Below, in pieces: positions 1 through 64,000 of a stretch of DNA of 64,000 nucleotides. This DNA comes from Gavia stellata. Taxonomy: Eukaryota > Chordata > Aves > Gaviiformes > Gaviidae. The stretch is from NCBI RefSeq assembly GCF_030936135.1, contig NC_082613.1:4216001-4280000 (forward strand). Direction: 5' to 3'. Positions within the stretch are counted from its first letter, which is position 1, and each line of letters begins with the position of its first letter. The notes under the pieces are model-generated. The model was given only the letters and a program-made list of their open reading frames with translations, had not been told where the DNA came from and ran no database searches. The position numbers and the translations under genes are program-made.

Positions 1-1219
1 CCACATGGCAAAACGCTTCCAGCGTCGTTGGTAGCAGCTGTATATGGATATCATGTCTTGTTATTCAGACCCTGCTGTCTCTGTCTGAAAACATCTATTG
101 GTCTTACCAGCAGCCGCCAACTCGGTCCAAGCTGACAGATGCTGGATGACTTTTGTTTTTATTCCCCTTGTGCTCTGAAATTTTCATTTCAAAATGCAAT
201 ATTGAATTGGCCTTGACAAGAACCAGGTGTTAATTCTGATCAGACAGTTACTTCATTACTAACCATATTACTCATCCTGCTCTGCTGTGTTTTCCTCCCA
301 CAGAGTAGCTAAACTCAGCACTTTCACGCTCACAAAAGTGCGGTTGGTTTGCACAAGACTAGAAATGTGACTTTCTTTGACGACGAGGTGATTTGTAATT
401 TTAAGAAGTCAGTTCCCAGGAAGCCAAAATAGGTCACGGTAGTTTGGGACAGGTCCAACTACGAACAGTCTCCCTGTGCTGAAGTGTACATTTTTGGAAA
501 CTTTGGGAGTTTGGATTTGCAGGTTATAGCTACAGCTGGGAACGGAGAGAGAGAAGGAAGGAAAAGAAAGACCTGAAAAGGTGTGGGACATTTTTGGAAC
601 ACAGATGGACACATACCATGCCCAGGGTGGGGGTAATTCCCCTACAGTGCTTGTGGTCCTTCTCAGAGACACAGTGGCTTTGGTGCCATTGGTGCCATGC
701 AGTACTGCTCTCAGCATGTGCTGCTTTGAGAGTAGAGATGTTAGTGCTCTTCCTACCTTTTTAAAAGCTGGTTCATAGGGTATTTCTTAGCATTTTTGAG
801 GACTATTCTTGTCATCATTGTCTTTAGCCAACATTAAACTTCCTCAATTAAGTCCCTTGCAGTATGGTAAGGAAAAGACCTTCTGCCACCAGCAGAAGTC
901 ATTTCGACATCTGGCTGAGCAGCAGGATGAAGTGCACCCACCAACTGATTTCATGATGTCCCATCCAGGTTTGGATTGCCATGCTATTTTTCTGTCCTAA
1001 TAGCTCCCCAACTTTGACAGACAAGTTGTTGTTGTTTTTATTTTTAAAAGAGAAATATATATCAAAGAGTAGCATTTCACTGGAAAGGCATCTCTAGAAT
1101 TGGAAATGCTCCCCTGGCATTTTCTGTGTCCTCTCCTCTGATGCTACGTGTAAAAAATTTATATCGGGGTGTTGACTTCCCCGTTTGTGCAGTAGCTCGA
1201 TGGTCTGGCAAAGCAGGAG

Positions 1220-1255
1220 CTCAAGGGCTCCTCAGCCCTTGAGGATTTCATCCTC
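1220..1255. repeat. Perfect 10-bp hairpin followed by a second small hairpin
   Basis: CTCAAGGGCT at 1220-1229 and AGCCCTTGAG at 1234-1243 are exact reverse complements separated by a 4-base loop. The right arm runs straight into a second inverted repeat, GAGGAT at 1241-1246 and ATCCTC at 1250-1255 with a 3-base loop. The two stems share three bases, so they are mutually exclusive if folded. No gene is seen next to them, and the function is unknown. Confidence 0.6.
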
Positions 1256-4200
1256 AGCCGCTCTGGAATCTCTTTTCTCTGCCACACTGCCCTTACCCTT
1301 ACCCACGTGTGCTGGTAACTTGTGAGGGGATCTCAAAAAAGGGAATTTTCCAAACTGAATAAACATTTCCCATGATGAAAGGCAGAAGAAAAAGAAAGAA
1401 AACAAAGGGACGGGTTTCATGGTGACATATACTTGTGTGAATGCCAGAGCACTTCCAACCCTCATCAGTAAAGACATGAACACAAAGACTTTTTTTAATC
1501 ATCCCTTTCTTTAAAGTTTGTTTCACAGACAAGCTGGCTCCATGGGACAGAAACAAGCATTGGAAAAACTACAATTCATGCATAGCAATAACAGCATCTC
1601 TCCTGGAGGTTTGGAGCTTGCTCTGCCTCCAGCCCTGCACATCCTCACTGCCCCCTGGAAGAGCAAACTCCTCGGTGTGGAAGCTCTGCCTCCATGGAAA
1701 TGCAAAGACAGACATACATCAAAGAGAAGGTGTCAGGAAAGCTCTCATTTCCCCATTAAATGTTACTGATGCTAATGTGTCTTCTGATTTCCATAACTCT
1801 TGATTTCGGGACACAGCTGTCCTCACTGTGTAATTGGCAATGATGCGTATCTAAACCTGTACCAACGCGCAAATTCCTCCGTGGGAGCGTGGGATGCGGC
1901 TGATCAGCATCCAGGGGACGTTACTTCTGTCCCTACAGATTATGAATAACCCCCTCGTCATTAGCACCTAATTTACCAGGTTTATTTGATTTATTCCAGG
2001 AGAAACAGGAGCTTCCATCTCTCCCCTTCTTGAAGAAGCAAGTGAGAGCAACGCCCAGATGGGCACACACGTGTGCCCCGGTGCAGCTGAGCTCACCCGC
2101 GGGTGGGATGCTTTGCCCACACACCTGTGCCCTGCGACGGAGGCACTTCTACTGATATGGAAGCACTGTACGATTCCTGAGCTGGAGCCAAGCACATCTG
2201 TGCAAGCACTGAATTATAGATGTGCCTGGAGTAGAGGGGCAGCAAATTTTTGAAGCTTTTCAGTCATCTGCTGTCTCATGGGGTCGGGGGTATTTGCACG
2301 TAGAATTTGGCTGCGACCATCTCGGTTGTTTTCGACTGGGATGTGTGTGAAAGTGATTTCAGGTCATGTATTCTCCAAGACACACCGCAGGGAGACAGTG
2401 TGTATTAAGTAAAAATTTGTTTTTGTTTTAATGACTCAGGCATGATTATCACTTTGTCATTTGTAGAAGATCGCAGTCTCTGAAGGTGGGCGATGCTGTC
2501 AATTATGTAGCAATATTTAATCAACCAGCTAAAAAGGAATATCCTCATAGCTCCAGGTTTGTTGTATAGAAGAGCTACCTGTGGACCAAGCTGGTGCTGT
2601 CTTTAAGAAACTCTTTAATGTGCTCTTCAGAGCTAAAAAGACGTTTCATGGAATAAAACTCAAGTGGATCAGATAAATATAACAAAACAAGCCAACAAAG
2701 TTACCTCATCACTGGCTGCCATGACACGGCTCCCAGAGCAGTGAGCAATCCAACTCCTTGCATCTGGATTTCTTGGTTCGTTAGAAAGATAAGGAGCATC
2801 TAATAACATCTAAGAACCTGAACAAGCATCTAACAAAATCTCAGCATCTCTACAGCAGTCCTAAGAAGCTGAAAACAGGTTTTGTAGCATAGTTCTCTAC
2901 ATCCAGTGTTTTGGCATATGTTGTCTTGAGATTTTCATGAATTGCAAATAAATGCATGAGGTAACGAGTGACAGTGGTCCAAGACTAAACAGATGCATGT
3001 ATAATAGGCTCTGATTTGACATGGACTATAGCATATGCCTTGTACCTCAAGGAATCCCTTGAGTGTTACAGTGAAAACATCTTGAACTGTGTGTTTAGTA
3101 AAACCGTGGTATTTTTATAATATGGGAATTATGGTGATTTAATAAAACTACAGGATGCTAAGTTTTAGAAAAAAGGAGAATTAAACCTGGCCTGTAGAAG
3201 AAGGTGCCCCACCGGGAAGAGCAGATCCCAGCATTGTGTCTTCGGTGGCCAGCATAATCAGTCCACATGGAAACTTTATTTATTTGGATGAGTGTTCTTG
3301 GAGAAGACAGAACTTCTCCATACCTCCTCTGGCGAGCTTGTAAATCTATGTGCAATGCTGCAAGTCACAGGAGAAAACGTAAATGAGATACTGAACAGAG
3401 GAAACATACCTGTGCAAAGGAAACTCCAAATTGGTCCCTCTAGGACCTCCAAACTAAAATAATAACAGAAACAGAAGCAAATGGCACTAAGCCATATGCA
3501 TACAAAGCGTGTACCAAACACCCCATGACTCAGACCGATGGCCTGTTTCCCCACAGTAACCAGTACCAAGCAGAGAGGCGATGGTCACCAGCAAGGCTTA
3601 GCAAAGGCAGCAGCAGTTGACAGTCCTGCTCTGCGATGTGGCAATACACAGACTCTGCAGTGCCCAAAACCCAGGATAGGGCCGACTGCTAAATTACATC
3701 CAAAGCTCGAGTTCCCTAAACACCAGGAGGCTGCAGAAGCTATTTGTCTCTTAGCCTGAAGGCGTCACATCATAGAGAAACTCCCCAGAACAGCCATCTT
3801 ACAAGAGGGTTATTCACTTCTTACCCACCCTCTGCTTGAATGTGAAACAACTTTCAGGTGCAGACTTCTCTTCCAGTATAAAGCATCCTTAAAAAAGCCA
3901 CGTATTATCCTTGCTTCTTTTTCAAGATACAGAAGGTCTGCAGAATTCATGTTCAAGCTAAATGCTTTCCAAAAATAAAGCAGGGAAGGAAGCAGAGAGG
4001 GGAGGAGAGCTCCCTGCCCCTTGCTCAGGAGTCCCCCAGGAGAGGAATTGCTTTGCAGGCAGTGGCAGCAGGGCTGCCCCCAGCTCTTCACCCTTCTCGG
4101 GAGCTTCTGGGGCTTGTCTGCTAGTGTAGCTGAACCACGCGTGTGCGTTCGGGAAACACTGAATTACCTTAGCACCCAGGCTGTGAGCTGTGGCTCTTCC

Positions 4201-5668
4201 AGTGCCTCACTGCAGCCGGCTGGGACGTCCCTGCGGCAGGGCAGAAGCCCTCGAGAGCGGGTTCGGGAAGGAGCTCTGGGCTGGGACGCCGGCATCTGCC
4301 ATCCCCAGTCCCTGCTTCTCAGTCACAACCTTAGAGGAAACAGAAACCAGGCTCAGGAGAGCTTATAGCTGAGCTATAGCTCTGACCCTCCAGCAAGGTC
4401 CCATTTTGGCCCCTGAATCTACACAAGAATTAAGCAGTATTCAGGCTCTGAGGCTCCGGAGGCCTCCTATCCCAGAGAAGGACCCCACGGGCTGACCCTA
4501 TATGAGCATATATAAGCACTTATGAACATATGGGATATCTACATATGGCATATGGACTGTGTAAGCCAGGTCAAAACGTTAGCTATCATACCATCTGCTT
4601 GCATGTCTGTATGTAATCTGCTTTAACTACCCCTTCTAGGCTGGGTGATTTCCTTTGTTTTATTACCAAGATAGCATGTTTCCTGAAATATATTAGAAAT
4701 ATAATTGTCCTTCTGCTGAAACAAGAGAGAAACATCATGACCAGGAAAACTATAGTCTGCTAAGCTCTGTCATCTCTTATTTATCTAACACTCCTGGCAA
4801 ATTACTCTGGATAAACGATAATTGAGATTCGTCCATGTTACATTTTGCAAATCTTTTCATAAATTACCTTAGGTACAAAGTACGGTTTCTGCTTTCTGTC
4901 TGGATGGTGAAAACTCTGAATAGTGAATGAATGATGGCTAACAAACAGTAAACAGTTCCTCGTGATAATGCTGCAACATGCACACAATAATTTGGAATTT
5001 GTAAACATTTCAATGAATACTAATAATTGTCTGAATAGCTAGAGATTACGAATAACACCAGATCACAAACAGTCACAGAATGAAAGTGGTCTGTGGGTTC
5101 ATTAAACAGGAGAAAGAAAAGATGCCCTTCCTCCATCACATCTGAGGTGATATGCACAAAATTCAGGTCCTCTCCGCTGCGGCCACGCTGCAGCTGCACA
5201 GCCGGGCTGCTCACCACCCCGGTGGGAATTCAGGCGGGTGTGTGGTTACATCTGCTCTTCCTCAAAGCAGCTCTGAAGCCACGCATGAAGTTCCTCGAAG
5301 CCTCGCACGGGCGCACCGCACCCTCCAGCCGTTATCCCACCGACCAGGAGTTTCTGGCACACGCAGCATCCTCTGCTCTCCCACCCGCGGCTCCCACGAG
5401 CCCACAGTGACATCCTCCGTTGGGATGCGGCAGCGGCGGGGACCGAGTCCTCTGCTTCGTGGAGTGGCTTGGTGTCACTTGGCTCCCTGAGGAAGGGGAC
5501 ACACCGTGTCAGGCAGCGGCAGGCCTGCCCGTCAGGCACAGCCTGCCTGCGCTGTCCCTGCACAGCACCTGGAAAAAGAAAGCCGGGATCTAAACGCGGA
5601 GCCAGGAGGTTGTCTCAGTGCTGGGCAAGTTAAGGGACAGGGTAAGGCTGGTCCTTGCTGGAGGCCAC

Positions 5669-5691
5669 CCTTTGGTGGGTGCCACCAAAGG
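5669..5691. repeat. Perfect 10-bp hairpin with 3-base loop
   Basis: CCTTTGGTGG at 5669-5678 is followed by GTG and then by its exact reverse complement CCACCAAAGG at 5682-5691. It lies in the GC-rich stretch about 1.6 kb before the HRH3 start codon. It is a strong short stem in RNA or cruciform form, with no recognised family and no known role. Confidence 0.6.
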
Positions 5692-6656
5692 CCACCCCTG
5701 CGGGAGCGCTTGGCGGGCTCCCTGCCTGCGCTGCGCTGCGCTGCGGGGTGCTCTCACCTCCCGGCTCTGCTGGCTGCAAATGATTCACTGGGCTTTAAAA
5801 GAGCCCCTCCAGCCTTCTCCCAGCAGGATCAGCATCTGCTGTCAAGACAGTGGCCGTGGTGGTGGGTGTGAAGAGGAATTCTGCGAGGCTGTAACAGCTC
5901 CTGATGTGAAAATAGTTTTTGGAGCAATCAGAAGGCGGCAAAACCCCTGGGCATTAGCTTCATGCATGTTTCTGGGTTTGCACAATTTTCTTGCTTTGCT
6001 TGTTTGATCTCTGTTCTTCAAAGACGTACACAACTTATCCGACTTCCCGAGAAAGAAAGGCGCTTGGCCAGGGTCTCCAGCCAGTATCCTTCTCTGGTTT
6101 CCAACGCTGCTGCTCTGCACATCCCCATGCCTTTCTCCAGAGCTGGTGGTTGTGATGAGCTGATCCTACCCTGGTGACACGACACCTGTGAAGACGTTTC
6201 CACCCCTGCAGTCTGGAGCAGGCACTGCGTGCAGGGGGTTTACAGCGCTAGGTAACTTCATCCTGGAGTATGAACAATGGAAGAAAGTATTCAAACAAAA
6301 GTTATTCTCCCTAGCTGTGAAAAGCTAAACAAGTGGAGGGAGGAGGGAGCATTAATCATTCCCCTGGAGCTGGGGACTGCAGGCAAGAACTCCTTGGTTT
6401 GCAGACCAAGTGGCATGGCCACCTGGTAAAGAGTTGCCTGCTCCCAGGCAGCTTTACCTCTTCCTCCTGCTGCCGGTGCGGGGGCACGGGCAAGAGCATC
6501 ACTCCTCCCTGCTCCAGCCGCCCGGAGAGCACTCCTGGCTGACCTCTGATTCAAGGCCAAGTTAAGCCTTGACCTCCACTCCTCTCCATGAGGCAGAGAC
6601 CCCGAGGCAGGAACCATCAGCACTCCCCGTGGCCTTTCTCTTGGGGGGTGCTTTGG

Positions 6657-7190
6657 GGAGACGCAGGGATGTTCCTGTGGGGACTGCAAGAATACTCTGG
6701 GAGGATTCGAGGATGGTCCCGGGTTGAGGGGGAGGGAGGAATATAGGGATGCTCTGGGGTAATGCAGGGATGCTCATGGGTTGAGAGGGAAGGAGGAATC
6801 TAGGGATGCTCTGGGGTAATGCAGGGATGCTCACGGGTTGAGAGGGGACGGGGGAATGTAGGGATGCTCTGGGGTAATGCAGGGATGCTCACAGGTTGAG
6901 AGGGAAGGAGGAATCTAGGGATGCTCTGGGGTAATGCAGGGATGCTCACGGGTTGAGAGGGGACGGGGGAATGTAGGGATGCTCTGGGGTAATGCAGGGA
7001 TGCTCACGGGTTGAGGGGGAGGGAGGAATCTAGGGATGCTCTGGGGTAACGCAGGGATGCTCCTGGGTTGAGAGGGGACGGGGGAATGTAGGGATGCTCT
7101 GGGGGATGCAGGGTTGGGGGGGGGGGGTGTGCAAGGATGCTGGGAGGGATTCGGGGTTGCTCGGGGGGGACGCGGGGATGCTGGGGGCCG
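6657..7190. repeat. GC-rich minisatellite, 57/58-bp units in 115-bp dimers
   Basis: The motif TAGGGATGCTCTGGGG recurs at 6744, 6801, 6859, 6916, 6974, 7031 and 7089. The intervals are 57, 58, 57, 58, 57 and 58 bases. The alternation reflects two unit types: one carries GGGAAGGAGGAATC (or a close variant) and the other GGGGACGGGGGAATG, so the true period is a 115-bp dimer. More degenerate units extend the array left to about 6657 and right to about 7190. The array ends roughly 120 bases before the HRH3 start codon. The G-rich strand is the HRH3 sense strand. A long minus-strand open frame across it (Ser-Ile-Pro-Ala-Leu-Pro repeats) is produced by the repeat and is not a gene. Confidence 0.92.
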
Positions 7191-7219
7191 GAGTGCCGGT
7201 CCCGCCGGCCGCGGGGCAG

Positions 7220-7305
7220 CGCGGGGCTGCGGCCCCCGGAGGGGCGGGGAGGCGGGGCGGGCCGGGGCGGGGCGGCAGCCCCGCGGCTGCAGCGCGGCGC
7301 GGGCC
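7220..7305 (+). promoter_or_regulatory. HRH3 GC-box proximal promoter / 5' leader
   Basis: Several GGGGCGGGG / GGGCGGG Sp1-type boxes lie between about 7237 and 7275, and there is no TATA box. The stretch is extremely CpG-rich and ends in GCGGGCC directly before the ATG, giving a good start context. A TATA-less CpG promoter is expected for this receptor. The exact transcription start cannot be read from the sequence. Confidence 0.55.
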
Positions 7306-9952
7306 ATGGAGAGCGGCGGGGCGCTGAACGGCTCCGCCGCCGCCGCCGGGCGCTTCGCCGCCGCCGGTACGGCGGCGCTGGGCGCGCTGATGGCCCTGCT
7401 GATCGCCGTCATCGTGGCCGGCAACGCGCTGGTGATGCTGGCCTTCGTGGCGGACTCCAGCCTGCGCACCCAGAACAACTTCTTCCTCCTCAACCTGGCC
7501 ATCTCGGATTTCCTAGTAGGTAAAGTGCCGTCCCCCCGCGCGGCTCCGCGCCCGCCGAGCCGCGGCCCGGCCCGGCAGCAACTCCGCGGCGGGGCGGGCA
7601 GCGCGCACCCGGCGGGGCGGGCAGGGGCCCCCGGGCGGCCGCCTGCTCTGGGGCCCCCCGCCGGCGTGCCCGGGGTCCCCTCCGGCGGTGCCCCGCTCCT
7701 GCCCCCCGACACCCTCCCGCAGCCCCCGGGGTCCCCTCCCGACATCCCCCGGCTGCTCCCCCCGGCCGGGCGGGCGGGGAGAGCCGAGCGGCGGCCGCGG
7801 ACGGCCGCGGGGGTCTTGCGGGGAGAGCAAGAGCCCGCATACCCCCTCTGCCACTACAGCTTCAGAAGAGCTTTTACTGAACTCCTCTGTCCCAAGGAGC
7901 CGGCCCGGCGCCTGCGGCTCCCCCGGGGAGCAGCCACCGTGCAGACCCCGCGGCCCACTGCCGACGGACCCCTCTGGTTGCAGGTGCCTTCTGCATTCCC
8001 CTGTACGTGCCCTATGTGCTGACGGGGAGATGGATCTTCGGGAGAAGCCTCTGCAAACTCTGGCTGGTAGTTGACTACCTGCTCTGCACCTCGTCTGTCT
8101 TCAACATCGTACTGATTAGCTATGACAGGTTCCTCTCGGTGACAAGAGCGGTGAGTCCTGTCATGGCAGCTGAGAGGGGAAGAACTCTTCTGCTGCTTTA
8201 TTCTCCAGGTTCTCTGCAATAATTAAAAGCTCTTTGATTCCTCCAGAAATTATGAATCTTTCAGCCTGGTGATGGAAAGCAATAATTATCCACAAATACC
8301 TAATTCAGCTGCGGTTTCAGATTAGTATTTCTGGCGTAATTAAATCATTTAAGGTTCAGACCCCATTGTGCAGGTGTTCCCTTCCCAGATGACAGGATAG
8401 TAGTGTACAAGTGAGTCAGCGAGGTGAGCAGACCTATTACTAACTTGCAGGGGCTTATTATCTCCAGGACAAACAAGCAGATTGCAGTCGGACTGCCAGC
8501 TTCTCCCTGGCTACCGAGGCAGTAGACTGCAGTACCAACTTCGGCACGGCACTGCCCTGAGGTCTCTGGGTACGCGGTGAGATGAAAACGCTCAGCCTTT
8601 TGCAGAAGGTAACGAGCAATTCACAGACGGATCAGATCCGTGGCTGTTTGCTTGTTCCCTGACTCCAAATACACCATGGATTAGGTACAAGGCTCAGAGA
8701 GGCAGAGCTAGATGCCTGCCCAGCCCCGGAGCCTGAGGCATGCCTCTCCCCGGGAGCTGCAGAGTAGCTGGGGACAACTCAGGCAAGTGGTGGGGTGCGG
8801 CAGACTGCCGGGCTCCAACCCAGTCAGTACATTTCCACCAAGCAGATGCCACGTCTGGTTTTGGAGCTGTAAGATGAGGATTCTAAGTCTTCCCTGCAGG
8901 AGTGTGATTTATCTAGCAATTGCTCCTGTTGGCTATGGCATATGAATCTGTTAGACTGCTGGGATATTGCCTAGCAACTTTACCAGGAACACTGACGGTT
9001 CCTTTGTGAAGAGCCTCCACCAGTTGGGGTGCGTGGCCATACTTAAGAAAAGGTTTCCCCGTTGCAGGTCGCCTACAGAGCCCAGCAAGGCAACACCAAG
9101 CAAGCGGTGCTGAAGATGGTGATGGTATGGGTATTAGCATTCCTGCTTTATGGACCTGCCATTATCAGCTGGGAGTATGTATCAGGCCAGAGTATCATAC
9201 CCACCGGGGAATGCTATGCTGAGTTTTTCTACAACTGGTATTTTCTCATGACAGCCTCTACGCTGGAGTTTTTCACCCCTTTCATCAGCGTAATGTTTTT
9301 CAACCTGAGCATTTACCTGAACATACAGAAGCGTACCAAAATACGCCTGGATATTTTCCATGAAGTGCACAACCAGTCCTTCACTGAAGAGATGGAAACG
9401 AGCCCAGAAGCAAAGTTTTCTTTGAAGTGTTGTAAGTGGGAGCAGAAGGAGCCAGCTGAAACCCTTGACCTCTCTAAGAGCAAAGCTCAAGCAGCAGCCT
9501 CCACTGCCAGCCTGGGTGCCAAAGACCCGCTGTCAACAAGCTCCGAGAGCTCCGGGAAACCCAAGTGTTGCAACAAAAAGAGTTGTAAAAATTCAGCATC
9601 CACGCTGTCCTTAGAGAAACGGATGAAGATAGTGTCCCAGAGCATGACTCAACGCTTCAGGCTCTCTAGAGACAAGAAAGTGGCCAAATCCCTGGCAATC
9701 ATCGTGGGCATTTTTGGGATTTGCTGGGCACCGTACACTCTCCTGATGATCATCCGCGCTGGCTGCCATGGCCACTGCATCTCTGACTACTGGTACGAGA
9801 CTTCCTTTTGGCTGCTGTGGATCAACTCGGCCGTCAACCCTGTCCTATACCCTCTCTGCCACTACAGCTTCAGAAGAGCTTTTATTAAACTCCTCTGTCC
9901 CAGGAAGCTAAAGATTCAACCTCACGATTCCCTTCAGAACTGCTGGAAGTGA
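7306..9952 (+). CDS. HRH3: Histamine H3 receptor (three coding exons)
   Basis: This is a class A GPCR of neurons that senses histamine and couples to Gi/o, acting as auto- and heteroreceptor. Coding exons are 7306-7519, 7984-8150 and 9068-9952. All junctions have GT/AG ends and matching phase, giving 421 aa. Visible hallmarks are N-glycosylation site NGS near the N-terminus, TM1 GNALVML, amine-binding Asp102 in LWLVVDY, the DRF variant of DRY at 119-121, Cys95-Cys176 for the extracellular disulfide, Glu194 in TM5 for the imidazole, CWAPY in TM6 and NPVLY in TM7. The tail ends in LQNCWK, close to mammalian H3 (human ends LEHCWK). The third loop holds two CC clusters. H4 is excluded because the TM2-TM3 and TM5 blocks follow H3 almost residue for residue. 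Intron 1 carries an odd copy of exon 3, listed separately. Confidence 0.96.
7839..7900 (+). repeat. Near-copy of HRH3 exon 3 segment inside HRH3 intron 1
   Basis: This 62-base stretch matches 9847-9908 in exon 3 at 57 of 62 positions with no gaps. All five differences are transitions. The exon 3 counterpart encodes the end of TM7 and helix 8, reading YPLCHYSFRRAF. The copy is in the same orientation and the same reading frame as exon 1 and keeps YPLCHYSFRRAF unchanged, followed by TELLCPKE where exon 3 has IKLLCPRK. Similarity stops sharply at both ends. The stretch also holds a pyrimidine-rich tract ending in ACAG that resembles a splice acceptor. It is most simply a micro-duplication or gene-conversion product; use as an exon is not shown. 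Confidence 0.9.
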
Positions 9953-10243
9953 AGTGTGCAGATAAGAAGAGCCTTGTTTTAATACACCTGTGTTATGGAA
10001 GAGTACTGTACTTTCCTTCCTTGGAAGGACCCGGGAGCCTTGGCCTGGGGCATGTGAGGAAGGCAGCAGTGAGACCACTATTCATTTATTCTAGTCCATC
10101 AACAACAAAACCACGCCGAATAGAAGGGTAAGGGGGTTTTGACATTAACCACAGGCAGTGAAATCCGTGTCCTCCACTTGCAGGTGCCACAGAAGAGCTC
10201 TGCTGCCACCTAGTCAGCCAGAGCCGCACCAGCTTTTTGCTAA

Positions 10244-10264
10244 AATAAAACCTGAAAAAATAAA
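10244..10264 (+). terminator. Two AATAAA signals, probable HRH3 3' end
   Basis: AATAAA occurs at 10244-10249 and again at 10259-10264, about 300 bases after the HRH3 stop. They are the first canonical polyadenylation signals downstream on this strand. A short 3' UTR is plausible, but a longer isoform using a later signal cannot be excluded. Confidence 0.5.
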
Positions 10265-11079
10265 AGCTAACAAAAATAAGTATCTAACCTCAAACCACTG
10301 GAGTAAACTACAGCTTACCTGCTTGCAGACCTGATTTTTCCCATGAATGGGAGGGTTTTTTTCCTTACACTTATTACACATATGTGACGGTACAGAAAGA
10401 AAAGAACGAACCTCAGAAGGAAACCACTTTATTTATCATTACTGCTACAGCAGCTACAGCCATAATCTAGATTCCCGCTGCATGTGGTGCAATAGATGTC
10501 CGTTCCCCTCCTCAAGAAGGGTCAAATCTCTACCCTAAGGAGTCTACGGCCAGAGTCAGAAGCGCCAAGGATCCTGAAGGCATTCCCTGATCCTTGCTTC
10601 AAAACTGATCCGATTTCCTTTGCGTCCAGCCACACACCGACCAGTGCTCCCGCAGCGCATAGGAGCACTTTTGTCCTGCCCGGAGCTGTGCAGCAGGAGC
10701 AAGCCCAGACCCTGGCTCTGCAGGACGTGGGAGCCCCGGCAGACCCGAAGGAGAGGGCTGCTGCGCCTACGTGAAAGGTGCAGGAGGGTATCGGCTTCTC
10801 CACAGTCTCCCTCATGATGACCCAAAGACATTTTTCAATCTCTCCTGCAGGTTCTTAAAAATACTCTTTTGGCAATGTGCTAGTGAATGACAAGCACTGG
10901 GGAAAAGTGAAGCTTGTGTTCCATTTTTTAAGTTAGTTTCAGACCTCTTAATTTTAGCAAGTTCCAGAACTTTTGCATGCTTCTTTTTAAAATACGTAAT
11001 TTGAATGGAGACCTGGGTTGAGCTGATCCAGGCAACAGAAGCATCAATTTATTTATTTACTTATCAAGCAGTCAACTAA

Positions 11080-11240
11080 TTCCACAGATAAAGCACCAGA
11101 TTCAACAGACCAGGGCTCTATCCTCAATCTTAACATGAGATCTTGGGCATTTTATCTTTGCTTCCCATCTCGTGCTTCTTCAGACTTGCCCATTTAGTCT
11201 GTAACCTCATTGGGAGCAGAGGTAGTAATGACCATAAAGC
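11080..11240 (+). mobile_element. Degenerate MIR-like tRNA-derived SINE
   Basis: In order, the stretch shows AAGCACCAGATTCAACAGAC and a B-box-like GGGCTCTATCC as in a tRNA head. It then shows ATGAGATCTTGGGCA, resembling the MIR core 'tgtgaccttgggcaa', and TAGTCTGTAACCTCATTGGG, resembling the MIR-family 3' part. It is heavily diverged, which fits insertion before the bird lineage split. The assignment is by eye from remembered consensus and needs RepeatMasker confirmation. Confidence 0.5.
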
Positions 11241-14200
11241 GAAACACTTCAATTCCCCATCTCTGTTGGCACTGCTCGGTGATACAGTAATACAAATACG
11301 TAATTAGTTGCCATGGCAAATGCTCATATTTAACAGTATTGTACAGGGAAGCTCATGATCATAAGTCTGAAAACTACATTTACAAATAGAAACCCAAATG
11401 CTGTAAAGTATTACCCAAAAGCTTATGATGTTGTGATTACCAATTACACTTCGCTGTTGTAAGCAAACTGCTTTTTGGCTGCTGTGAGGAGTAAAAGAAA
11501 ATGCTATCCAACTTCATTCCAGTGACATTTGTTGAGTAGATCAGTATTGTTATCTGAAGTCAGGTTTTAAATGATGTCTTGTTTTGTGTATGATATTTCA
11601 GTCTTGTGACATGTTCAGTCAGACCATTATATATGGGTTAAAATAGATCCTTTGAAGTATGTGTGCTAAGAATTGACAGTATGCTCTGTTGAGCCCGCTT
11701 GTACCTTTCCTTGTGTCTGCTACCTTCTGAAAACCCCAATAAAGTATTTTTATACAAAGCTTGCTGAATGTTTTATGGTAAACAGGGTGTTGCTGGAAAT
11801 GATAAAATCCAACTGAAAGCAAAATGTCTATGAATTTGCCTGAGGAGACAGTTAAAGCCTATACATTTCGCAAAAAAATAGTTCCTCAAACAGTGTCTCT
11901 TACCTCTGATTTGCAGGTTCCTGACAGCACACCAAGGGTGTGGTGAGCACACATCACTTAATTCTTTCCAACTTTGGTTCTTTTCTAGAGCATGTTACAT
12001 GCAACTTAGATCTGAAAAAGTTACATTAACACTAACTCCTCCTGTGACTTACAAAATCCACTGGCCTGCCTAAAAATGACAAAGTCCTAATGCGAACAAC
12101 GTACCAGTTTCCAGCTGTGGTTCTCTTCATTTGTTCATAGAGAGAGGTGGGACTACTAGATCGTTCAGTCTGATAAAAAGAAAAGCTACTGGCTGTGTTA
12201 CACCTTAAGAAAAGGGTGGAGAAATTGTTGTGTCTGTCTTTTTTTTTTTTTTAGTGGTTACCTTCTCCGTGTTGTCATCCTCCAGAAAAAGGATTTTGTT
12301 TTCTTCTTTTGAAGACTATCCTGCACGATCTTCACTGGATCAGTGGAAAGTCTTTGAAATACAGTAGAGGCCAAGTAACTGTTAAAATGATACTAAATTG
12401 TTTGCAAAAGGGAAATAGGCCCCATTTCAGGTGGTCTTCCATCATTCAAAGAGTCAGCTTTCTCCAGGAGGAGTTTATCAGCTTCTGAAGCCATGCCCAC
12501 AACACGCTCCCATACCACTTCCTTCGCCCCTGCATGTCACAAAAGGCTATTTCTTGTACCTGTAGAACACACACCCCTCTGATATCCCGATTTCTGCTCA
12601 CCAGTCCTCAGCATGCTTGCAAATAAATGTGGATTGCGTGCCATCTGCTGCCACCAAAACGAGTATGATGCTACAGGTAACTACTGAAAAGTCAAAACAG
12701 ATACCAGTTATTTAACAAAACTGAGTAAGACTAGAGCATAACGCACCTTGCTGCATTCCTTCCCTTCTCCCTTTTTGGGGGGGCTGTTTTTTAACAGAAA
12801 TACCCCTAAACATAACTGAAAGCCCAGGAAACTTATTAGCACAGACACTTGTACCATTTTAAGAGAGAGGAAGCTTAACAGAAAAGATGGAAGTTCATCT
12901 AAACAAACTCTCACAGCTTTCTGTGGTTAACAGCTGAGTCTCTGACAAACTACACCTGAGAATACCTTCCATACCACGGTTTTGTTATTTCTGACTAAAC
13001 GAATGAACAAAGAATTTATCAGTCTTTCCTATCTGAGACATTTGCCTGAGCAGGGACTGGTAATTGGGCTTTCTAGTAGAATAAAATAGGAAGATCATAG
13101 AGGGGGGTGGTTTTATTTTTCTTATTTCCTCCACATTCCACTACACATCAAGAATGTTAATACATTATTATGCAAAAAGAACAGAGCTATGCAACAGGGA
13201 GCATTACTGAGTTATTTTAGTGGGTTTTTTTCCCCCCCTTTCTATAAATTTCCCCTTCTTAGAGCTTGAATTCATTGAATCAAATTTTAAAAAACCCCAA
13301 ACATTAACAGTCCTAGCTCCAGAGAGGGCTTCACTGGACATGATGAGCTGAGCAAGTAGCCATTTCAAAAGGGAGTTACAACTGTTTAAATTCTGAACAT
13401 GATCTTTCTCTGGATAGTCTGAGCCTCCAATCTCAAATTCTTCGCTTATGATTAAGTATTTATGTACTGAAGGCAAACAGCAGGTTTCCCCCTACATCCA
13501 TTGGTAGTAACTTTGTTCAAAAGTGATGAGACTAGCTTTAAATTTCAAGGTCACTTTACAAGCATATGGGCTAGGAATTCCTTTCTTTCACTTGTTCACA
13601 CCGTCAGAGCGCTAAAACTGTAAGGAAAATACGCAGTTTTAAGAGACTCATAAAATTCATAATTCTCACAGGGAGTTGCTGGAGATTGCTTTCGCTTCCA
13701 GTGATCCATAAGACCATGATATACCTACACAGAAGTCCACATGCCATCTGTGCAAGCACCATACTTTCTTAGTCCCACATATTTCTGTATAATTTAAAAT
13801 CTTAATGGTACTTTTCTCTGAGCTTTCAGAATGCACTTTTGGTCTCAAAGTCCTTTCGCCAAAGAATAAAGAAATGGACTCATTTCACTGTGAGCCGTTT
13901 GCACAGTATTTTTATAGTCTCTGACCTCCATATGGGCAGAATTACCTAAACTTAGCTGAAAGTAATTTTATTCATTGGTGGATTTTGCAGGGAAGATAAT
14001 TCTATTCCTTCCTGAAAGAAGAGCTCTTGCCTTGCCAAATAAAAAGGAACAATAACTACTTATGCCTGGATGTGAGGTCACACCTGAGCCTGGTTTTCAT
14101 ACTGAAAATGTTATGAACTGTTTTGAAGTTTCAGAGTAGCTGATGGCTAATTCAAATATGCTTAAAAGAATATTTGAATTCTGCTGATTTTTAGCGCTCA

Positions 14201-17200
14201 GAATATAAACGTCTGTAGGGATTTGGAAGAGGCAGGGACTAGGGAGTTTCTAGGCATAATCAAATATGAACTGTGAAAATACATTACCATTAGAGAAGGT
14301 AGGACTTCTTGTCAACTAGCCTAGTAAAACACTCATATATAAATTTTTTGCTACCCTACCTGCTAACAGAAACGCCCCATTCCTATTGTCTAGACATAAA
14401 CCGAACCGGCAGGACCTGCTTTCAAAAACCATGAAAGACGACTTGCTGTAATTATGAACATGCATCAAATATTTGTGGAAGCACATAGGCTTCCACACAG
14501 AAAAGAAACCAAGCTATTTCCAGAAAGAAGTATCCGATGTATGCATGGAGTGTTAGTAAACAATGTTCATGCAGCTGTAAATCATACTCAGGAGCTTTTT
14601 AAAGAAATGGGCTAAGTGACTTCCCGTAAGACCTGTGCAGAGGTAATGTCAGTTCCCTTGTCTTAATACAAACCCACACGCCATTGACTCGATGATGTAA
14701 AGGCCACCATAACGAGGTCTGTGCTCCTTTCTTAGAGCAGCGTCTGCATATCTATAAACTATCAAAGAACGTTTTTCAGCACAGCTACTTTCTTTTTGGC
14801 TCTGTAATGCTTCCTCCCTAATCACAGATCTCTTACACAGACAGAGGAATTTTGCTCCCACCTCGTCTCTTCAGCGCCCTTCCTCAATTACCATTCCTTA
14901 TTTGTTCTCTCCAACCTGCAGTTATATAAATTGCTCCGTTGTTCCAGAGGCATCACTGAAGCGTCATTAGCTCAAGTAGGAGGCTAAAGAAGAGAGAACG
15001 CAAAAAGGAGCTTTTGTTGAAAAACACCTGTCTGGGATAATTAATGAGATTTGCTGAGAGGGATGGGCTTTGAAATCGGGAAAATATGGTTATATTTTGA
15101 TTTGAAAGAATGCTAATGGTTTTCCTTCCATGTTTGTAAATGAACATTCATTTTCATAGTAGAACTAGGATGGAAAGACCGTAGGTTAGTATCCTTGCTA
15201 GAAAGAAGTTTTACAACATGATTTCTATGGGAGAGGATTCATTTTTCATAACCCCAGCTCCCATGCAGTGACACCAGCACAACTTTGCAGTATAGACCTA
15301 GTCTTCAAAGAGACCTTCTCCACTCTACAGAACTCGTTCTGCAAATAGATGGGACACAATAAGGACTAATATTATCTTTACTTCTGATGTGGGAATTGCA
15401 GACAAGAATAAAAACACTTTGCAGACTGCCCTGGATGAGTGCCACAAAAGGGAAAAGCTCTCTCCATTTCTAACACTACAAAGCTAGCCTTTCATACAAG
15501 ATTTCACAGGTGTTCTTGTGGATAGTAGGGAATTCACAGCACTTCTGCGTTCCCTTAACCTTGACTTAAATCTCCTCCTTTCCTCCCTACCATTGCACAA
15601 CATACTTTTCTGCCAATAGAGTTGTATTTGCAGGATTAAGGAATTATGGGGTTTAGAAAAACAGCTAGGAATTCTGCAGGGTGAAAGGTATTATTTATAA
15701 CCTGGTACCATCATTTTATTGAGATATAAAACTATCATTAGCATTCACTTCAACATACCCAACTTCTACCTGGGAGAGGAAGACTTGTACATACCTTAAA
15801 GCAAGAAAACCCAGGTCTGTCCCTAAACCTCTTGTTGCGAGCTCAGGAATGCTGATGGCTCATTAAATCAGCACCATTTTTATTGCTATAGTCCAGGATG
15901 CATGAGTATTACTTATTACTAGGTATTTACAAGCCCCGCATTTTTACTCCATAATTTACAAGCTGCTTGCACAGTCTGGGTACAAAAAGGAACTAGTATT
16001 TAATCCAATTATGAAACATTACAGGTAGAGCTGTGCACACACATTTGTGGGGGAAGAACAAGACTATTATTTCTCCATTTGTAAAATTCTACAACCTGAA
16101 ACAAATTTTTAAATGACTCAGATGCACCAAGCATGACTTTTTGTTGTGTTGTAAAGGCTTTTCTTATACATCAAATACCTGTCAATAGTTCATAGGACCC
16201 CCTGCCATAACATATAATCATTATGTATTAGAGATGGCAAGGAAAGGGTATGACAGTAGGTAGTTCTGGTGCGTGTGTGTACAAACACAAGCATCCCTCC
16301 TGTGCATGCAAATGCACAATTCATGACAAAAATAGTTTTTATAGGCAGACTGTGCCCACAACTTAGGCATCTGTTCTTTTAAGCACAAAAGCGCATCTGT
16401 GATGCAACACTGACTTTTGAATGATTTTTAACACAATATCCTAGGATTAAGCAGCACAATTAACCCTGAAGAAAAACTGATTGCAAAGTAGTTAATAATC
16501 TCTGCTATCTCTGAGCATTCACAAACAACAAACTCTCTGCTAGAAGAGCATTGACAGTTCTGGCAAATTTTTTAGCTGTTAAGTAACAGCTCACACACGG
16601 CTTCAGTCATTAGAAGCTGTTTATTGGACGACAAACAATAATGGCAGTTGCATATATAATTCCTTGAACATGAGGTTGCACGTACACCCTGCAGTGTTCA
16701 TGAACTGATGATGGATTGACAAAGCAGAGCAATTACCCTCCATTATGAAAATAATTTACACTCTAAGAAACACAAATTTAATAGACCATTACAGCTAAAG
16801 CACTGTTTAATATCTCTGATACAGCTTGTATTCAAAATATACAGGGATAAAATAGTATGTATAATACTTGCATGAAGCTCATGTTAAGCGCTCAAAGAAC
16901 TAGTAATTAACCTGTTATTCAAGAGCTTTCATGAAAGTAACAAGAAGATCCTTTGTTATTGCCGTTAATACTCTTAATCAAAATGAAGGTCCCAAAGTAC
17001 TTTACAAAACTGTATAGACAGAAGAATGCTGACATATAGCTAATTCTAGAGTAAGGGCAGGACTGAAGTCAAACGTGCACAGTTGTCACTGCAAGTATAG
17101 AGCAACAAGGAAAATTAAAACCTCAGCGAAGGACCAAAATGCCCAACATACCCTTTCTGAAGTTTTCATGGGGAAGAACTCATGCAGACTGAAGTACGTA

Positions 17201-18619
17201 CAACAGTTCATCCATTTCAGAAAGATAAGGAGCTGAAATCCCTTAGAAATTCCCCCTCGGAAATCCCACATGCTCCTGACCACTGCTTCAAAGTGACCGT
17301 CTCAAAAATGGTTTCTGAGAACATGGGGTTTATAGTAATTTCCTTCAAAAATGACTATAAGTACGACCTTTCTTCATTCATCTGTTGAGAGGTTGTCCCA
17401 GCTAAAGTACCAAACAGAAGACTATCAGGGAAATCAACTATTTAAGGTCATTATGATCAACTCATCTTAATAACCATGTTTTCAACTCGGCAGTTAATTC
17501 ACTGAGTACTATTTGCTATGCATCACTTCAGTAGAGTGCCTTTCAAGCACAATTTATAAATAGGGAAAATTTCTAATCAATATTAATCACTCACAAGTGT
17601 GGCATGACAAGTTATCAAATCAGCAGGTAATACAACAGAAGAATTGCCTCCTCCACACCAAAAAAACGCAAAACATGAACTTCAGTTAGCCTAAATGCCA
17701 CCTGTACAACAATCTCTGAAGAGGTATTTGTGTGCCGACAGGCTCTACCAAACTGCCTTAGAAAAACAGATGTATTAGCTATCAAAGAGAAGAACAAGCA
17801 TAAAATATTTTCTGAGAAAATCTGAGCAAGTTCCATCTTTATTCAATTACATTTGTGACCTTCTGCAATTATTTGCTCCATTAATATATAAGCACTCAAG
17901 CTTTACTACCATGAAAGTGGGAATATAGCTTTTTTTTTAGCTTGAATATTCACTAAAAGCAAATTTCAACTGTGCATTTGTCCATCAAGTGACCAGGTTA
18001 GTTAAATGTATTACTGGTTTTATTCCAGACTAAATACATTAGGAAATTAACTTCTGTAGCACTAACTTAATTTAGTCTTAATATACAATTCTAGAACTGT
18101 GTTGGTCAGTTTCGTAAGCCACTTCAATATATTTAGTAAGCATTAAAAAAAATCACTATCTTTAGAACATATAATTAGTGATAATTTATATGAAGTAGCA
18201 GCACCAGTTAATAAACTATACATGTTTCACATGGCAATCTTTGTTATCCATCTACAAATCAAGTTTTATTTCCTGTGAAAAAAATCCTAAATGCTTTAAA
18301 AAAAAATGGGAGATATCTTGAGTCAGCTCACAGAAATCTCCTGAACGCTAAAACAGACAGTACTCTGAAGAGGTTAAAATGGATACTAGAGGATTTTCTG
18401 AAGCAGCATGCTGAACTGGGCATCTCTTCAGTGAGTCGTGTGTTTCTGTGCTTCTCTGCACACATTTAGGTGAAGTACTTTGAAGCTACAAATCCAAATA
18501 CGACATATATGGTTACCTAAAAGTTATGCTTGTACAAGACACCTAGAATAAAAATACTAGTGTTACAGGACTATCACTACACTCAATTTTTTCCAAATGC
18601 CAGGTCCTCTGCCTTGCCG

Positions 18620-18800
18620 CAGATTTTCTATGTGACTGTGCAAGTCACTGGCGTCCAAATCCAGACAGATAATTAGATTCAAAATTTCTAAAATTCAGTG
18701 GGACGTAGGCTTTTCCCAGCCTGGCTAGATCTGGACCTCAGCCTCCTGTGATTCAGTTTCTACCAGTGAAAGTAGGTTAATAAATATCGCTCTCAAACAT
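18620..18800 (+). mobile_element. Possible MIR-like SINE remnant, interrupted
   Basis: TATGTGACTGTGCAAGTCAC at 18630 resembles the MIR core, and TGATTCAGTTTCTACCAGTG near 18750 resembles the following 'cctcagtttccccatctg' block. The two matches are separated by about 100 bases of unrelated sequence, so either an insertion split the element or one match is chance. Confidence 0.3.
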
Positions 18801-20095
18801 AAGGTATCGTAATATTTAAAAAAAAAAAAAAAGATATGATGTAAAACACATGAAATTTTCATCCCTCAAAGCCATTTTCCTAATGGTGATAAATTAGTTA
18901 ATGAAGCTAGAAAATTTCGGTTGATATAGAAACAGAAATGAGTTAGCTTACCAAAATAAAATACATTTTTTACATCTGTAGTTACAGGGACCATAAGGAC
19001 CTTGTACAGCTAGCATGGGACTTAAGCCATAGCGTAGATGGGCAAGCTTCAAAACCACAACTTCTGGCACTGAAGTTATTAAATGTTACCAGTTTTTGTT
19101 TTTCTAGACAGAGCCCACTGTCCCAATAATTGTTGATTTGAACTACTGTTTTAAACTTCCATTACATGTCTGGTGTGGGGGTGGGTAAATGACGAAAATA
19201 AACATTTTCTAAAATAATGCAGTAAAAAAATGTTGATTTAATCGGTGACCTTTTACCAGGTTATTTTTTTTAAATGTGATAAATGTGTGTCCTGTCTGGG
19301 CAAAGCAAACTAGCTGCCCAAACTCATCTTCCTGATTTGTAACAGAGGAAAACAACAGGAAATGAATAGCCACAAAACAGTATGATTTCATGAATAAGAT
19401 AATCAAAATATGGATACTTCATCAGACAGATGTCTTCTTGACAACCAGTGGTTTAGCAATTACATTGCCTCATGCAAATACTTTTCTTCATAAGCATTTT
19501 CCACTTTTAGTGGAAGATTAATTTATCTAGATTTAGACAGTGAATAGCTAACTTCTACCAACGGTTGATTAGTGTGTGTACAAAGGAAGCACTGGGTGGG
19601 GATTCACATGTCTTTGGAAAACAGTGATGTTCCAATCTCAACGGTAATTAAGCACTGAGGAACCAAACGTCAAGATTCAAATGAGCAATCTTTAAATTTA
19701 TGACCAAGCTTTTCCAGATGCTAAAATTGATCCCAAACCATAGATGTTTTCTAAAATACTGACTCTTACCTACAGATTAATTGACTATGGATTTCTCCAG
19801 TTACGAAGACAAAAAGGCTCCCACTGAGGATTTGAATAACAAAAGAGAATTTGTTCTGCAGTGAGTTTTTAGTCCTGCTTTTCAATCAGTGCTAATAAGT
19901 CTGGATCTAAGTGCATTTCTAAAGCATGCATTTTAAAAGGTGATTTAGTCTGTATAAAACATTTTCAGCATATGTGAATAAGCACAAGGCTCTTCATGTT
20001 TTGTGCCTTATTTTACTCAGTAACCATGACATAAAATAAAAGCATTGAGTATACTGCAATGCTGCACTCAGGTTAAAAAAAAACTCAAAACACCT

Positions 20096-20170
20096 GGGCC
20101 AGGGTCACCACTGCATTATGCCAGAGTGACTCCAATTAAAATTAATGGAATGTTACCAGAATAAAATGGA
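20096..20170 (+). mobile_element. Possible ancient amniote interspersed repeat
   Basis: The stretch reads like the widespread amniote pattern 'actccattgaaatcaatggagttacaccag': it contains GTGACTCCAATTAAAATTAA followed by TGGAATGTTACCAGAATAAA. I recognise the pattern but cannot assign a named family with certainty. Confidence 0.3.
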
Positions 20171-20764
20171 CTGTAACAAAGTAACCAGCCATGCCCATTA
20201 CCTCTTACTGAAACTGAGCATGCAGACATGAGTTATTTATTAAAGTGTAATTATATGGTTTAGTAGTATGGCGAGTCTTTTGTCTTCACTCATCGTTCAG
20301 GAAATACATATATAATACACAAATACTTCCACCTTGGTGACATAACAGTATAGCAATAAGCAAAGATAGCCAAAGAATGGACACTTGAAGGAGTCAAAGT
20401 GGTCTTTTGTATCCACCAAACCTGTGGATAAAAAAAAAAAAAAAAGACACTGTTAAGGCCTCCTTGGACAATTCTATTTCGATCAGGAAAGAAGAGATGA
20501 AAAATTACTCTCAGTGGGAAAATGAAGGACAAACACAATCGCAATATTAAAACTAGGTTGATAAAGATCTCCCTGCCTTTGTCCTATCAGCTTTGTTTTA
20601 TGTCTCAGAAAAACGGGCACATACCACATAATAAATTTCAGAACCACATAGAGAAAAATTCAGAGTGCAGCCTGAAGGTAGCTTTGTTCTATTATCAAGA
20701 GTTGCAAAATCACCCTTTATCATTATTGGCACACATATATAACCTCCCCTCCAAATATTAATAA

Positions 20765-20860
20765 CTTCAGTCTTTTCAGACCTCTGTAGTGCAGGCACAA
20801 TTAATCCCTGTTTAACAAGATGGGGAAACTTGCTAATGGGAAACAGGACTGGAAACTGCA
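20765..20860 (-). mobile_element. Possible MIR-like SINE remnant, reverse
   Basis: Read on the minus strand, the stretch contains AAGTTTCCCCATCTTGTTAA followed by ACAGGGATTAA. This resembles the MIR segment 'cagtttccccatctgtaaaacagggata'. Only this block is convincing; the tRNA-like head is not seen. Confidence 0.35.
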
Positions 20861-23053
20861 GTATGGAAGACAAACAGAAGAAAACAAAGCTGTTCTTTAA
20901 AGGCCAGGCACACATCAACGTTGGGATGAAATTTAGCAGTATCAGCGTGAAGGTTTAACTTATATCAAACTCATTTTCACAATGGTGATGACCTTCATTA
21001 TTAACAGAAGTGGTCCAAACCCAAAATATAACTTTCACAGAAACAATAGGGCTGTACACTTATTGAAGAGATGCTGAGCTCCAAACTTACCTATTTTCCC
21101 CACACACACTGTGCCAGACAAAAATCTCCAGATTATGGGCTACGGTGTCCCCAAAAATAAGAGCTCCCAAAGTAAAGGTAATCTTGCTACTAGTAAAAAG
21201 TCCATTTTTACACAACAATGATATTCGTAAAAAGATTAAGCCAAAGCATATATTCATTGTCTTTTAATTTCCATTGCAGAGTTAACAGTTCAAACAACAC
21301 ATTAGCATTCCAGCAGCCTGTCTGGTCCCTATTTATGTCCACCTGCCATTCAATTAATAACTCATTAAGTTGCACACCTCCAACACACCTAACCTCTGGT
21401 CCCAACATTAACCTTACATTACCAGTGTCGGCCAATGAGCCCAGTTAGCAATATCCTGTGGAAGACAAGACAGCAAAGAAGTCACATTGGTGTTCTGTAC
21501 CCAGCAGCTTGTACAAACGTGTGGAAACTACAGCAAGGTCCCGTTCTACCAGCAACAGCATCTCTGGTTCACAGCCATTCCTGCAATTCTGTAATTTCAA
21601 TCAATATTTAAAAAACAACAGGTTACGAGTTCTTAAACGTGTTCAAGTCAGAGTACCTACTCACTTACCACAAATTTACTTAAAAATAAAAATCACTATG
21701 AAGAAGCTTAGTAAATACACAATAGTGAAAGAAATTTTCCTTGCAACGGAAAAAGAAACCGAGACCTGACACTTCTGGCAGCCTTCACTTTCCATTGCAT
21801 TCGAGCAACTGGTGACCTCCCACTACTTTAATATCACAACTCTAAGCACACATATTATCAGAATGAATACAGGCAAACATGACAGCATCTGGTGTCACGT
21901 CCTGCATCTCCTGCCCCTTGCCGAGACCCCGAGCAGTGCTATCTGCACAGCCTCCCCAGTACTGGAAGCAGGGCGGTGGCAGGCGTTGCTCTCCTCCCAG
22001 AATGATGCTGCAGCAGAGCAGAACCACTGAGTGCAAGTTCAGCAAGGGTCTCACTTTTATGGCTGTTGGTTCAATTCATTGCAAACACATTCTTATTCAC
22101 CTTAAAAAATATTAAGTAATACCAAAAAAAAAGTACTTAACAAAACCGTGTAAGTAAAGCAGACTGCAAAATGTACCATGCTTAAACACACTGATTCAAT
22201 GTTTTATTTAAGGTACTACAATGAGTCCTCAATATCCGTGTGTTTGAAAAGTGTGGTCCTTTTTAATGCTTGTCTTTGCATTAGCATTTCATTTTCTTTT
22301 TCTGTTCAATTGATACCACCTACACTTTCCAAGAACCTACAAAGTGGGAGAGGATTGCAAATAAATATAAAAACACAATTAGCACTAAAATGCTTTGGCA
22401 GTCAGGTACTAAAAAAATGTATTCAGAAGATGAGTACTAGGACTGTAAAGTGCTAAACAAAATTATGGCTCAAGCTTCTCCAGGAAATATAAAATAGACT
22501 GGACTTTAATTCACATTAAAATAAGGCTCATTGTTGGAATGAGAAATAAAATCCCCCACCTCTTTCCTCTTGTCAACTTGAAAATCAAGGACAACATCAA
22601 CGGTTTCAGCAAAGGAAAGCAAAAGCTAGTTAAGGAAAGTGATGCAGAAGAATGCCACCAAAACATCTCCAAAACCTAAACCAAAACAAGCCTGTCCACC
22701 CCAACCACAAAAACAGTGGGAAGAAATCCTATAGCACATAATTTTTCTCTAAAACAATTCATCATTCTCTCTTAACCTGAATATTTTTTCTTCTCTGTTC
22801 CTAGACGTAAAATGAGTTTCCTTTGTAAATATCTTCTTCTCAGCAGAACCAGAGATTACTCCTCAGTTCTGTACCTCATAATTAGAATGGGACGCAAGAG
22901 ATCTTCGTGCTAAAACTGAAGGAGCACTATGGAGAAATGTGACTAAGCTATTAACTCATTATCGTGCTGAGCAGCACACAGCCACTCCTTTTGTTTGGCA
23001 TTAACTTAGGGACCTCTAGCATGAGGTTACTTTGTTTGGTATACATGTATATT

Positions 23054-23222
23054 CACAGAATCACAGAATCATTAAGGTTGGAAAAGACCTGGAAGATCAA
23101 GTCCAACCATCAGCCAACCCCACCATGCCCACTAACCCATGTCCTGCAGTGCCACGTCCACACGTTCCTTGAACACCTCCAGTGATGGTGACTCCACCAC
23201 CTCCCTGGGCAGCCTCTTCCAA
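23054..23222 (-). mobile_element. CR1 LINE 3' end, truncated
   Basis: The minus-strand 3' tail of chicken repeat 1 is seen as CACAGAATCACAGAATC, followed by AAGGTTGGAAAAGACCT, AAGTCCAACCATCAGCC, CCACCATGCCCACTAA and CACCTCCCTGGGCAGCC. The repeated 8-bp CACAGAAT end is the typical CR1 terminus. About 170 bases remain, with the usual severe 5' truncation. It lies in the HRH3-MTG2 intergenic gap, about 2.6 kb beyond the MTG2 stop codon. Confidence 0.9.
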
Positions 23223-25054
23223 TTGACTACAGTAAGTTCAAGCTCCTACAAACAGTTGTTCCAACACTAAAGCTGGAGCTATTTGGCACTTTTCATCGAC
23301 AGATGAAGGAGTATGTGTTCCTGTAAAGCCTCTTTGAACTCTACAAGCATGTGGTTAGGAACTTGGTACTGTCATCTCAGAACAGGTGGCTGGAACATTA
23401 AGAACAGAGAAACCAATTATATGATCAACAGGACATTCTGTTAAGCTATCTAGCAACCTGCTGTGTTTTTGCACATCAGTACACAATATACTCTCCACTC
23501 CAAGAAATGAGGTTGCATGAGCACTAGAAAGCGAGGGTGAAAGCTGCTTGAGTACAGAGGCTTTTAAAACAGCCTCTGTCATTCTCAAAGACTGCCAAAT
23601 ACTAAAATACAATCAGAGAGAGCACAAAGTATTTGTAGGTATCAAATGTTCTGCAAAGTAGCTGCACCAGCTTTTGTGTTCAGGCAATCTCCTCCTGGTT
23701 GTGTTAAATGTGGCTGAAAACATGTAGCAATAGAAGGAAATACAACAGTGAAGCCTAAAAATGCTGCACAAAACCAAACAGAAAGACAGAAGTGAATATT
23801 AAGTTCTATTTAATTCAGTTTGGTAAATCCCAGGGATGAAGCAAGTATAAAACAAAACATCAGAGCGACTTTGGGATTTAATATTTGTTTTCATTTTTTC
23901 CCGACCATATTTATACTGATATCACTGCTTATAATGCATAGATTACTTTCCACACCTGATCACAGAGAAAAATACTCAGAATGTGAATTTAGGAGAGGTA
24001 ATTACCTGTTTTGCCCACATTTTTATTTAATAATTCAGGCATTTGAGTCGATCTTGCACTTTTTCAGAATAAAAACCTGCTGCTCTTAAGAATAAGAAGG
24101 GGCATGCATCTTCTTTGTTATACAGGCAAAGTTAGTTCTAATTCATAATCATAATCACAGAGCTGATCCCAACGCTGATACAGCAGGAGCGTGTGAGTTG
24201 AGCTTTAATTTAGAGATTGAACAAGACTGCCCCTTCCCAGTCATAGGCAGTCAGGGAAAAAAGTCCATCGTTCATGGAAGCTGAGAAAGCCAGCCTTTTA
24301 AGGATGCAACATTCAGAAGCGTTCGAGTATTAGAGATTAAATCAAACACTGTGCAAAGTGACAGAAGCAGAGAGGATTATCACCCTCTCTGTAGTGTACA
24401 GAAGGAAGCAGTTAGGGGCTACAGCTGATCTATTTTTTTTAAAACCGCTGAGTAATTCCTACTACTGCTGATACAGCAGAAAATAACCAATTTTAGTTTA
24501 AACATAATGAAATTCTTATTTGTAAGTTAACAAATCTTAACCAAAGACAAGCGATAGGTGCATGTTTTATAATGCACCAAACTGTCCTTAAAATTTAACT
24601 ATTATTTTGCCTGAAAAAACAAAGAAAATTTTACAAACATCACACCTTCTGTTTTAATGATGGTGCTAATGAGTTTACTTTGTGCTTCATTGATGTGACA
24701 AAGCATGTGCAAGGTCTGTAATTTCAGACTGCTGGTTTGGAAGGCAAAGTTAATCTTCTTTAAAAATAAAGAACAATGGTTTCTCTTGACTACTTAAGTA
24801 TTTGTGTCTCAGCATTCCACAAGTCTGTTAGGATCCCTTATGAAAAAGCTTAATAATATGTTTTGATAAATTTTGACTTTTCACTACCAAGATAATACTC
24901 TTTTAAACAGAATATGACCAGAGTATACAGAAGCAGGTCTTCTTTCAGCATGAGGAGAGGGCAAAGACCCACTGTTCTAAATGAAGATTTCTGAATTCCT
25001 AGAAAACAAAATTTAAGAACACTATCACAAAATGACATAGTAAAAAAAAAAAAA

Positions 25055-25828
25055 AGGGCAAAGAACTGTATTGTTCTTTTATTTGGAATATCTAAGCCTA
25101 GGATTTCTCGAACATTGCTTGAGATTCCTCAAGGAAACTGCAGAAGAACTCAAAAATGAGTTCCCTAGCTAGTTTATACAGCTACTTAGCTGCTGCCAGC
25201 GTTTAAAGATAGTTAATTATTTATACTAACGAGGAAATAATTTAAATCATTAATTGCAGCAGTTTCATGCTCCTCCTTCCTAAAAAACACTGAGAAGCTG
25301 TGCCTCGTCTGAGGAAAAAAAAACAAAAACCAACCACAAAACAGAAGAAAAATTTAAAAGATGACTGAAAGTGCTTATGGTATAAAAACAGATGAACATG
25401 GGACCACCTTATTTTTACTTTAGAATTTTTGATTAGTGAAAATTGAGAAGTCACTTCACTCTGATTCAGAAAGCAATCCAGCATCTCCTGCAGATCCAGA
25501 ATTTCAGTTATTTCTACTAGATAGCATTCTCTTCATTCTATAATTAACTATCTAATGCCAAACAAGATCCAGGTTTCCAATTCAATACCCATCATGATTA
25601 CAATTTTCAAATTCTGTTGTAAAACACCTGAGACACCTCAAAGGTGAACAAACAAACAAAATCTTTCCAATGCAGCAGTCCAGAACAAATCCACATGCTG
25701 TGCCCCTTGCATTTTAAAAAAAAAAAAAACAACCCATAGAAAAAACCAAAACCACACAGATGCAATCTAATCAAATAATGTTGGTTTTTTTGTTTTCCTC
25801 CTTCCAGTACAGTGCACAGTTCTGGTTC
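25055..25828 (-). other. Probable MTG2 3' UTR
   Basis: The segment between the MTG2 stop codon and the first AATAAA downstream on the minus strand (25078-25083) is about 750 bases, a plausible 3' UTR. It includes A/T homopolymer runs near 25709 and 25315. The cleavage point is inferred only from the signal. Confidence 0.5.
25078..25083 (-). terminator. MTG2 polyadenylation signal candidate
   Basis: AATAAA on the minus strand (TTTATT on the plus strand) is the first canonical signal after the MTG2 stop codon, about 745 bases downstream. Confidence 0.5.
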
Positions 25829-28800
25829 CTACCACTTGAGCGGGCTTTGCCCTCGTGATTGTTCCGTCTTCACGTAAGTGTCATAGAGTTCCCTCAAATG
25901 CAACAACAGTTCCTCTAGGTTGTCTCCCGTCAATGCAGACAATGCAATGACCCGATCGTCTATCTGTTCTCTAAGGAGTGGCAGACTGATCCTGGACTGA
26001 GCAAGGTCAATCTTATTCCCAATGACAACACAAGGCCTCTCGGACAATCCTTTTTTATATTGTTCCAGTTCATATTTTAAGTCTTGCAGCTGAATCCATG
26101 GCTGAGACACAGAGAGATCCACCACATATAAGAGAAAGTGGCAGCGTTCAATATGCCTTAGGAAGGCCATTCCGAGGCCCCTGTTTTGATGAGCACCTTT
26201 TATTAGGCCAGGAATGTCAGCAACTACAATAAGAGAAATTTCACAGTGAATCAAACATATCCAACAAAAAAAAACCCCAAAACACAACACAGGCTTCTAC
26301 TGGCCAGCGCAAGTACTTTTAGAATTACATCTCAATGCATTAACATTAAAGCATACCTCATGTTAAGTTTGGCTGCTATTATCTTTTAAAACCCCTAAAT
26401 GTAGATTATTCCAGTAGAGGCAGAATACAGACTGCTAGTTTGATACCAGGGGCACATATAAGTGAATGTGAAATGGGCTTTCAGTATTGTTTTGTTTGAA
26501 GTTCTTTAGAACTAGCAAGAATTCTACAGGACTGCTAACTTACTTCTGCAGCATTTCAAAGAATAATGCAGGTGACACAAATTGCTATCAAGGTACACAC
26601 AACGTACTACAACTCTTACCTGCTACTTGTTCATAGTCTTGATAGCGGACAATGCCAACGTGGGGATTTAGGGTTGTGAATGGGTAGGCAGCCACTGCTG
26701 GCTTTGCGCTGGAGATTGCTCTCAAAAGTGATGATTTGCCAGCATTAGGAAAGCCCACCTGGAATACAAATGCTTTTTAAAGCCCCAGTTCCAGGTTAAT
26801 CCCGATAAAAAAAACCCAAACTGTAAGCTTTTGCTCATGTGGCAAGCATGAATGTAACAACATTAATTTTGTGTACTTAGTTCTGAAAAGCATCCCGGTT
26901 TCCCTTTTTTGTTTCTCCTAAATCCTATTTATATGCGTATTTTCTTATAAACATTAAACAGATCAAATGTAAAAGGGTCCCCTTAACTTTTTTTGGGCCA
27001 TCTCAAGTATTTACTTTGTTCAGAGCCAAAAGGATATATACCATAACATCTCTTTTACCCTGGAATAATGTTATGACACTTTGCCCTGCACTTCCCATTT
27101 TATCTGTGTTTCCTAACTCTTGATTTATTATTTTCTAAAATAATTCAGAATTGGCTTTGTCCCTGACTCAGTTAACGTAGTTTGGCCTATAGGTAACCAG
27201 AACGTCTGCAAGTTTGGCATTTTCATAGTCTCGTCATCAAAGAATTAAATTAAAACTTGGCCTTCAGGGGAGAAGGCAAGAATTTAAACAAACCTATCCC
27301 AGAAATGAAGTTACTCTGGGATATCCTATAGTTGACATACCATAGCTACACAGACGGTCAATAATCCCCAGATCAAAGTAGATCAAATCCTAAATTCTCC
27401 TATTTGCTGATGTCACACACTCTGAATTCTTGAGGAAGTGAAGTACAGGACAGATTCATCTCAGATTTCCAGATTAGGGCCAAAAATGTAAGAAGTGGAC
27501 CAGAGTGTCCAGCTGGTCAGAGAATTAAGTGTATTGATCCACCAATGCCAACTCTTCTCTTAGTCTCTAAATAAATTCTGCTAGACCAGACAGTTATTCT
27601 GCAGTTGTTGAACTACAGCAAGAACTCTTTGCAGCAAAGCATGATTTGAACAGCTTTACCAGCTGGTGTTAAAACATTTCCATACTTAAAAATGAAAACT
27701 ACTTAAGCCCTAAATTGACTTAGCATTCATGTCTAAATAGTATTTTGATTTCAGAGGACACTAAACCTGGAACTAACACAGTGTTATGTTTAATATCTGT
27801 AAAAAGAGAAATATAGGGATGAAATAGAGGGTGATTTGAACTTTTATCAGTTTTGTTTTTTTTAAAAACCATGAAAACAGAAATTAATTTAGAAGAACTC
27901 TCCATACTGTACTGTTCATCTGCAGAACCGGCAGACAAAGCCTGCTGTACATCATCAGTGAGTCTGTTAATCACTGATGAATCTTGCACATTGCTTTTCT
28001 ATATATAGTGTTGACTCCAGCGAAAGCAGGGTGACATCAAGTAGCAAGAGAGTGACAGCTCTGCAAATCACTTTGGACACCCTTCTACCAAGTAACAGCA
28101 AGAAAGCATTGAGTTCCATCTCTAAACAAGTATGGCAAAAGGCTAACAAAAATGTTATCAAACATTATTTCTTCAGTCAGTCAAGTGTCATCCTACAACG
28201 ATAAGGAAGTTGAAGAACCACAGCGACACTCACCAATCCTGCATGAGCTGTTGTCTTGAGTTCCAGATGGAGGACCCTTTCCTGACCTGGCTCTCCTGGC
28301 GTAAATAATGTTGGAGCTCGGTTTTCATTGGAAAGAAAAAAGCGATTACCTTTCCCTCCAGCCCCTCCATAAGCTGCAACATACTCTTCACCATGTTGAG
28401 TGAGGTCAGCCACAACTTTCCCATCCTCCTTAACCAATGTACCTACAGGGACCTTAAAGCGAAGAGAGATGCAAGCATTACAGTGAAGCTCAAAGTCTGC
28501 AGCAGAGCTGTCTTCAGCAGATCCTTTACCAGCTGATTTAGGATTTGTTGAAAATCACTCCTCCATATTCTCAAGCTGAGGAATCCAAAAAGAGAAGCGT
28601 ACTTCATGATGCTTGCTTTCTGGACCCAAACAGCACTGTCAGACATTTGCACTTCATAAAAACGTTAACAGTAGCATATGCCTCTTTCTCTCTTTTATGC
28701 AAAGAAGCCTAAGCACAATAGTGAGCTAAGAAACATATTGTAGGTGTACACCAAAAGAGGCATGTTGAAGAACAAAAAAAGTACGAAAGAAAAGAGTCTG

Positions 28801-31800
28801 TTCCTATTTAAGAAGTTTGTGTTCTGATTGCTCTAGGTGCATGACCCCTAGAAGTAAAGCAAATCAGAACCATATTGGTTTTGGCCAGATATACCTTCCA
28901 AAGAAGTCTGATTTTTATAAACAATTTAAAGCAGCTTGATCTGCCTGCATGCCACCCAGTCCTGTCTCAGCAGAGACAGCACACAAGGCTCCCTGAAAAA
29001 ACGCACATGAGATTTTCTCACAATAAGGTCATCCAGCTTGAAAATCAGCAATGTTAATACAAAGCTAACACACTAGCATGCAACCTTAATTTACTTACTT
29101 TAACATACAGGTATGCACCGTTAGCTCCATAACAGTTTTTGCTTCCTCCTCTCTCTCCATGAAAACCCTGATAGAATGGGAGGACCGAAGAAAGTGATTT
29201 CATTTGACGGTCAGCTGTAAAGCAAAATACGCATATTTTAAACACATTGTTTTACTAGAACAGGCACAGAAGAGCAACCTCTTGACTGTTCTTTCCCTTT
29301 CTGAATACTGCATGAATGCATATCCTATTTACTGTCTCAACAATAACGTATCAGTGAAGACTAAGATTAATGTAAGTTGTGACGAAGTTTAACAGTCTTT
29401 ACTTACCTGCTTAGGTTTATTAACTGTGCATTTTATTATGTGGTCATTCCAAAATCAACCATTACAAAATACTCTGGAAAATTCATTTGCTAGATTAGCA
29501 GATTTTGCAGCAGGGTGGTAGCAGAAGCAGCTTTATCCATCCTAAGAGTAAAATTACTCTTAAGAGTGGCACCAGCCACTAAAACGTCTGCAAAATATCT
29601 CGATTTTCAAAATGCTTTCTAAGGCTGTCTGTGTCATTTATGTCCCTGTTACCACAGCTCATGACAAAGCTTAAAAAACAAAGGCATCTTATACAGAAAT
29701 AACCATTTTAACATTTTTGACAGTTACATTTACCAGCTCCCACCATACAAACAGTGTGTTTCTGGGCTGTTTTTTCAGGAGGTGGGGGGATGGTGGTGTT
29801 AAGCAATAAGACAACATGAAAAAACACAGATTTAGTGAGTTTTACCTTTCAAAATGACATGACCGCCATCACCTCCATTTCCACCATCAGGACCTCCAAA
29901 TATTTTTCTGGGTTCACTATAAAAAGAATGACCTCCTCCTCCTCCTTGTCCTCCAACCACACGCACCTTCCGGTGATCCACGAAATAGCGTGTCTGTAAC
30001 AAGGATGGGTTTTGTACCCTTTAAGTACAGTTTATCAGTGTCATCTTCCAAAAAGTTGATTGTTCTGCAAAACGTAGTAATATGCAGATCTGCTATTTTT
30101 AGTTATGATGAGTTCCATTCAACAGTAAAAAAAAAAAATCAGAACTCTGCTGCCATTCACAGATCAATTAAATACAGCATACTAAGTATAATAACAAAGA
30201 AAAATAATCTCATTTTTCAAGTATTTTTAAGAATACCCTTAAAAGTACATGCCCGCGGCTATGTTGATATAACCTAATGCAGCAGTTCAGATACCAAAAG
30301 TACAAAATTCATGTTAAGGGAACTAATAACAGGAAAAGTATCTTTTTAATACAGTTATATAATGCTGACAAGTAGCTCAAGAGAGCTACCACACTATAAA
30401 ACAAAATCACCCAGTAATTGTGTCCCTACTCATGAAAACAAAAATTTAAAAAACTGTATACATAAACTTTTTACTCTTTAAATGGAACTGAAATTTGCAA
30501 AAAGGACATAGTGCATGTGTGGGAGGGATATTCTCACACTGATTCACTGCTTTCCAAACCAGGTGATGAAATTAAGGCAAACTTCAATCTAACAATCAAG
30601 AAAAGTATTTCAGATATAGAAAGTATTTACAAACAGAATAAGCAGAGGAAATCTCAATATAAGCCACAACCAGTTGCTCAGGGGATAAAAAAAAGATATA
30701 GTGTAAAAAGAATCACAGATCTTGTCCCTATTTCTGACATGAACTTAATATTTGACTTCTGGCAAACTAATTATGCTGCACTATGTTTCAGCTTTTCTGT
30801 CAGCAAACTGGGTAAGTATCATCAAACCTATCTCCAGGAAGTGGGCTAAAATCCCCAAGGGAAAGTATTAGAGAAGTACATTCATACAGGTAGGTGAAAT
30901 TGTTTATGTGTCAGAATGAAAAGAGAAAGCATGACCTTGATTGTGGTACATTCAAATTCTGTCAGTTACTAAGGGACTTCATAATGAGAATGAGCAATAA
31001 GAGCCACTTTAATTAAATAGCCCAAACAGTATGCGAGGGAGAAAAAGTCTTAGCAGTATTATGATACCAAGATAAGCAACTGAAAAAAACCCCTAACTCT
31101 TAATAATTAAAGTGATACTATCATCACTGATTTCTTAAAAAGCCTCTTTGAGGAAAGTATTTGGCACCACCACACGGTGAGACAGGAAACTATTGCTTTA
31201 AATGGGGAGTGATTTACTGATTAATAACAGAAAAAGAATATGAAGAAAACATTCTGTGACCCTCCAGTTTCTCTGACATAAAATGCTGTCTGTTTGGCAA
31301 CTAACTACTATGCAAGACTATAAAAACGGTGAGAAAAAAAAAACAGTATTTCAGCTTTAAAGCTACGTAGGACTTTCTGCTTTCTCGACCTATGCAGGCT
31401 TTCAGCCCAAGAGGTGCTGCGGCTGAAGGCACGCTTACCGCTACCGCAACCCCTCTGAACACCCATAATGTCACAGAATCACAGAATCACTAAGGTTGGA
31501 AAAGACCTGTAAGATCATCAAGTCCAACCACCAAATCACATGGCAGACTTGCTTCCTCACTATTCACAAAGTTAGTCAGATTTTAGAAACATGGTCCCTC
31601 ACATCAAGAGCATGTATTTGATCCCTGTGAGGAGAAAATGGCAAGGAACAGGTAAGCTCCGTTTTCTGACGCGTGCCTGGGAGGTGACGGCCCAGCAAGG
31701 TAACTGCACTGCACACTAACAGCTGATTTACTCTAGAACTTACCAATTTCCTTTCCGAAATGACTCTTTTTTGCCTCAGTCGCCTGTTCTTTGAACACCT

Positions 31801-31980
31801 CGCGCAGGTTGTGGACAAAGTCCGCTGCCGGCCCCCCGCCGGCAGCAGCACCGGGCTGAGGAGGAGGGCCGGCCCCCGTGGAGGCCGGCCGCCCAGCAAG
31901 GCCCAGCACCGCGGCAGCATGGCGCCGGCAGCCCCCGGGACAGCCCGGCCGCCCAGCACGGCCCAGCACCGCGGCAGCAT
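25829..31980 (-). CDS. MTG2: Mitochondrial ribosome-associated GTPase 2, Obg family (six coding exons)
   Basis: MTG2 (GTPBP5/ObgH1) is a mitochondrial matrix GTPase acting in large-subunit mitoribosome assembly. Coding exons in transcript order are 31980-31744, 29993-29846, 29214-29099, 28452-28234, 26758-26620 and 26223-25829, all with GT/AG junctions and matching phases. They give 417 aa from the upstream ATG or 397 aa from the ATG at 31920; human is about 406. The N-terminus is Arg-rich and nearly free of acids, as in a mitochondrial presequence. Exons 2-4 hold the glycine-rich Obg fold ([29 protein letters not shown]). The G domain shows P-loop GFPNAGKS at 242-249, DIPG at 289-292, NKID at 356-359 and SAL at 382-384. 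The protein ends in SPLKW (human QPLRW). GTPBP10 was considered, but GGSKNCYG, the [15 protein letters not shown] block and synteny with HRH3 favour MTG2. Confidence 0.95.
28821..28870. repeat. Short inverted repeat in MTG2 intron 3
   Basis: GTTCTGATT at 28821-28829 pairs with AATCAGAAC at 28862-28870. Nested inside, CTAGG at 28833-28837 pairs with CCTAG at 28847-28851. It could be a miniature palindromic element remnant or chance; no target-site duplication was established. Confidence 0.4.
31471..31542 (-). mobile_element. CR1 LINE 3' tail fragment in MTG2 intron 1
   Basis: The CACAGAATCACAGAATC terminus is followed by AAGGTTGGAAAAGACCTG and ATCATCAAGTCCAACCACC, the 3' end of CR1 on the minus strand. 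Only about 70 bases remain. It sits about 200 bases downstream of the exon 1 donor of MTG2, in the same orientation as the gene. Confidence 0.88.
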
Positions 31981-32006
31981 GGCGCCGGCAGCCCCCGGGA
32001 CAGCCC
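31887..32006 (-). repeat. 60-bp exact-period tandem duplication across the MTG2 start
   Basis: 31887-31946 and 31947-32006 are two copies of a 60-base unit that are nearly identical. The period is a multiple of three, so the duplication adds exactly 20 codons and keeps the frame. Each copy contains an ATG (31918-31920 and 31978-31980) in the same context, GGCGCC before and CTGCCGCGGTGC after, so both encode MLPRCWA followed by L or V and LGGR. Confidence 0.93.
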
Positions 32007-32101
32007 GACAGGGGCGCAGCCGCGGCCCGCCCCGCCGCTGGGAACCCGCCCCGCCCAACGGCCGCCCGCGCGCCAGTCCCGCCCCCGGCCTCTCCCCGCC
32101 G

Positions 32102-32113
32102 CGCGCATGCGCG
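32102..32113. promoter_or_regulatory. NRF1-type palindromic site
   Basis: CGCGCATGCGCG is a perfect 12-base palindrome fitting the nuclear respiratory factor 1 consensus YGCGCAYGCGCR. It lies about 120 bases upstream of the first MTG2 ATG. NRF1 is a known activator of nuclear genes for mitochondrial function, so its presence on an MTG2 promoter makes biological sense. Occupancy is inferred. Confidence 0.7.
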
Positions 32114-32598
32114 GCTGCGTGTCTGTGGAGAAAGCGCGGGAAGGTGCGTTCCGCGGCCCCTGGCAGCTTCTCTGCCGCCTCCCCTCAGGCGGCGGCTTCC
32201 CTTCACGCACCGGTGTCCCGCCCGCCGTGCCTGACAGCGGCCGCTCCAGGGAGAGCGTCGAGTCTGGGCACCGGGCTGTGCACAAAGACCCCGGGTACTT
32301 GTGTCCCAGCCTAGAATCTCCCAGACAGAGCTCGCTCCCATGAGGGTTAAGTTAGTCCGCGAAAGAGCGGCCCCGCGCATCCCGGGGCTGAGCGGTGCGG
32401 AAAGGTGGCGAGAAGCCTGGGAGGCCCCGTTTTGGGATCCCTTCCCCTCAGGGGCGCGCTGTGTCCTGCCCTCTTCGGTCTTAACGGCGCTAGAAGTCGC
32501 TGTCCCCGCAGCGAGCCCGGAGTGGGCTGCGGCAGCTAAAATAACGCGTGTGCAGGTGCCGCCCGTGGGGCTTCCTGAGTGACCGGCGGGCGTCTCGG

Positions 32599-32720
32599 CC
32601 CCTTGAGGAGCCCGCCTGGCCCTCGAGGAGCCCGCCCGCCCCTTCAGGAGCCCGCCTGGCCCTCGAGGAGCCCCCCCGCCCCTTCAGGAGCCCGCCTGGC
32701 CCTCGAGGAGCCCCCCCGCG
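32599..32720. repeat. 40-bp tandem repeat, three copies, made of 20-bp half-units
   Basis: CCTTSAGGAGCCCGCCTGGC recurs at 32601, 32641 and 32681, each followed by CCTCGAGGAGCCC at 32621, 32661 and 32701. The period is 40 bases, with a related 20-base half-unit (CCTYSAGGAGCCC). It lies at the outer edge of the MTG2 CpG island. Confidence 0.88.
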
Positions 32721-33639
32721 CCAGCAGTCAGCGAGCCACAGGCCCCCTCCGCGCTACCCGTGAGGTGAGCTGTTAATTACGTACGTCCACCGCACACACA
32801 GAGCGTTTGATCTTTGCATATCAAATAACCTGAAAGCTGGGATAAGTTTTCGTCATATATAATTATCTATGAAGTGTATCGGAGAAGGTGCAACTCAAAA
32901 GTATCCCTTTATCCGTTGTTTCCATTCAAAGGCCTGTGTCATAAGAAAAGTACCACCAACTTCATTTTCAGATAGTTTTTAACCTAAACAATTTTCAAGC
33001 ATTCTGTATTACAAAACAGAAAATGATACAATTAATGGAAGAAGTCAAAATGCTGGCATCACTTTGTTTCCACATTAATACATAAAAATGGACAACACAT
33101 TAAATAAACATTTTGTTATTAACAATTAGAAATATTAACACCAAAAATCATGTATAAATTAGGAAATAAATGTACAAACTATTTCCAAAGTGCTCTTTCA
33201 AATACATTATATACACAACATTCAAGAAGTTCTTAATGTAAGACATTTCAGATTGATGTAATGTTGCTGTTTCATTTTAAGTGTTGTTCATATTCTCTCA
33301 GAAGTATTTCAGCACTTTCAAAAACCACATAAAAGGCATATTTCCAAGCTGGCGAAGAGCAATATTGCATTCTTCTGGCTACCTGTAATATTAATATACT
33401 GTAAAGAAAACAATCTTACTTCCTTTCTGTTCCTTGCTATTTGAGAGTACTTATTTGTATGAAAACACCAGCCGGAAAGATGAGAGAAATAAGGACTGAC
33501 TAAAAAAAAGTCTTCTATTTTATCAGTAACTAAAATTATTAATGTAACAACAGCAGTGCTTGGACAACATTTAATAGTAAACTCTTTAGCTGTCCAGTTA
33601 AAGACTTTCCTCTACAGGAAAAAAAAGTAATGAATTGAG
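32721..33639. other. MTG2-SS18L1 intergenic spacer
   Basis: Composition falls sharply from the GC-rich repeat to AT-rich sequence at about 32770. No gene or named repeat is seen. Part of it may belong to a longer SS18L1 3' UTR. Confidence 0.4.
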
Positions 33640-35173
33640 AGATCTTTTATTTTCCTTGTGGCCTTGTTTTTTCAAAAGATAAAGTACTAGAACTCGAAAT
33701 CCCATAAATATACCAGTTCAGACAAAGAAAAGGAGAAAATCCTACAGAGGGTGTATTTACTCTATATTGTAAATTTGAAATTAATCTCATATTAAAATTG
33801 CTCATGGAATATAGTCATCTTAGCCTTTTGCCTCAGAGCAGTTTGGACGTGGTATTTTGTTCAGCACTTTTATATAAGCACTTTCTAAGTGCTTTTTTTC
33901 AACACTTTATAAGAACACATAAAATGAGTAGAAGTGACTTACATTGTTCATACTGGCTTTTACATAGCACTAGTTTTTATTTCTAAATTCTCCCTCTATA
34001 GGTATTCTCTCACTGGTTGACCCCATTAATAGTTCCCCTCTCTATATGCATAATATTGTTTCACAATTAAAGCTGAATTTAGTTGCTTATCTGCAATAAA
34101 GATGGATTTTTTTCTTTTACTTTTGAACTATTTCTGTCAAGCTACAAGAGAAAAATAAAAGTGATGATGAGCTGTAAGAACAGTCGACCAAAAGATTTGA
34201 CAATATTTATGGTTATAATGCTTGCTGGAAAATCTGAGCAAGGGCAATGGAAGAATAAGAAATAAAGAAGGATGCCAGCCACCTGCTTGCGAAATTTGGC
34301 ATGAAAATGTACATGCGAGTTAGAAAATTTGGAGTAGCATATTTAAGACTGCCAGATGTTTTTCTCAGCTAAGCACAGTATGAAGCAATATTGACATCTA
34401 GTAGGCTGACACTGCAGATCTCAGAGCTCCCTTCTATTTTTCTTTCCATGATAGAAATACCTTAGTTTACATGGATATATAAAAGGTGCCTCTAGTGATT
34501 AACATTTCCTTGAATATAGGTTTTGATCCTCTTTCTGTACCTTTTACAACAGAAATGTGGACTTACGCAAATTATTGAATCGTAAGACTTGGGTAGTTAG
34601 CCCTGGTAGGTATTGCAGAAGTTGCAGTGAATTTTAACATACATCATAGAACTGTCTTCACATAAGGAATGTATCCATCCCCTTATTCTGAAGAAGTAAA
34701 GTTAAGAGCCATGGATTTCAGAGGCTGGCAGGTAATTTTCAATGTATTCAGTTAAAAAAAGATCAATAACCTACAGGATAGCTCCCTGGTCTGAGATATG
34801 ACTGAATGGCTTTGTATTGAGCCAGACTGCAGAATAAGCTGGCTGTTTTCCAGAACGGGGCACAACTGTGATCAAATGATCCTAAAGCTATTTAGAAACA
34901 TCAAGAATGGGACAAGAGGAATAAATGAAAAACTTCTGCATTGTATCAACATACAGTACTATACACAGCACCAAATATCAAACCATTAAAGCATTGTCTT
35001 GTTACCAGTAGTGCACTGCTTCATATCCAGCATGAAATGAACACTGTTCACATACAGACTCTGCTTTGTGCTAAAGGGTAACCAACATATTACAATTAAT
35101 CAAAACTGCCTGTACATCCAGTTCAAAAGATGGAGATACTATTGAAATGAATCTGACACAGGATCGTATTCTT
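33640..35173 (-). other. Probable SS18L1 3' UTR
   Basis: After the SS18L1 stop codon, minus-strand AATAAA signals occur at 33976-33981 and 33646-33651. Either would give a 3' UTR of 1.2-1.5 kb. The stretch has no convincing coding exon on either strand. A further AATAAA overlaps the stop codon itself and is listed as a finding. Confidence 0.45.
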
Positions 35174-38100
35174 TTATTGCTGGTAATTTCCATATTGTCC
35201 CTATAAAAAAGAGAAATAAAAATGTTGGAGAATAATATATCAGAGGTTTAGAAACAGTGAGCTAGACAATTTCTTTTGGTCTATGAATTTTGAAAGACCC
35301 ACTAAAGTATCACCAATATGCCTGCACCAAATTGTCAGATAGATTTATATGCGGAGCTAACAGCTAAACCTGCTTTTTCATAGCGGAGTTTTAGACAATT
35401 TACCTGCTCATAGCCGTAAGGCCTCTGTTGCTGAGCGGATGGGCCTGTCTGAGAAGCTCTGTAACTTCCATATTGCTGCCCCTGTCCCTGTTGGTAGCTG
35501 GAATACTGTGAAGAGGCTCCTTGTGCAGGACCTGAGAAGACAGTGAAATCTATTACTAAGGCTTGATTTGCTAGGGGGAGTTCTTATGGTTAACATAATG
35601 TAAAACATGATGGTAACAAAGTACGCTCTGCGAGTGTGAACTGTGAGTGAATTTTGCCTAGACCTCCCCTCTAGCTTTACACTAGAAAGCGTTAATACTA
35701 ATAATCATCTAGTTGCAGCAGTGTAAACTTCAGTTCAGGTTTTAAACTTTGCTCAGAAAATGTGGTACACTGTTAAGTGATTTGCCTCTCTGAAATCTGT
35801 ATTGGCACAACCCAGTTATTACCTATATGCAAGCTACCTGGCCTTTATTTTAGTTACAATTGCACATTTAACCTCCTATTTAATCTGTCTGTGCCACCAT
35901 AAGCACTGCTGACCAGGCACAACCTAAGAAATCTCTTGCATATAGAGATACTTTTAAAAAACGTATAAATCAGACACACAACTGCATGGGGATATTGATT
36001 TCCTTTTATTTGGGACCCTATATTGTGTGTATGGACTGCTGTGTGCACTTACTTTTTAGGATTATTGGTGGATTTTTATGAAGGAGAACCTTTAAAAACA
36101 GGAGGCCAGATTTTAACACCATAAACGGAATTTTTGGTTTAATTTCACAGAATATGTCTGGTTTGAGTAGTCCAAACTATCTACTGGCACTGCAGAGTCA
36201 GGTGTTAATAATTTAATTAACTTTTTAGGCATGTAGGTTCTCTTTCATGAGATCTTACATTTCTAAAATGGATTTGCTGTTTATATCAACATCGTTTGGT
36301 TAACATTGTCTGTTCATGGTCAAGTACCATCACATTTGGGAGATGCACCAGAAATCCCTTGCCTTGAAGCTCGTATTTAGATTATTCCAGTCTCTCCGGC
36401 CCCTGTTTTTGTACTAAATAACCTGAAATGGTTTCTTTCTCCCAAAGGCTGAGGATACATACAAGATGCCTGCACTTGGTTAGAAAACTCAAAGACAGCC
36501 ATCAAACTCAGATTCTTTTGATGGCAGTGGGGAGATCTGCCACTGGTGACCTGAAGGTTCAAAAGCCCTGCGCCAGTGTTAGCTGCGTGTTCAAAGCACT
36601 TCCACTTTTTTCCTTTTGCCTCAGTCCCTCACCAAGGAATACAACCCCTATGATGTTGCCAGAAATCTAAGTGAGGGAGTAGTGATTCTCCGGTCTGTTG
36701 ATGTTATTTTTTCATGTCAGTTGCAGAACTCTTAGATGTGTAGGAGGCCTGAGAATCCAGACCGTGACCTCCTGCCGACACTTACCAGGAAGGCAACATG
36801 AGGCAAAAGTGTATTTTCTCACTTTCTAATTTTCTTTCAAGAAAGAGAGGCATGTATGGAATACAGCGCTATATGAATGCATGTTACTGCCCAGAATGCC
36901 TTTACACACTATGTGCTTTGGCTAGTTTTGGTACGTGGATGTCCCAGGTTAATCAAGGAGACAGTTTATAGCATATCTTAGTTTAGGAATGGAGGTGTCA
37001 GGATGAAGTATTGCAAACACTTGACCGATCAGTGACAGTTTTCTCACCGTATCCTTGCTGTTGTCCTGGGTAACTTTGTTGATTTGGGTATTGCTGCTGG
37101 GAGTATGTTTGCTGTTGTGCAGCTCCCTGTTGGTATCCTGCCTGCTGCTGGCTGTACTGAGAATTTCCTAAAGAGGGGAAAATTGAAATAGTTTGCTTAT
37201 AGATGAGGCAGGTACTTCACTGTACATGCAGATCATAAGGAAAACAAAGGTGTAAGGAGCCTTGGTCTGGAACTCGTAGACAAGTACTCTTTTCAGATAT
37301 AAATGATTGCATTTTGCCAATCAGGATGTTTATTTCTTCAGTGATTTTTAGTTCTTTTGAACAGGAGAGAGTTGTTTGTTTATACATATCACCAAACAAA
37401 CAAGCAACCTGTTCCCTGAAGGATTTTTTTCACCCCAGAAGTGTTTCAGAAGAAAAACACAGAGTCATAAAGATAAGGGTGCCAGGATAAATAGCCCGTT
37501 TCTCAAGAAGCCCTCCCACTGTATTTTTTCCCAGATAATGGTGTTTATTCATATATCCCAGAAAGACCACTTATCTAGTTGTTACTGGTATTTTTTGAAA
37601 TACCTATGATGGAAATTCTATTTGCAGTATCCTGAAACAACAAAATGAACAGAGACTACACAGATGACATTGCTTTTCCTAAATGCCACCTCACTGTATC
37701 ATAATTAAGTTAGTATTTTGCAGTTAATTTAGAGTTCAGATATCTTAATTGTATTGCTGAATTTACTGACGTACTACTGTTGAGGGTTTTTTACTGGTAG
37801 AATCGCAAACTCATAGCATTGGTGATTTTCAAAGACTAGTTTCATTTAACCCATTGTTTTTCACAATTTGTAAGGTGAATTAAGTAAGATTAAAAAAAGT
37901 TGGTCCTGGAATTAAACAGTAGGCTTTCTTACTTTAGAGAAATTTCCATTTATGGCTGCCATTTTTTTCCAGCTCTGAACCCCATTTCTAACTGCAGAAC
38001 ATTAGTTTACCTTTGTCAGCATAACCTTTTACTTTAATGCAGCCATTTTTATTTGCATTATATAAAATGTTTGTTAAACAGTTTTGCAACAGTGGAGGAT

Positions 38101-41100
38101 ACTGATATCCTGGAAGTCTTTTCTCTTACTGCAAAAAAAAGTTAAATATTCATAGCTATAATTCCACCTGGCTCAGCTACAGCTGAGGATCATTTTTCTA
38201 ATGAATATGAGGCCATGCACAAGTTGTTAGCGATCCCACAAGACTGCCTCACAATACAGCTACTGACATGATACTGTGTATACAGTCTGATACAGTCTCA
38301 GTATAAAAAATGCTATGCATAGCTAAATTCTATTTCCTGGACACTCCTTAAGTAATGGCTAAGTAGCAGTTAGTGATGCAGAAACTGCAAGTTGTATTTT
38401 ACATTTTCATAAGCATTTCATTAGTGTTTTAGGAGTTAGACCTTTGGTTTACAAAGATTGCCAATATATTTCCCTACCTCCTTCATAATAGTGTTGTGTA
38501 GAGTCGTCAAATGACCTGTCATAGCTCTGCTCGGTATACGATGACTGCTGATAGGCATAATCACCATGTCCTACAAGGAATTGCAAAGATTTATCAGATA
38601 AATTGTTAATATAATGAGCGAGATATTGTTGAAAATATATATTATGAAGCTGCTTATGCACAAAGATGAGGCTAAGAGGAAATACAGACCCCTTAGATAG
38701 GAGGTCGAATACACGGCAAGGGAACTCACACCTATTGATAAATCTCTTGCATTCACTAATGCAAACTTGGCTTTGTGCTCTTTTTGAAGCAGTTTGTGTA
38801 ACAGGGTGCACTGATGCATATGTTTGTGTACCAGGCTCCCGTCCCCTGGGATTAGAATTTACTAGCATCTGAATTGGAAATGAACCATAATGGGTTTGCC
38901 ATGTCCTTGGATGTGGCAGTCATGCTGGTCTAGACTTTAGCAGTATTACAGTGACGACAGCTCAGAGGAATTACCATCTGGATAGTATTGCTGATTCATA
39001 GGTTCTGATGAGCCTTGTCCATGACTGTACTGTTCACTGTAATATTCTTCCTGACCCATGTATTGCTGCGAGGAACCTGCAAGGCAAAGGCAAGAGAGAG
39101 CAAACTGAGCCTGTGGACTCCTAAGGGATGTTTTATTCTTCTCTAATTTATTTTTAAGAAAACAGCATTTACGTCTGGATAAGTAAACAAGCTTATGTAT
39201 GTTGAGAGCAGTTTCAAAGATATTTTGCTCACTAGAAAAAGGAAATTTGTATTCTCAGAAAAATCTGGCTGAAATTGAAATTCTGTAACTGTCAGTAACG
39301 TCCTAAACCCACTCACTTCTGTGGCAATACTGAAAGTAATGGCTACATTTTGTCTACTAATCTGAGTTATTAGAAAGCATGGGAATATATTCCATGCTCA
39401 AGAACACAGTCAGAATTAAATATATTTTAATTAATGTATTAATTTGCTTCTTAGCAAAATTCAGTTCATACTGCAATCACTCTACCAGCTTTATTACCTC
39501 TTAGAACTTTTTCCAGAGAGGTCTTGGAGCATGGTAGTTACCCTCTGGTGTTTTCCTTGCCTTGGCCTAATTTTTCATATTAATTGCTGGCAAAGTATAT
39601 CTTCTTTGCACAAATGCATTCCTCGTTAACTGTGCCATGTTACAGCTGATCCAATACCATTTGAAAGAAATGAAAAGATTCCCAGTGGCTTGAGTGAGCT
39701 GTGTATCAAATTGTTCATCTTTTCTTTAGAGAGATATGATCCCTTTTAGACAGAATTATTTTTCTAAACACCTGAAATGATTAAATAGCTAAATCTTGAA
39801 AACAGATTGAAGTTTATCTGATTGTCATGATACTTCCACCATTTGAGATTTCCTGTGTTCCCAGATGGGATTCCCTGTTCATAAATGTGACTTGGAAATT
39901 TTTTTGACTTACCTACCCCACAGGACAGACTGAAGATCACCAATCTAATAATAATTAGATCAATAATCTAATAATAGATTTTACCTTGCTGTGAAGCTCT
40001 GTAAGGGCCCATTGGTCGCTGACCCATCATGCTGTTGCCTTGGTTGCTCTGACTCATCATGGCAATGGAGGACTGCCCCTGGTAATGCTGGCTCCCTCCT
40101 TGTGCTGAGTTGTAATGTGACGTTGCTGCTTGCTGGTGCATCATGGAGACTACAATGTACATGGAAAATACTGTTTTCTAAAAGGATGTGACAGTTCTCT
40201 CCCTAGTCTCTTTGGAAGCAAGTTAAAACCTTCAACTAACAGGCATCCTGATAATTCTGTGAATTTTCCACAGGGGGAGATGTTTTCCTACTACATGTAT
40301 TTAACTCTTCTGCACTGTAATCCAGAAAGGATGTTATTACATGGTCAGTTCTTGCCATTTGCTTCAGTCAGATATTTAAAAACACATCTACCCTTGATTA
40401 TTATTAGTTTATTTAAAAGAATGTAATCATTATTACAGTAGGATTAAAGAAAGAAATAAGAACTGATGCTTGTTCCTCTCCACCTCTTGACTAATTAATT
40501 CATTGCTGCATTTCTTTTCTAATCAACTCTTTCTTCTACTTCCATCTTATTATATACTTGATGATTATACAGTTTAAATAAGCTGACATTCTAGGATTTA
40601 TTTTATCCCTGAATTTCATATTGTTGGAAAGAATTCTTCAGCATTGGACATCCCATTCAATACTCAGTAGCAAACATTTTTACAAATGAAGATATTAACT
40701 CCGAGTTGTCTGTTAGTCTCTCTATGCCCTGCAAGCAGTGTGAAGTATCAATAAAATAACAAAAATAGGATAGTAATGTACAAACAGTAAATGTGTAATA
40801 CTCTTTGGCAGGCTCTTTCAGCTAGGATAAAGGGCCTTCTCAGATCCCTCCCACGGTTGTGGGATTTGCTGCCAAGGGCTATCAGATAGTGCTGCTGCAC
40901 TTGTAGCTAACCCTCCTTTCCCCAACTCATTGCTACCCATAGCAAGTCGGTGAATAGTAAGCATAGTAAGTGAAAGCCAGTCTGAAACTGTTCCAACTTA
41001 CACTGGTGCCTGACACCTTGAAATTCAGAGATGTCTTAAAGCTGTCTTTTCCTCTTGTATGTTTGTCGCTGTCTACAGAAAATATTTACTGAACAAATTC

Positions 41101-44100
41101 ATGTGTGGTAAACCTCTGAGGTCACTGAAAAGTCAAGCTGGCCCAGAAGGAGGAAGAGGGAGTTTACCTGGATTAGACTGCATGTTGATGTTTGTTCGAG
41201 AGACATAATTGCCTATTGACCCCTGGCCTTGCATTGGCACATTCTGAGATGCAGGCACTGTATGGCTATAACCAGGCCCAGTTCCATGACTGCTGACAGT
41301 CATACTCAGAGAGGTCGTGGGCATAGTGTTCTGGCCTGACTGCTGCATAGACACGTGATTAGGACCTAGAAAAATTAAAGAGAGCAACAAGAAAATCTGT
41401 GCTATTATTGGCAACGTACAGTGAGCATTAAAGCCCTCGCGGCCTTTCTAAAATACCTTACAATAAGGCAAAACAAAACAAAACAAAAGAAATTCTCATT
41501 ATTAAAAATTTCCTGTTATCTACAAATTAAAACTGCCTACTGCACAGTTAGAGTGATCCTCCTCCTGGCAGCCAGGTTCAGGCTGTACAGAATTGCAGAC
41601 AGGAAGAACAAAACCAGAAGCAATGCCCTACAACCAGTTCCTCACAGGCAGCCAGTAATTTCAGATACTTCAGAAAATACATGGACTCTGGAAACATCCC
41701 AGCCTTCTGAAATTTGTCCTTTCCTTCCTCCTGTCCTGCTGTTGACTCCTCTTCCCCCTTCATGCAGATGGTGACAATGGGAAGGCACAGTAGTGGCTGA
41801 GAAACACTTTGCACATTGCTGTATCCATTCGGTTCCTTTACAAGCAACTAACCTTCTTAGCTGGGGCTTAGGAAGTACCAAGGGACCCTCTCCTCAGAGG
41901 ACAAGCCTGTCTCTCCCTTTCCTGACATTTGACTGAAAGTACCTCAGACTTTTGGACGATAAATTTTCCAAGTCACCTTCGTAATCTCTGTTGTTACGGT
42001 ACTCCCTGTCCAACATCACCATACGTAATTAGCAGACTGCTCCAATTATATCCTGGGTTTGTATCATCCTGCTTACCTGGCAGTATGCTTATTTTTAAAA
42101 ATTCTATTACTGTTGGGCAACTAAAATTGGGGAGAATCTGGTCCTTATTTTTTGTTGTTTGTTGCTGTACATACTTTTATGAATGAGTTTTGGAAAGTTG
42201 TTTTCATTGTGTATTGTTCCTGTCTAAATTGTGATAGTGTGTATTGTTGTCTATCTAAATTCAGCTGTATTGTCAATCTAGATTAATTTAGATAGAATGG
42301 AAGACATGCAGAATCCCTAGAAGAGACAGAATTATGTTGTAATGTTTAGGTAATGATATTTTAATTCACAGTTATTAAGTGTATCTACAGCCTCTGAATA
42401 ATGTGTCTAATTCTCCTAGTATAAAGCTCATTAATTACTCTTAATGGTTTTTATAGACATCAAAATGAGAAAATTTGCTGTAGATTATTATATTTTCCTC
42501 GGATGGAGAGATGCAAGCAACATTTTCAACAAGCGATAAGGAGAGCCAGCTCTACTGAAATCAGTGGAGCCAGGTCAATATACCACTACAGAGATCTAGC
42601 CCTGTGTTTTGCTACAGTTTTGCATGTCTCATAAAGCTGATACTTCTACTTGAGCAACACAAGACCACATGGTGTTTGAAGGGAGCTAGCAGTTGCTTTG
42701 AGTGAGAGATGGAGTGATGCAAGTGTTGGTAAACCTTGCTGTATTTGCATGGGAAAACTTAAAGAATCCTGGCCTTCTTTAAAGAAAAAAAAAAAAAAAA
42801 AGTTTGACTAATTTGTGATTGTAAGGGAAAATATGAAAGCATCACCAAAAGTGTTTAAATAAAAACACTAAAACAGTAAGATAAATACAAAGCATTTAAC
42901 CTCTTTCATACTTTTATGAATCTAAGGCAGTTGCGTTTTTCTTTGAAAGGCCTCATTCATGATATCTGAACAGTTAAAATTCTCAGTTGGGCCCAATTCT
43001 GTCCGGAGGCAGCTGAGTTTCACTGGTTGGTGTATTGAATCTAATGGGTTTGCCTGCAGGGCTGTGGCATGAAGAATCACGGACTTGTGAATGGTGGATT
43101 ACTGGAAATCTCAGTGGGTTGGTTTTTAACTTGTCCCCATCAAGACAATTATCATTACAATTAACCTGGCTGCCACTATGGAGGGTTATCATGTATGTAG
43201 GGAATTACCTAGTTACTGTCCTGCAGAAGTGATTCCTGTAAAGTCCTGACTGAGGACAATAAAGACTAAAATGTAGTAGCTTCTATGTCTTCTTCCCTGT
43301 TCTTCCCTCTTTTACAATGCTGTACATGTTCATTACAGACTTTCATCTCTATTGCCATTAGATGAGAAACTTACACAAGTACTAGAGCCCATATATTTGA
43401 ATTGTTTATGCATATTTATTCCTAATTTCCAAAAAAATGCTGTCCAACAATTGTTGACCAACGTGAAATAATTCCTCAGTCTCAAAGTCTATCTGCACAT
43501 CAAGACTGCTGTGTCATATAGCATCATTGTGCTAACTTGATTCTAGCTGGCACAGAGGCAGTAGCAGTAGAGACTGGCGACCAAGGGGAGTGTCCCCAAG
43601 CCCAAGGATGTGAGGGTCGTATTCTTACAGCGGGCGCTAGCAGCAGAGCACATGCCATCAATGCTGCTGTTACCTCGGCTGCTCAGAAGAGGCAAGCAAC
43701 TACATTCTCAAGTCACACCTTCGTTCTGACGTGTAGCTATGTCCTCAGTCTAGTTTCCAGTGGCCTGGTATTTTCATGATGAAATACCTGGCACTACCCA
43801 GGTGACAGTCTCAGTGACTGGGCAGAGAGCGAACTACCCTGAGACCCCCAAAACTCGGGCTGGGTTTTAGTACTGGGTTGGGGCAACATGAGGTTAACTG
43901 CCCTGGCTGCTTCTGTTCTGCGGATGACTCGAGTCTTCAGGACTGCCAGCCTGGTTCTTTCAATCAGCACTAAATTATTATAAAGAACTGGAGGGTCGGG
44001 GCAAATAAGAAAACCCAGCAATAATAACACTGAAAATGTAGATTCTTAGTAACACAAAACAATGTTTTGACTGACTTATTACAATACTTATACTAGGTAA

Positions 44101-47100
44101 TATATGTTTCAAAAAGAAGGCCCAGATAAATTTAATAAGTTCACTTTACAAGCTGTAACTGTTTAAAGTAGGTACCTCATCCATTAGTTTAAAGGGTACT
44201 ATCAGCTTGACCACAAATGGAGTTTTAAAATGTCAGAACTAATATCATGTCTTGCATCTGCTCTTGAGTCCCCCTGCTAAGGCCTGTGATTTTACAATCA
44301 CGTATTTCTATTTATAGAAACTGTTTTCTCTCTCTGTCACTCTGGGAAAGACCCACAGAAACAAGAACTGACTAAATAACTATGAACTACAAAATAAATA
44401 AACAAAATTATTCATACTATAAAATGCACAGAGTAAAGAAAAATTTCTTGTCTTTCAGTCAGTTTCTTTTAGTTGCATGAACAAAAAAACCCAGACAAAG
44501 TATATTATCTTATTCATATGAAATGTCTGTGCAAACTCTTTGGCTGTGTAGTACAATCTCTGCAAGCTTCTGTAGAGGACAAAGACTGATGCAACACCAA
44601 ATTATTTTTAAGAAGGCATGTATCCTGGAAGGTCTCTGCAATCTAAAGGCTTGGTTGTGCAGTCATGCAAGCAATTCCATTTTACCCTGGCCAACCCCAC
44701 CACTGTTAAGAGAAAAATACCACAATATGCAATTCTTCTTACTAAAAAACTTGGATGCATCTTTACTTGGAGATTTTCATTATGCATTTAAAAAAAAATG
44801 TTTTAAATTTCCTCTATAGAAATACTAAGCAGATCGGAGTCCTTGCAGAAGCCAAAATCATTACTGACTGTAGCCATTTTGTGATGATTTCAGCATGTGC
44901 CTGAAATCCCCATATGCCTGAAAGGTGAGTTAGGAGAGGTCTTTTACAGCTCTGCAAGTATATTCTGCATTAATGATTTTGTTGCCAAGCAACAGCAAAG
45001 CAGCACAAAGGGGACCGAAGCTCACCATTGCTAATCTGACTCTGCATGAGGGAGGAAGGAGGAAGGCCCGTCCCAATTGCATCGCTGAGGTTGCTCTGTG
45101 AATGGAGAGATTGGTTGGATGCACTCTGAGTCATTCCTCCTGGGCCCAAGTTTATGTTTTGCGTTGGTGGCTGCAAGTAACAAGAAGGAGAAGCAAATTT
45201 TGGTTAGGTTTTAATTAGAAAAATAATAACCCCCAGGTTAGCCTATGACTAAAAACTGCCTCAACTAAGTATGGGCTTCCTTTACTTTTTGGACATGCTT
45301 GTGTCAACCTTTCTTTGTTTGACTACTATGTGTGAATGACATTCAGCACGATACAGAGAAGCTGGCAGGCAGCACAGTGAAGATCTTAAAATTATGCTTA
45401 TAATAGAGTCCAGCTTCTGCGCCCGTTCTTCTGTACTTAAATGATTTTAATTTTGTGCTGCTCAGAACATAACTGCTGAGGGGATATGCATTAGCCAAGA
45501 CGATACAGAAGTGTGTTGACAAATTGACCTTTGTCAAGCATAAAGCTATGCTGTATTTTGTGTTATGTGTGATACCTCCAAAATCAATCAATTTAGTAAG
45601 AATAACACAATGTTTAAAGACAAAACCAATGCCCAAATGCCGAATTAGATTTTTGACATAAAATAGTGGCATTTTTTTCCTGAGTAAAGAATACAGTAAG
45701 AATAGGTAGAGAATAATGAATCTGGAACAAATGGAGGCTGTTCAGATCTGTACAACTGCACCATTTATAGTATATAGACCTTGAGCTACGGAGACAAGAT
45801 CTTAACATAAATGTCTCAAAGAATGTGTTTAAAACACAGTAAAAGTAGCTTTTGATTTATTTAGTGGTCTACTTGACACCTTCAAAACTTTTAGCTGGAA
45901 AAGTACTAAAAATGGTTTATTGACAGTGATCAGTAACAGAATCAAAGAACATTTCCCTCTGGCATAGTAAATGTATCTGATGGTAGCACTGGTACTTACA
46001 GCAGGAAGCAAGGACTGCATATTCTGGTTAGAATCTGCTATTGTTGCCAAGTAAACCAGGTTTCTGTGCAAGATTTGTTGGTATCTACAGAATAAGGAGT
46101 AAAGCTTATTTGGAAAGGGTTAACAATACAGAAAATTCCAAACCTTTCTCTTTTTTTTTGCTATTTACAAATGATTACTTAAATTACATTAGTCCACTTT
46201 TCATCTGTCATAATAAATAGCAATAGTAATGACCTATATCTGTGTTGTCATGCTTTTCATCAAGGATCAGTGTGTTCAACACCTCTTTTACAAATGGGTA
46301 AACTTGGGGGAAGGGAGAGGTAAAATACACTCTCCTTTGAAAGCACTTTGAGTGAACTGTGAAGCTGGGACCTCAGTCTTTTGAGTACTGACACCCGGTC
46401 AGCTGCACTAACAATTAGCCACTTTTTCTTCCTCTGTTTGACAAGGGTCCTAGCAGCAATGAAATTCCAGAACTCCAAAAACGAAAACCTGTTTGCCCTG
46501 CCAGCAAGCTGAGAAGAACAAGATTTTTTTCAAGAGGGCTCTAACTGAAGTATTTACTCAAGTAAGCGCCACCAGAACCATTTATGCTTCTTCACACTTC
46601 TCGATGAACTGGAAAGGCTGATAATAACGAACAGGAGGGCATCCAAAAGCAAACTAACAGCTGTGCCACTGAGCAAAGTGAAGAGTCAAACTTTGGGAAA
46701 CAGGGAGAGTTCCAAGAAGGCAAAAGAAAATGGTTTTTTTAGCATGAGTTTTCTTCTGATAAGGGGAAAATGGCTGGGAAGTGGGAAAAGTGGCAAAAAA
46801 TGAAGCCAGAATGGTGACATGACTACTTTAGCAAAGGTATCTTTTTTAGACGATTTTTTTTAAAGTACAGCTTTCTGCATTTGGCCTCATAGCTAGACCT
46901 TTCATGGGGCAGACTGGCTATTCTTCCTGAGATTTAACCCATAAGGTTTATAAAAGTATTTTGCCTTCAAGATTAGTAATAGTAAGCAGTGACACAAACT
47001 GGTACGTCTACATGCATATTGTTTTAGCCACAGATAACCACATTGCTGACCCTTAACATTTAATTACTTTCTGATGAAAATGTGTTACTAACTTTGTACC

Positions 47101-50100
47101 TGATTCTACTTGTATTTAATGAATCTGCATATAACAAGTTGTCCAACACCCATAGTTGTTTATAATTATTGTAATAATGATCTGTTAGAAATACTGTAAA
47201 TACTCAAATACTTTGGAAAAAAAAATCTCTGTTCCAAGAACAATATACATGTCTTAATACAACTGAATCTAAAAAAAAAAAGTCCAAGTATTTTCTCAGT
47301 GATCAGTGAACAGAACTGTTCATAGTACCTTTCCTGCGAAAAAGTACACCAAAAATTTCTAACATACTCCAAAACTCATAATACTCACTGAGTACATTCT
47401 GCAGTTTTCCCCTTGCTCTGATAATCCATAATACATTGTATTAGGTGGTGATTTTCATCTAGCATCTGCATAAGAGAAATACGACCGAAACACATTACTA
47501 CGAGAATCGTATTAAAGTCCTGTGTTTTTGTGATACTCCACATTCACCCTTCTTGGCAGCGGATGGTGTTTTGTGCAGTTTTGTTGCCTTGGGATATTAC
47601 AAAGTACCTACACTTGACTTTATTGAGACACAAGATTGCAATTTTCAAATCATTCATTTATGAACAGTTATCTTTAAAGATGAGTTAGTTGAAATACCCA
47701 ACACAGAAGAATTAATGGACGTACCTTTTTTGCTCCTTAAAAGGCAGACAGATTTTCATGCCGAAGAAGGAAAATGCGTTCACTATACCTCTGCTTCATT
47801 CTAGAATTCTAAAATACCAACCCTTCCCAAAACTTCAGATTTTACTAACATGCCTGCTTTCAAATAAGAAACATACTTTCAAACAATTTAAACCTACTTG
47901 TTTTCCTGCACAGGACTAGCGTGTGCAGACTGCTGAACTTGATGAAGTATAAAATTTGCATTACTGGATCTACTGAAACCACATTTAAAAGAATTACATC
48001 CCAATATGTCCTTTGGGGTAATACAGGGAGGACTTAAAATGAAAACACAGATTAATTATATATCAGTTAATTTATGTGTACCAGTGGCCGCTAGCTTAGC
48101 TTCATTCAACAAATTCTAGTGACTGACTGGTTCCAAGAAGATCAGAACTGCTGGACAAAATTACCACTGACCTTTATTTAATGAACTTATAATACAATTA
48201 AAAGCTTAAAATATCCTTTGATTTGTTTTAAAACTTCAAATACTATAGTTTGTCTCTTTCCCCCAGCTTTCTTATGAATGTGGCAAGGTTTCTGCAGGTG
48301 AATGAATGGAAAAATAACAACAGTATTTACAAATTTAGATTTGCCTCTGGCAAAAATTCACTACACAATACAGTTTGTAGGTACCGCTGCTATGAAGTGC
48401 TTGCAAGATTGGGCCTTTGAACCACTGTGTCATCAGGATAAAGAACTCGAGGAAAGAATAGCATGTTTTCATATGAGTTACATGTGAATTAATCCGTGTA
48501 GGTATGTGTTCTGATCAGAACAAATTCTTGACCCATTTAGATGCAAAGAAAGGGCTAGATTATAGGAAAATGAGCAGAAGAGTCTTTTTGATGCACTTGC
48601 AATCTAACTAGTCACTCCCCTAGAGAGCTCAGCTTGTCCTGCTTCTTGCTCGTGATTTGCAAGTTGGTCTTAACTTTGCTGGACACCCTTGTCCATCACA
48701 GGCTCAGGCTGCTGGAACTTGCAGCGATCCCCTGTGGCTCAAGTCAGCGAGGGTCTGAGGAACAGAGGCGTTGCTGTGGCCTGCAACGGTGGGTCAGCGG
48801 GCTGCTCTCTCGAATGCCGACAGGGAACGTCAGAACCGTGTCAGTCAAGAATCCATGTTCCTCCTGCATGCGTACCTACGCTTACATGGCAACCTGGGTG
48901 CAGCATATAATTTTAAGAGAAAATACTCCTGCCTGATTCACAGTGCAGCTCTTTGTTTCATGCTCTCTGCTCGTTGTCATACAGAATTTTCACCTGTGTC
49001 AGTGGAAATTCTGTATATAGAACTAGCAAAGAACACAAACCCATCCTTTTCAGTTTCCACAACAGATATCACTGACAGCATTTTCACATTCAGTTAAGAT
49101 ATGTATTCAACAGCCAGAGTCCAAGCAATATTACAGATACCTTTGTCAGAAAAGGGCTATGCTTCTACAATTAGCTGAAGAACATTTTGCTTACTGAAAA
49201 AGGAATCGGGAATAGCTCTTTCCCTAACTTACTAGGAAAAAAGAACCCAGTTCTGTTCTCCATTACACAGAAGAAACAAGTTTACTGCCCTGCAAATGCT
49301 ATTTGACGGACTATTTTCAAGCACCACCATCACTGCCTTCTTGTTAAAGAGCTCTAACTTCCTCCATGTGAAATCTGTTTTAGGAATAATAACAGCTTTG
49401 AAAGACTATCAAAATTGAGTTAATAAATAAAAATAAACTGCTTATATATTATGAATACAAATAAGAATAATCGTGTTTTTCAATGAAACTGATACGTGTC
49501 CTAAAAAGCTCACTTTAATGAGGATTTTCTGAGTTTCTAGCCCAGCACCCTTCTCTCACTGCCCCATTTCTATAGGTGACTATAAAGCCCCTCCGGTTAC
49601 TGTGCCTGCCAGTCTCTTCCTCGGCAGCACCGCTTGTCAAAAAGAAAATCACTGCCCACAGCCCAACGTTGATGAACAGTCCTGAAGTAACATGCCAGCA
49701 AATGTACCTGAGATGGGAAATGTTTTTACACATTACTGGTGAAGAAATAACACTTTGAGGCTTCCATGAAGTTTATGAATATGCAAAAAGGAAAGGGCTT
49801 GAAAATCAAACTGAAGATCCTTTGGCTGCCCTTTGTCTGTGGGTACAGTCCTGGTTTTAAGTACAAACTATCTGAATTATGAAATTCTGTCCTAACCCCA
49901 ACCAATCTGGAAGTTAGAGAAAAACTTATCCAGAGTCTTAAGTATTTTAGTATTTAATATTAATCAGTTTTCAATACTATGTGTGCTTCAAGAGCTACAC
50001 AAAACAGGGTTAGTTTCCAAATAGTCTCCTGAGATAGAAGTTATCTCTTCAGTCTCTCCTGTGGCAGTTTGTTCTGCCTTAGCCTCTGTTCTGTCAAAGT

Positions 50101-51181
50101 CTTCCACTGAGGTTTTTTTCCCTCGAAGTCATAAATTGGCACCAGACAATGGTTTGGCCACAAAACCCACTGATGATGGGTTAATTGCTGTTCTAGCAAC
50201 GGCACTTCTTTGCTGGTCACTATTTACGAATGGACCACGTAGAACACGCTCACCTCACTCCCACTGCACTACACAACTCCGCGTAAATGACATACCTCCG
50301 CGCTGGGGAACACGCAAGAAATACGGTAGAAGTACAAACGACAAATAGCGGTCAAAGTAAAAACACGCATGTTCTTTATTGACATTTCCAGCCTCTTCCT
50401 TACTGACCGTTACCTTCTGCAGCAGGAAGGGGTGTCGGGCATGTGTGCACAGTCCCTGCTGTCAATCCTGTGAAATAGGAAACAATAACTTCCCAACTAG
50501 GATCCCTCTGCTTTGGCCTCCACCTGAGACCAATCTGGAGATCTCCCCTCCAGAGAAAATCTTTCAAAACCTTTGTTTGTCATTAAACATCAATGAACGC
50601 ATCACAAATAATAATAGTAATAGTATATGAGAAATACCAGTGGTTGGTGCTCCCTCTATCTCCTGAGAGATTACAATTCTGCATCCAAATATAAAAGAAA
50701 ACCCTTGCAAATTCAGTATTTTAATTCATTTTTTAGGTTGGATTTGGGGGGGGGCCAGAAGCTGACATACCATCAGAAATTAATCATGTATTTGCAAATT
50801 TTATTGCAATTTCCCGACATATTACTGGCAGCTTTTTTCCCCTTGGCGAGCAGCAGAGATAACGTGCCATCCCAATTTTATTCCCCAAGTCCTTCTCTCG
50901 CTCTCTCCTTGCAGTGATCTGAACACCTTTGCTTTGTTCCACCTCCTCCTCCTCCTCCTTCCCCCACCTCTCCCTCCAGCTGTCCATCTCTGCAGCCCTC
51001 GCAAATTCACGAGTTTTCCTGATCGCCCCAGAAATAAGCCTCCTTCCTCAGCTACAGGAGCGTGGACGGAATAAATGTCTAGAATTGTCTGTATAAAAGC
51101 ATGCTTTTTTACCTTCTGGATAGTTTGCTGGGTGACCTCCCCTTTGCCTCTTGGGCGAGCAGAAGCAAAGGCAACCGACAT
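35174..51181 (-). CDS. SS18L1: SS18L1 / CREST, neuronal BAF subunit (eleven coding exons)
   Basis: CREST is a calcium-responsive transcriptional coactivator and a subunit of the neuronal BAF (SWI/SNF) complex, needed for dendrite growth. Exons in transcript order are 51181-51113, 47465-47389, 46084-46000, 45170-45026, 41365-41168, 40149-39985, 39076-38975, 38570-38478, 37167-37048, 35531-35404 and 35200-35174. All have GT/AG ends and consistent phase, giving 402 aa (human 396). The N-terminal SNH domain (MSVAFASARPRGKGE, MLDENHHLIQCIMDYQ, HRNLVYLATIADSNQNM) binds BRG1/BRM. A Met-rich middle (MMHQQAATSHYNSAQGG, MMGQRPMGPYR) follows, then a long QPGY-rich tail ending GYEQGQYGNYQQ, a prion-like transactivation region. 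SARPRGKGEVTQQTIQK and YVSRTNINMQSNP separate it from SS18. It shares its promoter with PSMA7. Confidence 0.96.
42548..42610. mobile_element. Possible ancient amniote repeat in SS18L1 intron 4
   Basis: TGAAATCAGTGGAGCCAGG followed by AGAGATCTAGCCCTG resembles the common amniote pattern 'tgacttcaatggagc...gaggatctggccc'. The family is not assigned. It resembles the element near 20096, read in the same sense. Confidence 0.3.
42783..42800. repeat. Poly-A run in SS18L1 intron 4
   Basis: A run of about 18 adenines follows CTTCTTTAAAG. It could be a retroelement tail on the plus strand, but no element body was recognised next to it. Confidence 0.6.
46270..46440 (-). mobile_element. MIR-like SINE in SS18L1 intron 2, gene-antisense copy order
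   Basis: On the plus strand the order is CTCTTTTACAAATGGGTAAAC, then a GAAGCTGGGACCTCAGTC block, then CAGCTGCACTAACAATTAG. This is the reverse complement order of a MIR element: 'tttccccatctgtaaaa', core, then a tRNA-derived head with 'gttagtgca'. The element body therefore runs on the minus strand, the same strand as SS18L1. It is strongly diverged. This is the most complete of the MIR-like elements in the window. Confidence 0.5.
47466..51112 (-). other. SS18L1 intron 1
   Basis: This 3.6-kb first intron separates the 23-codon first exon from the rest of the SNH domain. Open frames at 48634-49097 and 50061-50348 on the plus strand have no family motifs and no splice partners. A CTC-rich pyrimidine run lies near 50940-50970. 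First introns of CpG-promoter genes often hold regulatory elements, but none is identifiable by eye. Confidence 0.5.
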
Positions 51182-58144
<6,963 letters not shown>

Positions 58145-58254
58145 TGAATGAAATTCAGCAGCTTAGCTGCTTTTTAATTCAAGTGATGGGTTATTCTGTA
58201 TAGACAACATGTAGGCATTCCACTTACTCATACTGTGCCCCTCTTGAGACCTAC

Positions 58255-58260
58255 AATAAA
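58255..58260 (+). terminator. PSMA7 polyadenylation signal
   Basis: AATAAA lies about 110 bases after the PSMA7 stop codon and is followed by a T-rich stretch, giving a short 3' UTR typical of proteasome subunit mRNAs. Confidence 0.8.
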
Positions 58261-58280
58261 CCTACTGATTTTTTTTAAAG

Positions 58281-61149
58281 CTGTTATTTTAAGAACAATC
58301 TGTCTGTTCCTTGGATTTTAATTACCTGGGTTGATTTGGTTGGCCACAAAACAGCAGTTGACCCATTAAAGGACAAAGACTTTGTTTGCATTTTTTCCTG
58401 GGACACTTCACTTTGTTTAATGATTCTTTTCCACACTCAGTTGTTAGCTCCCCCCTTTTTTTTTTAAGTAGCTGTCTCAGGTGTTGTGTTATGTCCTGAA
58501 CAGAACACAGCTAATCTGGAAGTACACTTTTTCTTCCCTAGCTAATATATTCACATTTTGGGAGGGCAGCATGAGAACTGGCTGGTGCAGGCATGTCATC
58601 ACAGCTGAGGTGCATGAGGTGGTGCTTACACAGACCATCCATGATTCATCTGGTTCAGAATAAAGTGTTGCTGTTGTGATTGCCCAGCAGGGGATTTACA
58701 GACCAGTCGCTTCCTAATGCTAAAAATAACTACAAAGAATGTTTTGTACAACACAGTTAAACCATGAAGCTCTGCTCTAGTTTCTCTTGCGTTTATCCTT
58801 GTGCTGCTCCCTCTGGACATCTTACCCCCAGGAGCTGGGTTGAACGTGGTTTCTGGTTGAGCATGTTTGTTCCCTCTCCCAGCAATAGTGTGAGCCAGTT
58901 CCCTCTTACCTTCAGGAGAGTGAGGTCACTCAGGTGCTGTAAGGGATGCCCAGACCTACCTCTAGTGCACAGCAGCACAAAGTCACATTGCCCTCAAGGC
59001 AGAATGTGCTCTGTGCCGTCTACTCACTGCAAGCATTAACATATAATGTAATAAACTCAGAAATATATAAATTTGAAGGTGTCAGGTGATAACTGTTCAC
59101 TCAGATGCTTTAACACTAGCCTAAAGTGGATGTGACTGGGAACAGGGAATTTCATTTAATAGGTATTTGCATTGTGGCATCTCCACTATCCAGCTCTGGT
59201 CATTGAAAGCTCTTTCCAGCTGATCATCTGCTGTTGCCATCTCTGGGCTGTAAGGAACCCAATCAGGACAGTTCTCTGGTGACTACAGTCCATACTCTAG
59301 GGCCCTTTGTGACACAGAGAAGGCAGAAGCAGGCAGGGCTGGGCACTGGAGGTCCTGCTCTGGCCCCACTGAGGCTCTTCCTGGTGGCCCAGAGGTGGCC
59401 ACAGGCCTGTGCTGCTCTGAAAGGAGGTGGGTACAGAACAGAGCAGGCCTCCTGCCCCTCATGCTGCCCAGGGGTGAGGAGGATTGACAGCAGCCCCTTT
59501 CTCCTGCCTGTCTCCATGTTAAAAATTGCTTTTTTTTTTTCCTCCTTTTGTTCCTGGGGCCATGTTTCTCTTTCAGTACAACCCTTAAGCACAATAAAGG
59601 CTTTGTCCAGCCTGTCTGTACTCCCAAGGCCATCTCTACTCCCAGCTTTCAGGGAAGGGGAAAGTTGGTGGCCTTGGTAGTTGTGCTGTAGCGCTCAGTG
59701 TTGCCTGTTCCCATGACAGAGAAGCCTCAGGCCTCTCCCCCACCTGAGCCCTTACCTGCAAGACTCAGTACCTGCTTGCAATAGCAATAGGTCCCACTTC
59801 CTTGTAAAAGTTTCCCACTGCCTTGGTGGATATAAATAGGAACTGGAACAGCCCTTGAAAGCAGCTCTTCAGGCTGCCTTTGACAACCAAGAGGTGGTTT
59901 TACAGGTATAAAGCAAGACTCATCTGGCAGCCGGCACAGCCAGGACTGAGAGTGGCCCAGTACCCTGCAAGAGGCAGCTCAGCTACAGGAGCCCCTGCCC
60001 CAGGAGGGCTGCTCAGGCAGCAGATACAACCCTGCAGCAACTCACACACTGCCCAGCCTCTTGCACCACAGCTAAGCTGTTTACAGCTTGATGCTGCAAA
60101 GCAAAGTGTGGGCAGAGTATCACACAGGATTCAAGGACAGGAAAGCTGCGGTGCTGCTTTCTCCTGCTCTGGGAAGCATTAGACCACATCAGCTAGAGAA
60201 GGCAAATTGCTGGAATACTGTGTTGTTCCATCTCTCAGTCCTTGGAATGAATTTACAAGTTAAAAAAAAGCCACATTTGGTTTCCTGCACAAGTCAGCAT
60301 CATCATTCCCTTGTGTTGGGAATCCTCCACCTGAAAGCTGACAGGGCTTGTTCCTGGTGGAGAACGGCTCGCAGTTAACTAATCCGGGGCTGAGCCACAG
60401 CCCTTAGTCCCCTCGCACTGCTCCCATATACCAGGATGAGCCACAGGTACAGTGCTCAACTCAGGTTGGGACACATCCATAGTACAGCAGCTTCAGCAGT
60501 GCCAGTAACAATGATCGTGTCTAACATATTAGATTGGAGGCTTTACTATAGAAACAAGGGGAATTACTGCCTTAAAAATAAAAAGGCATGATTACGCAGA
60601 AGCTAACGATTTCTCATTTTGCCACAGCCACCTCGGACAAGTCAGTTGACTCTGGCAGCGCAATTCCATCTTCACACTTAACATCACGCTGGCTGTTTTG
60701 CCAGCAGAGAAATTAGAGGCTTGCAGCAGCTTCTAAGGAAGCTGTTTCGGCACACACCCTGCTCTGCTGGTACCAGCCCAGATATTGAAGGCATTTGTGG
60801 CCACTGAACCAGCAGCACTGCCACCCAAAACAAGCTCCAGGTAAGCCCCACCAGCCCAGGGACTCAGGCTCCAACAGCTAGCCAACCCAGAGAGGCTCAG
60901 GCAGTTTGGGCAACAGTAACACTCGCCAGGCTGATTCCTCAACACAAGAGCCAGAACAAAGGAGCAGGGGGTCAGGGCCTGGATTAGGGTTTTTAAGCCC
61001 TTTTCAAAAACTGCGTGATGCTTTCCAGGCCTGCCACAACCCTGCAGCACCGCTTTCTCTGACTTAGATTTGGGCCCTGCTAGGACAGGCACCTGACAAG
61101 CTGTACAGACTGATGTTACCGAGCTACATACTGAACAAAGTAGGAGGGA
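58281..61149. other. Convergent PSMA7-LSM14B intergenic gap
   Basis: No recognised exon is seen. The stretch is of mixed composition and GC-richer around 59300-60000. A 148-codon plus-strand frame at 59234-59680 has no family motif, and an AATAAA lies within it at about 59592. A TATAAATA at about 59830 could be a promoter element but has no identifiable gene downstream. No CR1 tail was seen. Confidence 0.5.
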
Positions 61150-62862
61150 AACATTAAACATTTACATGTTTATTATAATTACAATTTACATTACTCCAAA
61201 GAGCAGCCCCACTGCTATGTTCTAATTCTTGGCAATAAAGTCCTACAAAAATAAATCCAAGCTTTTACAGTAACCTAGGTCAATGCATAACTAAAAAATT
61301 CTAGCTATGTAAGGGGTTCAGTCATCAAGGTGCTTTTTCAACAAAATTCCCTACCAACCAAAAAAGGGACACATGCCTATAGCAATTTAACCCACTTATT
61401 CATGCAAACAAACATAACCCCCCCTCCCAGCCCCTCTCCCCACATACAGATTTTTAAAAACAAAAGAAAAACAACTAAACTATTTACAGTATGGGGGGTA
61501 TAGAGGAAACAAATTAAACATGCCCGTCTGTTAAGCTTCATTACATGGACTCCCATCCCTAGTTTAATGAAAACATTCCATAGTGTTCCACCACAGTCTA
61601 CTAGTGTACAGAGAACTGCTTGCGTTTGGTACTACAAACAGAGCGAGGTACAAACTGAGGCAAGAAGTCAGAGCTGTGGATCTCCTTCCCAGAGAGTCAA
61701 CGACTGCCAAAACACTTTATTCTGAGCGCGCGAGCAGAGACACTTGCCGCTCCTGTCCTGCCGAGGGCACAGCACGCTGTCCCCCCCCACCGCCCTGACC
61801 CAGTACAGAGCTCCAAGCCTCTGAGGAACACCCAGCACCCTTCAGCTCGAGGGAGAGTCACGGTTCTGTGTAAACCTGCAGTACCTCCACGTTAGTACCA
61901 GCCGACAAGCAGTTGTACAGTCATTTACACTACTACATGATCAACAAGCCAGTATTCCCAAGTGACAATATACATAACTCCTCGGCACCAGGAATCCATC
62001 CTTCCAGATACCAAGTGCTACTTCACACCTGCTGCTGAGAACAGTGAGACCAGCAGTACCAAAGAATCCATTTGGTTACTCTGAACAAACAAGTTATAGC
62101 TGGTTTATTTCAAGTGAGCTTTGGTTCCATGTTAAAATAGCATGATTTATCTTCTTCAGGGTTCAGAAAAGGAGTCTGACTTTAAGCTTAGACTACAGCA
62201 GCCTTTGAGAGACCCAGAAAGAAGAACCATGTAAGTTAGTCTGCACTTAAAAAAAAACACAAACAAAAAAGACACCCTGAAGAAGGTACCCCTGAACACA
62301 TTCCCTCTTCCAAAGAATATTCCAGCTGACAGCTGCTGGTCCAAAATAAGTCCAGAATATAAGCAGTAGTACATGAAGTTCTGTCGCTTGAGCTGAGACA
62401 GTAAACAATATGAACCATTTTCCCACATTAGTGCAGCAGTTGGTTGTTTTCTTTCTATATACAGTTTCATCCTCTCAGGAGAGATGTTAGAACCTGTTCA
62501 GAAAAAAGGTAGAATTAGATTTGGTACCATGGGGACCTTTCCCCATGAAAAAGAAAAGCAGCAAAGTTCACACCCACATATCAACTGAAGTGCTTAGCGA
62601 GAGCCTCAGCTCAGACAAGCAGCTCTTGCTTTCTTGGACAAGGCTAGCCCAAGAAATCAACAGAACAATCAACATGTTAAAACCACTCGTATTTCCTTCT
62701 ACCACTTGGAAGGCTAGATCAGATACAATGAGGAACAATTCTTCATATATCCATGAGACTGGAGAGCAAAAGAGGTTGTGCAGACAGTTCAGGCAACAAA
62801 TAAAAGAGACAAACCTGGCTCAGAGACAGTATTTATTCTTGCTAAAAAACTTGCCTCTGAAG
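61150..62862 (-). other. LSM14B 3' UTR (probable)
   Basis: The segment lies between the LSM14B stop codon and an AATAAA on the minus strand at 61169-61174, about 1.7 kb. A closer AATAAA sits near 62828-62838, just after the stop, so a short isoform is possible. No coding exon is apparent. Confidence 0.55.
61169..61174 (-). terminator. LSM14B distal polyadenylation signal candidate
   Basis: AATAAA on the minus strand (TTTATT on the plus strand) in an AT-rich stretch where the sequence character changes from intergenic to UTR-like. Confidence 0.5.
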
Positions 62863-63028
62863 TTACACTCTGCCAGTACCAGCTCTGTGAGTGGTTTGGT
62901 TTCGCCTTGCTGCTCCGGTACCCCTTCCACCCCGAAATCCACCCCGAAAGCTGCGGCCACGAAGGAACCGTCCAGACACTCCAAATGTCTCTGTATTGAG
63001 CTTCCTTTCTTCAGCCCACGTGGTACGC
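62863..63028 (-). CDS. LSM14B: LSM14B last coding exon (partial gene)
   Basis: LSM14B (RAP55B) is a cytoplasmic RNA-binding protein of mRNPs and P-bodies, important for storing maternal mRNA in oocytes. The exon starts after a TTCTAG acceptor at 63029 and ends at a TAA at 62863-62865. It encodes the TFG box ([16 protein letters not shown]) followed by [12 protein letters not shown] and a short RGG stretch, ending in THRAGTGRV. The TFG box and RGG tail are the C-terminal signature of the LSM14/Scd6 family. LSM14A is the alternative, but location beside PSMA7 matches LSM14B. The Lsm domain, the FDF motif and all upstream exons lie beyond 64000. Confidence 0.85.
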
Positions 63029-64000
63029 CTAGAACTGAACAAGACCACATTCAGATGTAACATAAACGTTAAATAACCACCAACTCATTTAGCTAGGAAG
63101 CTTCAAGCACCCCATTTTGTTGAACTAAACTGCAACAAGAACAAGCTGCAGCGTACACTCGCTCACCAACTCAATTCCTCTGCTAAGTGGGAATCTGAAA
63201 GTGAGAGCTGTTGGCTTTCATAAGCTACTTTCATACTGGAAAATTAAAGATGGGCCTAGAAAAGGCTTGAACATGGTCTCACTAGCATTTCAAACCCTGT
63301 CTTGTCATCTTGAAAAATACAAGCTCTGGACTTCATTGAAGCCTCTCCAGAAACCCGGGAAGCTCCGTCACAACTACGGTTCAGCAGACTGCTACTAGCA
63401 GGCCTGCCTAGCCCTGAACACCATACAGCGAGCACTTGGAAGAAAGCTTTGCTAAAGGGAAGCAGAAACATTACCAAGGGAATTTCACGTCCTGACACTA
63501 AAGGGATGTCTGACTTCACCAGGCAGTTGCTAACATCAATGTCAGCAGCAAAAGATGAAGCTTGCTTTTACTGTTCCCAATATTCAATTTAATGCATTTC
63601 CACAGACAGACCTGACCTCCTCTCTGCCCAAACTCCAGGCTTAGCTTGCTCCAGTCTGCAAGTTGCACCATCTTCAGCACAGCATGACCCTGATGCCTCC
63701 TCCCACAAATGAGATAAGAAATGTGTTTAAAATCAATGGGTTCAAAGTCAGTACTGGGAAACAGAACTGGAAACTCCTGTATCATGGTTTAGGCAACTGT
63801 ACCAGCATCAGCTGAAATCCTTGCTTTTTGTTTGATCCCACTGCATGAAGCCACCAAATGCATGGCAACACTCCCTTCTAAAGACTATTTTGCTGACTTT
63901 CTTGCATTCCAAGATTTTTAAAGAATTAAACTATGTTACATAGATGATGTCTAGAATTCTATGCCTAAAATTGCATTAAAAAAGCAAGCTTTTGGAAAAT
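63029..64000 (-). other. LSM14B last intron (partial)
   Basis: The window ends inside this intron. None of the open frames shows the FDF or Lsm segments expected from the next upstream exon. Confidence 0.65.

Follow-up and report, generated by a model that had tools for sequence, protein, structure and literature searches.

Short pieces of DNA copied from another place in the same genome have been described in several systems. At human meiotic break hotspots, insertions bear the marks of both template switching and theta-mediated joining, variant sizes show an excess within the resection range of about 2 kb, and microhomology accompanies 84% of the deletions and 94% of the duplications shorter than 2 kb, with medians of 10 and 15 bp, respectively (PMC7615360, in part). 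Insertions in rad27-deleted yeast have a median length of 88 bp, about 40% of them being under 50 bp (PMC11724301, in part), and the class 2 templated sequence insertions (TSIPs) of humans lack a poly-A tract and a target-site duplication of 5 bp or more, with end-joining marks such as microdeletions, microhomology, or added bases at their junctions, RNA templates having been argued for (PMC5110952, in part). Here, we describe a piece of this kind in the bird Gavia stellata, in which a stretch of exon 3 of the histamine H3 receptor gene reappears within intron 1 of the same gene. It belongs to an already known mutation class, that of templated insertions. A narrow literature search found no paper on exon duplication in bird HRH3 introns, and we make no claim of absence beyond that search.

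The window, i.e., the whole stretch of 64,000 nucleotides that was analyzed, contains a three-exon gene on the plus strand (Table 1). Judged by its sequence, this gene is HRH3, exon 3 having as its best PDB match the human H3 receptor (8yuu, E value of 2e-126). The rebuilt gene model codes for a product of 421 aa; with an alternative exon 1 donor, 9 bases farther on, the product would have 424 aa, and we preferred the better-scoring donor, which omits the three extra residues. Downstream lie a GTP1/OBG-family GTPase, what we take to be the C terminus of an SS18L1-like protein (38449-38919, minus strand), for which a Pfam search of the frame gave no match, and PSMA7, an arrangement that we assume to reproduce the gene order of human 20q13.33. 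Searches of the window with Rfam (at the gathering threshold) and ARAGORN found no match and no tRNA, respectively. A CpG island, delimited with 200-base windows of GC ≥ 0.55 and CpG observed/expected ≥ 0.65, extends from the promoter side over exon 1 and intron 1, and the listing of G4-type patterns found many of them within it. Without the copy, the GC content of intron 1 rises to 84.1%. Directly upstream of exon 1, within G-rich DNA, there is a minisatellite (6711-7113) made of a 57-base unit inside a 115-base higher-order unit, with 94% matches.

Table 1. Features of the HRH3 locus and its neighbors (positions in the window)
Feature	Position	Strand	Basis
CpG island with G4-type motifs, from the promoter side through intron 1	~7021..8000	.	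Window scan
HRH3 exon 1, coding part	7306..7519	+	Gene model; Pfam 7tm_1, residues 39-71, 30.0 bits (curated cut-off of 30.5 narrowly missed)
HRH3 intron 1, host of the copy, 464 nt	7520..7983	+	GT..AG, phase 1, 79.7% GC
Copy of the source segment, 62 bp, in intron 1	7839..7900	+	57/62 ungapped to 9847-9908; E 4.2e-18
Splice-acceptor-like stretch in the copy (pyrimidine-rich tract and AG 7858-7859)	7840..7859	+	Rough matrix, 4.48
HRH3 exon 2	7984..8150	+	Gene model; Pfam 7tm_1, 50.6 bits
HRH3 intron 2	8151-9067	+	Gene model
HRH3 exon 3, coding part, stop codon at 9950-9952	9068..9952	+	Gene model; PDB human H3, E 2e-126; Pfam 7tm_1, 85.2 bits
Source segment in exon 3	9847..9908	+	Translation YPLCHYSFRRAFIKLLCPRK, aligned to human H3
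GTP1/OBG-family GTPase, MTG2-like by position	25829-28554	-	Pfam
PSMA7	51865 onward	+	Neighbor gene

The preliminary description of this DNA had pointed to a near-copy of exon 3 within intron 1, and our analysis bears it out as a real duplication, gapless, on the same strand, and with abrupt edges on both sides. The two segments start 2008 bases apart and were paired both by BLAST of the window against itself (90.6 bits) and by a repeat finder; the source segment presumably encodes the end of TM7 and helix 8 of the receptor. The resemblance is not due to chance: 1000 mononucleotide-shuffled versions of the intron, compared on the plus strand with the HRH3 coding sequence (at a word size other than that of the self-BLAST), reached at most 40.1 bits. 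When the 1.32-Gb assembly was searched with positions 7800-7960, only two places were returned, the copy itself and exon 3, and the query including the intron flanks found a full-length match at one place only. We accordingly discarded an interspersed repeat as the nature of the copy, with the proviso that this search omits very common words, which makes its repeat counts lower bounds.

We consider it likely that the copy is a small templated insertion, in which about 62 bases of exon 3 were patched into a break or stalled fork in intron 1, and that it is most likely nonfunctional. The event would have begun in an ancestor's germline, when the CpG-island, G4-rich intron 1 suffered a double-strand break or a stalled fork. 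The damage would have been repaired with a patch templated by exon 3, 2 kb farther down the gene, and keeping the orientation of its source; template switching, end joining of the polymerase-theta type, and synthesis-dependent repair are the candidate routes. Once joined in, the patch would have diverged with no visible sign that its coding content was under selection. We infer in this way the break, the polymerase step, the fixation, and the neutrality of the insertion. The ungapped match of 57 out of 62 bases, the abrupt ends, the shared strand, and exon 3 as the sole relative returned all support a templated insertion.

The sequence was also read directly for marks of retrotransposition, and neither the copy nor the bases that follow it hold a poly-A tract or an AATAAA signal. 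Of the direct repeats in its flanks, the best, CAAGAGCCCGC / CAAGGAGCCGGC, is gapped and includes an exact 5-mer (GAGCC), but an equally good one appeared in 7200 of 20000 random pairs drawn from the intron, and in 5622 of 20000 draws when the left flank was fixed (draws fewer than 25 bases apart were skipped and scored as misses). Random pairs in this GC-rich intron thus do as well, and we rejected this repeat as evidence of a target-site duplication. Without poly-A and with a nonsignificant flanking repeat, an insertion of the LINE type is not supported; a processed pseudogene or LINE retrocopy (class 1) was rejected, the copy being an internal piece of 62 bp that ends before the stop codon.

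No microhomology is visible in the bases immediately outside the match, although priming homology may hide inside it. At the human hotspots, microhomology is the rule, and its absence from the flanks counts against local copying during repair. The distance of 2,008 bases to the donor may in turn be compared with the resection range of about 2 kb, an analogy drawn from variant size only. In the zebra finch, crossovers within 100 bp of CpG islands amount to 23.7% versus 17.5% expected, a modest enrichment (PMC12047795, in part). Considering the hotspot data on template switching, the position in a CpG island, and the distance to the donor, local copying during the repair of a germline break or fork is the route that we favor.

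The patch could instead have been made from HRH3 RNA, as a short reverse-transcribed piece, or from another loose fragment, for instance an Okazaki flap, caught at the break. The source is exon sequence inserted in the sense orientation, with neither poly-A nor significant target-site duplication, just as in the class 2 insertions for which RNA templates were proposed, and a cDNA origin fits a piece lying within one exon equally well. However, the piece crosses no splice junction and hence bears no mark of RNA, and a donor in the same gene, only 2 kb away, favors a local DNA template, whereas the experimental insertions reported in PMC5110952 (in part) came from distant regions. On balance, we regard a patch of this origin as unlikely.

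From exon to copy, the five differences are T>C, T>C, A>G, G>A, and A>G, all of them transitions and four of them placing G or C in the copy, exactly as first described. Five transitions out of five have a probability of 0.13 to 0.33 at transition/transversion ratios of 2 to 4. The excess toward GC had been read as what biased gene conversion would produce, a proposal not supported in that form: four out of five changes toward GC give P=0.19, no more than two of the four are assignable to the copy, and with five changes such a bias is not demonstrable. Among the 20 codons lying wholly within the match (the 21st crosses its edge and is left out of the comparison), 15 agree; of the other 5, one differs synonymously (CCC in the copy and CCT in the exon) and four differ nonsynonymously (copy/exon, Thr/Ile, Glu/Lys, Lys/Arg, and Glu/Lys). 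The two right-most differences are at most six bases from the edge, where the match might partly be a coincidence.

The human H3 receptor, a very distant relative and the only outgroup used for ancestral states, reads AFTKLLCPQK over this segment. It agrees with the copy at two of the four amino acid differences, namely, the Thr (ACT in the copy and ATT, for Ile, in exon 3, confirming the initial reading of this codon) and the middle A of the codon that is Gln in human and Lys in the copy, a scoring based on the fact that any Gln codon has a middle A. At the other two it agrees with the exon (Lys in both). By parsimony against this outgroup, both Glu codons look derived in the copy, while the Thr and Lys-codon sites look like changes in exon 3; the synonymous difference is left unassigned. 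The earlier suggestion that the copy preserves an older state is hence plausible at two sites, but at two others it is the copy that appears derived.

The five differences also allow a rough dating. Assuming 1.9e-9 substitutions per site per year, and an exon that changes 0.3 times as fast as neutral sequence, the event would be about 33 My old, with a 95% Poisson range of 11 to 76 My. A pedigree-based rate of 2.0e-9 has been reported for the zebra finch (PMC12047795, in part). Alternative rates of 1.5e-9 to 4e-9 widen the range to 4 to 97 My. At 1.9e-9, the probability of five or fewer differences is 0.006 for an age of 90 My and 0.044 for 70 My; at 1.0e-9, these values become 0.27 and 0.50, and neither age is excluded. 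The copy is probably old.

It seems quite improbable that the copy is functional, whether by giving rise to a truncated receptor as an alternative or decoy 3' splice site of intron 1 or by forming part of a retained-intron reading frame. In its favor, the copy brings the highest-scoring AG among those at 7545-7983 (4.48, the true acceptor at 7983 scoring 1.68), and the frame of exon 1 is open through intron 1, so that the copy is read in its native frame. Over positions 7340-9949, this AG ranks fifth of 188, one place behind its exon 3 original at 9867, but the scoring matrix is a rough one and ranks the two true acceptors only 20th (7983) and 25th (9067). Since the matrix ranks true acceptors so poorly, the acceptor-like site is only a lead. 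With a rough matrix, the three downstream GTs of the intron score -11.4, -6.4, and -5.7, whereas the true donors reach 2.47 and 4.88; without a good donor after the copy a cassette exon is unlikely, and we dropped the idea of a duplicated (alternative) exon despite the acceptor-like site. Use of the acceptor would lead to a frameshifted product of 142 residues ending in exon 2. As for the open frame, a given frame is free of stops in 27% of mononucleotide-shuffled introns, and the native one is one of three. Four of the five codon differences change the amino acid, and a Pfam search of the copy's frame up to the end of the intron gave no match at E values up to 0.001. The copy is thus most likely without function. 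Even more doubtful is that the insertion endowed intron 1 with a strong rival 3' splice site, derived from TM7-coding sequence, that shunts some of the HRH3 pre-mRNA to a truncated nonsignaling form; were it so, a single repair event would have created a lineage-specific brake on H3 receptor dosage.

That the copy might be what remains recognizable of a larger duplication of exon 3 is very hard to sustain: the stretch does encode a conserved part of the receptor, but its ends are abrupt, with no fading, and the rest would have to vanish without a trace inside an intron of 464 nt. An assembly chimera can practically be dismissed because an artificial duplicate should be identical to its source rather than carry five scattered transitions, and the flanked query matched in full at one place only.

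How often such pieces occur nearby can be roughly gauged from the other repeats of the region. BLAST of the window against itself gave eight pairs: five inside the minisatellite at 6.7-7.1 kb, the HRH3 copy, a weak palindrome at 42250, and a pair of short related elements at 23053-23112 and 31471-31533. Both of these elements hold CACAGAATCACAGAATCA, and we assume them to resemble the ends of bird CR1 elements. Extending the self-comparison to 264 kb (the window and 100 kb on each side) at an E value of 1e-6 yielded 27 nonself rows and, at spacings of 200 bases or more, 9 pairs. Requiring few other matches left two of these nine (the HRH3 copy and a pair of 561 bp) and removed seven. A more sensitive scan of the same 264 kb in 10-kb tiles, blind to pairs separated by more than a tile, found eight pairs at least 150 bases apart, made up of four in laminin-EGF-like repeats (identified by eye), one minisatellite pair, the 561-bp pair, a 31-bp pair, and the HRH3 copy.

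The 561-bp pair is a dispersed direct repeat, 96% identical and with 37% GC (C20:4183474-4184034 and 4189704-4190259, 5.7 kb apart), with few or no further matches at 1e-6 within the 264 kb. The 31-base pair (C20:4306971-4307001 and 4308368-4308398) is exon-like, with 30 of 31 bases identical on the same strand at a distance of 1.4 kb; its downstream partner is at the start of a long open frame, presumably that of a TAF4-like gene. Neither pair is tandem or an evident domain repeat, and both are only candidates, so there would be up to three dispersed local copies in this quarter megabase, the HRH3 copy included. Pairs with an exon as a partner stay recognizable for longer, and counts of this type therefore favor exon donors.

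Fragments of exons fossilized in introns of the same gene could serve as markers by which local template copying in the germline of birds can be dated, and they may hold frozen states of the exon for comparison with the living one. The HRH3 copy is a single example of a known mutation class; a wider count in birds would provide the rate at which such patches arise.

Compared with the systems described so far, the short-range template switches of great apes (PMC7954356, in part) have in common with the HRH3 copy a small, local copying event seen in evolution, but the model put forward there produces reverse-complement copies within about 100 bases, whereas the HRH3 copy is on the same strand and 2 kb away. 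The insertions at meiotic break hotspots (PMC7615360, in part) share a probably recombination-prone site and a donor at roughly the resection distance (about 2 kb); they are human polymorphisms in known hotspots, with a median microhomology of 15 bp in the duplications under 2 kb, while the HRH3 copy has none visible and its break and hotspot are deduced. Class 2 TSIPs (PMC5110952, in part) differ in their distant donors, that of the HRH3 copy being local, within the same gene, and in their size, 73 to 414 bp in the experimental set against 62 bp here, in a copy known from one assembly. What they share with it is a short copied piece, the need for a germline event, the lack of a poly-A tract or cryptic poly-A signal, and an intact donor: the copy and exon 3 are both present, and no third place was returned.
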